Below, in pieces: positions 1-64,000 of a stretch of 64,000 nt of DNA. A program made the position numbers and the translations under genes. The DNA is from Desulfuromonadaceae bacterium. GTDB taxonomy: Bacteria > Desulfobacterota > Desulfuromonadia > Desulfuromonadales > JAHYIW01. The first letter of the stretch is position 1, and the number at the start of each line of letters is the position of its first letter. The notes below the pieces were generated by a model. That model worked only from the letters and a program-made list of their open reading frames with translations, had not been told where the DNA came from and made no database searches. The DNA lies in contig JAHYIW010000017.1 in the NCBI GenBank assembly GCA_019429445.1, forward strand, positions 1 through 64,000, read 5' to 3'.

Positions 1-170
1 AACCAACTGTGCTGTAATTGTAAATTTCATGCGCAGCTGTTGCGCCTTTTTTGCGGCTGAGGCACAGCAAGAACAGAAGGTGGGAGAGCCGGGGGGGGGC
101 ACCTTTGGCGCCCATGCAAAAGGACTCCGGCAGCAAGCCGCAGTTGCGTTGTGGCGATGGTGGCGGGGTG
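1..170. other. Left-edge stretch without a supported gene
   Basis: I see no convincing coding region, RNA or repeat here. A short forward reading frame runs through it, but it has no recognisable motif and overlaps the 3' end of the next minus-strand gene. A run of nine G lies near position 90. Confidence 0.4.
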
Positions 171-665
171 CTATTTGCCCGACAATACCGCAGAACCGAA
201 GCTGAAATGATAGATTGCGAAGCTGCCATCGAGGTCGAGCAGTCTGATATTGAGCAGGGCGTCGCCATTTTCGTAGACGGTTTTGACTGAATATTCGATG
301 ATCTTCTGCGTTGTGCCCTTTGCAGTCAGCCGTGTATCGGTTTTTTCGAAGACGGGCGTATCAACGCGCTGAAGTTCTCCCAGTTTTGAAAAGAAATTGA
401 TCATCGTCAGAAAGTTATTGTCAGGAATATTCTGCAACGCTTCTTCCGCCATCAACCCCTTGATCTGCTGCGGATTCCATTGCGATAACTCGGGAATGAT
501 TTTGAGCAGATACGGGACAGCGGTGTCACGGTACTGCTGCCCTTTGTAATTGTTGTAGATAGCCGAGCCGGCAAAAACAGCAATCATGACGACAATCCAG
601 ATAGCGATAAAGAGAGCAAACGTTTTTATGGACATTTTTTTCAAAGGGGGCAGGGCCTGCGTCAT
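171..665 (-). CDS. Small single-pass membrane protein, unknown function
   Basis: Encodes 164 residues. The start is supported by an AAGGAG ribosome site 7 bases upstream of the ATG. A short basic N-terminus is followed by one hydrophobic segment at about residues 14-36 (FALFIAIWIVVMIAVFAGSA). The remaining ~125 residues look soluble and would lie outside the membrane if the helix acts as a signal anchor. I do not recognise the family. The soluble part is mixed alpha/beta, has no cysteines and shows no catalytic motif. The gene stands alone, about 40 bases from a shortened copy of the dispersed repeat. Function unknown. Confidence 0.6.
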   Translation of the reverse strand: MTQALPPLKKMSIKTFALFIAIWIVVMIAVFAGSAIYNNYKGQQYRDTAVPYLLKIIPELSQWNPQQIKGLMAEEALQNIPDNNFLTMINFFSKLGELQRVDTPVFEKTDTRLTAKGTTQKIIEYSVKTVYENGDALLNIRLLDLDGSFAIYHFSFGSAVLSGK

Positions 666-702
666 GAATGAACTCCTTGGTGTGATGTCGCCGCGCTAAA
701 AG

Positions 703-746
703 TGATGGCTTAGCGACCCATCTCATTCTTTTTTGCGAGTGCATCA
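703..746 (-). repeat. Dispersed repeat, copy E (44-bp internally deleted form)
   Basis: Begins TGATGGC and ends TTTTTTGCGAGTGCATCA, so it keeps a few bases of one end and the whole other end of the ~152-bp repeat seen at 4806, 10544, 14992 and 34738. The middle ~108 bases are missing. AAAG lies directly outside both ends, as expected for a target-site duplication. It sits between two minus-strand genes. Confidence 0.7.
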
Positions 747-787
747 AAAGTGAACCTGTTTATAACAACCTCCCCATTCAATAGCAA

Positions 788-3244
788 TCAATTCCTGTGC
801 TGCTTTGTGCGGCGCGTCGGCACCGCCAGCCACGGATCGTCCGGCCAGGGGTGTTTGGGGTAGCGGCCCTTCATCTCTTTTTTTACGTCAGGATAAACGT
901 CTTTCCAGAATGTCCGTAAATCCTGGGTCACCTGTAACGGTCGGCCTGCCGGGGAGAGCAGGTGCAGTACCACTGGTTGGCGCCCGGCAACGATACGCGG
1001 GGTGTCGACGCTACCGAACATTTCCTGCAGTTTAACGGCAAGAACTGGCGCACCGTCCGACGGATAGTCGAGGCGGATGTCGGCGCCGCTTGGCACGGTG
1101 ATGTGCTCGGGGGCGAGCCGCTTGAGTTCGGTGCGTTGCTGCCAGTTGAGCCGGTTGTTCAGGGCGGCGACGAGATCGACTTTGGCAAAGTCGACTCTTG
1201 TCCCGACCGTGTCCAGCAAGGGGGCCAGCCAGCTTGACGCCGTGTCCAGCAGCGCCGCGTCATCCATCGGCGGCCACCCCTCGTGCGCTGCGCTACGTTG
1301 CAGAAACGCCAGCCGCGCACGCAACCGTTGCGCCGGAGCGTTCCAGTTCAGCACACCGAGGCCATGCGTATGCAAGCCGTCCAGCGCGGCGGCGCTACGT
1401 TCTTCCGCCAGAGCCTTGATCGGGCGTTCCTGAAAGACGAGTGCCCACAGCCGCCGGACCTCGCGGGCCACGACCCGTTCTTCGCGCTCATCCCAGATGA
1501 CTTCACGCCGCCAGGCCAATGCGGCGGGATAAAGTTCCTCAATGACTTTTCTCTCCAGCGGCACGGCCAGCCGAATTTCATCCTCCGTACCGGGCCTCCC
1601 GACACAGTCGATGGCAACCAGCCATTCGCTGCCAAGCGGAGCACTTCCTGAACGCAATGTCGCGCCCCGGCCATTGGCAAGGAGATAATGATGATCGGTA
1701 GCAGGGCGCCGCCGACCGATGCGATCAGGCCAGGCGCCAGCGAGCAGCCGGGCAATGACTGCCGGATCACGCAGTGGACGCTGGTTACTGCCGAGTCGGA
1801 AATGTTGCTGCCAGTAGCGCCGTTCCCGGTCAAGGGTGGTGTCCGGTTGGCTGTCGATCGAGGTAAGTGCCGTCGTAACATCAGCGCTGGCGGCAAGGTC
1901 GCGCCGCGCGTTGAGCAAGGTCACCAGCTCAATGCCGAGGGGCAGCTGCTTTTCATCCTCTGCCGCCAGCAACAATCGAGCGCTGCGCGGATCGGTGGGC
2001 AGTGCCGCCAGGCGCTTGCCGAGCGGGGTCAGGGCATCACTGGCGTCGAGTGCGCCGAGCAGACGCAGCAGTTTGCGCGCGGCATTCAAACGACCTGGGG
2101 AGGGCGGGTCGAGCCACGCCAACTGTCTGACCTCGGTGCTCCCCCATGCGGCGAGTTGAAGCGCCAGCGAGGTCAGATCGGCGACACTGATTTCCGCCGG
2201 GGCAAAGGGGAGCAGTGCCCCGTGGGTGCCCGCGCTCCACAGCCGGTAACAACGTCCCGGCCCGAGTCGTCCGGCGCGTCCGGTCCGCTGCTTGGCACTT
2301 GCCTTGGAGATGCGGACTGTCTCCAGAAGGTTGAGACCACGTTGCGGGGCGAAGCGCGGGCGGCGCTCAAGCCCGCTGTCGATGACGACCTCGATGCCGT
2401 CGATGGTCAGGCTGGTCTCGGCAATATTGGTTGCCAGCACCACCCGGCGGCGTGGGCCGGGGCGAATGGCCGCTTCCTGCTCGCAAAATGGCAGGTTGCC
2501 GTAGAGCGGGCGGATGTCGATATCCGACAGATTGCGCAACCGGTCGGCGCAGCGGCGAATCTCTCCCGCACCGGGCAGAAACACGAGCAGATCGCCACTG
2601 GTTTCCCTCAAGGCGCGCTGCACGGCGGCGGCGGTCCAGACCGCCGGGTCACGTTCGGGGTCGCGGTCCAGGTAGTGGATGGTGACCGGGAAGCTGCGGC
2701 CGCTGCTGGTGAGTAGCGGTGCCGCGAGTAACGTGGCGACCGGTGTGGCGTCAAGGGTGGCGGACATGACCAGGATTTTCAGATCGGCACGCAGATTGAG
2801 CTGAACATCGCGGCACAGCGCCAGAGCAAGATCGCTGTTGAGGTTGCGTTCGTGAAACTCATCGAAAATCACCAGACCCACGCCGTGCAGCTCCGGGTCT
2901 GTTTGCAGACGGCGGGTGAGGATCCCCTCGGTGACAACCTCGATGCGGGTGGCCGAGGATACCTCCTGTGCGTAACGAATCCGGTAGCCAACGGTCTCCC
3001 CGACCTGTTCGCCGAGCTGTTGGGCCATGTAGCGTGCGGCGTTGGTCGTTGCGAGTCGGCGCGGTTCAAGCATCAAGATTGACTGGCCACGCAGCCAGTC
3101 CGCGTCGAGTAGCGCCAGCGGCACACGGGTCGTTTTTCCGGCCCCGGGGGGCGCTTGCAGCACGACAGCAGAATGTCGCGACAGGGCCTCCTGCAACTTT
3201 GGCAGGATGGTGTCGATCGGCAATGAGGGGAGGGCGTGCGTCAT
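788..3244 (-). CDS. hrpB: ATP-dependent helicase HrpB (DEAH/RHA family)
   Basis: A DEAH-box helicase of 818 residues, the usual HrpB length. Visible in order are the Walker A motif APPGAGKTT, the Walker B/DEAH-type box DEFHER, motif III MSATLD, the helicase C motifs (ETSLTIDGI and QRTGRAGRLGPGRCYRL), a ratchet/HA2-like region, and a C-terminal HrpB signature ending near RYPKHPWPDDPW. The longer reading starts at a GTG (3280), but I chose the ATG at 3244 because HrpB proteins begin with a short LPSLPIDTILP-like stretch just before motif I. HrpB is widespread in Proteobacteria; its biological substrate is poorly defined, though an RNA or RNP remodelling role is likely. Transcribed alone on the minus strand. 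Confidence 0.93.
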   Translation of the reverse strand: MTHALPSLPIDTILPKLQEALSRHSAVVLQAPPGAGKTTRVPLALLDADWLRGQSILMLEPRRLATTNAARYMAQQLGEQVGETVGYRIRYAQEVSSATRIEVVTEGILTRRLQTDPELHGVGLVIFDEFHERNLNSDLALALCRDVQLNLRADLKILVMSATLDATPVATLLAAPLLTSSGRSFPVTIHYLDRDPERDPAVWTAAAVQRALRETSGDLLVFLPGAGEIRRCADRLRNLSDIDIRPLYGNLPFCEQEAAIRPGPRRRVVLATNIAETSLTIDGIEVVIDSGLERRPRFAPQRGLNLLETVRISKASAKQRTGRAGRLGPGRCYRLWSAGTHGALLPFAPAEISVADLTSLALQLAAWGSTEVRQLAWLDPPSPGRLNAARKLLRLLGALDASDALTPLGKRLAALPTDPRSARLLLAAEDEKQLPLGIELVTLLNARRDLAASADVTTALTSIDSQPDTTLDRERRYWQQHFRLGSNQRPLRDPAVIARLLAGAWPDRIGRRRPATDHHYLLANGRGATLRSGSAPLGSEWLVAIDCVGRPGTEDEIRLAVPLERKVIEELYPAALAWRREVIWDEREERVVAREVRRLWALVFQERPIKALAEERSAAALDGLHTHGLGVLNWNAPAQRLRARLAFLQRSAAHEGWPPMDDAALLDTASSWLAPLLDTVGTRVDFAKVDLVAALNNRLNWQQRTELKRLAPEHITVPSGADIRLDYPSDGAPVLAVKLQEMFGSVDTPRIVAGRQPVVLHLLSPAGRPLQVTQDLRTFWKDVYPDVKKEMKGRYPKHPWPDDPWLAVPTRRTKQHRN

Positions 3245-3353
3245 GAGCAGCAGTTTGCCACAGCCGCGCGTGATGGTCACGGCTTTTTCTGTGCCTGCCG
3301 GGAAACTGGATGGGCCGTGGTCGAGATTTTGACAGCAAGACAGTGGAATGGTG

Positions 3354-3376
3354 AGGAGAGTTTTGACGAACTCTCC
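3354..3376. other. Inverted repeat, possible weak terminator
   Basis: GGAGAGTT and AACTCTCC form an 8-bp stem around a short loop, followed on the plus strand by GCCCTTTT. It lies upstream of the transposase remnant. It could be the end of a lost gene or part of the decayed insertion. Confidence 0.35.
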
Positions 3377-3424
3377 GCCCTTTTACGTGCCCCCCCCTCA
3401 CCTACATCGGGGGATTATTTATCG

Positions 3425-3556
3425 GAAGCTCTGGCACCCTTCATGGAGGCCTTCCAGAGTGCCCTTGGCAAACGGGGTCTTTCGCGCAAACTCTATGTCG
3501 ACGACAACGGCTCGGCCTTCCGTTCCCGCCAGCTGGAGTATAGCGTGTGGATGAGG
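3425..3556 (+). pseudogene. Fragment of a DDE integrase/transposase
   Basis: About 43 residues read ALAPFMEAFQSAL, then KRGLSRKLYVDDNGSAFRS, then RQLEY. This matches the segment of IS481-like and related DDE integrases around the second catalytic aspartate, usually written RGLPxKLYVDNGxxFRSxxLE. Here an extra D sits in YVDDNG. There is no start codon, no N-terminal helix-turn-helix domain and no remaining catalytic core, and no terminal repeats are visible nearby. It is therefore a decayed remnant in the 349-base gap between hrpB and the aminotransferase. The family assignment is from motif memory. Confidence 0.55.
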
Positions 3557-3593
3557 GGGGCGATGAGTTGCGGCGCTGACGCGGGGTAAAGAG

Positions 3594-4766
3594 TTACAAC
3601 GAAAATTCGCGAAAGCGGTGTGCGGCCTCCGGAATCTGCTCATCATCGATATTGCCGAACGCCAGGCGCAGATACCCCTCAAGGTTTGGTCCGAACGCTT
3701 CTCCCGGCAGGCAGATGATGCGCGCCTTTTCGACCAGAGCCCTGGCGACTTCGCGACCGTTGTGTCCGTTGAATGGATGCTTCACCCACGCAAAAAAAGC
3801 GCCGCTGGCAACAATCGTAAAGAGGTTGTCATCATCGCCGAACTCGGTACAAAAACGATCGTGACGCCGGTTCATCATTTTGCGGTTACGTGCCACCCAG
3901 TCGTCGAGATGTTCACAACCGAACTTGATTGCGGTCTGGCTGATACGTGGTTGGCAGACCACCATACTGTCCTGAACTTTAAGTGCCTGACGAATAAAAG
4001 CCGCCGATGCCACCAGCGCTCCGGCTCGATACCCGGTGAGGGCGAAGGTTTTGCCGAAGGAGAGCAGCTGGATGAAGTGATCACCCCACTCCTCATTGTT
4101 AAACAGCGCATGGGGCGGCTCGTCTTCAGGCAGGAAACAGTGATAGGTTTCGTCAAGAATCAGGGCAATATTGTGCGCGGCGGCCAGTTCGTAGAGGCGC
4201 TGAATCGTCGCGGCCGGGATCACTGCGCCGGTCGGGTTGCTCGGGGTCACCAGCAGCAGGGCGCGAGTGCGGGGGGTGATCAATTGTTCCACTTCGGCCA
4301 GATCAGGTTGCCCGGCACTTTCCGGATTGAAGGCGGTAAAAACGGGGCAGACGCCGAGCGCAGCGAGGGCCATGGGGTGGTCAAAGTAAGCGGGGGATTG
4401 GACGATGACCTCGTCACCGGCCTGACAAAGGGTCGTGATCGCCAGCCAGAACGCCTGACTGGCACCGATCGAGAGACAGATCTCGCTGGTTTCGGGGCCG
4501 TTGCCGTACAGCGCCCGCAGCCAGGTCGAGACGGCCATACGCACCTCCGGGAGTCCTTCGTCGGGGGTGTAGCGAGCGATGAGCGGATCGGTCAGCCGTT
4601 CGCGCAGATGCCCGGTGAGTTCTTCCGCTGTCGGCCAGCTCGGTACGGCCTGACACAGATCGATCAGCGGTAACGAACTGGCCGGGGCGTTTGCCAGCCA
4701 GTTGTGAACTTCGGTGATCGGCGGAAACTGTACCACCTCAATCGATGAAGAAATTTTGAACTTCAT
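3594..4766 (-). CDS. PLP-dependent aminotransferase, class I/II
   Basis: A fold-type I aminotransferase of 390 residues. It has the substrate/cofactor region IGASQAFWLAI, the TPSNPTGAVI motif, the DETYH aspartate that contacts the pyridine nitrogen, the SFGKTFALTGYRAG motif with the Schiff-base lysine, and a C-terminal arginine region (YLRLAFGN) that would bind the substrate carboxylate. I chose the ATG at 4766 (MKFKISS) over one four codons upstream. Substrate is not predictable from sequence; aspartate/aromatic and other class I/II enzymes share these motifs. It is a single-gene unit with a dispersed repeat just upstream. Confidence 0.88.
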   Translation of the reverse strand: MKFKISSSIEVVQFPPITEVHNWLANAPASSLPLIDLCQAVPSWPTAEELTGHLRERLTDPLIARYTPDEGLPEVRMAVSTWLRALYGNGPETSEICLSIGASQAFWLAITTLCQAGDEVIVQSPAYFDHPMALAALGVCPVFTAFNPESAGQPDLAEVEQLITPRTRALLLVTPSNPTGAVIPAATIQRLYELAAAHNIALILDETYHCFLPEDEPPHALFNNEEWGDHFIQLLSFGKTFALTGYRAGALVASAAFIRQALKVQDSMVVCQPRISQTAIKFGCEHLDDWVARNRKMMNRRHDRFCTEFGDDDNLFTIVASGAFFAWVKHPFNGHNGREVARALVEKARIICLPGEAFGPNLEGYLRLAFGNIDDEQIPEAAHRFREFSL

Positions 4767-4805
4767 GTGATTACCCAACGCTCAATCTTGTTGATGTATC
4801 AAGCC

Positions 4806-4957
4806 TGATGCACTCGCAAAAACTCATGGGATGGCTAAGCAAAAATTTCGTCCTACAAGGCCTGGTGGTTTTTCAGGGGCGAAGGCCTACATCAGGTAGG
4901 TCGAGGTCCTGAAAAACCGGCGTAACGCAGTAGAGCGGACTTTTTGCGACGCCATCA
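4806..4957 (+). repeat. Dispersed MITE-like repeat, copy A (152 bp)
   Basis: Full-length copy starting TGATGCACTCGCAAAAA and ending TTTTTGCGACGCCATCA. The ends form imperfect 17-bp terminal inverted repeats. Inside is a second inverted repeat (GGTTTTTCAGG and CCTGAAAAACC), so the RNA would fold into a long hairpin. AGCC directly flanks both ends. It fills the gap between the aminotransferase and the peptidase, and its last bases supply the TGA stop codon of the minus-strand peptidase gene. Confidence 0.85.
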
Positions 4958-6091
4958 AGCCTGGCGAATAACTTCTACCAGCAGTTCGGTCACGCGTACC
5001 ATGTCGGCCACGGTTACCTGTTCTTCAATTGTATGAACCTTGTCCATGCCGGTGCCCATAATTACCGTTTCGATACCGTGTTCATTGAAAATATTGGCAT
5101 CGGAACCGCCTCCGGCGGCGAGGACGTGCAACGGTCGATGGAGCGCGGTTGCGGCGTTCCGTACCAGATTGACGATGTCGGCATCGGCAGCGACGTTCAT
5201 CGCCGGGTAGTCACCGGAAATAGTGTGGTGGATCGTGGCACGGAGGCGTTCGCCGTCGATTGTCACCGCCAGTTCGTCCGCTGCATCTTCCATGCATTTC
5301 AGCATCATGTTGGTTTGACGAGCAAGTTTGAGTGGATCGTGACTGCGCGCTTCCCCTTCGAGCACGATGCTGCGTGGAATGATATTGCCCGCGTCCCCGC
5401 CGGCGATGATCCCGATATTGGCGGTGGTTTCCTCGTCGATGCGCCCCAGGGGCATGCGGTCGATCCCGCGGGCGGCGACGCGAATGGCGGAGAGCCCTTT
5501 TTGCGGGGCGATTCCGGCGTGTGCTTCACGGCCGATGATCTCAAAATGCAGCTTGTTGGCGGCGGGAGCGCGTGCGACGATCCGGTCGACGCCGTTGGTA
5601 TCGAGGGCCAGCGCGCGACGGGCGGTGAGCAGTGTGTAGTCGAGATGTTTGGCACCGACCAGCCCGATTTCTTCACAAACGGTGGCGACGATCTCCAGGG
5701 TAACGTGAGGGATGTCATTTTCGCGGAGAACTTCGAGGGCTTCGATGATCTCCGCGATGCCGGCCTTGTCGTCGGCACCGAGGACGGTCTTCCCGGCACT
5801 GGTAAAGATTCCGTCGCGCAGCACCGGTTGAATCCCTGCGGCCGGACCGACCGTATCGAGATGAACGGCGAGAAGCAGCGCTGCGCCACTTTTTCGGCGG
5901 GCCGGAAGGCGGGCGATCAGGTTGCCACATTCGCTGCCGATAGTCGTGGCGGCGGTGTCGAAAATCACTTCGGCGTTGAGCTGCCGCAGGCGTTCAGCAA
6001 GATAAACGGCCATCGCCCCTTCACTGCGGGCGGGGCTGGAAATCGCTGACTGACGGGCAAATTCGGCGGCAAGGCGTGTAGTGTTGATCAT
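4955..6091 (-). CDS. M20/M42-family metallopeptidase (peptidase T-like)
   Basis: A dinuclear-zinc peptidase of 378 residues. Visible motifs are VHLDTVG (first metal histidine and catalytic aspartate), GADDKAG (bridging aspartate), CEEIGLVGA (catalytic glutamate and metal glutamate), the DTNG aspartate ligand, a mid-domain REAHAG histidine typical of the M20 lid domain, and a C-terminal GGGSDANIF and DKVHT histidine. The family is usually cytosolic, with no signal peptide, and cleaves small peptides or removes acyl groups. It resembles PepT-like proteins of Firmicutes and Geobacter. Its stop codon lies inside repeat copy A, so the last residues were fixed by that insertion. Exact substrate unknown. 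Confidence 0.88.
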   Translation of the reverse strand: MINTTRLAAEFARQSAISSPARSEGAMAVYLAERLRQLNAEVIFDTAATTIGSECGNLIARLPARRKSGAALLLAVHLDTVGPAAGIQPVLRDGIFTSAGKTVLGADDKAGIAEIIEALEVLRENDIPHVTLEIVATVCEEIGLVGAKHLDYTLLTARRALALDTNGVDRIVARAPAANKLHFEIIGREAHAGIAPQKGLSAIRVAARGIDRMPLGRIDEETTANIGIIAGGDAGNIIPRSIVLEGEARSHDPLKLARQTNMMLKCMEDAADELAVTIDGERLRATIHHTISGDYPAMNVAADADIVNLVRNAATALHRPLHVLAAGGGSDANIFNEHGIETVIMGTGMDKVHTIEEQVTVADMVRVTELLVEVIRQA

Positions 6092-6272
6092 CGGTTCACC
6101 GTCGGTTGCAAGTTGGTGAGGGACATATAGCGACGCGTCAGATGTACCTCATCCAACGCGGATTTGCAAGTCCGACAGCAGTCATTCTGGACATTAGGCA
6201 GAAATGTATGTTAATATCACTAATTAATTATCAGGTTTGTACGATGTTCATTTGAGGATGTAAGGATGTTTC

Positions 6273-7589
6273 ATGATTGAGTCCCCTTTTCGCCCGCGTC
6301 GCGGCAAGCGTAATTTTTGGACACGCCGCCGCTCGCGCAAACCGCTCCTGTTTCTTGTCCTCGCTGCGGTCGGGGTGTTTTGGTTGGTGCTCGAACAGCT
6401 CCCGCCGCTGATCGAAGCGCATACCGCAGTAGTGGAAGTTGCTCCGCCGCCTGTTCCGGAGCTTCGACGCGAATGGCATGAAGGGGAGATTCAGCCGGGT
6501 GAAACAGTCACCAGTCTGCTCGGTGAACATCTGACGGCGCAGGAAATTTATCACCTCAACCGCGACAGTCGCGACATTTTCCCCCTTTCGTCCCTCTGTG
6601 CCGGGCAACCGTACAAGATTTGCCTGACCGAAGGGACATTCTCCCGCTTTGAATACGATATCAACGCCAACGAACAGTTTATTGTTGATCGCACGGCCGA
6701 CGGGTTTGCTATTACGCGGCAGGATATTCCTTATGATGTTCGGGTTTCCTCGGTGCAGGGAGAAATCCGTTCCAGTCTCTTCGAAGCCATGGCCGAGATT
6801 GGCGAAAGTGCCGAATTGACGATGGCGCTGGCGGATATCTTTGCCTGGGATATCGATTTTGTTCGCGATATTCGCTTTGGTGATGCTTTCCGGGTGCTGG
6901 TTGAACGCCGCTATCGCGATGGCGAGTTTTCCGGTTACGGACGGATCCTTGCGGCTGAATTTACGAACAATGGCAATGCATACGATGCCTTCTATTTCAA
7001 AGATGGTGATCTGCACGCATCGTACTACGATTCGAAAGGGCAAAGTTTGCGTAAAGCGTTTCTGAAAGCGCCCCTTTCTTTTTCGCATATTTCTTCCGGT
7101 TTTAGTAACAAGCGTTTCCACCCGATTACCAAAACCTGGAAATCGCATCCGGCGATTGATTATGCCGCTGCGACCGGGACACCGATCAAGGCGGTCGGCG
7201 ACGGCAAGATTAGCAAGATCGGTTACACCAAATACAACGGCAACTATGTCAAAATACGCCATAACGATACCTACGAAACCCTTTATCTGCACATGAACAA
7301 ATTCGCTCGCGGGATGCGACAGGGAACCAGAGTCGCGCAGGGACAGGTGATCGGCTATGTCGGCAGCACCGGACTGGCGACCGGTCCGCATCTGTGCTTT
7401 CGCATGTACAAGCGCGGTACCCCGGTGAACCCCTACAGTGTTCGACCCCCATCGGTAGCTCCGGTCAGTGATGCAAACCTGACAGAATTCAAAGCGCACA
7501 TCACTCCGTTGATCGCCCACCTGCAACGGCTGTCGGACCCGAGTCGCGTTGCCAGCGCGGGCGCAGAATCCAGCCAGAGTCTCAACTGA
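6273..7589 (+). CDS. M23 family murein endopeptidase, MepM-like, membrane-anchored
   Basis: Encodes 438 residues with an AAGGA site 7 bases before the ATG. A very basic N-terminus and one transmembrane helix (about residues 24-42) anchor it to the inner membrane. Next come a LysM/OapA-like region (GETVTSLLGEHLT), a Csd3/MepM-type middle domain and a C-terminal LytM domain. The zinc and catalytic residues are present: H and D in SHPAIDYAA (about 292 and 296), LHM (about 340) and GPHL (about 373). It should cut cross-links in peptidoglycan to allow wall growth. Its stop codon overlaps the start of the AOR gene by one base, so the two are probably co-transcribed although their functions seem unrelated. 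Confidence 0.88.
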   Translation: MIESPFRPRRGKRNFWTRRRSRKPLLFLVLAAVGVFWLVLEQLPPLIEAHTAVVEVAPPPVPELRREWHEGEIQPGETVTSLLGEHLTAQEIYHLNRDSRDIFPLSSLCAGQPYKICLTEGTFSRFEYDINANEQFIVDRTADGFAITRQDIPYDVRVSSVQGEIRSSLFEAMAEIGESAELTMALADIFAWDIDFVRDIRFGDAFRVLVERRYRDGEFSGYGRILAAEFTNNGNAYDAFYFKDGDLHASYYDSKGQSLRKAFLKAPLSFSHISSGFSNKRFHPITKTWKSHPAIDYAAATGTPIKAVGDGKISKIGYTKYNGNYVKIRHNDTYETLYLHMNKFARGMRQGTRVAQGQVIGYVGSTGLATGPHLCFRMYKRGTPVNPYSVRPPSVAPVSDANLTEFKAHITPLIAHLQRLSDPSRVASAGAESSQSLN

Positions 7590-9331
7590 TGTTCGGCTGG
7601 CACGGCCGCCTGTTGCAGGTTGATCTTTCTGCCGGTCGTGCTCGAACCGAATCCCTCCCCGAGGAATGGCTGCATCATTATCTTGGTGGCCGGGGGCTCG
7701 CCGTCCGTTTGTTCCGCGATTTTTTCCAGATTGAGCCATACTCCCCTGAAATGCCCCTGCTTTTTGCCACCGGTCCGCTCGGTGCGACGGCGGCGCCGAC
7801 TGCCGAGCGCATGGCGGTGGTGTCACGTTCACCGTTGACCCGCACCCTGTACGATTGTTCGGTTGGCGGACGTTTTGCCCAACAGCTCAAGTGTGCCGGA
7901 TTCGATGTTGTGCAGATCGACGGGCGTGCCGCTGTTCCGATGGTTCTGGCGATCACGCCGTCCGGTGCCGAATTGCTCCCTGCCGACAGCCTCTGGGGAA
8001 GCACTGTTTCGACCACGATTGCGGCGCTCAACGGGCGCGGCAGTGTGGTTGCGATCGGCCCGGCAGGGGAGCACCTTGTCCCTTTCGCCACTATCGTCAC
8101 CGACGACGGCAACGCGGCGGATCGTGGTGGTCTCGGTGCGGTGATGGGGAGCAAACGGCTGAAAGCGGTGGTGGTCAGCGGTGCAAAGTTGCCGGAAATC
8201 GCCGATCCGGCGCGATTCGAACGCGCGCACAATGACATCCTGCGCCTGTTCCGCGCCGCGCCGGTCCTTTTCGGAGAACTCGGTCTCGGCGCGTACGGGA
8301 CGCCGACGCTGGTCGATCTGCTGGCGCAGCGGCGCATGACCCCGACAGAAAATTTTTGCAAAACCTTTTTTGCCGCCGCGGCCAACTATTCCGGCCCGGC
8401 GCTTCGGGCCGCCTGTACTCCCCATAAAGTCGGCTGCTGCGGCTGTCCGGTCCAGTGTCAAAAAGTTACCGCCGACGGTGCCTATCTGCCCGGATATGAA
8501 GCGCTCTCGCACTTCGGAGCGCTCAATAATATCGGTGATCTTACGGCGATCATCACGGCTATCCGGACGTGCCACGAGCTCGGGCTGGATCCGGTCAGCG
8601 CGGCAGCAACCCTGGCGACCTGGGGGGAAGTGCGGGGGGCGTTTCCGACGGCGGCCGAACTGGTTCCGTTGCTCCATGATCTGGTCTGGCGGCGCGGAGC
8701 AGGGGAGCAGTTGTGCGCCGGTTCGCGACAACTGGCGCTGGCCGCCGGAAAACCGCAAGTATCGATGAGTGTCAAGGGGTTGGAGTTGCCAGCCTATGAC
8801 CCTCGCGGCGCTTACGGGATGGCGTTGGCCTATTGCACCAATAACCACGGGGGCTGTCACCTCGGCGCCTATCCGCTTGCTCATGAGATTCTCCGCAAAC
8901 CTGCGCCGACCGACCGTTTTTCGTTCGCTGGCAAGGCACGAATGATTAAAATCGCCGAGGACATCAATGCCGCTATTGATTCGCTGGTGGCGTGTAAATT
9001 TGCTTTTTTAGGGGCGGGCATCGAGGAGTATGCAGAGCTTCTTGCCGCCGTCACCGGGGTGGACTTTACCCCCGAGCGGCTCAAGGAGATTGGCGAACGT
9101 ATCTACCTGACCGAACGCTGGTACAATGATGTCAACGGTTTCAGTGTGATCGATGATTGTCTTCCTGAACGGTTTTTCCGCGAGGCGGGGAGTAGTGGTG
9201 ACGGGATCGAGGTGCCGCCGCTTGACCGGGCACGCTTCGATGAAGAATTGCAGAAATACTACCGGATGCGCGGCCTCGACGCGCACGGGCGTTTCGTTGA
9301 TCGTAACTTTCTGGTTTCCCTGCCATGCTGA
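7589..9331 (+). CDS. aor: Aldehyde:ferredoxin oxidoreductase (tungsten enzyme)
   Basis: A member of the AOR family, 580 residues. The N-terminal domain begins WHGRLLQVDLSAG and has the GGRGLAVRLF cofactor motif. The [4Fe-4S] ligands are visible as C-x2-C-x3-C (residues 283, 286 and 290 in CCGCPVQC) plus a distal cysteine at about 469 (SLVACKF). The family binds a tungsto-bispterin cofactor and oxidises aldehydes to acids with ferredoxin, or runs in reverse in some anaerobes. The stop overlaps the start of the next gene, a class II aldolase-like protein, pointing to translational coupling and a shared aldehyde-related task. The physiological aldehyde cannot be read from the sequence. Confidence 0.9.
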   Translation: MFGWHGRLLQVDLSAGRARTESLPEEWLHHYLGGRGLAVRLFRDFFQIEPYSPEMPLLFATGPLGATAAPTAERMAVVSRSPLTRTLYDCSVGGRFAQQLKCAGFDVVQIDGRAAVPMVLAITPSGAELLPADSLWGSTVSTTIAALNGRGSVVAIGPAGEHLVPFATIVTDDGNAADRGGLGAVMGSKRLKAVVVSGAKLPEIADPARFERAHNDILRLFRAAPVLFGELGLGAYGTPTLVDLLAQRRMTPTENFCKTFFAAAANYSGPALRAACTPHKVGCCGCPVQCQKVTADGAYLPGYEALSHFGALNNIGDLTAIITAIRTCHELGLDPVSAAATLATWGEVRGAFPTAAELVPLLHDLVWRRGAGEQLCAGSRQLALAAGKPQVSMSVKGLELPAYDPRGAYGMALAYCTNNHGGCHLGAYPLAHEILRKPAPTDRFSFAGKARMIKIAEDINAAIDSLVACKFAFLGAGIEEYAELLAAVTGVDFTPERLKEIGERIYLTERWYNDVNGFSVIDDCLPERFFREAGSSGDGIEVPPLDRARFDEELQKYYRMRGLDAHGRFVDRNFLVSLPC

Positions 9332-10491
9332 GTCAGCTCGACAAGTATCTTGGCAAACTGCACCGTGATGCGCTGGTCAAGCCGCAGCGGGCAGCGTTGC
9401 TGGTCAAGGATGACAAGCTGCTGGCGCAGGGTCCCGCCGATCTGAGCTCGCTTGGCGCGGCGATCCTTGAGCGGATCAACGTCCTGGCGCTGGCGATTGC
9501 CGAACCGCTTCTCCCCCTCACCGATCTGTTGATTCGGCGTGCGGCACCTGATTGTCGCACGTTGGTTCCCAGCGACACCGAAACCCGGACCTTTCTGCAT
9601 GATATCCCGCTGGTCAGAAAGACTGAACTTACCACCGGTGCCTCAGCGCTGCTCGCCGACCTGCTCGGTTCGCGCAAAGGGATTATCGTTGAAGGGGTGG
9701 GGATCGTCACCACCGGTGCGATGACCCCGGAAATGGCCTACATCAACTGGTCCTCGGTCTGGCACGCGGTCTTCGTCAAATATCTCAGCGATCTGTTGAC
9801 CACGGGCATCCGTTCACCGGACGATGAGCTGATGGTTGCGGCATTGCGCGAACAGTACCGGCGACCGATTACGCTGGCCGATTGCTGCGTCCGGGCAACG
9901 CCGCCGGTCGAGCGCAGTGAAATCTATGCGCAAATCGAGCGCATCGGGCGGTGTACCGTTGATCTGCAACTGGTTGATTCCGCCTTCGGTAATATCTCCT
10001 GGCGTGACGGGGGGATGATCTACATCAGCCAGACCGGCGCGAGTCTTGACGAACTGGCAGGGTGTATTGACCCGGTCCCCTGCGACAATTCCTCGACTGT
10101 CGGCCTGACTGCATCGAGTGAACTGCTGGCGCACCGGCGTATTTATGAGGCGACCGGTGCCCGCGCTATCCTGCATGGTCATCCGAAGTTTGCAGTCGTG
10201 CTCAGCATGCTCTGTGCAGAGACCGGATGCGAGAATATAGACTGCTGGAAGGACTGCCCGAGGATACGTTTCCTCGCTACAACACCGATTGTGCCAGGTG
10301 AAATTGGCGCCGGTGGTCTGGCCGACAAGGTTGCGCCGGTGATCGGGGCGGCGGGAACAGCACTGGTCTATGGTCACGGCGTGTTTACCCTCGGTCGTGA
10401 GCATTTTGGTGAAGCACTGGAACGTTTGGTCGCGGTGGAAAACTGGTGTCGGCAGGAGTATTTCAGGCGCCTGGTCGTGCGCATGACGTGA
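9325..10491 (+). CDS. Class II aldolase/adducin-family protein with extra N-terminal domain
   Basis: 388 residues. The N-terminal ~175 residues form a domain I do not recognise; it contains a VEGVGIVTTGA stretch. The C-terminal ~200 residues are a class II aldolase/adducin fold: a GNISWRDGGMIYISQTGASL segment, the metal motif HGHPK and a later YGHGVFTLG histidine. Family members are zinc enzymes such as fuculose-phosphate aldolase or methylthioribulose-phosphate dehydratase. It overlaps the AOR gene by 7 bases, so an aldehyde made by this protein could be passed to the AOR. That link is inference; the reaction is unknown. Confidence 0.75.
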   Translation: MLSQLDKYLGKLHRDALVKPQRAALLVKDDKLLAQGPADLSSLGAAILERINVLALAIAEPLLPLTDLLIRRAAPDCRTLVPSDTETRTFLHDIPLVRKTELTTGASALLADLLGSRKGIIVEGVGIVTTGAMTPEMAYINWSSVWHAVFVKYLSDLLTTGIRSPDDELMVAALREQYRRPITLADCCVRATPPVERSEIYAQIERIGRCTVDLQLVDSAFGNISWRDGGMIYISQTGASLDELAGCIDPVPCDNSSTVGLTASSELLAHRRIYEATGARAILHGHPKFAVVLSMLCAETGCENIDCWKDCPRIRFLATTPIVPGEIGAGGLADKVAPVIGAAGTALVYGHGVFTLGREHFGEALERLVAVENWCRQEYFRRLVVRMT

Positions 10492-10543
10492 TGCAAGATA
10501 ATTATCAGCTGCCGGTTGCGTTTTTTTTCTCGGCATTTATCAT

Positions 10544-10787
10544 TGATGGCGTCGCAAAAAGTCCGACCTACGGCGTTATGCTGGTTTTTCAGGACCTCGA
10601 CCTACCTGATGCCGGCCTTCGCCCCTGAAAAACCACCAGGCCTTGTAGGACGAAATTTTTGTTTAGCGACTCACGCCCCGTGGGGCGAATTTTCATAGAG
10701 TAACTTCAATTTTCTAAAGAATGTGATTTCAGATAGTTACCTTGAAGTTACTCAGAAACCATCTCATTCTTTTTTGCAAGGGCATCA
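10544..10787 (-). repeat. Dispersed repeat, copy B, with an 88-bp internal insertion
   Basis: Reverse-oriented copy with ends TGATGGCGTCGCAAAAA and TTTTTTGCAAGGGCATCA. Compared with copies D and E it carries 88 extra bases (10671-10758). The insert has its own 11-bp inverted repeats AGTAACTTCAA (10699-10709) and TTGAAGTTACT (10742-10752), plus a small CGCCCC/GGGGCG hairpin at 10674. Flanking direct repeats are not clear. It fills most of the 331-base gap before the histidine kinase; the rest holds nothing I can support. Confidence 0.8.
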
Positions 10788-10822
10788 ATGTTATTCCTCT
10801 CTCCCCTTAAAGTGACTATTTG

Positions 10823-12583
10823 ATGGTTTCCCGAGTGCGACTACTGTTGTTCCTGTTGCCGTTTTTATGTTGCGGAGTAGTGTCCTGGGCCTACGCAGGC
10901 GAAACGGATTCGTCGCCTAGGTCAGTGTCGCTGACGGCGGAAGAGCAGTCATGGTTAATGCAACATCCGCTGGTGCGTGCAGACATCAGTCACGACAATA
11001 TCAACCTGAAGGAAGTTGTCGGCACAGCGTTGGTTGTCGCACTGTTGCCCCTGTTATGGATTATTCAGTTGCGTCTGGCGGTGCGGCGGCGAACCGCCGA
11101 TCTGCGTCAGGAAATCACCTTGCGTCAGGAGAAAGAGAAGGAACTGAAGCAGAGCATGGAGATTATCCGCGATGCTCACCAGCGCCTGCGGATTCAGATT
11201 AAACGGATGCCATTGGCTTACATCGTCTGGGACACCGCCTTCTGTGTGGTGGAATGGAATCCGGCGGCAGAGAAGATGTTTGGCTGGTCTGCCGCTGAAG
11301 CAGCAGGGCGGCATGCCTACGATATATTTGTTTCTCAGGCAGTGCAGCCGATCATGGAGCGGGTATGGAAAGAACTGCTCGCCGGTGACGAGCAGAATTT
11401 TTTCGAAAGTGAGATGTTCAACAAGGCAGGCAACCGTTTGATTTGCGCCTGGTATAACTCACCGTTGCGCGCCCCCGACGGAGAGATCGTCGGGGTCTTG
11501 TCGATGGTGCGGAATGTGACCGAACGCCGTCGTGCCGAAGAAGAGATGCGGATGCAACTTGAGCAGTTGAGCGTTGTTTTCGACGCGATCAACGCGGTGG
11601 TTTATGCTGCCGACCTGAATAGTCACGAATTGCTCTACCTGAATCGTCAGGGCGAAAGTCTCTTCGGCGCCGACTGGACCGGAAAAAAATGCCACGTTTT
11701 GCTACAGGGGCAGAACGAGCAATGTTCTTTCTGCAACAACGACTTGCTAGTCAAGGACGGTGTACCGCAGGAATCTTATGTCCGGGAATTTCGCAACAAG
11801 GTAAACGGTCATTGGTATCGTTGTATCGACCGGGTGATTCGCTGGCCTGACGGGCGACTGGTGCGTGTTGAAATCGCCTTTGACATAACCGACAACAAAC
11901 AGATGGAACAACTCAAGGATGAAATGATTTCCTCGGTCAGCCACGAGATGCGTACGCCGTTGACGGCGATCCTTGGCTATGCGGAGCTCCTGCTTGACAA
12001 TGATCCTGCCCCTGATGCGCGGGCAACTTATTTAAAGACGATTTTTGATGAAGCGGAAAAACTCAACCAGATGATCGAGGCATTTCTGCATTTGCAACGC
12101 CACAAAGCCCGACAACATCCGCCGACCTTGCGGCCGTTCGCGGTGCGCGAGTTGCTGGTCGAGGCCGTCAAGCATTTTCGCGTGACGAGCACGGTCCACC
12201 AGTTTCAGATCGACTGCCCCGAAGATCTGCCGATGATCCGTGGCGACAAGGAACAGTTGCGGCAATTGTTTGACCATCTGCTCGGCAACGCGCTGAAATT
12301 TTCTCCAGCTGGCGGGTTGATTACCCTCGGCGCACGCTGGCGCGAGGAGCGGATCAATCTGTGGGTTGAAGATCAGGGAGTGGGGATTCCCGCCGACCGG
12401 ACAAAGAAGGTCTTCGAGCGCTTCTACCGGGTGGATAACAGCGATCGTCGCCAGTTCGGCGGTGCCGGTCTTGGTCTGACTCTGGTCAAGGACATTGTCG
12501 ACAGCCACGACGGGCACTGCTGGATTGAGAGTGAAGAAGGTCGCGGAACGACGGTTCATGTGACCTTGAATGTTGCTGACTGA
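10823..12583 (+). CDS. PAS sensor histidine kinase lacking its periplasmic sensor domain
   Basis: 586 residues from the ATG. A signal-peptide-like N-terminus ends near WAYAGE, then LTAEEQSWLMQHPLVRADIS matches the usual opening of a periplasmic SBP_bac_3 sensor domain. The sequence then jumps straight into a transmembrane helix (VVGTALVVALLPLLWII), so ~200 sensor residues are missing without a frameshift. After it come a coiled coil, two PAS domains (about 125-240 and 250-360), a HisKA domain with phospho-acceptor H374 in VSHEMRTPL, and a HATPase domain with N, G1 (DQGVGI) and G2 (GGAGLGLTL) boxes. The kinase half looks intact. No response regulator is adjacent. No strong ribosome site is visible. 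Confidence 0.88.
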   Translation: MVSRVRLLLFLLPFLCCGVVSWAYAGETDSSPRSVSLTAEEQSWLMQHPLVRADISHDNINLKEVVGTALVVALLPLLWIIQLRLAVRRRTADLRQEITLRQEKEKELKQSMEIIRDAHQRLRIQIKRMPLAYIVWDTAFCVVEWNPAAEKMFGWSAAEAAGRHAYDIFVSQAVQPIMERVWKELLAGDEQNFFESEMFNKAGNRLICAWYNSPLRAPDGEIVGVLSMVRNVTERRRAEEEMRMQLEQLSVVFDAINAVVYAADLNSHELLYLNRQGESLFGADWTGKKCHVLLQGQNEQCSFCNNDLLVKDGVPQESYVREFRNKVNGHWYRCIDRVIRWPDGRLVRVEIAFDITDNKQMEQLKDEMISSVSHEMRTPLTAILGYAELLLDNDPAPDARATYLKTIFDEAEKLNQMIEAFLHLQRHKARQHPPTLRPFAVRELLVEAVKHFRVTSTVHQFQIDCPEDLPMIRGDKEQLRQLFDHLLGNALKFSPAGGLITLGARWREERINLWVEDQGVGIPADRTKKVFERFYRVDNSDRRQFGGAGLGLTLVKDIVDSHDGHCWIESEEGRGTTVHVTLNVAD

Positions 12584-12605
12584 GATTTTTACCGACAAAT
12601 CATCT

Positions 12606-13451
12606 TCAATCGGTCGTTGCTGCCTTGATCTGTCCGACAATGTGTCCCGGAATCACCAGCCCCAACTGAATCAGATAACGGGTGCCGAGATCGACAGGAA
12701 AGGCATTCGCCAACGTTCCGCCGAGGTACGTCCCGTAAGCGGGATAAAGCGTGCGGTAGGCGGACTTTTCGTCAGCCAGCTGTTCCTTGTCACGCAGATA
12801 GCCGACAGCGTCGCCGGTGGCCTGCGCTTCATGCCAGAGGGCGACACCGGGGAGGGCGTAGATCGCTGAATAAAGCCCCTTGCGTGCCCGATTGAAGAGA
12901 TCCTTGGCGTGCCCTCCTTCGTGGATGGCGATGACCGGCAGATCGGAATAGATGCTGATGGTGTTGGTATAGGGGTTATAGCTGTCCCCGCCGAAAACCC
13001 GCCCAGGGAAGATCGTGTACATCGATGTCGTCAGCACCCCGAGGGTGGCGCGCCAGAAGATATGCAACGAACGGTTTTTAAACAGCCGCCGCCATTCCGC
13101 GCCAGGGGCGTATTGATTGATGCGTACCTTGACGTTTTGTAAATCGTTCTCCTGCAAGTACGATTCCAGTGCAGCTGCGGTTTCGGGCGCAATGTTGTGG
13201 TTGCCGACCCGCCAGTTGAAAAGAATCAACTTTGATGGCAACGAATAAATATTGCCGAGAACATCGAGTACAATATTTGGCCGACCAGTTTCAATCTGTG
13301 GCGTGTCGCGCCAGATTGGCAGGTTGCGTTCGGTCTGCAGTCCCCCGTACTGGTAGGGAACCTTGGCACAGCCGCCGAACAGCAGGGCGATGGTTGCCAG
13401 GAGGAACAGCGTAGAGCGTAGCCGGTTCGCGATGGGGGTGAAATGAATCAT
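12606..13451 (-). CDS. Lipoprotein with HExxH metallopeptidase motif
   Basis: 281 residues with a lipoprotein signal ending LLFGGC (lipidated Cys28), so probably anchored in the envelope. The soluble part contains AIHEGGH at residues 177-181, an HExxH zinc-peptidase motif, and about 30 residues later ALWHEAQATGDA, which may give the third ligand. The region just before it (NPYTNTISIYSDLPV) is typical of peptidase-like folds with the strand preceding the active helix. I do not recognise a named family. Convergent with the histidine kinase, 22 bases apart. Whether it is an active protease is not proven by sequence. Confidence 0.65.
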   Translation of the reverse strand: MIHFTPIANRLRSTLFLLATIALLFGGCAKVPYQYGGLQTERNLPIWRDTPQIETGRPNIVLDVLGNIYSLPSKLILFNWRVGNHNIAPETAAALESYLQENDLQNVKVRINQYAPGAEWRRLFKNRSLHIFWRATLGVLTTSMYTIFPGRVFGGDSYNPYTNTISIYSDLPVIAIHEGGHAKDLFNRARKGLYSAIYALPGVALWHEAQATGDAVGYLRDKEQLADEKSAYRTLYPAYGTYLGGTLANAFPVDLGTRYLIQLGLVIPGHIVGQIKAATTD

Positions 13452-13634
13452 GGTGATCTCCTGTCAACGATTAACGCAATTGGGTCACTATATCAGGGGG
13501 AATACCGCGTCGGCAATAAATTTGCCAACAGCAATTTGCGGGCAGGTATGACTTGAAATTCTGGTCACACGGGCTACATTTATGCGGGGAGCGATACAGA
13601 CATTAACCGGATACATAAAAGTGGGAGTGTGGTG

Positions 13635-14204
13635 ATGAAAAAAAATATCTGTCGATTTATCCTGTTTGGTCTCGTCATGCTGGTGGCCGTTCCGGTCGTT
13701 GCGGGTGAGATTGTCTACAACAAGTACAACCTGCACGTTTATGAACATACTGATCGTAACGGCACAGTTTACAAGGCGAACTACAGCGGCTTTGTCGACC
13801 CTCCGGCGGCGGCGAATCATTTTATCGTCCCCCCCGGCACCGCCATGACAGTTGGTAAGTGGCGCCAGGGGTTCACCCTGACCCGAAAAAAAGACGGAAG
13901 GGTGATTTACTATGAATTCAACTCGCGCAATATGAAGATATCACTTGATGAATATATTTCGCTGGTGACTTCAGCAAAGCCCGAAACGCTCAAGGGATTG
14001 AACAAGACCGATCAGAAGGGGATCAAATCCGGCAAGGCGTTGCCCGGAATGACTCGCAACGGCGTGCTGACCGCCCTCGGTTATCCGGCAAAACACAAAA
14101 CACCGTCACTCGATGAGAAAAAATGGACCTACTGGCAGGATCGCTGGCGAACACTGGTGGTTGAGTTCGGTGGTGACGGCAAGGTTGCAAGGGTGATTGA
14201 ATAG
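13635..14204 (+). CDS. Secreted protein with C-terminal BamE/SmpA-like domain
   Basis: 189 residues from the ATG (two in-frame GTG codons precede it). A signal peptide (MKKNICRFILFGLVMLVAVPVVAG) implies export. The last ~60 residues, starting SGKALPGMTRNGVLTALGYP and ending with a VVEFGGDGKVARVIE strand, look like the BamE/SmpA-OmlA fold, in which a G-M-x(3)-V motif precedes a helix and a W-x-Y strand. The N-terminal ~110 residues are unassigned. BamE-like domains occur in outer-membrane assembly and other envelope proteins, so the fold does not fix the function. 50 bases upstream of fabG, possibly the same transcript. Confidence 0.6.
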   Translation: MKKNICRFILFGLVMLVAVPVVAGEIVYNKYNLHVYEHTDRNGTVYKANYSGFVDPPAAANHFIVPPGTAMTVGKWRQGFTLTRKKDGRVIYYEFNSRNMKISLDEYISLVTSAKPETLKGLNKTDQKGIKSGKALPGMTRNGVLTALGYPAKHKTPSLDEKKWTYWQDRWRTLVVEFGGDGKVARVIE

Positions 14205-14254
14205 TATTATGATCCTTCCGGCTCACACTATTTGTAACGGGAGGACATGATCCG

Positions 14255-14986
14255 ATGGAAGAAAACAAGGTCGCTCTGGTGACCGGTGCCAGCAAAGGGA
14301 TCGGCGCAGCGATAGCGATAGAACTGGCAAACGAGGGGTACGATATCTGGCTTAATTATCGCAGTGACCATGGCGGAGCAGAACAGGTGGCTGACGAGAT
14401 TGAAGCACTGGGGGGCCAGTGTACACTGGTGCCGTTCGATGTCGCTGACGGCAAGGCGGCGAAGACCGCGCTCGAACCGCTTCTGGACGAGGCGACACCG
14501 TTCGCTTTGATCAACAATGCCGGGTTCAACCAGGATATGCTGATGGTATGGATGGGGGACGCCGAATGGAACGGGGTCCTCGATGTCCATCTCGGCGGGT
14601 TTTTTAATGTGACCAAGCCGGTTTTAACTGAAATGCTCAAGAAAAAACGGGGCCGGATTATCAATATCGTCTCGACGTCGGGACAGACCGGCATGGCCGG
14701 GCAGGTCAATTATTCTGCGGCCAAGGCCGGGCTGATCGGTGCGACCCGTTCCCTGGCCGCTGAGGTTGCTAAACGCAAGGTGCTTGTCAATGCGGTGTCC
14801 CCCGGCTTTATTGAGACCGAGATGATCGCCAACCTGCCGAAAGACCAGATTATTCGCCATATTCCGCTCGGGCGTGTCGGCACTGCCGCCGAGGTCTCCG
14901 GAATGGTCGCCTTTCTCTGTTCTGATAAAGCCACCTACATTACCGGTCAGGTGATCTCGATTAATGGCGGAAGTTTTATGGGCTGA
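14255..14986 (+). CDS. fabG: 3-oxoacyl-ACP reductase FabG (SDR family)
   Basis: 243 residues, a classical short-chain dehydrogenase. It has the cofactor motif TGASKGIGAAIA, the NNAG motif, catalytic Ser in IVSTSG and the YSAAKAG tyrosine-lysine pair, and the PGFIETEM and GQVISINGG motifs typical of FabG. An NYRS stretch at the end of beta-2 favours NADPH. It would reduce 3-oxoacyl-ACP to 3-hydroxyacyl-ACP in fatty acid synthesis. It is not in a fab cluster here, so it may be an additional copy with a specialised role such as a polyene or polyhydroxyalkanoate path. A GGGAGG site lies 14 bases upstream. Confidence 0.85.
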   Translation: MEENKVALVTGASKGIGAAIAIELANEGYDIWLNYRSDHGGAEQVADEIEALGGQCTLVPFDVADGKAAKTALEPLLDEATPFALINNAGFNQDMLMVWMGDAEWNGVLDVHLGGFFNVTKPVLTEMLKKKRGRIINIVSTSGQTGMAGQVNYSAAKAGLIGATRSLAAEVAKRKVLVNAVSPGFIETEMIANLPKDQIIRHIPLGRVGTAAEVSGMVAFLCSDKATYITGQVISINGGSFMG

Positions 14987-14991
14987 AGATC

Positions 14992-15143
14992 TGATGCACT
15001 CGCAAAAAAGAATGAGATGGCTAAGCAAAAATTTCGTCCTCCAAGGCTTGGTGGTTTTTCAGGGGCGAAGGCCTACATCAGGTAGGTCGAGGTCCTGAAA
15101 AATCAGCGTAACGACGTAGGGCGGACTTTTTGCGACGCCATCA
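14992..15143 (+). repeat. Dispersed MITE-like repeat, copy C (152 bp)
   Basis: Full-length copy with ends TGATGCACTCGCAAAAA and TTTTTGCGACGCCATCA and the same internal inverted repeat as copy A. AGATC directly flanks both ends. It begins five bases after the fabG stop codon, so its hairpin could act on the 3' end of the fabG transcript. Confidence 0.85.
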
Positions 15144-15293
15144 AGATCTTTTCGAGTGACGGGGCTCTTGGTTGATCGCGCTTTTCCCTGCTGGTGGTAT
15201 GCTGGTAGCAACCACCGTTTTCGACGCGCGCGAGTGGGGGCTGATTACTTCTGGTCAGGGATGGTTGACGCGTGAATTGAAAGGTTTCCAGCG

Positions 15294-15584
15294 ATGGCAT
15301 CAGTGAAGCGGTTCCTCATCTTTGCAGCTTTTGCCGGGTCGATCTGGTTTGTGCATTCAATCAACCCGACCTTCGACGATCATATGGACAGGATTCAACC
15401 GGAGGGCATGACTCAGCAGATAAATTGGGATGATCTGGTCTACACAGATCTGTTTTTTTTGTCGTTCACCAAGAGCAATCAGAAACAAACCATGGTCAGT
15501 TTTGGCTTATGCCGCTATGTGAACGTGGTGGATGATGAGTGGGCGCAGAGGAATGTGTTGCCGGAAGAGGATCCATTTCGGTAA
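15294..15584 (+). CDS. Small protein with N-terminal signal or anchor, unknown
   Basis: 96 residues from ATG. The hydrophobic N-terminus (FLIFAAFAGSIWFVHSINP) is either a signal peptide or an anchor. The rest is polar and includes FLSFTKSNQKQTMVSFGLCRYV, which may form two beta strands. It faintly recalls small DUF4359-type proteins, but I cannot assign it. It stands alone between repeat copy C and a convergent cyclase gene. Confidence 0.5.
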   Translation: MASVKRFLIFAAFAGSIWFVHSINPTFDDHMDRIQPEGMTQQINWDDLVYTDLFFLSFTKSNQKQTMVSFGLCRYVNVVDDEWAQRNVLPEEDPFR

Positions 15585-15634
15585 ACGTGCAAATTACCCT
15601 TTTCCGGTCAGAATATTTGTCTCTTCGCCGGTAG

Positions 15635-17716
15635 TTATTTTGTTTTCAGGGTATAAACCCCGTCCCAATCCCCATCCGGGGGGCGGGAGATAAACGCCTC
15701 ACAACGTAATTTGAAGATTTCGGCAGGACGGTCACCGTCGCTTGCGAGGCGGGTAAAGGATGCCCCGGCAGCGTTGAAGTCGCGAGCAAAGTAACGGTCG
15801 AGGGCCTGGTTGAAGTGGTCGGCGATCGTCCGGTTTTCCGCACAATCGGCCATCACCTCATAAATCTCCACCGGGATATTCTTCCCTTTGACCCGTACCC
15901 GATCAAGCATTCGCAGCACAAAATCCCCGGTCAGTTTTTCTTTGGTAGCTGCGCTGATCACCACGCGCGAGTGGTAGGTTTTGCATAACCCCTCCAGCCG
16001 TGACGCGAGGTTGACGGCGTCGCCGATGGCGGTGTATTCAAATCGCGCTTTTGATCCCATATTGCCGACAATACATCTGCCGGTGTTGATTCCGACCCCG
16101 ACATCAACCGGAGGGAAGCCCTGTTCCCTGAATCCGTGATTGATATCGGTCAGCGCGGCGACCAGTTCCAGTGCCGAGCGCACGGCCTGGTCAGCATGAT
16201 CAGGAACATCCAGTGGAGCGTTGAAAAGCGCCATCATTGCATCGCCGATATATTTGTCAAGCAACCCCTTGTTGTGCATGATCACCTGTGTCATCGGATC
16301 GTGAATCTGGGTCAGCATCTTGACCAGCTCTGTCGGAGTAACCTGTTCCGACAATGAGGTAAAGCCGCGAATATCGGAGAAAAGGATGGAAATTTCGCGC
16401 TCCTCACCGCCGAGTTCCAGCTTGTCCGGATGGTTGATGATTTCGCCGACGACCTCCGGGGAAACATACGAAGTGAACGCGCGTTTCAGTTCTCCGGCGC
16501 GCACTTCGGTGCGCACAAAGGCGCTGATTTCGAGGACGACAATCAGCAGCAGGGCGGGGAAAAGAGCGTAAAATTCGCGCTGCCACAGATTGCCGATCAA
16601 CAGTGACAGGTTGGAGATGATCAGCACGGCGCCAAGGAGGGTCGTGTAGAGCGCCAGTCGCACGGCGAGGGAGCGGTGCAGACTGACGGCGAGGGAGAGC
16701 AGCAGGGCGACAGCAATCAGTGCCGCGTCGCGTAGCGGCGAGTTATGCAGCATCTCGTTGTGCATCAGGTTTGACAACGCCACATAGTGCAGCCAGACTC
16801 CCGGAGTCACTGGATCGACCGGTGTCGGGCGCATGTCGAAGACGCCAATTTCAGTGACCCCGACCAGCACGATCTTGTTGCGGAAGAACTCCGGTTTGAC
16901 CGTACCGTTGTAAACCTCCAGTGCCGGGATAAAAACACTCTGGTCAGGTCGGTAATAGTTGAGGCGGAAATAGTTGTCGCGCTGCAAGCTGATATCACCG
17001 AGGCCGAACTCGGCAACGCCGTGCCGATCGAGCACAATGCGTGCGGCCTGGTTGCGTTTAAAACGTAACAACTGCACTGCCAGAGGCGGGAAAACATATC
17101 CCTCGTGAATAAAAGCGAGGGGGTAGCGCCGGTAGAGTCCGTCCGGGTCCGGTTCGCTGTTGAAGTAGGCGGCGGTCAAAAAGGCATCGGAAATAACCGG
17201 GATGTTGATTTCTGCGTAGGGAAAATCCTTGATGCCGATGGTGCTGTCACGTACTTCCGGTTCGAGGTAGGCGTAATCCTGTAAAATATCGAGATCTGCC
17301 GCGTCGGTTCGCTTGCTGGCTTCGTTGCGAAAGAAGAAACCACCGACGATATTTTCGTTCCCGGCAATCTTTTCCGCGAGATACGCGTCGTGCGCTGCGT
17401 CGGTTGGTTCGGAGAAAACAATATCGAGCCCGACCAGATCAGCTTCTTGCAGCCTGGCAAGCAGATCACCGATCACGCGCCGATCCCAGGGCCAACGGCC
17501 GAGCTGGTTGACGCTGCGTTCATCGACGGTGACGATGACGATATCTTTGCTCCCCTCCGGTTCCTGTCCGATCATTCCCCGGACACCGAACTTGAGGTCT
17601 TCAAACTGGAGCGCGAATTTATTGACACCGTCAAAGTCGACAGCATAGAGCAGAAACGCCAGCAGGGCGACCACGACCAGACCCAGAACACGATAGTGGA
17701 AAAAGATGGTACGCAT
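15635..17716 (-). CDS. CHASE2-domain adenylate/guanylate cyclase
   Basis: 693 residues. An N-terminal helix (about 8-25) precedes an extracytoplasmic CHASE2 sensor domain (about 35-310, with IVTVDERSVNQLGRWPW and VGLDIVFSEP). Three transmembrane helices follow (about 335-410), then a class III nucleotide cyclase domain (about 450-640). Both metal aspartates are present (LFSDIRGFT and DKYIGDAMMALF), as is the GxNTG/GNMGS region and the transition-state TAIGDAVNLASRL segment. A short TPR-like tail ends the protein. It should make cAMP in response to an unknown periplasmic signal. This architecture is common in Desulfuromonadia and Cyanobacteria. Confidence 0.92.
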   Translation of the reverse strand: MRTIFFHYRVLGLVVVALLAFLLYAVDFDGVNKFALQFEDLKFGVRGMIGQEPEGSKDIVIVTVDERSVNQLGRWPWDRRVIGDLLARLQEADLVGLDIVFSEPTDAAHDAYLAEKIAGNENIVGGFFFRNEASKRTDAADLDILQDYAYLEPEVRDSTIGIKDFPYAEINIPVISDAFLTAAYFNSEPDPDGLYRRYPLAFIHEGYVFPPLAVQLLRFKRNQAARIVLDRHGVAEFGLGDISLQRDNYFRLNYYRPDQSVFIPALEVYNGTVKPEFFRNKIVLVGVTEIGVFDMRPTPVDPVTPGVWLHYVALSNLMHNEMLHNSPLRDAALIAVALLLSLAVSLHRSLAVRLALYTTLLGAVLIISNLSLLIGNLWQREFYALFPALLLIVVLEISAFVRTEVRAGELKRAFTSYVSPEVVGEIINHPDKLELGGEEREISILFSDIRGFTSLSEQVTPTELVKMLTQIHDPMTQVIMHNKGLLDKYIGDAMMALFNAPLDVPDHADQAVRSALELVAALTDINHGFREQGFPPVDVGVGINTGRCIVGNMGSKARFEYTAIGDAVNLASRLEGLCKTYHSRVVISAATKEKLTGDFVLRMLDRVRVKGKNIPVEIYEVMADCAENRTIADHFNQALDRYFARDFNAAGASFTRLASDGDRPAEIFKLRCEAFISRPPDGDWDGVYTLKTK

Positions 17717-17910
17717 GACGCCTCCCGGACAGAACCCGATTTAAAGGATCAATCTTACCTGATCGATAACCGGTCGCCAAGGAAATCCTTTTCAAGTCGG
17801 AAGAAGGTGGGTAGAATAGCCCCGGCTAGGCGTTGTCGATGGCAGCTATTCCCTGTGATCTTGTAAGCTGTCATTCTGTTTGATCATGAAAGAGGCTTGT
17901 GACTTTAGCA

Positions 17911-18585
17911 ATGAAATACAATCTTTTCGATCTGGGGGCGGGGCTGCTGGTTGGGCTGTTGTTGCTGCTGGTACTGAAAGGGGCATTTGAATTGCCGCCG
18001 CCCGCGCCGACTGGCCCGCCGGTCCCGCCGCTGAGCGCAGAGCCAACTGTAGAGCCGACCGTAGAGCCGACCGTAGAGCCGAGGCACGTTATCCCCTCCT
18101 CCGCAGCACCGTCGGCATTGATCAAAAACGCCCGGTTGCTGATCCGCAAGAAGGAGCGTCGTCTCGACCTCTTCGCCGGAGACGATTTGGTAAAAAGTTG
18201 TGCCATTGGCCTGGGGTTTGAGCCGACTGGCGATAAAAGAGAGCGCGGCGACGGGCGCACTCCGGAAGGGGTGTTTTACGTCTTCACGAAAAATCCCCAA
18301 AGTTCCTATTACCTGTCCCTGGGGATCAGTTATCCCGGCGGTGAAGATGCCGGGCGCGGTTTGGTGGCTGGTTTGATCGATTTCGATGAGTACGATGCCA
18401 TTATCAAGGCGCAACACGAACGCCGTCCACCACCGATGAACACCAGACTTGGCGGGGAGATCTATATCCACGGGCACGGCAGTGGCAGCGACTGGACGCT
18501 CGGTTGTATCGCCCTCAATGATGACGATGTGCGGGAGCTGTTCGAAAAAGTTCCGCTCGGTGCGGAAGTGGTGATCGAACCTTAG
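17911..18585 (+). CDS. L,D-transpeptidase (YkuD domain), membrane-anchored
   Basis: 224 residues from ATG (a GTG lies four codons upstream). A short N-terminus and one hydrophobic helix (FDLGAGLLVGLLLLLVL) lead into a proline-rich linker containing a perfect-to-near 12-bp tandem repeat at 18040-18075 that codes EPTV three times. The YkuD domain follows, with GEIYIHGHG and the TLGCIALND catalytic cysteine motif. Such enzymes make 3-3 cross-links in peptidoglycan or attach proteins to it; members with a short GFEPTGDKRERGDGRTPEG segment resemble the ErfK/YafK group. Convergent with the SDR gene downstream. Confidence 0.85.
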   Translation: MKYNLFDLGAGLLVGLLLLLVLKGAFELPPPAPTGPPVPPLSAEPTVEPTVEPTVEPRHVIPSSAAPSALIKNARLLIRKKERRLDLFAGDDLVKSCAIGLGFEPTGDKRERGDGRTPEGVFYVFTKNPQSSYYLSLGISYPGGEDAGRGLVAGLIDFDEYDAIIKAQHERRPPPMNTRLGGEIYIHGHGSGSDWTLGCIALNDDDVRELFEKVPLGAEVVIEP

Positions 18586-18600
18586 AGATGATTCGTCCGG

Positions 18601-19446
18601 TCACAGTGAAATTCCTGGCGCCCCTTTCAGAAACAAGTCAGGCAACAACGGTTTTTCGGGATTGACCGCATAGCGAGCGAAATCAGTTACCCCCTCCTCA
18701 CGCAGAACCTCTTCATCGATAAAGAAATTGCCGCTGCACTTCAAGCCGGGGCGAGTCAGAATTGCCTGGGCCGCATCGGCGACGATTTCCGGGGTGCGGC
18801 AGTTTTCCTTATTAACCAGATCGCCGAGCATGGCCAGTGCCGCAGTTACGATGACCGTGCGCGGCCACAACGCGTTGACGGCAATTCCGGATGGGCGAAA
18901 TTCTTCGGCCATACCGAGAACACACATGCTCATGCCGTACTTGCTTATGGTGTAGGCACAGTGGTTTTGAAACCAGTGTGCCTCCATATTCAAGGGGGGC
19001 GACAGATTGAGGATGTGGGGATTGCGGCCGTTGCGCAAATGCGGCAGGCAGGCGCGGCTGCAAGCGAAGGTGCCGCGTACATTGACGTTGAACATCAGGT
19101 CAAATTTTTTCATCGCGGTTGCCGGTGTCGGGGTCAGGCTGATGGCACTGGCGTTATTGATCAGGATGTCGATTCCGCCGAAATGGCGCACTGCCGCCGC
19201 TACTGCCGCTTCAATCCGGTTTTCATCACGAATATCCAGGGCCAACGGCAGGGCCTTTCCACCCAACGCTTCGATCTCCTCGGCCACACTGTGGATGTTG
19301 CCCGGCAACTGCGGGTTGTCATCAATCGATTTGGCGGCAACTACAATGCACGCTTTTTCACGCGCTGCGCGCAGCGCGATAGCCCGCCCGATGCCGCGTG
19401 ATGCGCCGGTAATAAAAAGGACCTTATCCTGCAGCGATTCAGCCAT
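18601..19446 (-). CDS. Short-chain dehydrogenase, HSDL2/hydroxysteroid dehydrogenase-like
   Basis: 281 residues, cytoplasmic SDR. The TGASRGIGRAIA nucleotide motif, an AAKSID stretch after beta-2, NNASA in place of NNAG, catalytic Ser (NLSPP) and the YTISKYG tyrosine-lysine pair are all visible. The long extension after the first Rossmann strand (SIDDNPQLPGNIHSVAEEI) and the LWPRT motif are typical of the HSDL2-like subgroup, which acts on lipid or fatty-acid-derived ketones. GGGAG lies upstream of the ATG. Single-gene unit; substrate unknown. Confidence 0.85.
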   Translation of the reverse strand: MAESLQDKVLFITGASRGIGRAIALRAAREKACIVVAAKSIDDNPQLPGNIHSVAEEIEALGGKALPLALDIRDENRIEAAVAAAVRHFGGIDILINNASAISLTPTPATAMKKFDLMFNVNVRGTFACSRACLPHLRNGRNPHILNLSPPLNMEAHWFQNHCAYTISKYGMSMCVLGMAEEFRPSGIAVNALWPRTVIVTAALAMLGDLVNKENCRTPEIVADAAQAILTRPGLKCSGNFFIDEEVLREEGVTDFARYAVNPEKPLLPDLFLKGAPGISL

Positions 19447-19540
19447 AGCAAGTCTCCCTCGGTTGATGTTTTTTCGAGTATAACAGAATGGCGCAAGGTT
19501 TTGGCTTCGTTCGTAATTCGCTGTTTTTTTAAGTGACCAT

Positions 19541-19579
19541 GTTCATATTGTCAATGCAGTCAACACGGTCAATGAAGTC
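19541..19579 (+). repeat. 9-bp-period GTC array, left flank of the four-helix-bundle gene
   Basis: GTC occurs at 19550, 19559, 19568 and 19577, each exactly 9 bases apart, with GTT at 19541 in phase. The units read GTCAATGCA, GTCAACACG, GTCAATGAA. The array lies just past the stop codon of the minus-strand gene at 19598-20350 and resembles the array on the other side of that gene. Confidence 0.75.
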
Positions 19580-19597
19580 TCCAGACTCTGCGTTGTT

Positions 19598-20350
19598 CTA
19601 TATCGCCTTCGTTCCCTTGCAGTCAGGGAAGGCGGAGCAGCCCCAGAAATCGCCTTTTGCCGACTTACGCTGTCGCATGGGCTTGCCGCACTGCGGGCAC
19701 TTTGGTGATGGCCCGTTTTTTTGGTTTTCGCGCGCCGCTATGCGCTTGGTCATCAGCCGCTCGCTGAAACCGCCGGTTTCTTCAAAAGTTTTGCCTTGTG
19801 CTTCGATCTGACTCTTGAGCATGTTCAGTGCCCGTCCGATGATGATGAGCATGGCGTTGGCTACCACCACCGCGTCGTCGACATCGAGCCAGCGGGCGTA
19901 TTTCCGGCGTTGTTCCAGAGCGTGCCGGGCCGATTCGTGGACCATGTTATCCTTGAAGGGCGCGTCATCGAGAGAGATGGCATTGATGGCTCTGGCCTCA
20001 GGATCATGAACCGACCACGGGAGCTGCCCGCGGTCGAGGATGAATATCTCGTAGTCGCCGCGCAGCTCGCTGAGACTCGCCCGCGCAACGTCGGTGAGCT
20101 TCATCTCGGTGTCCTTCGAGGTCGAGGAGCGTTCCGAGCCTTCGATGATATTTTGCCGACCACTGCGCGCGGCCTGAGTCATCTGGTCGTATTGCCGTCC
20201 CTTGGGATCGTAGAACCTGGTGTCCGCCTTGCGGTAGTCGAAGGTCAGAAAACGGCGGCAGAAGCGCAGTGTGTCGAGCTGCACGATTGTCGCCAGCGTG
20301 AAGGTGTGCAGCCGACGGAATCCTCCGTGTTTGTCAAACAGTTCAGGCAT
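19598..20350 (-). CDS. Four-helix-bundle (S23/IVP-like) protein with C4 zinc ribbon
   Basis: 250 residues; an AAGGAG site lies 6 bases before the ATG. The N-terminal ~190 residues match the family annotated as four-helix-bundle suffix domain proteins: a GGFRRLHTFTLATIVQ opening, the conserved QMTQAARSGRQNIIEGSE segment and KLTDVARASLSELRGDYE. The C-terminal ~40 residues form a zinc ribbon of the topoisomerase type, CPQCGKPM with a second pair in WGCSAFPDCKG. Related S23 proteins were first seen in rRNA intervening sequences; a related Avd protein works with reverse transcriptases in diversity-generating retroelements, but no reverse transcriptase is present here. The gene is bracketed by 9-bp-period GTC arrays. 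A nucleic-acid-binding role is likely; the biological job is unknown. Confidence 0.8.
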   Translation of the reverse strand: MPELFDKHGGFRRLHTFTLATIVQLDTLRFCRRFLTFDYRKADTRFYDPKGRQYDQMTQAARSGRQNIIEGSERSSTSKDTEMKLTDVARASLSELRGDYEIFILDRGQLPWSVHDPEARAINAISLDDAPFKDNMVHESARHALEQRRKYARWLDVDDAVVVANAMLIIIGRALNMLKSQIEAQGKTFEETGGFSERLMTKRIAARENQKNGPSPKCPQCGKPMRQRKSAKGDFWGCSAFPDCKGTKAI

Positions 20351-20370
20351 GCCGTGCTCCTTGTGCCGGG

Positions 20371-20427
20371 GACCGCATAGACCGCACTGACACCATTGTC
20401 AATCCGGTCATTCGAGTCAATAAAGTA
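20371..20427. repeat. 9-bp-period GAC/GTC array, right flank of the four-helix-bundle gene
   Basis: On the plus strand GAC is at 20371, 20380 and 20389, then GTC at 20398, 20407 and 20416, then GTA at 20425, all exactly 9 bases apart. Because GAC is the complement of GTC, the array is symmetrical about ~20394. It lies 9 bases beyond the ribosome site of the gene, so it falls in the 5' leader or promoter. On the minus strand it contains TTGACT and TTGACA, which could serve as -35 boxes. Autoregulation is a reasonable guess. Confidence 0.8.
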
Positions 20428-20537
20428 TCCTTCCCGCTCTCATCTCACAGCCCTCAAGACTGGTCAGTATAAAAGGTTTATTTTCGGCCCAATGCTGTAT
20501 AAGACGCCGAAACGGATTTGCCGTGCCAAAACGCAAA

Positions 20538-20574
20538 ACGCCGCACCGACTGTATTAAACAGTGGCTGCGGCGT
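20538..20574 (-). terminator. Orphan hairpin, terminator-like on the minus strand
   Basis: ACGCCGCA and TGCGGCGT form an outer 8-bp stem extended by a partly matched CGACTGT/ACAGTGG stem. Read on the minus strand it is followed by TTTTGCGTTTT. No minus-strand gene ends here, so it may be left from a deleted gene. The rest of 20428-20742 shows no gene or repeat I can support. Confidence 0.45.
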
Positions 20575-20742
20575 CGTCAAATTATCCTCTGATCATCAAT
20601 TGCATCACATCCCCCCCCCACCGGAAACAGAATTTAACGGAGTTTAATCCACCGCGTCTGTTCATTCAAGCTGAAACTGCCCTGGTGACTGAATAATTGC
20701 GAAGCTTTGTTGCGGGGGAGGTGTTTTTGTGACGAATTGAAA

Positions 20743-21468
20743 ATGATGACGATCAATATCAACCCGTCAGCCTCCTGCAAATGCAACGATAACTTCAGCT
20801 TTGGTCTCGGTTTTAGCGCTCAGTATCTCGATGTGACGCTGTCTCAAAAATCTGTTCTCGCTCCTGGAGTCTCTTCTTTTACTGAAACGACTGGTGACTC
20901 CTGGGGATATGGTTGTAATTTTGGTGCCTTGTATGAATTTAATGACAATACCCGTATTGGGGCTTCTTACCGTTCAAGTGTTTTCCATTCCCTTAAAGGA
21001 GATATGGCTATTCGTCGCACTGGCACTTCAGTACCTGTGACCGCTAAAATCAAGCTACCCGCCAGTGCTCAGGCGAGTGTTTTTCATCCTATCAATAGCA
21101 AGGTTGACGTGATGGCTGATGTGATGTGGACCGATTGGAGCGTTTTTGAGGATTTGACTGTCAACACGCCTGCAGGCCAAAATGTTACGGATGAAAACTG
21201 GAAAGACAATATGCGCTACTCGCTCGGCGGGACTTATCACCACAGCGATGTACTCGCCTTTCGCGCCGGTGTCGCTTACGATGAAACACCGATTCCCGAT
21301 GCGACCCGTACGCCGCGTATTCCCGGAGCGGACCGAACCTGGGTTGCGTTCGGTAGTGGCTATAAAACGGGGAACTGGAGCTTTGAGGCATTTGAGCCAG
21401 GTTTTTCTGCCCCCGACGGTTTTTGTCGGGGGCTTTTTTTTCTTGGTGGGTGGGGTGGGGTGTGGTAA
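20743..21468 (+). pseudogene. FadL/OmpP1-type outer-membrane transporter, truncated at both ends
   Basis: From about NPSASCKCNDNFSFGLGFSAQ to SGYKTGNWSFEAF the reading matches the middle and late part of FadL-family beta-barrels, including GASYRSSVFH, KLPASAQASVFH, WTDWSVFEDL, NWKDNMRYSLGGTY and the strong signature YDETPIPDATRTPRIPGADR. The N-terminal ~150 residues with signal peptide and hatch are missing, and so are the last strands. The frame then runs directly into a transcription terminator hairpin and reads through it. The protein could not insert as a normal barrel, so I call it a remnant of a hydrophobic-compound transporter gene. It is not close to any fatty-acid gene. Confidence 0.8.
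21409..21442 (+). terminator. Rho-independent terminator of the former fadL gene
   Basis: GCCCCCGAC and GTCGGGGGC form a 9-bp perfect stem with a T-rich loop, followed by eight T. It now lies inside the truncated fadL reading frame, which shows that the end of that gene has been deleted up to its terminator. Confidence 0.9.
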
Positions 21469-21492
21469 GAATCCGGTCGGGAAAGGATACCC

Positions 21493-22464
21493 ATGGCTGA
21501 TCATCAACCGACCATCGAACGGATTACCCTGCCGACCCCCTATCTGGTCGGTCCGGTGCATGTTTATCTCATCCGCAGCAAAGAGTTTGAAATCCTGATC
21601 GATACCGGGCCACCGACCGATGCAGCGTGGACTGCACTGCACGCGGCGATTGATCCCTCTCGACTGGACGCGTTACTGCTGACTCACTGCCATCCCGATC
21701 ATTATGGTCTGGCGGCGCGACTGGCGAATGACTACGCTATTCCGGTTTACTTGTCACGGCGTGACGCCGCGTTTTTCGGTCGTGAAAATGAATATCTTGA
21801 CGGCATGCTGGCGCAGGCGGCATTGTTGGGCGTGCCGTCTGACGAACAGGGGCGGGTACGTGATGCCCTCGGTTCGGCGCGGCGGGGTATCGTACCGCCG
21901 CTGAATTTTTGTTTTATTGAAGAGGCGGGGGATGAGCTGGGGCGTTACGGGATCAGCGCGTTGCACTGCCCCGGACACTCGCAGGGGGATCATGTTTTTC
22001 TGGTCGGCAATCAGGCGATTGGCGGGGACGTGCTGATAGCGGGTGCCTTGCCGGTGCCGCTGCTGGACGTACGGGCAGAGGATTTTGGCCGCCGATTTGA
22101 AAATTACCCGGCCTGGTGCAAGGCCCTCGCGCGGCTCGGTCAACTTGGCGAGGTTACCTTGCTTCCGGCACACGGCGACGCAATCAGTGCGGTCGCTGCT
22201 GAAATCTGTGTCCTGATCACCCGGTTGCTTGATCGTGCCACAAGTCTGGCGCCGATGTTGAAAGGGCAAGATGATCTCTATGCACTTGGCTGTGCCTTGT
22301 ATGCGCAGCGTTTTGAGCAGCCCTTTGTGCAGTACCTGAAACTTTCTGAACTGGTTTTCATGCGTGATCTGCTGATCGCTCCAACGTTGTTGCTGAATGC
22401 GCTCGATTCTGCCCGACTTGCGGGCCCTTTTCGTCAGCGCCTTGTCTCTTTGCCGCAGTTGTGA
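21493..22464 (+). CDS. MBL-fold metallo-hydrolase
   Basis: 323 residues. The THCHPDHYG motif (HxHxDH) provides both metal sites; later ligands are the histidine in HCPGHSQGDH, the aspartate of GGDVLIAG and the histidine in PAHGD. The overall plan (N-terminal metallo-beta-lactamase domain and C-terminal ~80-residue helical extension) is that of hydroxyacylglutathione hydrolase-like and LACTB2-like proteins. AAAGGA lies upstream of the ATG. Substrate not determined by sequence; thioester or phosphodiester hydrolysis are both possible. No clear operon partner. Confidence 0.85.
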   Translation: MADHQPTIERITLPTPYLVGPVHVYLIRSKEFEILIDTGPPTDAAWTALHAAIDPSRLDALLLTHCHPDHYGLAARLANDYAIPVYLSRRDAAFFGRENEYLDGMLAQAALLGVPSDEQGRVRDALGSARRGIVPPLNFCFIEEAGDELGRYGISALHCPGHSQGDHVFLVGNQAIGGDVLIAGALPVPLLDVRAEDFGRRFENYPAWCKALARLGQLGEVTLLPAHGDAISAVAAEICVLITRLLDRATSLAPMLKGQDDLYALGCALYAQRFEQPFVQYLKLSELVFMRDLLIAPTLLLNALDSARLAGPFRQRLVSLPQL

Positions 22465-22569
22465 CGGAGGCCATCGAACTTTTTATGATGGTGTCAAAAA
22501 GAGGGTTTTTTCGATTGTGAAAATATGTTACTGTCGCGCCATTAAATTATTTTCAAGGGAGAGCTTGAA

Positions 22570-23031
22570 ATGACAAACATTGACTTGCAAGAGGCGATCA
22601 AAACGGCGATGCAGACCGAGAAAGACGCCATGGATTATTATCGACTCGCCGCCGAAAAGATGGATGACGAGCGTTGCAGTAAAACATTCAAAAGTCTGGC
22701 CAGGGATGAAGCACAACATGCGCGGTCTTTCTTCAACGTCTACTCCGGGAGAGATATTCCTTCTTTTGATGACTTCATTAACGGGCCGGTGAATGAAGAC
22801 TCCATCTGGTTCGATGCATTGCGGCAGACCATGCTGGGTGATTTTGACGAGCGCAAAGCGCTGGAACTGGCCATTGAGCAGGAAGAGGCGCTGGAAAAAG
22901 AGTTGCTTGCGATGGCGGAAAAGATCGATAACCCGATCATCAAGGAAGTTTATCTCGCCAACGCGCATTCGACCCATCATCATCTGTTGGATGTTGAAGA
23001 AGATTACAAGGATTTGTTCGGTATGTCCTGA
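22570..23031 (+). CDS. Ferritin-like (rubrerythrin-type) diiron protein
   Basis: 153 residues, mostly four long helices. Iron-ligand motifs are visible: E in QTEKDAMDYY, EAQH in the second helix, E in EQEEALEKE, and a late HSTHHHLLDVEEDY. No rubredoxin C-terminal CxxC pair is present, so it is the ferritin-like domain alone. Such proteins reduce peroxide or store iron in anaerobes. GGGAGAG lies 8 bases before the ATG. The gene is followed by a strong terminator shared with the convergent ybaK gene. Confidence 0.85.
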   Translation: MTNIDLQEAIKTAMQTEKDAMDYYRLAAEKMDDERCSKTFKSLARDEAQHARSFFNVYSGRDIPSFDDFINGPVNEDSIWFDALRQTMLGDFDERKALELAIEQEEALEKELLAMAEKIDNPIIKEVYLANAHSTHHHLLDVEEDYKDLFGMS

Positions 23032-23052
23032 TAGCCCTTTTGCCGTCACCAT

Positions 23053-23087
23053 AAAAAACGCCGCTGACAGTTTCAGCGGCGTTTTTT
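23053..23087. terminator. Bidirectional terminator between ferritin-like gene and ybaK
   Basis: AACGCCGCTGA and TCAGCGGCGTT form an 11-bp stem with A-run before and T-run after, so it can stop transcription from both convergent genes. Confidence 0.9.
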
Positions 23088-23106
23088 TATCCTCACATGG
23101 AAAAAA

Positions 23107-23592
23107 TCAGGAGATGGCGACAGCAACCAACTCCGGTTGCAATAACTCGCACACGGCGCGGGGATTGATTTCGACCAGCAAACCGCGTTTGCCGCCGTTG
23201 AGGTAAATGCGATCCAGCTCAAGGATTGTTCTTTCCAGATAGACCGGCATCTTTTTGCGGGTGGCAAAGGGGGAGGTGCCGCCGACCTGGTACCCGGAGT
23301 GGCGATCAGCGGTTTTCGGGTCGCACGGGCGGATCGATTTGACGCCGATCAAACGCGCCAATTCCTTGGTTGAAACCTCGCAATCACCGTGCATCAGGAC
23401 AATCAGCGGTTGCCGCGCGTCATCTTCCATGATTAATGTTTTGATCACGTTGTGTTCAGCCACACCGAGTTGCCGTGCCGAGACCGCGGTTCCGCCTTTT
23501 TCTTCGTAGCTGTAGGGGCGCGGAATAAAGTCGACCTGCTGTTGGCGCAGCAGGCGGAGCGCAGGAGTTGCAGGGATTTTATCCTTGGCCAT
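23107..23592 (-). CDS. ybaK: Cys-tRNA(Pro)/Cys-tRNA(Cys) deacylase YbaK
   Basis: 161 residues from the ATG at 23592 (the frame opens farther upstream, but MAKDKIPATPALRLL is the usual start of this family). Conserved features are TLIMEDD, the GDCEVSTKELARLIG segment, VGGTSPFATRKKMPVYLE with the GGTSPFG-type loop, and GGKRGLLVEINP. YbaK removes cysteine wrongly attached to tRNA-Pro. It ends 15 bases beyond the shared terminator. It starts 24 bases after the rhomboid stop codon, so the two minus-strand genes may share a transcript. Confidence 0.92.
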   Translation of the reverse strand: MAKDKIPATPALRLLRQQQVDFIPRPYSYEEKGGTAVSARQLGVAEHNVIKTLIMEDDARQPLIVLMHGDCEVSTKELARLIGVKSIRPCDPKTADRHSGYQVGGTSPFATRKKMPVYLERTILELDRIYLNGGKRGLLVEINPRAVCELLQPELVAVAIS

Positions 23593-23615
23593 TGGCTGAA
23601 CCTTTTCGGTAGAAG

Positions 23616-24392
23616 TTATCGAAACCACGTCAGGATGAGCAGTGCCAGACTGATGACAATGATCAATGTTGCGATGGTGGCGAGAAGCAGAAAGAGCGGA
23701 GCATATTTACGTCGAGCATGATAACCGAGCGGGATCAGCGCACCGAAGCCGACTCCGACCAGGGCTCCACCGGCATGCCCGGCATTGTCGGCGCCGACCA
23801 CAAAGCCGAAAACAAAAGCGATAGCGGCCCATTTGAGCATCATGTCGCGGAGGGGATAACCACTTGGCCCGCTGCGATGATACCAGATTGCGGCACAGGC
23901 GATCAGTCCGAACAATGCCGCCGAAGCACCGACCACCGGAACCTGTGGATGCCATAAAAAATCGGCGGCGGTTCCGCCGCAAGCAGCAAGCAGGTAGAGG
24001 ACCAGGTAGCGTGGCGGGCCGAGGTCGGCTTCGAGCAGTGGCCCGATCTGACGCAGCACCAGCATATTGAAGGCAAGGTGAATAATCCCGCCATGCGTGA
24101 ACGCATAGGTAATGCAGCGCCACCATTCCTGCGCATTGATGACCAGTGGCCAATATTGTGCACCACTGTGAAGCAGTAAATAGGGGTCGGGATTGAGGAT
24201 AGGCGAGAACCCCTGCCCGGCAAGCACCCCCTGCAAGACCATTGCGGTGAACAATATCAGATTTAAAACCAGCAGGCTGTTGGTTACCAGCGGCGGATCT
24301 TCGGGGCGCAACGGCGCACCATGGAGCAGGCTGTCGCGTAACCGTTCAAGATTAAATACTGAACGGCGGCGGCGATTGAAAGTAAAAGGCAT
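23616..24392 (-). CDS. Rhomboid-family intramembrane serine protease
   Basis: 258 residues with six or seven hydrophobic helices. Catalytic serine is in GASAALFG (after helix 3) and catalytic histidine in NAGHAGGALVG (helix 6). The loop-1 WR motif (EWWRCITYAFTHGGIIHLAFNM) is also present. Rhomboids cut transmembrane helices in the lipid bilayer. A 50-residue basic cytosolic N-terminus precedes helix 1. Upstream neighbour is an intergenic stretch; downstream is ybaK. Confidence 0.9.
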   Translation of the reverse strand: MPFTFNRRRRSVFNLERLRDSLLHGAPLRPEDPPLVTNSLLVLNLILFTAMVLQGVLAGQGFSPILNPDPYLLLHSGAQYWPLVINAQEWWRCITYAFTHGGIIHLAFNMLVLRQIGPLLEADLGPPRYLVLYLLAACGGTAADFLWHPQVPVVGASAALFGLIACAAIWYHRSGPSGYPLRDMMLKWAAIAFVFGFVVGADNAGHAGGALVGVGFGALIPLGYHARRKYAPLFLLLATIATLIIVISLALLILTWFR

Positions 24393-24743
24393 CAGGACAG
24401 GTTTCCTCGATTAGAAAAGCAGTGCGGGGGGTTCGATTCCGACCAATTATTGCGCAAATTGATCAATTCAGCAAGCATGACGTAAAAATTGCGGCATAAT
24501 GGCTGATAGAACCAAAAAGAAGGTTGAGGTTTTAAGCCTTACTATCAGATTAAATCAGATTGAATCCGCGGCAAAAAAAAGATTTTCAGGCTTTGTTTAG
24601 CCGCTGATGAAAGTCCGATAACATCTGTTGTGGCTGTTCAAAACTTGAAGTTTTTCTGAAGATTAGGCAAACTTGGTGCACTCGCAGTATGCTTTGCGTG
24701 TGCCCGGTAAGTAAACTTTCCCGCGTGGTGAAATGAGCGATCA
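24393..24743. other. 351-base intergenic stretch with no supported gene
   Basis: AT-richer than its surroundings, between divergent genes, so it probably holds promoters for the rhomboid and PsiE genes, but I cannot place convincing -35/-10 pairs. Positions 24428-24445 resemble a tRNA T-arm and 3' end (GGTTCGATTCCGACCA) but nothing else of a tRNA is present. Confidence 0.5.
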
Positions 24744-25202
24744 ATGATGAATTTGTCAAATGAACAGCCGGTCAGACGTCTCATCTTTGGTACCCGTGGT
24801 TATCACTGGTTTGAAAGGGTGGTTATCGCCGTATTAACCGTGCTGGTTTCGGTTTCGGTCGTACTGACTCTGGCCCAGTCCGCTGTGGCGCTCTATCAGG
24901 TGGTCATGTCGAACACGCACATGATCGATCATGACGCGTTCATTACGGTCTTCGGAACGTTTATGACCGTGCTGATTGCTCTGGAATTCAACCACACCGT
25001 ACTCCCTGATATTACGGCGAAAGCACCGCTGGTCAAGGTTCGAGCAGTACTGCTGGTTGCTTTGCTGGCGTTGGCGAGAAAGGTTGTTCTGGTCGATTTC
25101 AAGCAGGTTCCATACACCTCGATGATTGGGCTGGCCGTGCTGATTATCGCTGTCGGCGTGGCGTATTGGGCGTTGCAGCCCGAAGACCGGAACAAGAATT
25201 AG
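24744..25202 (+). CDS. PsiE-family (phosphate-starvation-inducible) membrane protein
   Basis: 152 residues with four transmembrane helices. The pattern FERVVIAVLTVLVSVSVVL, then FGTFMTVLIALEF, then VLLVALLALARKVVLVDF and a last helix ending YWAL is typical of the PsiE family. Two adjacent ATG codons could start it. Function of the family is unknown beyond phosphate-starvation induction in E. coli. A GCCGAAC/GTTCGGC hairpin at 25202-25226 follows the stop, without a T run. Confidence 0.75.
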   Translation: MMNLSNEQPVRRLIFGTRGYHWFERVVIAVLTVLVSVSVVLTLAQSAVALYQVVMSNTHMIDHDAFITVFGTFMTVLIALEFNHTVLPDITAKAPLVKVRAVLLVALLALARKVVLVDFKQVPYTSMIGLAVLIIAVGVAYWALQPEDRNKN

Positions 25203-25258
25203 CCGAACGCGGCCAGTGTGTTCGGCGGCCATTGCAGTAGCTGCGGGGAATGTTCTGC

Positions 25259-26953
25259 ATGCGGTTTGTGCTGTTAACGATAATCTGGATTACCGGTTTG
25301 TTGAATGCGATACCTTGCGGAGCAGATCCTCAGCATATCCCTTCGCCAGCGGACCAGATTGCTGTTGAGTTGCGCGCGTTGGTCGAGGAACAATTATCTG
25401 GGCAGCAGCTGATACTGAACCGACAATTGTTGCTTGACGATACCACGCTGCCTCAATTTTACTCCGGGTTTAACTATCAACCCGCCTGGATCGCGACCGA
25501 TGGCCTCAATGCATCAGGCCGTCTGCTCCTTGATACCATTCGAGATGCCGAGCTTGAGGGCCTGTGTCCCGAAGAGTATCGCCTCGCAACCCTTGAACTG
25601 CTGGTCCGTTTTGAGCATGATTTGCGGCGTGGTGGCATTGCGACTGATCCACATTTTCTGGCCAGTCTCGATATATTGTTGACTGACGCGTTTTTGTCTT
25701 TTGTCGGTGACCTGGTCGAGGGGCGGGTCAATCCTGCCGATGTCTATCCTGACTGGGATGTTCCACAACAAAAAGCTGATACTGCGTGGCTGCTTGCGCA
25801 AATGATTTCCCCCGAACGGGCCGCACAGGTTTTGCGACAGTTGATCCCGGCATCTGTAGACTATCGCGGTTTACGGCGTTATTTGCGCTATTATCGGGAA
25901 TTATCCGTGCGTGGCGATTGGCCACAGCTTGAGGAAGGGCCACTTCTTAAGCCGGGGGAGAGTGACCGGCGTGTGCCGAAACTGCGTGCGCGTCTTCTGT
26001 TCAGCGGTGATCTGGAATTTGATAATACCCGTCCCGACGAATCTTACGATGACGCGACCGTTGCTGCCCTGAAAAAATTTCAACGCCGCCATGGTCTCTT
26101 CCCGGATGGGGTGCTGGGCGACCAAACGCGAAAAGAATTAAACGTTCCACTCCGCCGAAGAATCGATCAATTGATGCTCAATATGGAACGCTGGCGGTGG
26201 CTGGCGCGGGATCTTGGCGAAAACTATCTGCTGGTCAATATTGCTGATTTCAGTTTGAGTGTGATTGATGGCAAAGAGCATGTAATGTCGATGCCGGTGG
26301 TCGTGGGGACGGCTTATCGTCGGACTCCGGTCTTTTCTGCCGAACTGAAACAGATTGTTCTGAACCCCTATTGGTATGTGCCGCAAACAATCTTTCGCGA
26401 AGATAAGCTACCGTTGCTACGTGTCGATCATGACTATTTAGAGCAGCATGGTTACGATCTGGTCGAATGGCAGGGGGGGCGGGTCGTGAAGATAGATGCC
26501 GAGCAGATCGATTGGCGCGACGTCGTTCCTGAACAGTTCAAGGGGATTTTACGTAAACGACCGGGAGAGGGGAATCCGCTCGGAAAAATCAAGTTTCTTT
26601 TTCCAAATCCGTACGATATCTATTTGCATGATACGTCACAAAAGGATCTTTTTCGCAAGCAGACCCGCCTGTTCAGCTCCGGCTGTATTCGTATTGAACG
26701 ACCTCTTGATCTGGCGCAATATCTGTTGCAGCGGGAAGGGTGGAGCCGTGAGCGGCTGCTGACGATTTTGACTCAACCGGAGGAATATCAAATCAAACTC
26801 ATATCTAGCTGGCCGGTCCATCTGGTGTATCAGACCGCCTGGGTCGACAAAGCCGGTTTGGTGCATTTCCGTCCCGATGTCTACTGGCAGGATTGGGACC
26901 TGGAACGGGCGCTGCAAAAACGCCGCGTAAAGGCGGTCAGAACAGATCCTTGA
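25259..26953 (+). CDS. L,D-transpeptidase of the YcbB/LdtD type
   Basis: 564 residues. I chose the second ATG because GGGGAA lies 8 bases before it. A signal peptide is followed by a ~200-residue scaffold domain, a peptidoglycan-binding domain (about 250-300, DATVAALKKFQRRHGLFPDG), and a YkuD catalytic domain with YLHDT and SSGCIRIERP (nucleophilic cysteine). This is the long periplasmic architecture of E. coli LdtD, which makes 3-3 (mDAP-mDAP) cross-links and bypasses penicillin-binding proteins. Its last 17 bases overlap the end of the convergent TraB gene. Confidence 0.9.
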   Translation: MRFVLLTIIWITGLLNAIPCGADPQHIPSPADQIAVELRALVEEQLSGQQLILNRQLLLDDTTLPQFYSGFNYQPAWIATDGLNASGRLLLDTIRDAELEGLCPEEYRLATLELLVRFEHDLRRGGIATDPHFLASLDILLTDAFLSFVGDLVEGRVNPADVYPDWDVPQQKADTAWLLAQMISPERAAQVLRQLIPASVDYRGLRRYLRYYRELSVRGDWPQLEEGPLLKPGESDRRVPKLRARLLFSGDLEFDNTRPDESYDDATVAALKKFQRRHGLFPDGVLGDQTRKELNVPLRRRIDQLMLNMERWRWLARDLGENYLLVNIADFSLSVIDGKEHVMSMPVVVGTAYRRTPVFSAELKQIVLNPYWYVPQTIFREDKLPLLRVDHDYLEQHGYDLVEWQGGRVVKIDAEQIDWRDVVPEQFKGILRKRPGEGNPLGKIKFLFPNPYDIYLHDTSQKDLFRKQTRLFSSGCIRIERPLDLAQYLLQREGWSRERLLTILTQPEEYQIKLISSWPVHLVYQTAWVDKAGLVHFRPDVYWQDWDLERALQKRRVKAVRTDP

Positions 26954-28127
26954 TCCAGCCGAAGGCAACAAAGGTGCCGATTGCCGAACCGAAAGAGGAA
27001 AAGAGAAAGACCAGCAGGACGCGCGTGGTGCGGTTGGTCCACCAGCCGCTCAATTTGACGATGTCCTCACTGACTTTTTCCAGATCACGCACTGTTGGCG
27101 CGGCAAAAAACGCCTGTGCCAGACCGGCTACCATGCCGGCGCCAATGGTCGGGTTGAGAGACGTTATTGGCGCAGCGACGAAGGCGGTGATAACCGTGAG
27201 CGGGTGCCCCATTGCCAGCAGCGCCCCCCCGGCCGAAAGCAGACCATTGGCCAGGATCCAGGCAAGCGCGGCATCGGCAAAGCGTTCCCGATCACCGAGA
27301 AAGAAACCACCGATAAAAAGCACGATGACGATTGCCGGAATCAGCCATGGAATTACTTTTGAAATAGCCGGCTTGGGTGGAATGACGGACATCTCCGCCA
27401 CTGTTGCTGCAGATGTTCCCTGGCGCAGATGGTGTTCGGTGCCGGGGAGGTGTGCGGCCCCGAGAACGGCGACAACCTTGTTTCCCGGCGCAGTGAGAAT
27501 ATGATGGGCCATGTAGTAGTCACGCTCATCCACCAGGATCGTCTTGACTGACGGCAGCACATCGCCCATTTCTTCGAGGAGGGCCGAAAGAGTGTCTGTT
27601 TCGCGCAGACGGGCGAGTTCCTCTTCATTTATGTTTTGTTTTTCAAAGAGACTGGCAAACAGGGTCGAAAGAAGTTGCATCTTCTTCCAGAGGCCGGTGT
27701 TGCGCCAGGAACGCAGCAGCGTGGTACGTAGATCACGATCGACAAGGCACACGCCAAGACCATGCTCTTCAGCGGTTTCTGCTGCCGCTGCCAGTTCTGC
27801 TCCCGGTTTGACGCCGGTCTGTAGTCCCATGCGGCGCTGGAACGATGTCAGGGCCAGGTTTGCGAGCAGAAAAGGTGCCTGTTTTTTGCGAATGACTTGA
27901 AAGAGATTCAGTGATTCCCAGCGCTGCGGATTCTTCAGCGACTGATAGCGTTGCTCATCGAGCTCAACACAGACCGTGTCCGGTTGTTCAGTGGTGATCA
28001 CTTCGCGTACTGTATCGACCGAAGCCTGCGAAATATGCGCGGTTCCGATCAGGATGATTTCACGACCGTCAAGCAGCAGGCGGCGAATATTGGATGGGGG
28101 AGGGGCTGTCGTTGAGATCGAGTCCAT
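26937..28127 (-). CDS. TraB/PrgY-like membrane protein
   Basis: 396 residues. The N-terminal ~230 residues carry the TraB domain: LIGTAHISQASVDTV, CVELDEQRY, a GVCLVDRD segment and AVLGAAHLPGTEHHL (conserved G-x-A-H pairs proposed as metal-binding). The C-terminal ~160 residues form four hydrophobic segments. Enterococcal PrgY/TraB proteins shut down self peptide pheromone, and the fold is related to Tiki proteases, but the role in Gram-negative bacteria is unknown. It lies directly downstream of the probable 6S RNA, which has its own terminator. It overlaps the L,D-transpeptidase gene tail to tail. Confidence 0.82.
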   Translation of the reverse strand: MDSISTTAPPPSNIRRLLLDGREIILIGTAHISQASVDTVREVITTEQPDTVCVELDEQRYQSLKNPQRWESLNLFQVIRKKQAPFLLANLALTSFQRRMGLQTGVKPGAELAAAAETAEEHGLGVCLVDRDLRTTLLRSWRNTGLWKKMQLLSTLFASLFEKQNINEEELARLRETDTLSALLEEMGDVLPSVKTILVDERDYYMAHHILTAPGNKVVAVLGAAHLPGTEHHLRQGTSAATVAEMSVIPPKPAISKVIPWLIPAIVIVLFIGGFFLGDRERFADAALAWILANGLLSAGGALLAMGHPLTVITAFVAAPITSLNPTIGAGMVAGLAQAFFAAPTVRDLEKVSEDIVKLSGWWTNRTTRVLLVFLFSSFGSAIGTFVAFGWIKDLF

Positions 28128-28189
28128 AATAAACCATATCCGCTATTTGTGATTGGCCCGGTTTCTGCACGCCGGTGTTTTCAAAAGAA

Positions 28190-28210
28190 AAGCGTCGCGA
28201 CGCGACGCTT
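28190..28210 (-). terminator. Terminator of the probable 6S RNA
   Basis: AAGCGTCGCG and CGCGACGCTT form a perfect 10-bp stem with a one-base centre. On the minus strand it is followed by TTCTTTTGAAAA, a T-rich tail. Confidence 0.8.
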
Positions 28211-28352
28211 GATTACTGAGGAGCTCTCCACACCTGCCGTGGACTGTTGGGTCTCACAGCGACTATCCCAACAAGGTGGCCCGGCTTGTTGATGCATCAG
28301 GCGTCCCGCTACGCGGCGGGCTTGCACACAGCACCTCTGAAGCCGTTCCGAA
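28190..28352 (-). ncRNA. ssrS: Probable 6S RNA
   Basis: About 160 bases read on the minus strand. The 5' part contains CAGAGGTGCTGTGTGCAAGC and the 3' part CAACAGTCCACGGCAGGTG and GGAGAGCTCCTC. These resemble the 5' (CUGAGAUGUUCGCAAGCGGG) and 3' (ACAGCCUGCGGCGGCAUCUC) halves of E. coli 6S RNA. GAGG-GCT near the 5' end pairs with AGC-CCTC near the 3' end to close a long rod, leaving a large asymmetrical bubble. A CCCGC/GCGGG hairpin and a GTTGGG/CCCAAC hairpin lie inside. A TATAAT promoter and a strong terminator bracket it. 6S RNA binds sigma-70 RNA polymerase. Another structured RNA is possible. Confidence 0.68.
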
Positions 28353-28358
28353 ACGAAA

Positions 28359-28387
28359 ATTATACCGCGTGGACATTGGAGTCTCAC
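28359..28387 (-). promoter_or_regulatory. Promoter of the probable 6S RNA
   Basis: Perfect -10 TATAAT at 28359-28364 (minus strand) and -35 GTGAGA at 28382-28387, with a 17-base spacer. Transcription would start near 28352. Confidence 0.7.
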
Positions 28388-28507
28388 GTGCAGGGCAGAG
28401 AGCCAAGATATGTTCCCAGTATATGGAAAAACAATGTGTCTGGCAAGGGAAAACCAACGGAGGAAACCATAAGGGGAAGGCCACATTAAAATAATACATT
28501 AAAATCG

Positions 28508-28539
28508 TTGACAGCTCACTGTCCAGCGTATTTATATTA
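28508..28539 (+). promoter_or_regulatory. Candidate promoter of the GGDEF-EAL gene
   Basis: A perfect -35 TTGACA at 28508-28513 is followed after about 19 bases by TATATT, so the spacing is slightly long. It lies ~70 bases before the start of the gene. Confidence 0.5.
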
Positions 28540-28604
28540 ATGTTTATATTGAACCCCTGCGCATTTTGCAATATGGCATGTCGAATATTTTTATGGAGTT
28601 AATT

Positions 28605-30965
28605 ATGCCGCAGTCCACAAGCTGGACCGAAACAATTCTTGAAAATTTAGGCCTGCTTCAGAATTATGCCACAGGTTCAAAATTCACTGAACGACACGGT
28701 CGCGTGTTGCTGGTTTCACGCATGCGCTGGCTGCTACTGCTGATGATCGGTGCTTACTGCGTGGTTGCTGCGAGTTGTTATCTGTTCAGCAGTTATGGAT
28801 TCTTCCTTGACGCGTCTCAGCTGGTTATTCTCCTTGTTGCCGTTGCTGCGGTCATTTCATACAATCTGATTTACCAGCTTGGCTACGATAAGATCGTGCA
28901 TCTGCCCTGTATCGATCACCTGCAGATCATTCTGGATCTCCTCTTTACAACAATTTTGGTTCATTACAGTGGTGGGTCTGCAAGCTGGTTCTGGCCGGTC
29001 TATCTGGTGGTCACGATTGAATCGGCGGTGGTCATCGAAAAACGCGCCAGTGTCTGGATTCTCGGGGCAGTTGGTGGTGCCATGTATGGGATATTGTTGT
29101 TCGGGGAGGCGAGTGGCCTGCTACGCAACCTGTCGATGCCGTTTGTTGATGCTACCCTGTACACCGATCATCTCTATCTGTTGCTGAAATGGTTTTGGGT
29201 CAGTCTGCTCAATGCTGCGGTGTCGATCGTAGCGGCGTTTCTCATGTCGATTATCCGTGAGGAAAATGCTGCCGCGATTCTCAACGAGAAACGACTTTTC
29301 GATTTCCTCGATCGGGCCAGTGATCTGATTTTTCACTTTTCACCCGAAGGCAAGCTGCTGTATGCCAATTGTGCCTGGAAAAAAGCGCTTGGATTTGAGG
29401 AGGAAATCGGCGATATCAACCTGCTTGATATCGTAGATGATGATTCACGAGCCAAGTGTTTGCTCCATGTCCGCAAGGCTGTTGAGGGGGACTCGTTAAA
29501 TACACTGGAGGGACGTTTTGTCGCCAGAGACGGGCGTTTAATCGATGTAGAGGGCAACCTGACCCGCAGTGTTCATAATCATGAAACGTCACTGTGGAGT
29601 GTGTGCCGTGATATTACTTCGCGCAAGTTTGCAGAACAACGCCTCTTTCATATCGCTCACCACGATGCCTTGACGGGGCTGCCGAATCGTCTTTACTTTC
29701 TTGACCAGTTGCGGCAGGCGCGTCTGGTTGCAAAACGCTTCAGTCACCAGATTGCCATTCTGTTTCTCGATCTTGACCGATTCAAGATTATCAATGATAC
29801 CCTGGGTCATGGCGTCGGCGACCTGTTGCTTCAGGAAGTCGCTGCCAGGATCAAGGCATCGGTGCGTGAGATCGATACGGTTGCGCGCCTCGGTGGTGAT
29901 GAGTTTACCGTGATGTTAACCAACATTAAAGATGAAGGTGATATTGAAAAGGTTGCGCGAAAGATTCTCCAGACGGTGGGTAAGTCGGTGGTGATAGAGG
30001 GGAATGAACTTTTTATTACCACCAGTATCGGTGCCAGTGTCTATCCGCGAGATGGCGATGATCCAGCGACATTGGTCAAACATGCGGATATTGCGATGTA
30101 TCAGGCCAAGCAGGACGGGCGGAACAATTGGGTCTATTTCGATCCGTCGATGAATCTTGATTCTGACCGGCGCCTGTCGTTGGAAACCGGAATGCGCAAG
30201 GCCCTTGAGCGTGATGAGTTTGAGCTCCACTATCAACCCAAGGTCCATGCGGTGAGCGGAAAAATCACTGCCATAGAGGCGTTGGTGCGCTGGAACCATC
30301 CGTCGCTGGGGTTCCTTTATCCGCGTGAATTTATTGCCCTGGCCGAGGAAACCGGCCTGATTTTACAAATTGGAGAATGGGTATTGCGGCGTGCCTGTGC
30401 CCAGAATCGGGAGTGGCAGAACAAGGGGATTGCACCGGTGCGGATGGCGGTCAACTTGTCCGGGCATCAATTGCAACAGGCGGATATCGTGACGCGAGTG
30501 AAAAAAATTCTCGCCGAGACCGGACTTGATCCTGAATATCTTGAACTGGAAGTGACCGAGACGGTCATTATGCAAAATCCCGATTTTACGGTCAAGGTCC
30601 TGGGGCAGTTGAGCGATATCGGTATCCATCTGGCGATCGACGATTTTGGGACAGGGTATTCATCGCTGGCTCATCTCAAGCGTTTCCAGGTGAATACGCT
30701 GAAAATGGACAAATCGTTTGTGCGCGATCTGGAAATCAATTCGACCGATGCCGCGATTGCTACGGCAATCATTTCGATGGGGGCAAGCCTCAATCTTCAG
30801 ATCACTGCCGAAGGGGTTGAAACGGAGGGACAGCTCTCGTTTCTCAAGGAGCAGATGTGCGATGAAATTCAAGGGTTCCTTTTCAGCGAAGCACTGTCGG
30901 CCAGTAGTGTTGAAAAGGTGTTGCGAGTCGGCAGGCTGGACACAAAACGCATCGTTGGTGATTAA
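28605..30965 (+). CDS. Membrane PAS-GGDEF-EAL c-di-GMP protein
   Basis: 786 residues from the ATG with GGAG 6 bases upstream (an upstream TTG in the same frame lacks such a site). Several transmembrane helices fill about residues 35-225, followed by a PAS domain (about 240-350), a GGDEF domain with the intact active loop RLGGDEFTVML and the nucleotide motif FKIINDTLGHGVGD, and an EAL domain with EALVRW, LEVTETVIM and DDFGTGYSSL. Both catalytic halves look intact, so it may make or break c-di-GMP depending on its input. The membrane part resembles a MASE-type sensor. Confidence 0.92.
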   Translation: MPQSTSWTETILENLGLLQNYATGSKFTERHGRVLLVSRMRWLLLLMIGAYCVVAASCYLFSSYGFFLDASQLVILLVAVAAVISYNLIYQLGYDKIVHLPCIDHLQIILDLLFTTILVHYSGGSASWFWPVYLVVTIESAVVIEKRASVWILGAVGGAMYGILLFGEASGLLRNLSMPFVDATLYTDHLYLLLKWFWVSLLNAAVSIVAAFLMSIIREENAAAILNEKRLFDFLDRASDLIFHFSPEGKLLYANCAWKKALGFEEEIGDINLLDIVDDDSRAKCLLHVRKAVEGDSLNTLEGRFVARDGRLIDVEGNLTRSVHNHETSLWSVCRDITSRKFAEQRLFHIAHHDALTGLPNRLYFLDQLRQARLVAKRFSHQIAILFLDLDRFKIINDTLGHGVGDLLLQEVAARIKASVREIDTVARLGGDEFTVMLTNIKDEGDIEKVARKILQTVGKSVVIEGNELFITTSIGASVYPRDGDDPATLVKHADIAMYQAKQDGRNNWVYFDPSMNLDSDRRLSLETGMRKALERDEFELHYQPKVHAVSGKITAIEALVRWNHPSLGFLYPREFIALAEETGLILQIGEWVLRRACAQNREWQNKGIAPVRMAVNLSGHQLQQADIVTRVKKILAETGLDPEYLELEVTETVIMQNPDFTVKVLGQLSDIGIHLAIDDFGTGYSSLAHLKRFQVNTLKMDKSFVRDLEINSTDAAIATAIISMGASLNLQITAEGVETEGQLSFLKEQMCDEIQGFLFSEALSASSVEKVLRVGRLDTKRIVGD

Positions 30966-31022
30966 ATACGCCGGGTGATGACCTTATCAAGAGGCCGACC
31001 CCTTGGGGGGCTCAACCGCGCT

Positions 31023-32099
31023 CTATTGCGGTGTGCCGAGAATTCCTCCCTGGAGCATCTTGACATTGTTGCGACCGGCGGTCTTGACTTCGTACATCAG
31101 TGAATCAGCCAGTTTAATCATTTCTTCGGTACTGTTGACGTCGTCAGGAAATGCCGCAACACCAAAGCTCCCGGTCATCGTGAGCACGGTGTTTTCGACA
31201 AGGAACTCGAAATTGCGCAGTTTTTCACACAGTTTGGTGGCAACAATAAATGCATCGTGTTTACCGGTCGACGGCAGAACGACGATAAACTCGTCGCCGC
31301 CGTAGCGAATGGGGTGATCGGACAAGCGCAAGTTGTCTTTTAACAGCTGACCAATTTCGCTCAGCATGCGACTGCCGACCAGATGGCCGTAAGTGTCATT
31401 GACATCCTTGAAGTGGTCAAGATCGAAAAAAATCAGCGAGAGTTCGTCGCCGTAGCGTTCAGAGCGTTCAATTTCATGCTTGAGGATGCGATGCAGCTGG
31501 CGCGCGTTGAACAGTCCGGTCAGCTCGTCGGTGATCACCAGCTCGTTTATCTTTTCAAACAGGCGGGCGTTTTCGATGGCGATGGCGACGTAGTCGGCCA
31601 CGGTGGTGATGATAGTCAGATCGTTGTCGGAAAAACTCTCTTTATCGAGGGTGTTGATCATTTCGATGACCCCGAAAATTTGGTCGCGACTTTTAATCGG
31701 GGCACAGATTATCGACGTGGTTCGGTACTTGAAGTCGCGGTCAATGCGTTCGCAAAAACGGGGTTCCTGCGCGATGTCACTGATCAGCAACGGTTCGCCG
31801 TGTGCCACCACCCAGCCCGCGACCCCCTCTCCTTTCGACAGTCGTTCTCCTTGCGGGGGGGGCGTGCCCGGGTTGACCGCAATTTTAAAGATCAGGTCGT
31901 CACTTCCAGCTTCCCTTAACAGCAGTGACCAGATATCCGCTTTAAGCAGTTTCCCGGCCTCATTCAAAACGGTATTGAGAATTTCTTCCAGATCGAGCGA
32001 TGAAGCCAGCGCCTTGCCGATATCAACCAGCAATCTCAATTCTTCATTGCGTCGACTGAGGGTGGAAACCAGACTGTTTTCGTCCGCTGTTTGCGTCAA
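31023..32099 (-). CDS. GAF-GGDEF diguanylate cyclase
   Basis: 358 residues, cytosolic. The start is a TTG with GGAG 8 bases upstream. A short coiled coil leads to a GAF domain (about 35-180, with LLKADIWSLLL and SIICAPIKSRDQIFGVIEMIN), then a GGDEF domain (about 195-350) with FDLDHFKDVNDTYGHLVG and the intact RYGGDEFIVVLP loop. No RxxD inhibitory site lies at the usual place before GGDEF. Convergent with the GGDEF-EAL gene, 57 bases apart; the pairing suggests a local c-di-GMP module but co-regulation is not shown. Confidence 0.92.
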   Translation of the reverse strand: MTQTADENSLVSTLSRRNEELRLLVDIGKALASSLDLEEILNTVLNEAGKLLKADIWSLLLREAGSDDLIFKIAVNPGTPPPQGERLSKGEGVAGWVVAHGEPLLISDIAQEPRFCERIDRDFKYRTTSIICAPIKSRDQIFGVIEMINTLDKESFSDNDLTIITTVADYVAIAIENARLFEKINELVITDELTGLFNARQLHRILKHEIERSERYGDELSLIFFDLDHFKDVNDTYGHLVGSRMLSEIGQLLKDNLRLSDHPIRYGGDEFIVVLPSTGKHDAFIVATKLCEKLRNFEFLVENTVLTMTGSFGVAAFPDDVNSTEEMIKLADSLMYEVKTAGRNNVKMLQGGILGTPQ

Positions 32100-32198
32100 T
32101 GCGAGTGCTCCGGTCTGCCGTGTGTGGAGAAGATGCTTGCCTCTTATAGGCGATCATAGTGATAATAGCAATGCAAGTAAGTCTGAATCGGAGGTAGT

Positions 32199-32987
32199 AT
32201 GGCAAATATCTGGTTGTCTGTAAATCCCCTGACGCGCTTTTCCAACGGTTTTTTTGCACCTTTTCGCGCCGGGAAGTTCCTCATCGGTCACCCACGGCTC
32301 TATCCTTACATCATTATCCCGCTGATTATTAATGTTCTGGTGTTTTCGCTGACGGTTTATCTGGGCTTTAATTTTTTCAATGATACGGTCGTCGAGCTGA
32401 TTCCGCGTAGAGATGCCTGGTACTGGGCAGCCCTCTCGTATTTTCTCTGGACGTGTGCAGTGCTGCTGACGGCGGTGCTGGTTTTCTTTTTGTTTAGCGT
32501 CGTCGGCAATCTGATTGCCGCTCCTTTCAATGACATTCTTTCTGAAAAAACCGAAGCAGTGTTACGCGGCACAGGGTCTGATGATCCCTGGTCGTGGCGG
32601 GGGTTTGTTCATGACGTGCGCCGGACAGTCGGTGATGAGCTGAAAAAATTGGGTATTTTTATTGCGGCAATGGTGGTGATCCTGTTGCTCAACCTGATCC
32701 CGCTTGCCGGTTCTGTGCTCTATGCTGTCTTGTCGCTGTTGTTGACACTTTTTTTTCTGGCGCTCGAATACACCGGGTTTGTCTTCAGTCGCAAGCGGCT
32801 GGGCTTCGCGGTGCAACGTCAGTATCTATTATCACGTAAGGCCTTGATGGGAGGTTTCTCTGTCGGCGTACTGGTGTTACTGACCATCCCGCTTTTGCAA
32901 TTCTTTTGTATCCCGGTTGCGGTGGTCGCCGCGACCCGACTCTATTGCGCCGAAGATCTGGAGATAACCGCCGGAGACGTATCATGA
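32199..32987 (+). CDS. EI24/CysZ-family membrane protein
   Basis: 262 residues with about five hydrophobic segments and a GGAGG site before the ATG. The conserved NLIAAPFNDILSEKTEAVLRG segment and the F-x-A-P-F-R opening (FFAPFRAGKFLIGHPRLYPYIIIPLIIN) are hallmarks of the EI24 family. E. coli CysZ, a sulfate transporter, is a member. No cys genes are near, so sulfate uptake is only a possibility. The stop codon overlaps the start of the next gene (ATGA), implying coupled translation. Confidence 0.82.
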   Translation: MANIWLSVNPLTRFSNGFFAPFRAGKFLIGHPRLYPYIIIPLIINVLVFSLTVYLGFNFFNDTVVELIPRRDAWYWAALSYFLWTCAVLLTAVLVFFLFSVVGNLIAAPFNDILSEKTEAVLRGTGSDDPWSWRGFVHDVRRTVGDELKKLGIFIAAMVVILLLNLIPLAGSVLYAVLSLLLTLFFLALEYTGFVFSRKRLGFAVQRQYLLSRKALMGGFSVGVLVLLTIPLLQFFCIPVAVVAATRLYCAEDLEITAGDVS

Positions 32988-34198
32988 TGTTGATTTTGAT
33001 CCGCGTCCTGTGCTTTTTTTCTCTTCTGGCTGGTCTCCCGCTGGCGGCGATGGCGGTTGCGAAACACCCGGATGCTCCGGGGTTATTACGGCTTGAAACC
33101 GCCGTCCGCGAGCAGCCACAAAATATCGAACTACGCGAACAGTTGCGTGAGACGTTGCTTGTCGCGGGGACCGAACGGCTCAAAGAGCGAGATTATCGGG
33201 GAGCGCTGGCTCTTTTTGATAAAGGCACAGCGCTGGCGCCGGAGGATAGTCGTTTCTACCTCTATCGGGGCGTTTCCTGGTATCACCTTGGCCATCATGA
33301 TAATGCGGAAGATGCGCTGAAGACGGCTCGAAGGTTGGGGGACAATTCTGTCCTGTCGCTGATCGTGCTCGGGGAGGTTTATTATGCCACGGGGCGACTT
33401 TATGAGGCACAACAGATTATGACCGAAGCTGTTGAGCAAAACCCCGCGGAGAACAATGCACGAAAGTTGCTGGCTAAAGTGCAGCGCGACATCGATGCCG
33501 AGCAAAAAATGACGACCGATTACGGCGCACATTTTCTGATTACCTATGATGACGGGGTCCATGGAGTCGTTGGTGACAAGGTCCTTGATGTTCTGGAAGG
33601 GGCGTACGACACGCTTGGTTACGTGTTTGACTTTTACCCGGAAACATTGGTAAACGTGTTACTTTACAAACGGCTGGATTTCTTTGATCTGACCGGTTCA
33701 CCGGATTGGTCAGGCGGCCTTTATGACGGGAAAATCCGGGTTCCGGTTGGCGGCGTTGACCAAATGACGCCGAAGATGCAGGGAGTGCTCTATCATGAAT
33801 ATTGTCATGTCGTGATCCGCTACCTGACGCGGGGGCGTTGTCCGACATGGCTGAACGAGGGGTTGGCTGTATGGGCTGAACGGCAGCGCTATAAACAGCC
33901 GTTGAGCACTTTGCAAAAGGCGGTTGAGAACGGAACGCTGTTGTCGTTTGAACAGTTGGAAAAACCTTTTACTACCTTACCAGAGGGGCAGGTCCTGCTG
34001 GCTTACGAACAGAGTGGGTCGCTTGTCGATTTTTTATTGAGGCGGTTTGAGTGGTTTGAAATGCAGCGCTTGCTGAAAAAGGTGGGGGACGGTGTTGATG
34101 GAGTGACTGCGGTTACCGCCGTTTATGAAAAGTACGGACTCGACTTCGATACGTTGCTGCGTGAATGGCGGGCTGAGCTTGTGGCGGGGATTTTTTAA
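32984..34198 (+). CDS. Secreted TPR protein with gluzincin (peptidase MA-like) domain
   Basis: 404 residues from the ATG that overlaps the preceding stop. A signal peptide ends near PLAAMA. TPR-like repeats cover about 35-165 (GALALFDKGTALAPEDSRFYLYRG, EAQQIMTEAVEQNPAENNARKLL). The C-terminal half holds a zinc peptidase motif, YHEYCH (about 270-275), and 16 residues later LNEGLAVWAE, giving the gluzincin HExxH...E pattern. It is probably periplasmic. Substrate unknown. Common in Geobacter-type genomes as a tetratricopeptide protein with a peptidase MA domain. Confidence 0.78.
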   Translation: MMLILIRVLCFFSLLAGLPLAAMAVAKHPDAPGLLRLETAVREQPQNIELREQLRETLLVAGTERLKERDYRGALALFDKGTALAPEDSRFYLYRGVSWYHLGHHDNAEDALKTARRLGDNSVLSLIVLGEVYYATGRLYEAQQIMTEAVEQNPAENNARKLLAKVQRDIDAEQKMTTDYGAHFLITYDDGVHGVVGDKVLDVLEGAYDTLGYVFDFYPETLVNVLLYKRLDFFDLTGSPDWSGGLYDGKIRVPVGGVDQMTPKMQGVLYHEYCHVVIRYLTRGRCPTWLNEGLAVWAERQRYKQPLSTLQKAVENGTLLSFEQLEKPFTTLPEGQVLLAYEQSGSLVDFLLRRFEWFEMQRLLKKVGDGVDGVTAVTAVYEKYGLDFDTLLREWRAELVAGIF

Positions 34199-34257
34199 CG
34201 GTTTACAGGCCATTGCCGAGGTTGTTTTTTTGTGGCGGATGGCGCGTTTAAAAAAAC

Positions 34258-34286
34258 TTGTTTTTCACTATTTTTCATGGTATTGA
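34258..34286 (+). promoter_or_regulatory. Weak candidate promoter of the tRNA-Pro/Arg unit
   Basis: TTGTTT at 34258 and TATTGA at 34281 with a 17-base spacer lie 30 bases before tRNA-Pro. Matches are moderate. Confidence 0.35.
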
Positions 34287-34317
34287 TTGCGACCCAAACT
34301 CAGGATGGAGATAAAAT

Positions 34318-34394
34318 CGGGGAGTAGCGCAGCCTGGTAGCGCACCTGCCTTGGGAGCAGGGGGTCGCAGGTTCAAATCCTGTCTCCCCGACCA
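34318..34394 (+). tRNA. tRNA-Pro (anticodon TGG)
   Basis: A 77-base cloverleaf: acceptor CGGGGAG pairs with CTCCCCG, anticodon stem CCTGC/GCAGG holds loop CTTGGGA, the T arm reads GGTTCAAATCC, and CCA is encoded. It reads CCN proline codons, mainly CCA. Confidence 0.95.
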
Positions 34395-34397
34395 TAC

Positions 34398-34474
34398 GCG
34401 CCAGTAGCTCAGCTGGATAGAGCAACGGCCTTCTAAGCCGTGGGCCGAGGGTTCAAGTCCTTCCTGGCGCGCCA
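34398..34474 (+). tRNA. tRNA-Arg (anticodon TCT)
   Basis: A 77-base cloverleaf three bases after tRNA-Pro: acceptor GCGCCAG pairs with CTGGCGC, anticodon stem CGGCC/AGCCG region holds loop CTTCTAA, encoded CCA. It reads AGA/AGG arginine codons and is probably cut from the same transcript as tRNA-Pro. Confidence 0.95.
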
Positions 34475-34519
34475 TTTTCACCTGTTGCAGTATTAAAGGT
34501 GCCGGGTGCGGTTTTACCG

Positions 34520-34548
34520 TTGACAATGTGGTGCCCTTTGGTTAGTAT
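34520..34548 (+). promoter_or_regulatory. Promoter of tRNA-His
   Basis: Perfect -35 TTGACA at 34520-34525, 17-base spacer, -10 TAGTAT at 34543-34548. Transcription would begin about 10 bases before the tRNA. Confidence 0.7.
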
Positions 34549-34565
34549 CCTGATTTCAATTTTGC

Positions 34566-34642
34566 GGTGAGTGTAGCTCAGTTGGCAGAGCTCCGGATTG
34601 TGGTTCCGGTTGTCGTGGGTTCGAGCCCCATCACTCACCCCA
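34566..34642 (+). tRNA. tRNA-His (anticodon GTG)
   Basis: Acceptor GTGAGTG pairs with CACTCAC. The base before it is G and the discriminator is C, giving the G-1:C73 pair that marks tRNA-His. Anticodon loop TTGTGGT; CCA is encoded. Confidence 0.95.
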
Positions 34643-34655
34643 ATTGATTATTCTG

Positions 34656-34726
34656 GCCCGTCTTTCCCCGAGCGATTGTAGCGGCAATGCCGTGGATAAG
34701 TCGAAGGAAAGTCGGGCTTTGTTGTT
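34656..34726 (+). terminator. Probable terminator after tRNA-His
   Basis: GCCCG-T-CTTTCC and GGAAAG-T-CGGGC form a two-part stem with a ~45-base loop region, followed by TTTGTTGTTT. The long loop makes this less certain than a compact hairpin. Confidence 0.5.
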
Positions 34727-34737
34727 TATTGAATTTT

Positions 34738-34889
34738 TGATGGCGTCGCAAAAAGTCCGCCCTGCTGCGTTACGCTGATTTTTCAGGACCTCGACCTACC
34801 TGATGCAGGTCTTCGCCCCTGAAAAACCACCAGGCCTTGTAGGACGAAATTTTCGCTTAGCCATCCCATGAGTTTTTGCGAGAGCATCA
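34738..34889 (-). repeat. Dispersed MITE-like repeat, copy D (152 bp)
   Basis: Reverse-oriented full-length copy, ends TGATGGCGTCGCAAAAA and TTTTTGCGAGAGCATCA. AATTTT lies directly outside both ends. It sits between tRNA-His and tRNA-Leu; the tRNA-Leu -10 box is only 15 bases beyond its end, so its terminus may supply the -35 region. Confidence 0.85.
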
Positions 34890-34903
34890 AATTTTTGGTG
34901 TGC

Positions 34904-34909
34904 TAGAAT
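34904..34909 (+). promoter_or_regulatory. Candidate -10 box of tRNA-Leu
   Basis: TAGAAT matches five of six -10 positions and lies 18 bases before tRNA-Leu. A -35 at normal spacing would fall in the end of repeat copy D, where no good match is seen. Confidence 0.4.
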
Positions 34910-34927
34910 TTTACCGGTGTGTCTAAT

Positions 34928-35010
34928 GCGAGAGTGGCGGAATTGGCAGACGCACTGGATTTAGGATCCAGCGGGTAACCGTGGGGGTTCGAGTCCCCCC
35001 TCTCGCACCA
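34928..35010 (+). tRNA. tRNA-Leu (anticodon TAG)
   Basis: An 83-base class II tRNA with a long variable arm (GCGGGTAACCGT). Acceptor GCGAGAG pairs with CTCTCGC, anticodon stem CTGGA/TCCAG holds loop TTTAGGA, and ACCA ends the gene. It lies 87 bases before tig. Confidence 0.95.
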
Positions 35011-35097
35011 GCAAAATATTCCCGCGACCCCGGTGGCCGCGGTCTTTCATTTTGGGACGAAGGCAAGATAATTGAAGAGAAAAGAGGCCATGCGACA

Positions 35098-36420
35098 ATG
35101 AATGTTACGATTGAAGATATCAGCAGCGTCAAGAAAAAGTTGTCTTTTGAGGTGCCCACTGAGCAGGTTGATGCCGCAATTGAAAAGGCGTATCAGAAAA
35201 TTGCCAAAAAGGCCAAAGTAAAAGGTTTTCGACCAGGGAAAGTACCGCGCCGTGTGCTGGAAAATAACTATGCAGCGCAGGCTCAGTCGGATGCTTTTCA
35301 ACAGTTGATAAATGAGTCTTATCCCCAGGCATTGGTTGAAAAAGCGGTCTTTGCGGTGTCCGATCCGCAGATTACCGAAAGTTCAACAGTTGCGCCGGGT
35401 CAGGCGTTTACCTACGTTGCCGAGGTCGAGATCAAGCCGGAAGTTGAAGCCAGGGACTATGTCGGCTTTGAGCTGGAAAAGGAAGTTTACGTTGGTGATG
35501 ACCAGGCGGTTGACTCGCGTCTGGAGGAAATGCTCGAATCACGCGCAACGATGGAGCCAACAACCCGGAAGAAAGCACGCCAGGGTGATTTTGTGGTCAT
35601 TGATTTCTCCGGGTCGATTGATGGTGTCCCCTTCGCTGGTGGTTCGGCGACCGGTCACCAGCTGGAACTTGGTTCGAATACCTTTATTCCCGGTTTTGAA
35701 GAGCAGATTGAGGGCATGAAGCGTCATGAAGAGCGTATTGTTGAGGTGACTTTTCCGGAAGAATACGGAAATAAAGAGATGGCGGGTAAAGCTGCGACCT
35801 TTAAAGTGACCATGCAGGAGATTAATGAAAAGGTCGTGCCGAAACTTGACGATAAGTTTGCTCAAGGTTTCGGCATGGAGACGGCTGAAGAATTGCGGCA
35901 GCAGTTGACACAAATCTACTCAGCGCAGGAAGTTGATCGCATTAACAGTGAATTACGCGAGAGAATGATGGCAAAGCTGGTCGAGCGGAACAACATTGAA
36001 GTTCCTGTCGCGATGGTCGACTCACAGCTGGACTACATGCTCGACAACACCCGCAATCGTATGAAACAGCAGGGCATGTCTCTGGAAATGCTCGGCATGA
36101 GTGACGCGTCGTTCCGCCAGATGTATCGTGACGCAGCTGTCAAGCAGGTGCAGGGCAGTTTGCTGCTGGAGGCCGTTGTTCGTCAGGAAAAAATCGAGGT
36201 CGTTGATGGTGATTTTGATGAAAAACTGGCAAAAGTGGCTGAAATGGCCGGTGCGCCGCTTGATGTGGTTAAAAAGCACTACGCAAGCGCCGAGGCGCGT
36301 CGTGGCCTGAGTGCGCAGATCGCTGAAGAAAAAGCCATTGAGCTGATTCTGGGAAAGGCGCACATCAAGGAAGTAACGAAGGACGAATTGGCCGCCAAGC
36401 AGGATGCCATTAAGGAGTAA
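35098..36420 (+). CDS. tig: Trigger factor, ribosome-bound chaperone
   Basis: 440 residues. The frame is open farther upstream through tRNA-Leu, but [19 protein letters not shown] is the family start and has AGAGG upstream. The N-terminal ribosome-binding signature [11 protein letters not shown] is at about 44-54, a FKBP-type prolyl isomerase domain at about 150-240 ([29 protein letters not shown]), and a long helical C-terminal domain follows. It folds nascent chains at the ribosome exit. First gene of the tig-clpP-clpX-lon run. Confidence 0.96.
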
Positions 36421-36424
36421 CACC

Positions 36425-37027
36425 ATGCACTTGATCCCGATGGTTGTGGAGCAAACTGGCCGGGGCGAGCGGTCGTACGATATTTATTCGCGCCTGCTGA
36501 AAGACCGGATTGTTTTCTTAGGTGGCGCAATCGACGATTCCCTCTCTAATTTGATCATTGCCCAATTGCTCTTTCTTGAGTCAGAAGATCCAGACAAGGA
36601 TATTCATCTCTACATTAATTCCCCCGGAGGGATCGTTACTTCCGGGATGGCCATCTACGATACTATGCAGTATCTGCGTACGCCGGTATCGACGATATGT
36701 GTCGGACAAGCTGCAAGCATGGGGGCGGTTCTGCTTGCCGCCGGAGCGGCCGGGAAACGTTTTGCCCTGCCGCATGCCCGGATCATGATCCACCAGCCGC
36801 TTGGCGGGTTTCAGGGGCAGGCGACGGATATCAGTATTCATGCTCAGGAAATTTTGCGTATGCGTGAAACGCTCAATGGCGTCCTCGCCGATCACATCGG
36901 GCAGCCGATCGAAAAAATTTCCGCTGACACGGATCGCGATTTTTTCATGAGTAGTGCCGCGGCAAGAGATTATGGTATCATTGACCAGATCGTTGCTAAC
37001 AAAACATCTGCGAAAAAACAGGAGTAG
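36425..37027 (+). CDS. clpP: ATP-dependent Clp protease proteolytic subunit
   Basis: 200 residues from the ATG with AAGGAG 6 bases upstream, which overlaps the tig stop codon. The catalytic triad is visible: serine in GQAASMGA (about 98), histidine in RIMIHQP (about 123) and aspartate in DTDRDFFMS (about 172). It forms the double-heptamer chamber that ClpX feeds. No long propeptide. Confidence 0.97.
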
Positions 37028-37033
37028 AGACGC

Positions 37034-38281
37034 GTGAGTCGTGATGAAAATCGTTCGGATCAATTAACGTGTTCTTTTTGCGGGAAATCGCAGGAAGATG
37101 TCAAAAAACTGATAGCGGGACCTTCGGTCTATATCTGCGACGAGTGTATTGACCTGTGCAAAGATATTATTGCCGAGGAAAGCAAACTCGACGAAAGTGC
37201 CACCGAAAAAGAGTCCCTGCCGAAACCGGTAGAAATCAGGGAGACGCTTGATGAGTATGTGATCGGACAGGACTGGGCGAAAAAGGTTCTTTCCGTTGCG
37301 GTTTATAATCATTACAAACGCATCAATGACTCTGCGAAGAGTGGTGACGTTGAAATTCAGAAGAGTAATATTCTGCTCCTCGGTCCGACCGGCAGTGGCA
37401 AAACATTGTTGGCACAGACCCTGGCAAAAGTCCTTGATGTTCCGTTCGCAATTGCTGACGCGACCAATCTGACTGAAGCCGGATATGTCGGGGAAGATGT
37501 TGAAAATATCATTCTCAATCTGCTTCAGGCCGCTGATTATGATCTGGAGCGGGCGCAACGCGGCATTATTTATATTGATGAGGTTGATAAGATTGCGCGC
37601 AAGACCGACTCGCCTTCGATCACCCGAGATGTGTCCGGAGAAGGTGTTCAGCAGGCATTGTTGAAGATCATTGAGGGCACGACCGCCAGCGTTCCGCCGA
37701 AAGGGGGACGCAAGCATCCGCAACAGGAGTTTCTCAAGGTCGATACCACCAATATCCTCTTTATCTGCGGCGGCGCGTTCTCGGGCCTGGAGACGGTCAT
37801 CTCCCAACGGACCGGCAACAAGAGTATGGGCTTCGGTGCCGAGGTCAAGTTGAGCGGTGATCGTCCGATTGGCGATGTTCTCAAGGAACTTGAACCAGCT
37901 GATCTTCTCAAGTACGGATTGATCCCTGAATTTATTGGCCGTCTGCCGGTGGTGGCGACCCTTGGTGAACTTGACGAAGAGTCGCTTATCGAAATCCTCA
38001 AAGAGCCGAAAAACGCTCTCGTCAAGCAATATCAACGCCTGTTTGAATTGGAAAAAGTGACTCTCAAATTCACTGACAGCGCTTTGGTCGCGGTTGCCAG
38101 TGAAGCACTCAAGCGCAAAACCGGCGCGCGTGGTCTGCGTTCGATTCTGGAGAACGCCATGCTTGATATCATGTACGAAATTCCTTCTCAGGATCGAGTC
38201 AAAGAGGTCGTGATCAACGAGGAAGTGATCTTGCGTAAAGCGCGTCCGATCATCGTTCACGACTGCGCCGAATCAGCCTGA
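37034..38281 (+). CDS. clpX: Clp protease ATP-binding subunit ClpX
   Basis: 415 residues from a GTG start, with GGAG overlapping the end of clpP. The N-terminal C4 zinc domain (CSFCGK and CDECIDLC), Walker A (GPTGSGKT), Walker B (IIYIDEVDK), the [23 protein letters not shown] segment, the KSNIL start of the AAA core, the LVxxYGL-like [13 protein letters not shown] (here [13 protein letters not shown]), sensor 2 ([10 protein letters not shown]) and the IGF-like loop region are all present. It unfolds substrates and threads them into ClpP. Confidence 0.97.
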
Positions 38282-38330
38282 TCCTGCGAAGCGGCGCACG
38301 CGCTCCGTTTCTCTGTAAGGAGTACACCGT

Positions 38331-40730
38331 ATGACCTCCATATTGCTGCCTGAAACAGCGAGTTATCCGCTCCTTCCCCTGCGTGATATTGTAATTTTCC
38401 CCTACATGATTACTCCGCTTTTCGTCGGTCGACCACGTTCTGTTGCGGCCCTTGAAGCGGCAATGGAAAACGACAAACTGATTTTTCTGGCCACGCAGAA
38501 GGATCCGAAAATAGATGATCCGGTGGCGGATGATATCTATCCGGTGGGGGCCATCGGGCAGATTATCCAGTTGTTAAAACTCCCTGATGGCACTGTCAAG
38601 GTCCTGGTCGAGGGGCAAAAACGGGGACGGATTACTGCGTTTGACGAGAGTGACGAAATTGTTTATATCACGGCTGAGCTGCACGCAGAAGTTGATGAAG
38701 ATACCTCCGAATCTGAAGCACTCAAGCGGAGCGTTCTGGATGCCTTCGAACTTTACATCAATTTGAGTAAAAAAGCTCCGCCGGAAATCCTTGCATCGGT
38801 CAACGGGATTGATGAGCCGGGGCGTTTGGCTGATTCGGTTGCCGCCCATCTGAATATTCGTATCGCCGATAAACAAGAGCTGCTGGAGACGTTTGACGCG
38901 CACCACCGCCTGGAGGCTTTGCTGGCAGTGATGGAGCGTGAGATTGAGATCCTGCAGATTGAGAAGAAAATTCGCGGACGCGTTAAAAGTCAGATGGAGC
39001 GCAGTCAAAAAGAATATTACCTGAATGAACAGATGCGGGCTATCCAGAAAGAACTGGGCGAAAAGGATGAGTTCAAGCAGGAGCTGCGCGAATTTGAAGA
39101 AAAGATTGACAAGAAACGGATGTCGAAGGAGGCGACCGAAAAGGCGCAGAGCGAACTCCGTAAACTGAAAATGATGTCGCCGATGTCAGCCGAGGCGACG
39201 GTGGTACGCAACTATATCGATTGGCTGGTCGCTTTACCGTGGAAGAAGGGGAGCAAGGACCGGCACGATATCGAGATCGCGGAGCAGATTCTCGAAGCGG
39301 ACCACTATGGTCTCGAAAAAGTTAAAGAACGCATTATCGAGTATCTTGCTGTTCAGTCTCTGGTCGGCAAGATCAAGGGCCCGATTCTCTGTCTGGTGGG
39401 CCCTCCGGGGGTGGGTAAAACCTCGTTAGGGCGCTCTATCGCCAGCGCTATGACCCGCAAATTTATTCGCATGTCTCTTGGTGGCGTGCGGGATGAAGCG
39501 GAGATTCGCGGGCATCGACGGACCTATATCGGCGCGATGCCTGGCAAGATTATGCAAGGGCTGCGTAAGGTCGGCGTAAAAAATCCGGTTTTTCTCCTTG
39601 ATGAGATTGACAAAATGAGTACCGATTTTCGCGGTGACCCGTCGTCCGCGTTACTGGAAGTTCTCGATCCGGAGCAAAACCATGCTTTCGGCGATCACTT
39701 TCTGGATGTTGATTACGACCTGTCGAGCGTCATGTTTGTGGCTACCGCCAACTCGCTTCACGGGATCCCCGCGCCGTTACGTGATCGTATGGAGATTATT
39801 CATATCGAGGGGTACACCGAAGAGGAAAAACTGCATATTGCCCGGCGCTATCTGATCGCCAAGCAGCTTGAAGTCCATGGCCTGTCACCTGACCAGGCGA
39901 GCTTTACTGACGGGGCACTCTACGAAATTATTCGTTACTATACCCGCGAAGCCGGTGTGCGCAATCTGGAACGCGCACTTGCTGCAGTCTGTCGCAAGTG
40001 CGCACGTGAAGTCGTGCGGCGAGCGAGTAAAGATCAAAATTTCACTGTCGGGACGCGCCAGATTGCGAAGTATCTGGGGGTAAGACGCTACTCGTATGGG
40101 GTCGCCGAAGAAGAAGAACGGGTCGGGATTGCCACCGGGCTGGCCTGGACAGAAGTGGGCGGCGATGTTCTGTTGATTGAAACAGCCGTCTTGTCGGGGC
40201 AGGGAAAGTTGACCGTCACCGGGAAACTGGGGGAAATCATGCGTGAATCCGCTCAGGCGGCGATGAGTTATGTGCGTTCCCGTTGGCGCGAGCTGTCGCT
40301 GGAGCAGGACTTTTACCAGAAAATCGATCTCCATATTCATGTGCCGGATGGCGCGACGCCAAAAGATGGACCATCCGCCGGGATTACAATGGCGACAGCT
40401 TTGACTTCGGCGCTGATTGGACAGACTGTTGATCGCGAGCTGGCGATGACGGGTGAAATCACCTTGCGTGGTCGGGTCATGGCGATCGGCGGTTTAAAGG
40501 AAAAATTACTGGCGGCAAAACGCGCCGGAATGAAACGCGTACTGATTCCAGACGATAACAAGAAAAATTTACTTGATGTGCCCGCGTCGATTCGTAATGC
40601 ACTGGAAATAATTCCTGTCGCCCATATGGACGAAGTGCTGGTGTACGCTTTCGGCGTTGCCGCGATTTCTGGCGGGGAAAATATTGAGCGCAAGGTCGTG
40701 GGGACCGCAGCGACACAAATGCGTCATTAA
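38331..40730 (+). CDS. lon: ATP-dependent protease Lon
   Basis: 799 residues, AAGGAG 10 bases before the ATG. An N-terminal substrate-binding LON domain ([21 protein letters not shown]) and coiled coil are followed by the AAA+ module (Walker A GPPGVGKT at about 357, Walker [10 protein letters not shown]) and the C-terminal S16 protease domain with the catalytic dyad Ser in KDGPSAG (about 683) and Lys in [14 protein letters not shown] (about 726). It degrades damaged and regulatory proteins. Last gene of the proteostasis run; a separate promoter precedes the HU gene. Confidence 0.97.
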
Positions 40731-40753
40731 GCCGTTTTTGTGTAAATATTTTC

Positions 40754-40782
40754 TTGCACTCGGATAGGGGTTCTGCTATATC
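40754..40782 (+). promoter_or_regulatory. Promoter of the HU gene
   Basis: -35 TTGCAC (40754-40759), 17-base spacer, -10 TATATC (40777-40782). The leader would be about 45 bases. Confidence 0.7.
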
Positions 40783-40834
40783 TAACCTCGCTTCGAAACA
40801 GTCTGTTACTCTTATTTATGCACGGAGGTATGTT

Positions 40835-41107
40835 GTGACCAAGGCAGATATGATCAATGCAATGGCTGAAAAAACAGGTTTGACCAAGGTTGAAGCTGAG
40901 AAAGCGTTAAAGTCTTTTACTGACGTTGTGAGTGAAGCGTTGAAAGCTGGAGACAAGGTTTCTTTGGTTGGGTTCGGTACGTTCAGTGTTGGTGCACGTG
41001 CTGCACGGACTGGGCAGAATCCCCAGACTGGCGAAAAAATCAACATCCCGGCAGCCAAGTCGCCAAAATTCAAAGCGGGCAAAGCACTCAAGGACGCAGT
41101 AAACTAA
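40835..41107 (+). CDS. DNA-binding protein HU
   Basis: 90 residues from a GTG start with GGAGG 6 bases upstream. The whole HU fold is present: TKADMINAMAEKTGLTKVEAE helices, GDKVSLVGFGTFSVGARAAR, the beta-arm RTGQNPQTGEKINIPAAKSPKF with the DNA-kinking proline, and the final KFKAGKALKDAVN helix. It is a nucleoid-compacting histone-like protein. The position just after lon is the same as in many Proteobacteria (hupB), which supports the call. Confidence 0.95.
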   Translation: MTKADMINAMAEKTGLTKVEAEKALKSFTDVVSEALKAGDKVSLVGFGTFSVGARAARTGQNPQTGEKINIPAAKSPKFKAGKALKDAVN

Positions 41108-41136
41108 ATCCTTGCTTTCCGCAGGTTAAGAACGGT

Positions 41137-41195
41137 AACAGGAAACAGAAGCTGCAGTGCTTCGTCTTGAGGTAGCAGCTGGTTTCCTGTTTTCG
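41137..41195 (+). terminator. Terminator after the HU gene
   Basis: AACAGGAAAC and GTTTCCTGTT form the outer stem, with AGCTGC/GCAGCT pairing inside and a ~20-base loop, followed by TTCGTGTTTT. Confidence 0.75.
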
Positions 41196-41202
41196 TGTTT
41201 TG

Positions 41203-41280
41203 CGGGGCTGTAGTAGAGTCGGTTACAACGCCGGCCTGTCACGCCGGAGGTCGCGGGTTCAAGTCCCGTCAGCCCCGCCA
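41203..41280 (+). tRNA. tRNA-Asp (anticodon GTC), copy 1
   Basis: Acceptor GGGGCTG pairs with CAGCCCC, anticodon loop CTGTCAC, encoded CCA. It is 78 bases, one longer than copy 2 at 41404, because of an extra G in the D-loop (GTCGGGTTAC instead of GTCGGTTAC), and it has A instead of G in the T-loop. Confidence 0.92.
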
Positions 41281-41289
41281 TTATTTTCA

Positions 41290-41365
41290 GGGCGAATAGC
41301 TCAGCTGGGAGAGCATCGGCCTTACAAGCCGAGGGTCACAGGTTCGAGCCCTGTTTCGCCCACCA
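41290..41365 (+). tRNA. tRNA-Val (anticodon TAC)
   Basis: A 76-base cloverleaf: acceptor GGGCGAA pairs with TTCGCCC, anticodon stem CGGCC/GCCG region holds loop CTTACAA, T arm GGTTCGAGCC, encoded ACCA. Confidence 0.95.
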
Positions 41366-41403
41366 TTTAAAAATCGCTGTGATGCATTATCTTCACTCCG
41401 TCT

Positions 41404-41480
41404 GGGGCTGTAGTAGAGTCGGTTACAACGCCGGCCTGTCACGCCGGAGGTCGCGGGTTCGAGTCCCGTCAGCCCCGCCA
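41404..41480 (+). tRNA. tRNA-Asp (anticodon GTC), copy 2
   Basis: 77 bases, nearly identical to copy 1. Acceptor GGGGCTG/CAGCCCC, anticodon loop CTGTCAC, T arm GGTTCGAGTCC, encoded CCA. A strong terminator follows 9 bases later. Confidence 0.95.
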
Positions 41481-41488
41481 TTCAACTT

Positions 41489-41520
41489 TAAAAGGGCGGC
41501 TCGAACGAGCCGCCCTTTTA
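41489..41520 (+). terminator. Terminator after the tRNA-Asp/Val/Asp cluster
   Basis: TAAAAGGGCGGCTCG and CGAGCCGCCCTTTTA form a perfect 15-base inverted repeat with a two-base centre; it can also act on the opposite strand. Confidence 0.92.
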
Positions 41521-41576
41521 ATATGTCGCCTGCAAATTTTTGGATGGCAAACTTTACGTCTCACCAGGAGAAACGG

Positions 41577-42539
41577 ATGAAACTCATTCACGTTACTGTT
41601 GCATCGATTGTTTTCGCGTTTTTTACCTTTCCTGCCCTTGTTTGTGCCGCGCCATCTGCCGGGGTTGTTGCAAAAGTAGGTGGAATCCCGGTGACAATTT
41701 ACGAATTGGACAGAGCGGTCCAGAAGATTGTTCCACTGCGCAGCTCGTTTCATTCTGGAATCTCTGCGGATAAAGTGAAGAAAATTCGCCAGGAAGCCCT
41801 TGATGCCCTGATTGAGAGTGCTTATAAAGTTCGTGCTGCCCTGGATCTTGAGGTTTCGGTTGAAAATGAAGCTGTTCAGTCAAAAATGGCCGCTTTGCGC
41901 AACAAATTTCCTTCTGAAAAAGAATTTTCCACCGCCTTTGGTGAAGAAAAACCGTCAGGGTACAGGGCCTCTCTCTATCGACAGTTGCTGGCTGAAAAAG
42001 CAGAAAAAATCAATGTCGACGACAAGATAGAAATTGATGAGAGCGCCATTCGTAATGCCTATGAGAGTCGGAAGCATGCCTTTTTTCGCCCTCAGCAATT
42101 TCGCGCCAGTCATATTCTGATCAAGATTGATCCCGCTTCAAACAAGGAGGAGCGCGCTGCATTGTGGACCAGAGCTGAAGAGTTGCTGGCGCGTGCCAAA
42201 CAGGGTGAAGATTTCTACAATCTTGCCTATTACAATTCCGATGATCGTTCCAAGATGGTCGGCGGCGACATCGGTCTGTTCCATGAAGGTCAGACCGTTC
42301 AGGTTTTTGAAGATGCGGCCAAAAAACTCAAGGTCGGTGAAATTTCTGACATTGTTGAGTCCCTTTACGGCTATCATATTATTAAGTTGACGGAAAAGAA
42401 CCCACCTCGCCAGTTGGAATATGACGAAGTTAAAACCAGTATCCTGATGGAAATGAAAAAAAAGCTTCGCGATCAACTCTATGCTGATTGGATGAACTCT
42501 TTGAAAGAAAAATACACTGCCGAAGTTTTTCTTGAGTGA
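41577..42539 (+). CDS. PpiC/SurA-type periplasmic peptidyl-prolyl isomerase
   Basis: 320 residues from the ATG with AGGAG 6 bases upstream. A signal peptide ends near ALVCAAPS. A SurA-like N-terminal helical domain (about 30-180, VAKVGGIPVTIYELDRAVQ, LIESAYKVRAAL) is followed by a parvulin domain (about 180-290) with FRASHILIKID, GGDIGLFHEGQTVQVFEDAAKKLKVGEIS and GYHIIKL. It should fold exported proteins. It heads a run with an NHL lipoprotein and two multihaem cytochromes, so it may serve their maturation; that link is inference. Confidence 0.88.
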   Translation: MKLIHVTVASIVFAFFTFPALVCAAPSAGVVAKVGGIPVTIYELDRAVQKIVPLRSSFHSGISADKVKKIRQEALDALIESAYKVRAALDLEVSVENEAVQSKMAALRNKFPSEKEFSTAFGEEKPSGYRASLYRQLLAEKAEKINVDDKIEIDESAIRNAYESRKHAFFRPQQFRASHILIKIDPASNKEERAALWTRAEELLARAKQGEDFYNLAYYNSDDRSKMVGGDIGLFHEGQTVQVFEDAAKKLKVGEISDIVESLYGYHIIKLTEKNPPRQLEYDEVKTSILMEMKKKLRDQLYADWMNSLKEKYTAEVFLE

Positions 42540-42550
42540 CCCGCGCATAG

Positions 42551-43588
42551 ATGCACCGTTCATTTTTAGCCATATCAGCGACGGCACTACTTCTTTTGTC
42601 GTCTTCCTGTGTTCTTCGCTCGGAGCAGCCGGTTCGTTGGCGTGGTGATTCTCCTGAACTGGTCTGGCCTGTCCCCCCCGCGCAACCGCGCATAAAATAC
42701 CTGCGTTCATTGCACGGGTCGGCTGATTTCTCGTCCAATAATGTTGGAACCACGTTTTTTCGCTGGTTAAGCGGGGAAAAAGACAAGAATTTCGCACTTT
42801 CCGTGCCGTTCGGTGTGGCGGCCGACGGTGATGGAAGGGTTTGGGTCACTGACCCCCCGCAGCGAACTATTTTTTGTTTCGATTTGCGTCGGGAAAAAGT
42901 CTCTATCTTGCAAGTTTTGTCCGGGCGGTATTTGATGTCTCCGACCGGAATCAGTTACGATCCGGTTAAAGATATTTTGTCGGTTGCGGATTCTGCTCTG
43001 AATACCGTCTTTGTTTTTACCCCTGACGGCACCCTGCTTGGCGAACGGGTTCCGGAAGGTGGTTACGGGCGACCGGGGGGGGTGGCGTTCGATGCAGATT
43101 CAACCCTTTATGTTGCCGATGTTACGCGCCATCAGGTGGTTAAATTCGCTGCCGATGGCAGCTTTCTTGGGGTTATCAAAGGTCAGGCGGCCCCTGAGCA
43201 TGGCTTTAACTCTCCCGTCCACTTGGCGGTTGATACAGAGCAACAACTCTATGTTACAGATTCGATGAACTTTCGGGTTGAAAAGTTTGATGAAGTTGGC
43301 AAGTCTTTAAGTGTATTCGGAAAAATCGGTGATGTGCCGGGCAGCTTTGCGCGACCTCGCGGAGTTGCGATCGATAGTGAACGGCATCTCTATGTCGCTG
43401 ACGCGCTGCTGGATAATGTGCAGATCTTCAATCAGGAGGGGCAATTGTTACTTGCGTTCGGTAAAACAGGGACCGAACGTGGCGAGTTTTCGCTTCCTGC
43501 CGGACTTTTTATTGATCGCCATAACCGGCTTTACGTTGTCGACAGTTACAATCAGCGTATCCAGATTTTTACCTATTTAACCGATTAG
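42551..43588 (+). CDS. NHL-repeat lipoprotein
   Basis: 345 residues. A lipoprotein signal ends LLSSSC with lipidated Cys20. The rest is a beta-propeller of about six NHL blades, with repeated D-x-x-LYVAD or VTD-like motifs (RVWVTDPPQRTIFCFD, TLYVADVTRHQVVKF, QLYVTDSMNFRVEKF, HLYVADALLDNVQIF, RLYVVDSYNQRIQIF). Propeller lipoproteins of this type are often found next to multihaem cytochromes in Geobacter, presumably as scaffolds on the membrane. It follows the PpiC gene by 11 bases and precedes the cytochromes. Confidence 0.88.
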   Translation: MHRSFLAISATALLLLSSSCVLRSEQPVRWRGDSPELVWPVPPAQPRIKYLRSLHGSADFSSNNVGTTFFRWLSGEKDKNFALSVPFGVAADGDGRVWVTDPPQRTIFCFDLRREKVSILQVLSGRYLMSPTGISYDPVKDILSVADSALNTVFVFTPDGTLLGERVPEGGYGRPGGVAFDADSTLYVADVTRHQVVKFAADGSFLGVIKGQAAPEHGFNSPVHLAVDTEQQLYVTDSMNFRVEKFDEVGKSLSVFGKIGDVPGSFARPRGVAIDSERHLYVADALLDNVQIFNQEGQLLLAFGKTGTERGEFSLPAGLFIDRHNRLYVVDSYNQRIQIFTYLTD

Positions 43589-43712
43589 GCATCTTTATAA
43601 AATGGCGCATTTTTTGCACATTGGTCTTGGTTAGCAGATAGCATCTGCTTGGCTTATCGTGTGCTTATTGGAAGTTACATGTAGAATTCTTTTTTGTCAG
43701 GACCAGCCTACA

Positions 43713-44525
43713 GTGATTATTCGCTTTTTTATTCTACTTTTATTTTGCAGTTTTTTTTCTGCTGCGGCATTTGCAGCCTCTGCTCCCCTCTATCTGGGGG
43801 AAAATGATGGGGTGAACCCCAACCCGCACAACCTGTCAAATATGAGTCAAGCTGCGATTAAAGCAGCCGACACCGGTGATCCCAACGAAACACGCATCTG
43901 TGTGTTCTGCCATACCCCGCATGGTGCGACGCCAGATACACCGTTATGGGGGCGTCCCGACCCGCTTTTGATGGGGTCTTTCCCCGTCTATAATTCCGCA
44001 TCAACGATTCAGATTCGCGATACTCCCGCAACCAGGGCTCTGGCCGATTATGATAATGGCGGCGAATATCCGAACGGTGCGAGCAAGCTGTGTCTGTCGT
44101 GTCATGACGGTGCTACCGCCATCGGCACCATGGTGAACGATATGTTTATCACCATGTCTTTAAATAGCGACTATATTACAAATCCGCAAATGATTTTTGA
44201 TGACGTTTCTTTAGGGAATACGCACCCGATCTCGTTTGTCTACAATTCGTCGGTGGTCACGGCGCTGGGGGCAGGATACCAATTCAATTCCCCTTATCTT
44301 GACGGTCAGCAGCGCATGCAGTGTACCACCTGTCATGATCCGCACTTCAATTCCGATCTCGCTGACGGGGCTCGCCGGGCACCCTACGGTGCCGGTGGGG
44401 CGTATGATTTGCCTTTCTGGCGCGGGGCCGGGTTGAATGAAGCGACGGAATATGACGCGATTTGCAATGCCTGCCATGTGGCAGATTATAATCCGCCCCC
44501 GGCAAGTGACCCCCATGGGATGTGA
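43713..44525 (+). CDS. Periplasmic tetrahaem cytochrome c
   Basis: 270 residues from a GTG start with AGGA upstream; this gives the signal peptide IIRFFILLLFCSFFSAAAFA. There are four CxxCH haem-binding motifs: CVFCH, CLSCH, CTTCH and CNACH. An NTHPISF motif and other histidines could be distal ligands. The sequence between haems 1 and 2 is loop-rich. A doubled CXXCH-type cytochrome is the closest family. It is coupled to the next cytochrome gene, which starts one base after its stop codon. It probably carries electrons across the periplasm or to the outer membrane. Confidence 0.9.
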   Translation: MIIRFFILLLFCSFFSAAAFAASAPLYLGENDGVNPNPHNLSNMSQAAIKAADTGDPNETRICVFCHTPHGATPDTPLWGRPDPLLMGSFPVYNSASTIQIRDTPATRALADYDNGGEYPNGASKLCLSCHDGATAIGTMVNDMFITMSLNSDYITNPQMIFDDVSLGNTHPISFVYNSSVVTALGAGYQFNSPYLDGQQRMQCTTCHDPHFNSDLADGARRAPYGAGGAYDLPFWRGAGLNEATEYDAICNACHVADYNPPPASDPHGM

Positions 44526-44526
44526 C

Positions 44527-45633
44527 ATGTTTATTATAAAACGATCCTGTATCATCCTGCTTGCTGCGTTCAGTCTTTTCTTATGCTGGCCGGGGGGCAC
44601 TTCTTTTGCCCAGAGCAAGCTGCAAGGGGTCCACGGTGATCGCTCCCTGATGTCAAAATCATGCCGCGCCTGTCACCGGGGCATGACCATGGTTATCAGT
44701 GGTGAGGAAGGGGTCTGTCTCGATTGTCACGGTACTGCCGAGCGGCGCGACATTATGGTCAAACGCGGTTATTTGAAAGAGCGCGCGGTTGGTTATCTTG
44801 CTGATATTGATGCCGAGGTGCGTAAACCCTATGCTCATCCGGTTCTGTCGGTGCGTGGTGCTCACCGCAGTAACGAACTTCTTCCCGAGGAAGAAGTCAA
44901 CGCCCCCCGCCATGCGGAATGTGTCGATTGTCACGAATCACATTCGACCGATATTGAAACGCCGTTCGGCGGGATCAAGGGGAAACGCGTTGGCAATCTG
45001 GTGTCACAAATCGAGCAGGAATATGAGCTGTGCTACCTGTGTCATTCGTTCAGTGCGAATCTGCCCGCTTTTTCAACCGATAAGCATAATGAATTCAAAA
45101 CCACGAACCCCTCCTTTCATCCGGTCGAGGGGGAAGGGAAGCGTGAATTCGTTGTCAGTCTTCTGCAGCCTTACGCCGCACGGAAAAACAAACCTGCCGA
45201 TATTTCGATAATCAGTTGTTCCGACTGCCATGGCAGCGATGAGCCTGACGCTCCCGGCGGACCGCACGGTTCAATTTACCGTGGTTTGCTGAAACGGAAC
45301 TACGAGACAGAGGATGGTTACCCGGAAAGCGCCTTTGCTTATGCCCTGTGTTACACCTGTCACGATCGGGGCAGTATCTTGTCCAATGAAAGTTTTTCCT
45401 TGCATCAAAAGCACATTCAGGGGTTCAGTCCGGATCAACCCGGCACCAGCTGTTATACCTGTCATGATGCCCATGGCAGTACGATGAATCCTTACCTGTT
45501 GACTTTTAATCAAGCGGTGGTTGAACCGACCAAAGAAGGCAAGCGGGAATACAAAGCCGAAGGCGTTGCCGCCTTTCATGGCAGTTGCACCCTGGTCTGT
45601 CATGGTGTCGAACATAATCCAAGAACATACTGA
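44527..45633 (+). CDS. Octahaem c-type cytochrome with one CX3CH site
   Basis: 368 residues. A signal peptide ends near TSFAQS. Seven standard CxxCH motifs (CRACH, CLDCH, CVDCH, CYLCH, CSDCH, CYTCH, CYTCH) are followed by a C-terminal CTLVCH, which has three residues between the cysteines. CX3CH haem attachment is known but uncommon. HAECVDCHESH and PGTSCYTCHDAHGS resemble the nitrite-reductase/NrfB-like multihaem folds. It follows the tetrahaem cytochrome directly and ends in a terminator, closing the electron-transfer unit. Likely an extracytoplasmic electron carrier. Confidence 0.9.
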   Translation: MFIIKRSCIILLAAFSLFLCWPGGTSFAQSKLQGVHGDRSLMSKSCRACHRGMTMVISGEEGVCLDCHGTAERRDIMVKRGYLKERAVGYLADIDAEVRKPYAHPVLSVRGAHRSNELLPEEEVNAPRHAECVDCHESHSTDIETPFGGIKGKRVGNLVSQIEQEYELCYLCHSFSANLPAFSTDKHNEFKTTNPSFHPVEGEGKREFVVSLLQPYAARKNKPADISIISCSDCHGSDEPDAPGGPHGSIYRGLLKRNYETEDGYPESAFAYALCYTCHDRGSILSNESFSLHQKHIQGFSPDQPGTSCYTCHDAHGSTMNPYLLTFNQAVVEPTKEGKREYKAEGVAAFHGSCTLVCHGVEHNPRTY

Positions 45634-45655
45634 TTTTATTCATTCTTGTGGCTGC

Positions 45656-45686
45656 AAGGGTCGACGTTTTGCGTCGGCCCTTTTTA
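45656..45686 (+). terminator. Terminator of the cytochrome unit
   Basis: AAGGGTCGACG and CGTCGGCCCTT pair with one mismatch around a TTTTG loop, followed by TTTTT. Confidence 0.85.
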
Positions 45687-45724
45687 ATTTAAATATGTTT
45701 TTCTCCATGCTACTATGCGCAATT

Positions 45725-46927
45725 ATGCCAAGCTTTCGTTGTAAAATAGGAACTGCTGACGGACGGGTGCTCGAAAAAGATTTCGATGCCGCTGATCGCG
45801 AGGTATTGCGTGAAAGTCTCCAAGAACAGGGGTTCTTTGTTTTCCGGATCAGCAACCGGTCACTGAATTTATTTTCACACGGAACACACACCAGGGTGAG
45901 CGGACGACGCCTGTTGACGCTCAATCAGGAACTGATTGCCCTGTTGCGTTCCGGATTGCCGATTCTGCAGGCACTCGACACGTTGATTGAGCGCATGGAG
46001 GCGGGGGCACTGCTTGAGGCCCTTCAGGATATTCGCGAAAGCATCAAGGGCGGAGCGTCCTTGTCAGAAGCTTTCGAAAAATATCCGCACATATTTTCCA
46101 ACCTTTATATTGCCGCACTGCGGGCAGGAGAACGCACCGGCGATTTGCCGGTCATGCTGAAGCGCCACATCGAGTATCAGAAACGTGTCGAGTCGCTCAA
46201 GGCCAAGGTGCGCAAAGAGAGTTTTTATCCGCTGTTGTTGATGGGCGCGGTGTGTGGCGTGGTCCTGTTCCTGATGCTTTACGTGATTCCGACCTTTTCA
46301 CGGGTGTTCGCTGACGCCAACATGAAACTGCCGTTTTTGACGCGGGTGTTGATCACGGTGGCGCATGGTTTGGCTGGCAGCGTGATCTTTTGGCTGCCAC
46401 TGCTGCTTGCCGCGATCTGGGGAGGACGGATTTACTTGCGCAGCGCTAACGGCATGTTGCTGCGTGACAAAATAAAACTCAAATTGTTCTTTTTTGGTAA
46501 ATTATTCGCTGATTATGCGCTTTCCAATTTTTGTCGAACACTGGAAACGACATTGGCCAGCGGTGTTCCGCTGGTGCAGTCAATGCAGATGTCACGCGGC
46601 GCGTTGAATAACCGGATCCTCGAAGAAAAACTGAAGGTTGCGACCCGCCAGGTTGAGGAAGGCGGGGAGTTTTCCGTTGCGCTGGAACGGACCGGATTTG
46701 TTCCGTTGATTGCGCTACGCATGCTGGCGGTCGGTGAAGCCGGTGGTTCACTGGAGTTGATGCTGAGCGAAGTGGCCGATTATTATGAAGCGGAAGTCGA
46801 ACAACGTCTCGATCGGCTGACAACGTTGATTGAGCCGATCCTGATGTTGACGATGGGGGTGGTGGTGGGAGGAATTATTGTTGCCATGTATATTCCGATC
46901 TTCCAGCTTGCCGGGACCGCCGGATGA
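45725..46927 (+). CDS. gspF: Type II secretion/type IV pilus inner-membrane protein GspF-like
   Basis: 400 residues from the ATG that begins MPSFRCKIG. Two T2SSF domains (about 65-190 and 270-390) each contain a helical bundle, and three transmembrane helices follow the first (RKESFYPLLLMGAVCGVVLFLM, GSVIFWLPLLLAAIW) and end the protein (ILMLTMGVVVGGIIVAMYIPIF). It is the polytopic platform protein that couples the ATPase to pseudopilus assembly. The operon starts here, with no other gene in front, and gspE starts 16 bases after its stop. Confidence 0.92.
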   Translation: MPSFRCKIGTADGRVLEKDFDAADREVLRESLQEQGFFVFRISNRSLNLFSHGTHTRVSGRRLLTLNQELIALLRSGLPILQALDTLIERMEAGALLEALQDIRESIKGGASLSEAFEKYPHIFSNLYIAALRAGERTGDLPVMLKRHIEYQKRVESLKAKVRKESFYPLLLMGAVCGVVLFLMLYVIPTFSRVFADANMKLPFLTRVLITVAHGLAGSVIFWLPLLLAAIWGGRIYLRSANGMLLRDKIKLKLFFFGKLFADYALSNFCRTLETTLASGVPLVQSMQMSRGALNNRILEEKLKVATRQVEEGGEFSVALERTGFVPLIALRMLAVGEAGGSLELMLSEVADYYEAEVEQRLDRLTTLIEPILMLTMGVVVGGIIVAMYIPIFQLAGTAG

Positions 46928-46943
46928 TGAGTGAGGTAAGCAG

Positions 46944-48659
46944 GTGAGTTTTCAACGAAAAAAATTAGGAGAAATTCTCGTTGAGATGGGGACATTGACG
47001 CCCTCCGAGGTTGATCTCCTGCTGGCCAAGAAAAAGATTTCCGGAACCAATTTCGGCCAAACCGGTGTCCAGGAAGGGCTGTTCAGCGATGAAACCCTGG
47101 CGCAGGCCATTGCCAGCCAATATGGGCTGGAATATGTTGATCTGGAGTTTTTTCTGCCGGAAGCCGCGCTCCTCGAATCGTTACCCTCCGGAGCGCCACA
47201 GCGATTCGGTTTCATGCCGATTAAACGCACCGATAAGGGGCTGGTTGTTGCTGTTGCCAATCCAACTGACGTTGAAAATCTCGACGATCTTGAACTTCTG
47301 TTGGGGGAACCACTTATTCTCAAGGTCGGTTCTGCCAGCCGGATTCATCAGCTCCTTGAAAAGGGTGATACCTCCAATCGTGTGCTGCAGGAAGTTTCGG
47401 AAGATTTCAAACTGCAACTGGTCAAGGAAAGTGACAAGGGGGATGAAGTCCTTTCTCTGGAAAAGCTCGCCGACGACGCCAGCCCGATTATTCGCCTGAT
47501 CGATTCGACCCTTTACGATGCACTGAAAAAACGCGCCAGTGATATTCATATTGAATCGACACCGCAAGGTGTGGTGATCAAATACCGGATCGACGGGGTG
47601 CTCTATCGGGCGACCGAGACTCTCGACAGCCGCTTTCAGGGGCCGATTATTTCGCGGATCAAGGTGATGAGTGAACTTGACATCTCTGAGCGACGAATCC
47701 CCCAGGACGGGCGTTTCAAGGTTCGTCTGGGGAGTAAATCGATCGATTTCCGGGTGTCGATCATGCCCAGTGTTTTTGGTGAAGACGCCGTTATCCGGAT
47801 TCTCGATAAAGAGTCGATTGCCTCCGATCTGAAAGGGTTGACGCTGGAAGTGCTGGGTTTCCCTGAGCGTGAACTGAAGCGTTTCCGCCGGCTGATCCGT
47901 GAGCCTTACGGCATGATTCTGGTCACCGGTCCGACGGGGAGCGGTAAAACCACCAGTCTCTATGCTGCTCTCAGTGAAATCAAAAGTGATCAGGAAAAGA
48001 TTATCACCATTGAGGATCCGGTCGAATATCAGGTTGCCGGGGTGGTACAGATTCCGGTCAATGAAAAGAAAGGGTTGACCTTCGCGCGTGGCTTGCGTTC
48101 CATCTTGCGGCATGATCCGGACAAGATCATGGTCGGCGAGATCCGTGACCCGGAAACGGCACAAATTGCGGTCCAGTCAGCCTTGACGGGTCACCTGGTT
48201 TTTACCACGGTCCATGCGAACAATGTTTTTGATGTGCTGGGACGTTTCATGCATATGGGGATTGATCCGTATAATTTTGTCTCCTGTCTCAATTGTGTCA
48301 TCGCGCAGCGGCTGGTGCGCAAGTTGTGTCCCCACTGTCGAAAGCGGGTTGAGTATTCGCGTGAGCGTCTCGAAGAATCACGGCTCGATTACACAACCTT
48401 TCGCGATCTGCCTCTCTATGAGGGGGAGGGGTGCAAGGAATGTAATGGATCCGGGTATCGGGGGCGGAGTGCGATCGTGGAGCTGCTGGTGCTCGATGAT
48501 CATTTGCGCGAGCTGATCATGACCCGCGAGCCGGTAGCGCGATTAAAACAGGTGGCGCGTGAATCGGGGACCGTCTTCCTGCGTGATTCGGCGGTGGAAA
48601 AGCTGGTGGCCGGGATAACGTCGTTACCGGAGATCGATCGGGTGACTTTTGTCGAGTAG
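46944..48659 (+). CDS. gspE: Type II secretion/pilus assembly ATPase GspE (PilB-like)
   Basis: 571 residues from a GTG start. The N-terminal MshEN/N1E region (LGEILVEMGTLTPSEVDLLL) is followed by a second N domain and the ATPase domain: RASDIHIES, Walker A GPTGSGKT, Asp box (TIEDPVEY), Walker B (IMVGEIRDPETA), His box (TGHLVFTTVHAN) and a zinc-binding C4 loop (CPHCRK and CKECNGSG). It powers pseudopilus extension. Tightly coupled to pilM downstream. Confidence 0.95.
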   Translation: MSFQRKKLGEILVEMGTLTPSEVDLLLAKKKISGTNFGQTGVQEGLFSDETLAQAIASQYGLEYVDLEFFLPEAALLESLPSGAPQRFGFMPIKRTDKGLVVAVANPTDVENLDDLELLLGEPLILKVGSASRIHQLLEKGDTSNRVLQEVSEDFKLQLVKESDKGDEVLSLEKLADDASPIIRLIDSTLYDALKKRASDIHIESTPQGVVIKYRIDGVLYRATETLDSRFQGPIISRIKVMSELDISERRIPQDGRFKVRLGSKSIDFRVSIMPSVFGEDAVIRILDKESIASDLKGLTLEVLGFPERELKRFRRLIREPYGMILVTGPTGSGKTTSLYAALSEIKSDQEKIITIEDPVEYQVAGVVQIPVNEKKGLTFARGLRSILRHDPDKIMVGEIRDPETAQIAVQSALTGHLVFTTVHANNVFDVLGRFMHMGIDPYNFVSCLNCVIAQRLVRKLCPHCRKRVEYSRERLEESRLDYTTFRDLPLYEGEGCKECNGSGYRGRSAIVELLVLDDHLRELIMTREPVARLKQVARESGTVFLRDSAVEKLVAGITSLPEIDRVTFVE

Positions 48660-48663
48660 GAAT

Positions 48664-49581
48664 ATGTTGCGAAGAACTTATCTGGGGCTGGATGTAACTG
48701 GTTATGAGTTGCGTGCCGTCTCCTTGCGTCGTGCCGGCAAAAGTGTGGCACTGAGCGGCGGAAAATTTTTGTCGTTGGCGCCAGGACGTTTGACAGTTTC
48801 TCCCCATAAACTCAACATCATTAATCGCTCCGGTCTGGTCAGTGATCTGCGGGATCTTTTTGATGGGCTGGCGGGAGGGGAGGAGCGGGTTGCGCTGTCC
48901 TTGCCGGACCTCGCCGGTCGGCTGCTGTTGACCGAGATTGAAACTTCGTTTAAAAGCCATGCTGAAGGGCGGGAAATTCTGCGCTGGCAGATGAAAAAAA
49001 AACTGCCTGCGGAACTCGGCGAGTTGCAACTCGATTTTCAGACGTTGCGCAAAGAGGAAAGTGGTCGATCCAGCGTTCTGGTCGGGTTGTTAAGCAAGGC
49101 GGTGGTCGAGCAATATGAAGAGGTGCTGGAGGATGCCGGTTTGCAGCCGGTACAGATTGAACTGCACGCCCTGGCGCTCTTTAACTATTATGTCCAGCGA
49201 CGCTTTGACCTGGGGGAAGATTTTATTTTTATCGGGGTCGAAAATGACAATCTGATCATCAGTTTCTTTCACGAAAAGTGCCTGACTTTTTGCCGCGTCA
49301 AGTATCTGGCTGCACACCCCGATCGGGTATTTCAGGAAGTGAATCGCTCCATCGTTGGTTTGCGGGAGCAATTTCACATGTTGCGGCGGGCAACGGTTTT
49401 TGCCCACATTGAGCCAGTCGACGTTGATGATTACATCACCGGATTACAAGCGGTTTTTGAGCGTGATATCGTCCTTCTTGACCCCAGAATTGATCGCCTG
49501 GCGAATTTCGCAAGCAGTTTCGGTAAAGACGACGCGTTGCGTTTGACGGCAGCTATCGGTGCGGCTGAAAGATTATTATAA
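48664..49581 (+). CDS. pilM: PilM-like actin-fold assembly protein
   Basis: 305 residues from the ATG with TAGGA 5 bases upstream. It starts TYLGLDVTGYELRAV, which matches the first phosphate loop of the PilM/GspL cytoplasmic actin-like fold, and contains EILRWQMKKKLPAELGELQLDF and LVGLLSKAVVEQYEEVLEDAGLQPVQIELHALALFNYY, typical of PilM. There is no transmembrane segment, so unlike GspL it needs PilN for membrane attachment. Followed by pilN, pilO and a PilP/GspC-like gene in the same direction. Confidence 0.85.
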   Translation: MLRRTYLGLDVTGYELRAVSLRRAGKSVALSGGKFLSLAPGRLTVSPHKLNIINRSGLVSDLRDLFDGLAGGEERVALSLPDLAGRLLLTEIETSFKSHAEGREILRWQMKKKLPAELGELQLDFQTLRKEESGRSSVLVGLLSKAVVEQYEEVLEDAGLQPVQIELHALALFNYYVQRRFDLGEDFIFIGVENDNLIISFFHEKCLTFCRVKYLAAHPDRVFQEVNRSIVGLREQFHMLRRATVFAHIEPVDVDDYITGLQAVFERDIVLLDPRIDRLANFASSFGKDDALRLTAAIGAAERLL

Positions 49582-49584
49582 ACC

Positions 49585-50160
49585 ATGAAGCTTGCTATTA
49601 ATCTGGCCACTAAATCTTACCCGAACCGGCGGGCACTGACTGCCGGGGGGACGCTGTTGCTGGTTCTTCTGGGGGTTTTTCTGGTCAACAACCTGATCGG
49701 GCTGGCGGCTGAAAATAATCGCACCAGGCAACTGGTTGAGCGTTTTTCTGCGTTGGAAGAATCGCCGGGGCAGACAGCGGAACAGGCCCCGGTCGTGCCG
49801 CAGGTCAGCTATTCGGCAGAGGCACTTGTGCAGCAACGGCAGCGGATCGTTTTGGCAAACCGATTACTGGAAGAAGATGCCTTTCGGTGGACGGCCCTGC
49901 TTGACCGGTTGGAAGCGATTTTGCCTGAAGGAGTCAGCCTCAGTTCGATTACACCACACCTTAAGGACGGGGTTATCAATATCAGTGGCAGGTCCCGGGA
50001 TGTTTCGACCCTTCAGCTTCTCCTCGACCGTTTGCTGGGCAGTGAATTCTTCTTTGATGTGCGTTTAGCGAGTCAGTCACGGGTTAAGGGGGGTAAGGGG
50101 CAAAGTGAAGCGACGCAAGTCCAGTTTACTCTCAGTATGATTTGGAAAGAAATTTTATGA
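49585..50160 (+). CDS. pilN: PilN-like inner-membrane assembly protein
   Basis: 191 residues. A short cytoplasmic N-terminus INLATKSYPNRRA (the PilN motif that docks into PilM), one transmembrane helix (GGTLLLVLLGVFLVNNLIG), a coiled coil and a periplasmic ferredoxin-like domain (about 95-190, RLEAILPEGVSLSSITPH). Three bases separate it from pilM and its stop overlaps the pilO start. Confidence 0.85.
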   Translation: MKLAINLATKSYPNRRALTAGGTLLLVLLGVFLVNNLIGLAAENNRTRQLVERFSALEESPGQTAEQAPVVPQVSYSAEALVQQRQRIVLANRLLEEDAFRWTALLDRLEAILPEGVSLSSITPHLKDGVINISGRSRDVSTLQLLLDRLLGSEFFFDVRLASQSRVKGGKGQSEATQVQFTLSMIWKEIL

Positions 50161-50720
50161 TTGTGGCGGCGAGTTTTCAGTTGCTGTGGCGCACCCAGAA
50201 ACCGCTGATAATAATGCTGTTGATCGCGGCACCATTGTTGGTCGGCATCCTCGGCTATCGTCATCTAGTAGCGATCCCCCGCCTGGCAACGCTCGAAAAA
50301 AACTATTTACAACGCCAGGCGGAGGTTCGTCTGGAACAGGCCGGGCGGGCCAGAAATCAGGGCCCGGCTGCCGAGTTTCAACGCAATCTGGAGGATTTTC
50401 GTCTCTTTGACGAAATACTTCCCCAGGAGCAGGAGTTTTCTGAACTGATCGGTGAGCTGGACACCCTTGCCGCCGCGACTGGACTTAACCTCGCCTCGAT
50501 CAACTATCAGACTGAAATCATCGAGGAAAGCGGGATTCTTGCCTATTCGCTGCAATTTTCATTGCAAGGTTCTTATGCCCAGGTGAAACGTTTTCTGTAT
50601 TCACTGGAAATGTCGCGACGCTTGATAACCATCGACAGCCTGGGCTTGAGTGGCGGTGCTGACGGCGACGGTGCTTTGCGCTTGAAGTTAACCACCTACT
50701 TCAAGGCGGAGGAATCATGA
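50157..50720 (+). CDS. pilO: PilO-like inner-membrane assembly protein
   Basis: 187 residues, start overlapping the pilN stop (ATGA). One transmembrane helix (PLIIMLLIAAPLLVGILGY), a coiled coil (about 40-95) and a periplasmic ferredoxin-like domain (LPQEQEFSELIGELDTLAAATGLNL, then YSLQFSLQGSYAQVKRFLYSLE). It should pair with PilN. Overlaps the following gene by 4 bases. Confidence 0.85.
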   Translation: MIVAASFQLLWRTQKPLIIMLLIAAPLLVGILGYRHLVAIPRLATLEKNYLQRQAEVRLEQAGRARNQGPAAEFQRNLEDFRLFDEILPQEQEFSELIGELDTLAAATGLNLASINYQTEIIEESGILAYSLQFSLQGSYAQVKRFLYSLEMSRRLITIDSLGLSGGADGDGALRLKLTTYFKAEES

Positions 50721-51553
50721 CCCGTTCCCAGCGGCTGATGGTTATTGCCGTCATTATTTTTATGCTGTCACTGGTGTATGCCTGGCTGGAGACCCCACGT
50801 CTTGAAAAAGCACCACCGGTGCCTGACAAGAAAGTCGTCCGTGCTGAAAATAAATCGTCAGCAGAGGTCGCGCGTCTCTACGAAGGACGCCTGCGGGTTG
50901 ATTTGCTGACACATGAAACGGGCAAATATTCCGGAATCAAACGCGATCTTTTCACCGGCAAGGTTGCTGCCAGTGCTCCGCCCCCGCCGCCCCCCCCGCC
51001 ACCTGAGCCGGAGGTTGTCGCCACGCCCGCACCTGAACCGGTGGCGGATGAAATATCCGCCGCGCCGGTGGCCGAGGTCGTGCGGACGCAGTTGGCACAA
51101 TTTACCTTTCTCGGTTATCTTAAAAAAAAGTTTCAGCAATCGGTATTTCTGACCGCCGCCGGTGAAATTTTTATCGTCAAGCAGGGAGACCGTTTCGGCG
51201 ATCAGTCACGCTTTGAAGTGCAAACCATCACTGTCGACAAAATGATAATTTCGGATCACATCAGCGGGAGTTTCATCAGTGTTTCATTGGTTGAGCAAGC
51301 GCCGCTGGTGCCGGATGAGATACCTTCCGCAACGACACTGCCGGGTGCAGCAAGGTATCACCCCGCCGCTGTTTCACCGCCAGTTTCGCAGCCTGCCGTG
51401 GTGCCGTACCCGCATCCGACCGTGATTGAGCCAGCGCCGGACAGCACGTCCCCGGTCGATGCGGAAGAGGTGCCGGTTGACGCAGAGGTCCCGGCGCATA
51501 CCGACGTGCCGCCAGTATTGATCAACTTTCCCAAAGGGATTTCGCATGACTAA
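50717..51553 (+). CDS. PilP/GspC-like inner-membrane lipoprotein-type or anchored linker protein
   Basis: 278 residues. A signal-anchor helix (LMVIAVIIFMLSLVYAWLE) is followed by a KRDLFTG element, then a run of nine prolines with a PEPEV spacer, then a beta-rich HR-type domain (LAQFTFLGYLKKKFQQSVFLTAAGEIFIVKQGDRF to SGSFISVSL) as in GspC and PilP, which link the inner-membrane platform to the secretin. A low-complexity proline/valine/alanine tail ends the protein. The proline run contains eight C in a row at the DNA level. Named PilP or GspC is not decidable by eye. Confidence 0.78.
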   Translation: MTRSQRLMVIAVIIFMLSLVYAWLETPRLEKAPPVPDKKVVRAENKSSAEVARLYEGRLRVDLLTHETGKYSGIKRDLFTGKVAASAPPPPPPPPPEPEVVATPAPEPVADEISAAPVAEVVRTQLAQFTFLGYLKKKFQQSVFLTAAGEIFIVKQGDRFGDQSRFEVQTITVDKMIISDHISGSFISVSLVEQAPLVPDEIPSATTLPGAARYHPAAVSPPVSQPAVVPYPHPTVIEPAPDSTSPVDAEEVPVDAEVPAHTDVPPVLINFPKGISHD

Positions 51554-54026
51554 CAGAACATTTACCTGGCTTCTCATTGTGCTGATTTTGTCGATGACAA
51601 CCGGCTGTGCCGGGAAACGTGCCTTCAGTCGCGGTGAAGATGCATTGCTGCACCACGACTACGCCGCTGCCGTCGATGAATTCACCACCGCCGTCGAAGA
51701 AGATCCGGGCAAGCATGAATACCGTATCTCCCTGCTTACCGCTCGCGCCGAGGCGGCGCAACACCACCTGAAGCAGGCGCGGGGGTTGACCGACGAAGAA
51801 CAATATGCCGAAGCTGCAGGCGAGCTGGAACGGGCGCTAAGCTATGACCCCGGACTCGATGTCGCTGGTTATGAACTGAACAAGATTCGTAAGCGGCTGG
51901 AGATGAAAAACCGCCTGGATGAGGCGCGGGCTTTTTATCGAGAGCGGCGTTTGCCGCAGGCGCAACGAGTCATCGACGAGATTCTCAAGGTTAACCCTGA
52001 CCAGGCCGACGCGCTGGCCCTGAACGATCAAATCCGCAGCGAGGGGCGCACGCTGATTGACGGGGTCGAGCTGGAGGTTGCTTCCGATGAGCCGATCACA
52101 CTCAAATTCAAGGATGCCGACCTGAAGGATGTGTTCAATATTCTGTCGCAATTGTCGGGGATCAACTTTATTTTTGACGGCGAGATCCGTTCGGAGAAAA
52201 TCTCTATTCTGCTTGAAAACGGCACCTTCGGCCAGGCGCTGGAACTGCTGCTGAACATGAACAAACTCGACAAGAAAATTCTCAATTCAAAATCGATTAT
52301 TATCTACCCGCTCTCCAAGGAAAAAGCCAAGCAATATGAAGATCAGGTGATCCAGACCTTCTATCTGTCGAATATCGACGCCAAAAAAGCGGTCAACCTG
52401 CTGCGGACGATGCTGCAATTGCGTAAAGTTTATGTGCATGAAGAACTCAACGCACTGGTAATACGCGATACTCCGGAAGTGATCAAACTGGCCAAACAGT
52501 TACTGGAGGCGGCGGATCGCCAGGATGCCGAGGTCATATTCGATCTGGAGCTGGTCGAAATCAGTCATGGGGACGGGTTGAAAATCGGTCCGAAGCTGAG
52601 TGACTACTCACTTCAGGTCGGGATCAACAGTAGCAGAGCGCTGACCACAACGACGGGCGGCACAGGTCCCGTCACGACCAACGCGATTGGTCCCGTTGTG
52701 CTGGAATCGCTGCGTGATTTAAGAGGGATCGATTTTCTTTACGGCCTGCCCAGTGCATCGTTTGATTTGGCAAAAACCAAAACTGACAGCGAAATCCTCG
52801 CCAATCCCCAAATTCGGGTCAGAAACAAGGAAAAGGCCAAGGTTCACGTTGGTACGCGTGAACCGGTGATCACCGTCACGACCTCCGGGGATAATGTTAC
52901 AGAAAATATTCAGTATGTCGATGTCGGGGTCAAGCTGGATGTTGAACCGACCGTGCAGCTTGATAATACCGTCATTACCAAGATAACCCTTGAAGTGAGT
53001 AGTGTCTCTGACCGGACCCAAACCAACAATGGCTCGATAGCCTTGACGATCACCACGACCAATGCGCAGACCGCCTTGACATTAAAAGATGGCGAACAGA
53101 CGATCATTGGCGGCTTGATCCGCGACAACAACAACCAGAGCAAGTCGACGATCCCTTTCCTTGGCGACATTCCTTTGTTGGGGGATCTGTTCACCGGATA
53201 TTCACGCGACAAGAACAAACGCGAAATTCTTCTTTCGATTACACCACACATTGTCCGAAAGTTAAACATTCCCGATGCCGATGTTGCCAGCATCTGGTCG
53301 GGGGGCGAGGATCAACTCAAGGCCGGTGCGCGTTTTTCTTCTTTTGCCAAAGAGCTGACGGCAGCAGTCAACGAGCCGCCGCAAATTCCGGTCCCTGCAC
53401 AAGCGGCTGACGCCGGGGGGCAACGTGCGCTAGAGCCTATCGCTGCGCCGGAAGATCACACCTCGACCGAACAAATTTCCACCCTGCCCGGCATGGACGC
53501 AATGACGGCTATGCAGCAACTGCCGGGCGGCATGCCGCACACTGCCATGCCCGACATTGCCCCGCCGGTGGAAGTGGTCAACGTCCCGCCACTTGATATT
53601 CCGCCGCTTCCCGCCGGGGGGCGACTGGCGTGGAACGGGGCAACACTGGTCAAACAGGGGGATACGTTCACGGTTGACGCGGTCCTTTCCGGGGTCGGGC
53701 AGTTATTCAGTGCACCGCTCTTTGTCGACTATGATCCAGAAATGCTTGAGTTTGTGCGTCTTGACGAAGGTGATTTTTTGAAGCAGGCGGGTGCCACGAC
53801 CATTTTTACCAGCAGTCCTGATCGCAGCGCCGGGCGCATCATTGTCGGTGCGAAACAGGGTGCCGGAGGCAGCGGTGCTTCCGGTGATGGAGTGCTGTTT
53901 CGGGCGACATTCCGGGCGTTGACCCAGGGGCTCACCACCTTGAATTTTGATCGGATCAATTTTCGTGATCCCGGTGGCACACGACTGACGACAGAAGTGG
54001 CACCGCTGAATATCGAGGTGCGTTGA
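51546..54026 (+). CDS. gspD: Secretin with C-terminal cohesin domain
   Basis: 826 residues. A lipoprotein signal ends TTGCAGK (Cys21). TPR-like helices (about 25-170) precede an N0/N1-type domain (VASDEPITLKFKDADLKDVFNIL), a second N domain, and the secretin core (about 350-590, with VGTREPVITVT, VGVKLDVEPTV, DGEQTIIGGLI and PFLGDIPLLGDLFTG). A linker follows, then a cohesin-type domain (about 690-826, GGRLAWNGATLVKQGDTFTVDAVLSG, APLFVDYDPEMLEFVRLDEGDF, GEGVLFRATFRAL-like GDGVLFRATFRALTQGLTTLNFD). Secretin-cohesin fusion is unusual and is known from Geobacter-type operons. It forms the outer-membrane channel. Confidence 0.9.
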   Translation: MTNRTFTWLLIVLILSMTTGCAGKRAFSRGEDALLHHDYAAAVDEFTTAVEEDPGKHEYRISLLTARAEAAQHHLKQARGLTDEEQYAEAAGELERALSYDPGLDVAGYELNKIRKRLEMKNRLDEARAFYRERRLPQAQRVIDEILKVNPDQADALALNDQIRSEGRTLIDGVELEVASDEPITLKFKDADLKDVFNILSQLSGINFIFDGEIRSEKISILLENGTFGQALELLLNMNKLDKKILNSKSIIIYPLSKEKAKQYEDQVIQTFYLSNIDAKKAVNLLRTMLQLRKVYVHEELNALVIRDTPEVIKLAKQLLEAADRQDAEVIFDLELVEISHGDGLKIGPKLSDYSLQVGINSSRALTTTTGGTGPVTTNAIGPVVLESLRDLRGIDFLYGLPSASFDLAKTKTDSEILANPQIRVRNKEKAKVHVGTREPVITVTTSGDNVTENIQYVDVGVKLDVEPTVQLDNTVITKITLEVSSVSDRTQTNNGSIALTITTTNAQTALTLKDGEQTIIGGLIRDNNNQSKSTIPFLGDIPLLGDLFTGYSRDKNKREILLSITPHIVRKLNIPDADVASIWSGGEDQLKAGARFSSFAKELTAAVNEPPQIPVPAQAADAGGQRALEPIAAPEDHTSTEQISTLPGMDAMTAMQQLPGGMPHTAMPDIAPPVEVVNVPPLDIPPLPAGGRLAWNGATLVKQGDTFTVDAVLSGVGQLFSAPLFVDYDPEMLEFVRLDEGDFLKQAGATTIFTSSPDRSAGRIIVGAKQGAGGSGASGDGVLFRATFRALTQGLTTLNFDRINFRDPGGTRLTTEVAPLNIEVR

Positions 54027-54027
54027 T

Positions 54028-54516
54028 TTGAGTCCCGGTCGGACCCTGAAAAATTGTCGCGGCTTGACCCTGATCGAAATGCTGATAACAATGGTGATTC
54101 TTGCCGTGCTGGCGGCGGCAGTCATGCCGTTGGCCGAGATGAGCGTGCGGCGTTCCAAGGAAATTGAGCTGCGCCGTGGGCTACGTCAGGTGCGCACCGC
54201 GATTGACGCATACAAAGAGGATTTTGACCGCGCCGTCAAAGAGAAAAAAATTATCAGCGCTATCAACGAAACCGGTTATCCGCGCGAACTGGAAGCTCTG
54301 CTCACCGGCGAATCGTGGGGCGGGATGTATGAGTACAAGCGCAAATATCTGCGCCGCATCCCGGTCGATCCCTTTGATGAGTATGAGCAGGGGTGGGGAC
54401 TGCGCGCCTATAGCGATGAACCGGACAGCCGGGTTTATGGCGGCGGTGACATTTACGATATTTACTCACAAAGCGACGGAGTCGCCCTCGACGGGACGTA
54501 TTACAATACATGGTGA
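54028..54516 (+). CDS. Type II secretion pseudopilin (GspG-like), first of two
   Basis: 162 residues from a TTG start. The prepilin site G-LTLIEML after a basic leader is the processing point for PilD/GspO and a hydrophobic helix follows (MLITMVILAVLAAAVMPL). The C-terminal part has YLRRIPVDPF and ends SDGVALDGTYYNTW, the calcium-binding C-terminal loop of GspG. It would be the major or minor pseudopilin that drives export. Its stop overlaps the next pseudopilin start by 7 bases. Confidence 0.88.
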   Translation: MSPGRTLKNCRGLTLIEMLITMVILAVLAAAVMPLAEMSVRRSKEIELRRGLRQVRTAIDAYKEDFDRAVKEKKIISAINETGYPRELEALLTGESWGGMYEYKRKYLRRIPVDPFDEYEQGWGLRAYSDEPDSRVYGGGDIYDIYSQSDGVALDGTYYNTW

Positions 54517-54938
54517 GAACTTTCCTGCAAAAAATAGGTCGATTGCGCATTGTCAGCCAACGCGGATTCACCCTGATTGAACTGGCGGTGGTGATGACGA
54601 TCGTCGGCACGCTGACCAGTCTGGCGATCCCCAGTTATCAGCGCAGTTTGATCAAGGCGCGTGAAACGGTGCTGATGGAGGATCTGTTTCAGTTGCGTAC
54701 GTCTATCGATGCGTATTTCGCGGACAATGCCAAATATCCCGACAGCCTTGACGATCTGGTAGCAAAGCGTTATCTGCGGCAGTTGCCCAAAGACCCGTTT
54801 ACCAACTCAGCTGACACTTGGGAGGAGGTTCCTCCCGAGCCGATGGAGGACGGGACTGTTGTTCCCGGCGGGGTCTTTGATGTTCACAGTGGGAGCGACC
54901 TGATGGGACTGGACGGTACGCCCTACCGCGAGTGGTGA
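54510..54938 (+). CDS. Type II secretion pseudopilin (GspG-like), second of two
   Basis: 142 residues. Leader ends RG-FTLIELAVVMTIVG, followed by a hydrophobic helix. The C-terminal half has YLRQLPKDPFT and ends HSGSDLMGLDGTPYREW, again the GspG calcium-loop type. The glutamate at position +5 (FTLIE) is present. It is paralogous to the preceding gene, so the system uses two GspG-like subunits. Last gene of the secretion operon, three bases before ftsE. Confidence 0.88.
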   Translation: MVRTFLQKIGRLRIVSQRGFTLIELAVVMTIVGTLTSLAIPSYQRSLIKARETVLMEDLFQLRTSIDAYFADNAKYPDSLDDLVAKRYLRQLPKDPFTNSADTWEEVPPEPMEDGTVVPGGVFDVHSGSDLMGLDGTPYREW

Positions 54939-54941
54939 GCG

Positions 54942-55613
54942 ATGGTCCGGCTTTACAATGTGTGCAAATCGTATCCCGGCAACAGCGCGGTTCTTGACGA
55001 TATCTCTTTCACGGTCGCCACAGGCGAATTCACCTACCTGACCGGGCCTTCCGGAGCCGGGAAATCAACCCTGTTGCAACTTGTTTATGCCGCACAGCCG
55101 GTGCAACGCGGCCAGATTCTCGTCAATGGTCAAAATGTGACGCGGATGACGGAGCGACGTCTTTCGCTGTTGCGGCGATCTCTCGGCATTGTCTTTCAGG
55201 ACTTCCGGTTGCTGCCGTTTCGAACTGTTTTTGAAAATGTCGGCTTGCCGCTCGAAGTTCAGGGGGTGGGGCGACGCGAGATTGCAGCGCGGGTGAACGA
55301 GCAGTTGCGCTTTGTTGGTTTGCAGGACAAATTGCAACGGCGCCCGCCGGAGCTGTCCGGTGGTGAACAGCAACGGGTGGCGATCGCGCGGGCGCTGGTC
55401 GTCGATCCTGTCCTGGTGCTGGCCGACGAGCCGACCGGCAACCTTGATGCCGCGACCAGTCGCGATATTCTCAAGCTTTTTACACACATCAACGAACAGG
55501 GGGTGACAATCCTGATGGCCTCGCACGATCGGCTGCTGATGCGGCGTTACGCCCGCCGTGAGATTGCCTTGGCCGATGGTCGGGTGATCCCCCCGGACAC
55601 TCATCTGTTATGA
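54942..55613 (+). CDS. ftsE: Cell-division ABC transporter ATPase FtsE
   Basis: 223 residues. Walker A GPSGAGKST, Q-loop FQDFRLLPF, signature LSGGEQQ, Walker B VLADEPTGNLD, and a switch histidine (ASHDR) are present, and the DFRLLP sequence after the Q-loop is typical of FtsE. With FtsX it drives peptidoglycan hydrolase activation at the septum. It follows the pseudopilin by three bases, so it may be transcribed from the secretion operon, and overlaps ftsX by 4 bases. Confidence 0.93.
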   Translation: MVRLYNVCKSYPGNSAVLDDISFTVATGEFTYLTGPSGAGKSTLLQLVYAAQPVQRGQILVNGQNVTRMTERRLSLLRRSLGIVFQDFRLLPFRTVFENVGLPLEVQGVGRREIAARVNEQLRFVGLQDKLQRRPPELSGGEQQRVAIARALVVDPVLVLADEPTGNLDAATSRDILKLFTHINEQGVTILMASHDRLLMRRYARREIALADGRVIPPDTHLL

Positions 55614-56506
55614 TCAGGACCGTTAGCTATCCGTTTGTGCGTGGGTGGCGCAATCTGCGGCAGACCCCGGTATTAAGTCTTGCGACGATTTTAAGCATCG
55701 CCGTTGCCCTCGGGATCGTTGCCCTGTTTGCTGTGCTGCTCATCAATGGACAGCAGGTCGCCGAACGCTGGCGGCAAGATGTGCGCATGGTCGCCTACCT
55801 TCAACAAGTGCCGGATGCGGCTGAGCTTGACTTGTGGCGCACGGAGATGCTCCGTTTGCCGGGGGTTGCCGCAGTTGATTATACCTCCCCGGCGCAAGCC
55901 ATGAACGATTTTCGCGCGCGTTTGAGTCGGCGGGCCGATCTGCTCGATGGTTTGCCGGAAGATTTTCTTCCCGCCTCATTAGTTCTCAAAGTTGCTGCTG
56001 ATTTTAAAAACACCGATGAGATCGATGCGCTGGCCGGGCGGTTGCGCAATGATCCGCGGGTCGCCGATTTGCGCTATGGTCGCCAGTGGCTGGAGCGGGT
56101 TCGTGCGCTGACCGCAGTGATCAAGCTGGTGGGTGGTACGCTGGGCATTTTTTTGCTTTGCGCTGCGGTATTGATCGTTGCCAACACCATCCGGCTGACG
56201 CTCTACAGCCGTCGTGACGAACTGGAAATCATGGCGTTGGTCGGTGCGTCTCCCTACTACCTGAAAACGCCCTATCTGGTTGAGGGGATGATCCAGGGCG
56301 GGTGTGGAGGGGTCCTGGCGCTGGCGTCCGTCGCCCTTCTTTTCCAGACCGTGCTGGCGGCAAATCTGAGCGTTTTGCATAGCTTGCTGGGGATCGGTGA
56401 GGTGTTGTTCCTTCCCTGGCAATGGCAGGTGATGGTGATCGTCAGCGGGGTGATTCTCGGCCTGCTGGGAAGTTCCTTCGCGCTGCGGCGGTTGCTGCGG
56501 AAATGA
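55610..56506 (+). CDS. ftsX: Cell-division protein FtsX
   Basis: 298 residues. Four transmembrane helices (one near residue 20-40, three in the C-terminal half) flank an extracytoplasmic domain (about 50-170) with a PADLLDGLPEDFLPASLVLKV-like stretch typical of FtsX (RRADLLDGLPEDFLP). It binds and activates a periplasmic murein hydrolase or its activator such as EnvC, which is encoded immediately downstream with a 4-base overlap. Confidence 0.92.
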   Translation: MIRTVSYPFVRGWRNLRQTPVLSLATILSIAVALGIVALFAVLLINGQQVAERWRQDVRMVAYLQQVPDAAELDLWRTEMLRLPGVAAVDYTSPAQAMNDFRARLSRRADLLDGLPEDFLPASLVLKVAADFKNTDEIDALAGRLRNDPRVADLRYGRQWLERVRALTAVIKLVGGTLGIFLLCAAVLIVANTIRLTLYSRRDELEIMALVGASPYYLKTPYLVEGMIQGGCGGVLALASVALLFQTVLAANLSVLHSLLGIGEVLFLPWQWQVMVIVSGVILGLLGSSFALRRLLRK

Positions 56507-57651
56507 TTTCAACATCGACGCGTATCCTGCTCGGGACCGTAGTGCTGCTTTGTTTTGTTATCGCCCTGCCTAAGGTGAAGGCTGACGAACTGCAAGACAC
56601 CCGGCGTCGTTTGGCTGCAATCGCCGAGCAACTTCAGCAGGCGGAAGCGGCGCTGCGTGACAATCAGGGGGATGTTCAGCACATATTTGCCGTACTGGAA
56701 AAATTGCAGACCGAGCAGGATCGCATCGGCCAAAAAATCAATGCGCTCAAACGGCTGACAGCGCAACTCACCAGTGAAATTGCGACTGTGAACAGTGCGA
56801 TCAAAAAAATGAAAAAACAGCAGCATGCCCACCGCGAACTGTTGCAGAAGCGGCTGATCGTGATGTACAAGGAAGGGAACAGCGGGGTCTTGCCAATTCT
56901 GTTCGGTACTGAAGCGGCCGATTCCGTGGCGGAAGATTTATTTTTCTTGCGCCGGATTGCCGCCAGCGATCAGCAACTGCTCAACGAAACCCGGACACGG
57001 CAGCAACGGCTGGAAAGAGAAATCGCGCAGCTGAAATCACTCGAAGCGGAGCAGCAACGGACCCGTACACGGTTGCTTGATGAACAGCGCGAATTGCGCC
57101 ATGCCGAAAAGATACAACAGGAAACTTTACTTCGGCTGGAGAGCAAGGGGGTGAATTTGCGGCAGACGGCGTTGCAACTGCGGCAGCAGGCGGAGCAGTT
57201 GCGGGCGCTGGTCAAAAAGCTTGAATCGTCCCGCCGTGCTACGTATACTCCGGGCACCGGGAAGTTTGCGCGGCAACGCGGTCGCCTCAAGTCGCCGGTC
57301 TTTGCCCCGATCAAGTACGGATACGGAATGCGCACCCTCCCCGGAGATGGCGTTCTGACCAACAGTAATGGATTGGAGTTTGCGGTGTCCGCCGGGCAGC
57401 CGGTGCATGCTGTCTGGTCCGGCCAGGTGGTCTTTGCCGACACTTTTCGCGGTTTTGGAAAGTTGTTGATCATCGATCACGGCGATAGCTACTATTCACT
57501 CTATGCCCACGCCGAGCAATTGTTCAAAACGGCTGGAGAGGCTGTCGTTGTCGGGGAGCGAATTGCCCGGAGCACGGAGCGCTGCTATTTCGAAATTCGT
57601 CATCAGGGCGCGCCGATCGATCCGCAGCCATGGTTGCAGGCGCAACGCTGA
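56503..57651 (+). CDS. EnvC-like murein hydrolase activator
   Basis: 382 residues from the ATG that overlaps the ftsX stop. A signal peptide (ILLGTVVLLCFVIALPKVKA) is followed by long coiled coils (about 30-260) and a C-terminal LytM (M23) domain. The domain lacks the first zinc ligands: NSNGLEFAV replaces the usual H-x(3)-D. The later LYAHA and YFEIRH motifs survive. EnvC in E. coli is also catalytically dead and activates amidases at the septum, so this is the expected pattern. The overlap with ftsX supports function with FtsEX. Confidence 0.88.
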   Translation: MISTSTRILLGTVVLLCFVIALPKVKADELQDTRRRLAAIAEQLQQAEAALRDNQGDVQHIFAVLEKLQTEQDRIGQKINALKRLTAQLTSEIATVNSAIKKMKKQQHAHRELLQKRLIVMYKEGNSGVLPILFGTEAADSVAEDLFFLRRIAASDQQLLNETRTRQQRLEREIAQLKSLEAEQQRTRTRLLDEQRELRHAEKIQQETLLRLESKGVNLRQTALQLRQQAEQLRALVKKLESSRRATYTPGTGKFARQRGRLKSPVFAPIKYGYGMRTLPGDGVLTNSNGLEFAVSAGQPVHAVWSGQVVFADTFRGFGKLLIIDHGDSYYSLYAHAEQLFKTAGEAVVVGERIARSTERCYFEIRHQGAPIDPQPWLQAQR

Positions 57652-57672
57652 GCATCAATAAAAGGATTCGTC

Positions 57673-58962
57673 ATGCTGATACGTGGTTACAAATTATCGA
57701 TTGTTATTCTAATGCTCATCGCATTTGTCGTGGGTGCTCACGCCGAGGATGAACGCTACCGGGAACTGGAACTGCTCACCGATGTGCTCACCCTGATCGA
57801 ACATAATTACGTTGACGAAGTCAAGGCCGGGGATCTGCTGCGCGGGGCTGTCAACGGGATGCTTGCCACCCTTGATCCCCACTCCAGCTTTCTTCCGCCT
57901 GAGATGTACCGCGAAATGAAGATCGATACCAAGGGTGAATTTGGCGGACTTGGCATCGAAATTTCGTTGCGTGACGACATCCTGACGATCATCGCTCCAC
58001 TGGAAGATACCCCGGCGGATCGTGCCGGACTGGAGGCCGGGGATCAGATTCTCAAGATAGAGGACACTGTGACCAAAGGTTTGGGGCTGGACGAGGCGGT
58101 CAACCTGATGCGGGGCGCCCCCGGCACCGACGTCACGATCACGATCATGCGTGCGGGGTTTACCGTACCGCGTGAATTCAAGCTGACCAGAGAAATTATC
58201 AAGTTAAAAAGTGTTAAAGGAAAAACCCTGGCAGATGGTTTCGGTTACGTGCGGCTGGCCCAGTTTCAGGAACGCAGCAGTGTCGAGCTGGCTGCGATAC
58301 TGGAACAGTTGCGGTTGGAAAATGCCGGTGAAATCAAAGGGTTGATTCTCGATTTGCGCAACAATCCGGGCGGGCTTCTGGATCAGGCGATCGCCGTTTC
58401 AGACCTGTTTCTTGAGCGGGGGTTGATCGTTTACACCGAAGGTCGTGACGCAAGCAGCAGGATGCAGTTTACTGCGCGTCAGCAAGGGACGGAGCCGAAC
58501 TATCCGCTGGTGCTGCTGATCAATGGCGGCAGCGCCAGTGCGGCGGAAATTGTTGCCGGGGCGTTGCAGGATCACCACCGGGCGGTGATCCTGGGGACGC
58601 GCAGTTTCGGTAAAGGCTCGGTGCAGACGATCATGCCGCTGGGGGATCAGGCGGCCCTGCGCTTGACCACGGCGCGCTACTATACGCCGAGCGGAACATC
58701 GATTCAGGCGCGGGGAATCACCCCTGATATCGAGGTTATGACCGTCGAGGTAAAAGAGGTGCAAGACCCGGAATTCATCCACGAGCGCGACCTGCGGCAA
58801 CATATAGAAGCCCCCGCCAATGGTGTGGACAAAAATGCCCAGGTACCGTCTTCGCCGACGTTTCAGCCCGCCGAAGCTGAAAGGAAAGACTATCAATTGA
58901 TGCGCGCCCTCGATCTGCTCAAAGGGTGGCGCATCATGAATCGGCTGCAGCCCGCTGCATGA
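57673..58962 (+). CDS. ctpA: Carboxy-terminal processing protease CtpA (S41)
   Basis: 429 residues with a signal peptide. A PDZ domain (about 90-175, GGLGIEISLRDDILTIIAPLEDTPADRAGL) precedes the S41 catalytic core: catalytic serine in NGGSASAAEIVAGAL and the lysine in SFGKGSVQ. The tail has YYTPSGTSIQARGITPDIEV, standard for the family. It trims or degrades periplasmic proteins from the C-terminus. It lies 21 bases after the EnvC-like gene and likely belongs to the same unit of cell-wall remodelling genes. Confidence 0.93.
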   Translation: MLIRGYKLSIVILMLIAFVVGAHAEDERYRELELLTDVLTLIEHNYVDEVKAGDLLRGAVNGMLATLDPHSSFLPPEMYREMKIDTKGEFGGLGIEISLRDDILTIIAPLEDTPADRAGLEAGDQILKIEDTVTKGLGLDEAVNLMRGAPGTDVTITIMRAGFTVPREFKLTREIIKLKSVKGKTLADGFGYVRLAQFQERSSVELAAILEQLRLENAGEIKGLILDLRNNPGGLLDQAIAVSDLFLERGLIVYTEGRDASSRMQFTARQQGTEPNYPLVLLINGGSASAAEIVAGALQDHHRAVILGTRSFGKGSVQTIMPLGDQAALRLTTARYYTPSGTSIQARGITPDIEVMTVEVKEVQDPEFIHERDLRQHIEAPANGVDKNAQVPSSPTFQPAEAERKDYQLMRALDLLKGWRIMNRLQPAA

Positions 58963-59041
58963 CTTTTTCCATCAACGAGCGTTTCATTCATTTTGAATAA
59001 CGACCATTCTGGCGGCGAAGAGCTCTCCGTTTAGCAGTATC

Positions 59042-60229
59042 ATGGCGACCAAAAAACCAGCGACCACTCATAAAAAAAAGCCGTCAAAGAAAAAACCTCC
59101 GGTTAAGAAACAGCCTTCGGTTACCGCCGGAGGTCGTTTCGTCAGCGGAATGATTTTGATCGGGATTGTTCTGCTGGCCGGTCTGGTGTTGTGGGTGCGG
59201 CAGCCTGTGCAGGATTATGACGAGCGCCCAGCTCCGCGCACCATCGAGGATGTGATCCCCGCGCCGGTCGCGCCGGAAAACTCTCCCGCCGAGCTTCAGG
59301 TCGCGCTGGAACTGATCCTCTGGGATCTCGGGATTGACCTGCGCAGTCCACGTATTAGCGATCGGCAGGGGATAAAAACCTTTACCCTGGAGGCACCTTT
59401 CCCCGACCAGGAACAACTTCGGGCATTGTCTGTCGCGGTGAAACACCTGGCGGAGACATTCCGGGTGGCCAGCGACAAGGTTAAGCGGCGGATTGATCTC
59501 TATGATGGCGACGCACTGCGTTATGCCCTCGAATTTTCTGCGTCGACGTCCACCGCGAAAGTGCGTCCACGGATTGCGCTGATTGTCGATGATCTGGGAC
59601 GCGATGTGCGGATTGTCCGGCGACTGCTGGCGCTGGAGACCGACTTGAGCTTTTCGATCTTGCCGGGGGAAACTTATGCGCAACGGGTTGCTGAGCTGGC
59701 CCATGGGCAAAATCGTGAGGTGTTGATTCATCTGCCGATGGAGCCGCACGGTTATCCGGAAAAAAATCCGGGAGCAGATGCGCTGATGGTTGGCATGACC
59801 GCTGAAGGACTGCGCACCCGGATGGATAAATTTGTCGCTCAGGTGCCATATGCGGTCGGCGGGAACAATCATATGGGGTCGCGTTTCACCGAAGATCGCG
59901 AGGGGATGCGGACGGTGGTCGATTATCTGCGTGACAAGAACATTTTTTTTATTGACAGCCTGACTTCACATAATTCACTGGCGATGGAAACCGCGCGCGG
60001 CGCCCGGGTGCCGACTGCGGTGCGCGATGTCTTCCTTGACAATGTGCCGGAAGTTGATGCGATTGTGCGTGAATTGCGCAAACTGGTCGAGGTGGCAAAG
60101 CGGCGCGGGCGCGCAATCGGGATTTGCCACCCCTATCCGGAGACACTGGCGGCACTGGAACAGGAAATCCCACTGCTGCAAAGCAGCGATCTGCAATTCG
60201 TCCCGGTTTCCGCTCTGTTGTTACGCTGA
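59042..60229 (+). CDS. Divergent polysaccharide deacetylase family protein
   Basis: 395 residues. A lysine/proline-rich cytoplasmic start and one transmembrane anchor (about 38-54) are followed by an unassigned domain (about 80-175) and the divergent deacetylase domain (about 180-390): RIALIVDDLGRD, ILPGETYA, EVLIHLPMEPHGYPE, NNHMGSRFTED, FFIDSLTSHNS and GICHPYPETL. The HxxxH-like histidines and aspartates could bind metal. The family (DUF610/YibQ-like) often sits next to ctpA and EnvC genes, as here, and probably acts on the envelope. Ends 3 bases from the convergent ParA-like gene. Confidence 0.85.
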   Translation: MATKKPATTHKKKPSKKKPPVKKQPSVTAGGRFVSGMILIGIVLLAGLVLWVRQPVQDYDERPAPRTIEDVIPAPVAPENSPAELQVALELILWDLGIDLRSPRISDRQGIKTFTLEAPFPDQEQLRALSVAVKHLAETFRVASDKVKRRIDLYDGDALRYALEFSASTSTAKVRPRIALIVDDLGRDVRIVRRLLALETDLSFSILPGETYAQRVAELAHGQNREVLIHLPMEPHGYPEKNPGADALMVGMTAEGLRTRMDKFVAQVPYAVGGNNHMGSRFTEDREGMRTVVDYLRDKNIFFIDSLTSHNSLAMETARGARVPTAVRDVFLDNVPEVDAIVRELRKLVEVAKRRGRAIGICHPYPETLAALEQEIPLLQSSDLQFVPVSALLLR

Positions 60230-60232
60230 TAG

Positions 60233-61585
60233 TCAGAGCAGCTGGGCTTCGATCCGCCTGAACAGTTCTCGTCGCGCCAGTTCCGCTTCCGGATAGAGGG
60301 CCTCCTCCGGCAGGTCAGTGTCGCAATGGCTGATGTAGATGAACCCGTCAGCGACCCGTTCCAGATTGCCACCGAAGCAGTGGCGTAACCACTGCTGGAC
60401 CGCTGCGTCCTCTGTGGTGCGCTGCGACAGTAACCGTCCGGCGGGGTCGAAACGGTAACAGGCCATCTCCTGTTGAGGGTAGTTGCGGCTGCGCTGAGTG
60501 CGTTGCAGGACAAAATGATCATGCCGGGTCGTTTCGTGGAAAAGCTCCCGGAGCGCATCACCGGGATTGCTGGTCGGATAAAAAGTTTGACTCAACAGAG
60601 TGGCCAGGCAATCATCATGGGCATAGCCGCTGATTTGCTCGTGATGCGCCACCCAGAAGTAGCCGACCGCCGCGATTGCTCCGTCGTCGACGATCTTCTC
60701 TGAGCAGAGCGGGCAGATCGGCACCAGGTCGCCGATGCGCTGTTGCAGGGCATGGTCACGGCGCAGATGCTGCTCTTCCTCGGCCAACCGCAGTTGACCG
60801 ATGCGCCGCTCGGGAGTGTCCTTGATGTCGGCAATAATCTGGCGGGCAAGATGAGCAAACTGCAGATGCACATCGGTGTTGCGGGCGTGATGAATGACCG
60901 GAAAAATACGCCCCTCGGGGTTGGTGTTGAGTGACTCGACTTTGGAACTTTTGGAAATATGCCCGTCGTAACAGCGATAACCGCGATTGATGGCATAACC
61001 GCGCAGCAGTTGCAGGGCGTTTTTGAACGGCCCCTCAAAATGGATGCGCGCGTCGACCAGACACGGAAGGATCCGCACCGTCTTGCGCCCCCCGCCGTGA
61101 GTTGTGGCGAAATCGACGATATAGCGGCTGTTTTCCAGCGAAGCGGTATCCTTGACCGGAATAATGATGCGATCGGCAACATGCAGGGCGTTCTGGGTAA
61201 AAATATCGAGATCGGGGCGGGTGTCAATGATGATGATACCGCCACCACCGCGACTCTGCTGAAGCGTTCTCGCCAGCAGATCACCGGTAATCATGTCGCG
61301 CAAGGTGCTTAACTGCCGGTTGGAGGGAATAAACTCTACACCGTTCTGGCCGAGCTCGGTGAGCTCCTCGATCCGGCGACCGGTGAAGAGCTCTGCCACC
61401 GTACCATGTCCGCTGCCAGTCCCGATGCGGAACATTTTATCGACAGAGAAATGGTTGTCGAAGCTGAACAGCGTGACCGGCAGATCTTCCGCCAGCGCCT
61501 TGAGATAGATCGCCAGATTGGTGGCCAGGGTGGTTTTGCCGACGCCGCCTTTTTCACTGGCAACGGTAATAATATAAGGATCCAT
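60233..61585 (-). CDS. ParA-like ATPase with a C-terminal Cys/His domain
   Basis: 450 residues. GGAGG lies just before the ATG, and a good promoter is upstream. The N-terminal ~230 residues are a MinD/ParA ATPase: deviant Walker A KGGVGKTT with a following lysine-rich loop, IIIIDTRPDLD, and a switch-like IPVKDTASLENSRYI. The C-terminal ~200 residues carry a possible zinc site: CPLCSEKI, then AHHEQISGYAHDDC, and later CYRFDPAG and HCFGG. I do not know this combination as a named family. It is not in a par operon and no ParB or parS site is seen. It may position or sense a complex; function unknown. Confidence 0.8.
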   Translation of the reverse strand: MDPYIITVASEKGGVGKTTLATNLAIYLKALAEDLPVTLFSFDNHFSVDKMFRIGTGSGHGTVAELFTGRRIEELTELGQNGVEFIPSNRQLSTLRDMITGDLLARTLQQSRGGGGIIIIDTRPDLDIFTQNALHVADRIIIPVKDTASLENSRYIVDFATTHGGGRKTVRILPCLVDARIHFEGPFKNALQLLRGYAINRGYRCYDGHISKSSKVESLNTNPEGRIFPVIHHARNTDVHLQFAHLARQIIADIKDTPERRIGQLRLAEEEQHLRRDHALQQRIGDLVPICPLCSEKIVDDGAIAAVGYFWVAHHEQISGYAHDDCLATLLSQTFYPTSNPGDALRELFHETTRHDHFVLQRTQRSRNYPQQEMACYRFDPAGRLLSQRTTEDAAVQQWLRHCFGGNLERVADGFIYISHCDTDLPEEALYPEAELARRELFRRIEAQLL

Positions 61586-61609
61586 TGAGACCTCCGGGAT
61601 GCTGGAAGT

Positions 61610-61638
61610 TTTATAGGCCTGTCTGCATAAAAAGTCAA
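61610..61638 (-). promoter_or_regulatory. Promoter of the ParA-like gene
   Basis: -35 TTGACT (minus strand, 61633-61638), 17-base spacer, -10 TATAAA (61610-61615). Ten of twelve consensus bases match, and the start codon lies about 25 bases further on. Confidence 0.75.
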
Positions 61639-61680
61639 TAAATTCAGGATATTTAACTTATTTAACGCGATCGAAATCCG

Positions 61681-62883
61681 ATGCTGAATGAAGCCCGACC
61701 ACTGTTGACCGTTTCCCGCCTGAACGCACTGCTGCGCGATCTGGTCGAAGAGAATTTCATGAATGTGCGGGTAGCCGGAGAGTTGTCGAATTTTGTCAGC
61801 CCGGTTTCCGGCCACTGGTATTTCAGCCTCAAGGATGACAGTGCCCAGTTGCGTGGTGTGATGTTTCGCGGACAGAACAGCCAGCTGCGCTTCCGGCCGG
61901 AAAATGGCATGGAAGTGATTTGTGTGGGGCGCATATCGGTCTACCCGCAACGGGGTGAGTTGCAGTTGATTGTCGACGAACTCGAACCACGCGGCGTGGG
62001 GGGACTGCAACTGGCGTTTGAACAGTTGAAGCAAAAACTCGCCGTTGAGGGATTGTTTAGTGCCGGGCGCAAACGGCCCTTGCCGGTCTTTCCGGAAACC
62101 ATCGGCGTGGTGACCTCGGCGACCGGTGCGGCGTTGCAGGATATTGTGCAGATTCTGCGGCGCCGCGGTTTCGGCGGTCGCGTGCTGTTGCGTTCGGTGC
62201 CGGTGCAAGGGGCGACAGCGGCGGGGGAAATTGTGGCGGCCCTTGCCGACCTTAACCGGCACGCGCAGGCCGATGTGCTGATCGTCGGGCGCGGCGGTGG
62301 TTCACTGGAAGATCTGTGGGCGTTTAACGAAGAATGTGTTGCCCGCGCGATTGCCGCCTCGAAGATTCCGGTGATCTCGGCGGTTGGTCACGAAATCGAT
62401 TACACCATCGCCGATTTTGTCGCCGACCTGCGCGCGCCGACGCCGAGTGCCGCTGCGGAAATGGTCAGCAAAAGTCGCCTCGAACTTGAATCTCATCTGG
62501 ACCAACTGACGATGCGTCTGAGTGCGTCGCTGGAGGGCAAGTTACAGCGTCAGCGCGAGCGTTTCAATGACCTGACGTCACGGTTGCGACAGCCGCAGAG
62601 CGCCTTGCGGCTGCGGGTGGAACAGCTGCGGATGTCAGTATTGCGCTTGCGGGAAGGGGCGCGACGACAAACCGCCGACGCCACCGCCGGTCTGCGCGAG
62701 GCGAGCGGGCGACTTGATCAGCTGTCGCCGCTGGCCACCCTGGCGCGCGGTTATGCGCTGGTGACCACCGCACAGGGGGGACGCGGGGTGCGCGATGCCT
62801 CCCGGTTACAGCCTGGCGACAGCGTCACCCTGCGCTTTGCTGCGGGGCGTGCGACGGCGACGATTGATGAGGTTGAATCATGA
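61681..62883 (+). CDS. xseA: Exodeoxyribonuclease VII large subunit
   Basis: 400 residues. The N-terminal OB-fold (LTVSRLNALLRDLVEENFMNVRVAGELSNF, GHWYFSLKDDSAQLRGVMFRG) and the catalytic core (PETIGVVTSATGAALQDI, RSVPVQGATAAGEIVAAL, DVLIVGRGGGSLEDLWAFNEE, SAVGHEIDYTIADFVADLRAPTPSAAAE) are followed by the helical XseB-binding region. It degrades single-stranded DNA from both ends. The stop overlaps the start of the next gene (ATGA). xseB follows two genes later. Confidence 0.96.
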   Translation: MLNEARPLLTVSRLNALLRDLVEENFMNVRVAGELSNFVSPVSGHWYFSLKDDSAQLRGVMFRGQNSQLRFRPENGMEVICVGRISVYPQRGELQLIVDELEPRGVGGLQLAFEQLKQKLAVEGLFSAGRKRPLPVFPETIGVVTSATGAALQDIVQILRRRGFGGRVLLRSVPVQGATAAGEIVAALADLNRHAQADVLIVGRGGGSLEDLWAFNEECVARAIAASKIPVISAVGHEIDYTIADFVADLRAPTPSAAAEMVSKSRLELESHLDQLTMRLSASLEGKLQRQRERFNDLTSRLRQPQSALRLRVEQLRMSVLRLREGARRQTADATAGLREASGRLDQLSPLATLARGYALVTTAQGGRGVRDASRLQPGDSVTLRFAAGRATATIDEVES

Positions 62884-63734
62884 ACCGACTGTTTGTCATT
62901 ATCCTGCTCAGCCTCCTGGTGACTCCGGTGTGGGGCCAAGAGTTGACTATTGCGCCGCAACAGCCGGTTAACGGCGGCGTGGCCATGATTCGCTGGCAAG
63001 GGGCAAAACCGTCTTCGGCCGTTGCCCGTTTCGCCGACCGGGTGTTTTATCTGCAACCGGTTGAGGAGGGCGCAATCGGAGTTCTCGGGGTCGATGTCGG
63101 GTTGCTGGCGGGGGACTATCCACTCACTGTGGCGGTGGTCGATCGCCACGGCCAGACGACCTTTAACCGCCAGCGGATTACCGTGCGTGACGCCGGGCGA
63201 CCGGAAGAACGTCTGACCGTTGATCCCGCACTGGTCAGTCCGCAAGACCCCGCTACGTTGCGGCGGATTGCCGCGGAACGGGCGGTGCTGGCTGAAATTT
63301 TTGCCGGTCAGCGCAGCGCTTCGCTGTGGCCGAAGCTGCAACTTCCGGTCGCTAATCCGGTCAGCAGTCAGTTTGGACTGCGGCGGGTTTTTAACGGCGA
63401 ACCGAAATCAGCACATTCCGGGACCGATTTCCGCAGTCCGCGAGGTACGCCCGTGCATCCTGCCCTGGACGGCATTGTTGCGCTGACGGCGGAATATTTT
63501 TATACCGGCAATACGGTGGTTGTCGATCACGGTGAAGGGCTTTTCACCCTTTATGCGCACCTCGAATCGATTGCCGTTCAGGTCGGTTCCACCGTGACAC
63601 CGGCAACCACCCTCGGCCGGGTGGGGAGTACCGGGAGGTCGACCGGGCCTCATTTGCACTGGACTGCCAGGTTGCACGGCGCGCTGGTCGATCCGCTTGA
63701 GTTACTGGCGCTCTGGAACCGGGAAAGACCTTGA
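62880..63734 (+). CDS. Periplasmic M23 (LytM) murein peptidase
   Basis: 284 residues, start overlapping xseA by 4 bases. A signal peptide ends near PVWGQ. The N-terminal ~120 residues form an Ig-like beta domain; the C-terminal LytM domain has all zinc and catalytic motifs, AHSGTDFRS, FTLYAHLES and GPHLHWTA. It should cleave peptidoglycan cross-links. Between xseA and xseB it is part of the same transcript, a placement also seen in some Geobacter genomes as far as I recall. Confidence 0.9.
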   Translation: MNRLFVIILLSLLVTPVWGQELTIAPQQPVNGGVAMIRWQGAKPSSAVARFADRVFYLQPVEEGAIGVLGVDVGLLAGDYPLTVAVVDRHGQTTFNRQRITVRDAGRPEERLTVDPALVSPQDPATLRRIAAERAVLAEIFAGQRSASLWPKLQLPVANPVSSQFGLRRVFNGEPKSAHSGTDFRSPRGTPVHPALDGIVALTAEYFYTGNTVVVDHGEGLFTLYAHLESIAVQVGSTVTPATTLGRVGSTGRSTGPHLHWTARLHGALVDPLELLALWNRERP

Positions 63735-63781
63735 CTCCTGGCACTCTGAACGCGATAATCGAACCTCTACAGGAGATGACT

Positions 63782-64000
63782 TTGAGCAAGAAGACAAGTT
63801 TTGAAGCGGCATTGCAGCAACTCGATGCAGCGGTGACAAAACTCGAAAGCGGTGAGCTGACCCTCGACCAATCGCTGTCCTGTTTTGAAAAAGGGGTTGA
63901 AGCCGTGCGCCGTTGCCGGGAACAACTGCGCGGCGCCGAGCTGCGTTTTGAGGAATTGTCTGCTGAGCTGAGTAGCAGACCGAACGCCGAGTGCATCAAT
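63782..64000 (+). CDS. xseB: Exodeoxyribonuclease VII small subunit, 3' part beyond the window
   Basis: 73 codons are visible to the window edge without a stop. The start is a TTG with AGGAG 6 bases before it; an ATG two codons upstream lies too close to that site. The residues SFEAALQQLDAAVTKLESGELTLDQSLSCFEKGVEA and the RCREQLRGAELRFEEL helix match the XseB helical hairpin. The usual length is 75-85 residues, so the end should be close. It pairs with XseA. Confidence 0.93.
   Translation, partial: MSKKTSFEAALQQLDAAVTKLESGELTLDQSLSCFEKGVEAVRRCREQLRGAELRFEELSAELSSRPNAECIN

What the first reader, a model, noticed from the sequence alone, without database searches (positions are those of the whole stretch)
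19541..20427. Four-helix-bundle/zinc-ribbon gene bracketed by exact 9-bp-period GTC arrays
The sequence shows GTC at 19550, 19559, 19568 and 19577 on one side of the gene, and GAC at 20371, 20380, 20389 then GTC at 20398, 20407, 20416 on the other, all exactly 9 bp apart. Unit bodies are similar (GTCAATGCA, GTCAATGAA, GTCAATCCG, GTCAATAAA). The 20371-20427 array is also nearly a palindrome because GAC is the complement of GTC, and lies just upstream of the ribosome site. The encoded protein is of the S23/four-helix type (relatives include rRNA intervening-sequence proteins and the Avd subunit of diversity-generating retroelements) with a C4 zinc ribbon. Known fact: S23 proteins are widespread but without an agreed job. 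Inference: the protein binds these arrays, controls itself, and the whole unit may move as a cassette with the repeats as its borders.
Basis: partly seen in the sequence, partly recalled or inferred. Interest (0 to 1): 0.82.

Follow-up and report, generated by a model that had tools for sequence, protein, structure and literature searches.

The report
Likely mobile gene with 9-bp arrays
A small gene of unknown function sits between two sets of DNA signals repeated every 9 letters; its relatives in many bacterial groups carry the same kind of signals, with a spacing that goes with the protein family, and some of those relatives have visibly moved into plasmids together with their repeats.

Summary
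The arrays are real and not chance: GTC x4 at 9-bp steps from 19550, and mirrored GAC x3/GTC x3 at 20371-20418. The gene (19598-20350, minus strand) belongs to NCBIfam TIGR04258 (four-helix-bundle suffix) and has a C4 zinc ribbon. In 80 relatives from many phyla, GAC/GTC runs occur at step 9 in 56 of 80 loci, at other steps in 0-5 of 80, and at step 9 in 12 of 141 distant segments. Neighbouring arms are inverted (GAC arm first 32, reverse 2). Ordinary S23 genes (TIGR02436) show period 7 instead: 55 of 69 loci, none with 9. So spacing goes with protein subfamily. Period-7 S23 cousins on cyanobacterial plasmids have filled and empty alleles; the heptamer arrays arrive with the gene as its ends (inserts 423, 503, 418 bp; 5-bp duplication clear at 2 of 6 sites). 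Best reading: a 9-bp branch of a large class of minimal S23 mobile cassettes whose protein recognises the arrays. Binding, the DNA-cutting enzyme and mobility of the window's copy are inferred; no empty site was found for the 9-bp branch.

The parts
19598..20350 (-). S23-like four-helix-bundle suffix protein with C-terminal C4 zinc ribbon, 250 aa
   Evidence: TIGR04258 54.4 bits (cut-off 40), Zn_ribbon_Top1 46.4 bits (cut-off 32). AlphaFold2 mean pLDDT 84.9; second-look alignment to S23 protein Xcc0516, 2gsc, Z 14.7
19730..19870 (-). suffix domain (TIGR04258), residues 161-207
19607..19702 (-). C4 zinc ribbon, residues 217-248
19541..19586 (-). array 3' of the gene: TTGACNNNA-type units, GAC x4 at 9-bp steps on the gene strand (GTC at 19550, 19559, 19568, 19577 on +)
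20371..20426 (-). mirrored array 5' of the gene: on the gene strand a GAC x3 arm, then a GTC x3 arm, all at 9-bp steps
20351..20362 (-). ribosome-binding stretch (AAGGAG on the gene strand) between array and start codon
   Evidence: sequence, by eye

Best explanation
The gene and its two arrays are one cassette, a 9-bp branch of a large, so far unrecognised class of minimal mobile cassettes that encode only an S23-fold four-helix-bundle protein and carry inverted arrays of short-period units at their ends (7 bp for S23 proper, 9 bp for the suffix family). The protein, probably as an oligomer, reads the arrays (GAC plus about four flanking bases, two positions skipped) and uses them as the element's ends and perhaps as its own operator. 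Arrays without the gene are ORF-less relatives. Shown: the arrays, their link to the family, inverted polarity, a period that goes with protein subfamily, arrays that move with period-7 cousins. Inferred: binding, oligomer, the enzyme that cuts DNA (the protein itself or a host factor), and mobility of this copy.
For: Step-9 runs in 56 of 80 homologous loci against 12 of 141 distant segments (p 1e-21) and 0-5 of 80 at other steps. Mean period-9 score 21.5 near 80 genes, 9.6 in 147 control segments; of periods 4-20 only 9 and 18 are raised. Arm order GAC-then-GTC 32 against 2. Unit positions 4 and 5 vary freely, 6-8 are conserved within arrays (identity 0.33, 0.29 against 0.69, 0.74, 0.59). S23 genes show period 7 in 55 of 69 loci, 8 in 7, 9 in none; suffix flanks show 9 in 35 of 80 and 7 in 1. 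Period 7 seen in three S23 sets: the order, other phyla, plasmids. S23 arms: purine arm first upstream 42 against 10, pyrimidine arm last downstream 46 against 9. Unit type goes with protein clade, by eye. Filled and empty sites of period-7 cassettes: inserts 423, 503, 418 bp with arrays at both ends; GTAAT and TTCTA duplicated at sites 1 and 4; three further sites with less clear ends. ORF-less inverted array at the same site in Brasilonema, and another inside an S23 gene. In 136 genomes GGACx4 arrays occur in 14 of 27 with TIGR04258 and 11 of 109 without; in at least 11 of those 14 a listed array lies within 1 kb of the gene (counted by hand). The Coxiella rRNA intervening sequence carries heptameric repeats before its S23 gene (PMC4990558, passages).
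Against: No empty site for any 9-bp cassette; the pair L029/L047 first looked moved but lies in one shared neighbourhood. The window's unit has no copy elsewhere in its genome or in G104, and its 3' array has one clear arm, so its outer ends are not a simple inverted pair. 24 of 80 suffix loci have no GAC/GTC run; by the general score only 19 of 80 exceed the 99th percentile of controls. One S23 locus, L173, also has a strong period-9 stretch beside its period-7 one (52.9 and 127.6). Some arrays lie inside genes. G026 has 11 array hits without a TIGR04258 match. The GGACx4 pattern read backwards also hits many of the 136 genomes, up to 47 times in one. No known nuclease or transposase domain in the protein. 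Target duplication is clear at 2 of 6 sites; at sites 2, 5 and 6 the flanks differ too much. Clade-specific units could come from shared descent alone.
Confidence: 0.6

Rival explanations
1. Autoregulation only: the arrays are operators (iterons) bound by the S23-like protein to control its own gene; the unit is a resident gene, not mobile.
For: In the window one array lies just upstream of the ribosome-binding stretch; arrays stay with the gene even when inside it; unit type goes with protein clade.
Against: Arrays also lie downstream of the gene in 39 of 80 loci, and solo arrays lie at places without such a gene; period-7 cousins have empty sites without arrays.
Confidence: 0.2
2. RNA-level element like an rRNA intervening sequence: the arms pair as an RNA stem that is processed or bound by the protein, with DNA sequence secondary.
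For: Inverted arms; the Coxiella rRNA intervening sequence has terminal inverted repeats forming a 28-bp stem, is cut by RNase III in vitro, and has heptamers before the S23 gene (PMC4990558, passages). Overall match of facing units slightly above shuffles (336 of 666, mean 319.6, fraction 0.039).
Against: The free positions 4 and 5 of facing units do not match beyond chance: 0.36 and 0.26 in hairpin register, null 0.31 and 0.29, sd 0.035 and 0.034.
Confidence: 0.1
3. A host-serving DNA organiser: dispersed arrays are chromosome sites and S23-like proteins are their binders, domesticated from a selfish ancestor.
For: Solo arrays at gene borders; one intergenic site carries arrays in two species with about 85% identical flanks but different units.
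Against: Patchy presence: 27 of 136 genomes of the order; filled/empty polymorphism of cousins.
Confidence: 0.07
4. Chance or coding periodicity.
For: Steps 6, 9 and 12 all give runs of three in the window.
Against: Markov controls, distant controls and the other periods.
Confidence: 0.01

Closest known systems
23S rRNA intervening sequences with an S23 ORF (Coxiella; Leptospira recalled)
   Same: S23 ORF between terminal inverted repeats, called a selfish element; Coxiella has two or three GACAGAT heptamers plus a degenerate one before the ORF (PMC4990558, passages); length 428 nt, near the 418-503 bp inserts measured here
   Different: The window cassette lies between protein genes, has 9-bp units, a suffix domain and a zinc ribbon; no known rRNA excision
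TIGR02436 'four helix bundle protein' (S23) genes with heptamer arrays
   Same: Same fold (2gsc Z 14.7, 2rld Z 12.8), short-period arrays on both sides, mostly inverted
   Different: Period 7, not 9; no suffix domain; the window protein scores just under or at that family's cut-off; separate branch of a quick tree, support 99
REP elements and RAYT transposases
   Same: Palindromic dispersed repeats, a mother gene flanked by them, solo copies in intergenic regions (concept recalled)
   Different: No Y1/HUH domain found in the protein; ends are arrays of 7/9-bp units
Avd of diversity-generating retroelements
   Same: Four-helix bundle (8ub8 Z 11.1, 4dwl Z 10.9; level with unrelated helical bundles)
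   Different: No reverse transcriptase among the six proteins scanned
Dispersed heptamer repeats: TAACTGA, GGGAATC, STRR (last one recalled)
   Same: Short-period intergenic arrays of unexplained function; PMC6344855 (passages) calls heptamers the most abundant intergenic ones, with no clear clue to function
   Different: Period 7; the words S23 and four-helix do not occur in those papers (find)

Membership tests
TIGR04258 four helix bundle suffix family | profile score over curated cut-off | tested here: met
   54.4 bits against 40
S23 / TIGR02436 | profile score over curated cut-off | tested here: inconclusive
   22.9 against 24 for the protein; 24.0 and counted over the cut-off in the genome scan
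S23 / PF05635 | profile score over curated cut-off | tested here: not met
   22.3 against 33.8
S23 / TIGR02436 | four-helix-bundle fold | tested here: met
   2gsc Z 14.7, rmsd 2.1, 115 aligned; Foldseek alone not significant, 2rld E 0.22; sequence profile against PDB 2gsc E 0.2
rRNA intervening sequence | location inside a 23S rRNA gene | tested here: not met
   neighbours are a short-chain dehydrogenase and a FadL-type fragment; no rRNA search was run
rRNA intervening sequence | RNase III excision of the transcript | not testable with these tools
   -
S23-type mobile cassette (defined here) | short-period arrays on both sides of the gene | tested here: met
   period 9
S23-type mobile cassette (defined here) | inverted arms at the ends | tested here: inconclusive
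   5' array mirrored; 3' array has one clear arm
S23-type mobile cassette (defined here) | filled and empty sites | tested here: inconclusive
   met for period-7 cousins; for the window both genomes held of the genus are filled
REP/RAYT | Y1 HUH transposase domain | tested here: not met
   not among Pfam matches of the protein up to E 0.1
Diversity-generating retroelement | reverse transcriptase next to an Avd-like gene | tested here: inconclusive
   six proteins around the gene scanned, none is an RT; the rest of the window was not scanned

The most novel reading that the evidence does not exclude
S23-fold proteins are the sole encoded mobility factor of a very large class of minimal transposons (about 0.4-0.9 kb) whose ends are inverted arrays of short units with a pitch dictated by the protein (7, 8 or 9 bp). 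rRNA intervening sequences, S23 genes, and the dispersed heptamer arrays of cyanobacteria, xanthomonads and others would then be one phenomenon, and a 110-250 aa four-helix bundle would be either a new kind of recombinase or an adaptor that recruits a host enzyme.
Probability: 0.4. Interest if true: 0.95.

Novelty: categorically new. Interest (0 to 1): 0.88.

Why it matters
S23 proteins are widespread without an agreed function, and heptamer arrays were reported as the most abundant intergenic tandem repeats in a wide range of prokaryotes with no clear clue to function (PMC6344855, passages). The link found here ties the two together and makes both testable: each S23-like protein predicts the spacing of its own array. 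If the protein alone moves these cassettes, it would be a new and very small mobility protein.

Tried and rejected
Rejected: chance; an RNA stem as main constraint; L029/L047 as a moved 9-bp cassette (withdrawn); L012/L041 as clean boundaries (both lie by type I restriction genes, as I read the translations, and the ends are rearranged). Led nowhere: in viral contigs 63 stretches matched a pattern, none was a relative; phages had no match; plasmids had one suffix relative, Prevotella, with no other record of its site. G104 lacks an 8.2-kb stretch that holds two S23 genes in own contig C5, which is not a single-gene insertion (L279 was fetched but not analysed). A gene-junction comparison L217/L222 was uninformative. 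Avd is listed at Z about 11, level with unrelated bundles. Paper searches for a link of S23 to these arrays; of what they listed I opened five papers, and of those only the Coxiella paper ties heptamers to an S23 gene. The library holds no preprints and lacks most subscription papers.

Rows dropped or shared: one search skipped 3 of 72 S23 loci, and two rows of the order set without a readable N-terminus; the Fisher test on periods used only rows called 7 or 9 (55 of 69 S23, 36 of 80 suffix). One search looks at flanks only, so in-gene arrays count as none (42 of 80 suffix, 18 of 40 in the order). The suffix set of the order and the set of 80 share at least three loci, judged by equal contig lengths (L015/L087, L036/L090, L019/L122). 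Of 29 plasmid records with S23 12 were fetched. At site 1 (48 records) one empty record was fetched and aligned, with one remnant and one ORF-less record; five further rows are judged empty from the listing only. 'Empty' means that no array was seen when I read the alignment.

Full report
Observation. The 64-kb window holds one run of four GTC/GAC at 9-bp steps and one mirrored 3+3 array; 200 first-order Markov sequences gave means of 0.005 and 0. A general period scan finds one period-9 segment scoring 18 or more, 20371-20426. Runs of three are not special by themselves, since steps 6 and 12 also give them.

The gene. 19598-20350 on the minus strand encodes 250 aa: TIGR04258 four-helix-bundle suffix family (54.4 bits, cut-off 40) with a C4 zinc ribbon; S23 profiles score below or at their cut-offs. 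AlphaFold2 gives a helical bundle and a two-stranded C-terminal part (pLDDT 84.9). In a second look at Foldseek's candidates the best are S23 proteins 2gsc (Z 14.7) and 2rld (12.8), then Avd chains at about 11, level with unrelated bundles; Foldseek alone gave nothing significant. The genome has three such genes. The orthologue in the only other genome held of the genus lies in the same place with the same arrays.

Relatives. The family occurs in 27 of 136 genomes of the order. In gene plus 300 bp each side, of periods 4 to 20 only 9 and its double 18 are raised: mean 21.5 in 80 loci against 9.6 in 147 distant segments of the same contigs; 19 of 80 exceed the 99th percentile of the controls. 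Runs of three or more GAC/GTC at step 9 occur in 56 of 80 loci (upstream 44, downstream 39, inside 5); other steps give 0 to 5 of 80; distant segments 12 of 141. Neighbouring arms are GAC first, GTC second in 32 cases and reversed in 2; 112 of 127 arms hold three or four units.

The unit. Taking GAC as start (this core is fixed by the way runs were found), position 4 is uniform over the four bases, position 5 less strictly so, and positions 6-8 are conserved within an array. Facing units of the two arms do not match at positions 4-5 beyond chance, so an RNA stem is not the main constraint; neighbouring units are no more alike there than distant ones. Unit type differs by protein clade, by eye: GGAC..AAA or CAA, GGAC..ATA/ATG, GGAC..GGT, GACnnGTCn, GGGA.T.AT, and TTGACNNNA in the window. 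Shared descent alone could give this. Since 9 bp is three codons, arrays also lie in frame inside some genes, as tripeptide repeats near the N-terminus, in the linker or at the C-terminus.

Subfamily and period. S23 genes without the suffix (TIGR02436) were meant as a control and gave the main surprise: period 7 and its double 14. In the order, mean period-7 score 36.3 in 30 loci, other periods except 14 between 6.7 and 10.3; one locus, L173, also has a strong period-9 stretch. In 30 loci of other phyla the mean is 22.8 (median 19.2) against 8.9 (95th percentile 23.7) in 59 distant segments; in 12 plasmid loci, 11 of them cyanobacterial, 44.9 (median 28.7) against 11.7 (95th percentile 29.2) in 24. 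By flanks, 55 of 69 S23 loci are period 7, seven period 8, one each 6, 10 and 11, four none, and none period 9; suffix loci are period 9 in 35 of 80 and 18 of 40 (order), period 7 in 1 and 1, none in 42 and 18. On a quick tree the two groups are split by one branch (support 99, few columns). S23 genes mostly have the purine arm first upstream and the pyrimidine arm last downstream (42 against 10; 46 against 9).

Movement. On cyanobacterial plasmids six S23 sites were compared with alleles lacking the gene. Site 1: Trichormus filled, Fremyella empty at about 98% identity; insert 423 bp, GTAAT on both sides. At the same site Nostoc C052 has a remnant and Brasilonema an ORF-less inverted array. 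Site 3: insert 503 bp, duplication unclear. Site 4: insert 418 bp, TTCTA on both sides; in one plasmid the S23 gene is itself interrupted by an ORF-less inverted array of the same type. Sites 2, 5 and 6 show presence and absence, but flanks differ too much to call the ends. At the empty sites I saw no array, so arrays come with the gene. The annotated inserts hold no gene but the S23 one.

Solo arrays. GGACx4 arrays occur in 14 of 27 gene-positive and 11 of 109 gene-negative genomes of the order. By eye, most of the negative ones are perfect repeats that could be coding, and the pattern read backwards also hits many genomes; but G026 has dispersed palindromes without the gene. In G044 the listed solo arrays are mostly of the CA(G/A) type of its own gene's array. 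At one intergenic site G041 and G044 carry arrays of different type between about 85% identical flanks. The window's own unit has no solo copies.

Prior work. The Coxiella rRNA intervening sequence has GACAGAT heptamers before its S23 gene and is called a selfish element (PMC4990558, abstract and passages). TAACTGA heptamers (PMC4679880, abstract and a word search), GGGAATC heptamers (PMC4692102, passages) and the SPADE survey (PMC6344855, passages) report dispersed heptamers; the words S23 and four-helix do not occur in them. PMC6749651 was seen by passages only. No paper found joins the two (searches listed under tried and rejected).

Verdict. For the window's 9-bp branch, mobility and binding are inferred from cousins. 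I rate it categorically new because I know of no described system with short-period arrays as the ends of an element that encodes only a four-helix bundle; the rRNA intervening sequence looks like one member already glimpsed.

Noticed in passing
window 20707-21468: FadL/TodX-type fragment matching only profile positions 128-369 of 421: looks like a broken gene next to the cassette.
   Followed up: no
L258, L262, L264: S23 genes sit inside CRISPR-Cas operons of cyanobacterial plasmids: between cas6 and cas4 (Anabaena 90, Pseudanabaena) and between cas10 and a cmr3-type gene (Picosynechococcus).
   Followed up: no
L029:1078-1239 and L047:3725-3828: Other dispersed repeats in genus g32: about 160 bp in nearly 40 listed places of G095 and about 105 bp in about 20 of G094.
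   Followed up: no
L269:3466-3526: About 61 bp in G000 absent from G104, next to a different GC-rich hairpin.
   Followed up: no
L206-L213 (G026): Dispersed palindromic 9-bp arrays in a genome without a TIGR04258 match, some with GAC arm first and some with GTC arm first.
   Followed up: partly
L191, L196, L227, L230, L256, L264, L267: S23 loci with period 8 instead of 7, in several groups (L191 and L196 from one genus); L248 has 11 and L249 has 10.
   Followed up: partly
L226:4640-4720: The Prevotella suffix gene has a palindromic array with a 9-bp step and a CCTAG-type unit downstream, read by eye.
   Followed up: no
window 18039-18082: 12-bp tandem repeat in an L,D-transpeptidase gene.
   Followed up: no
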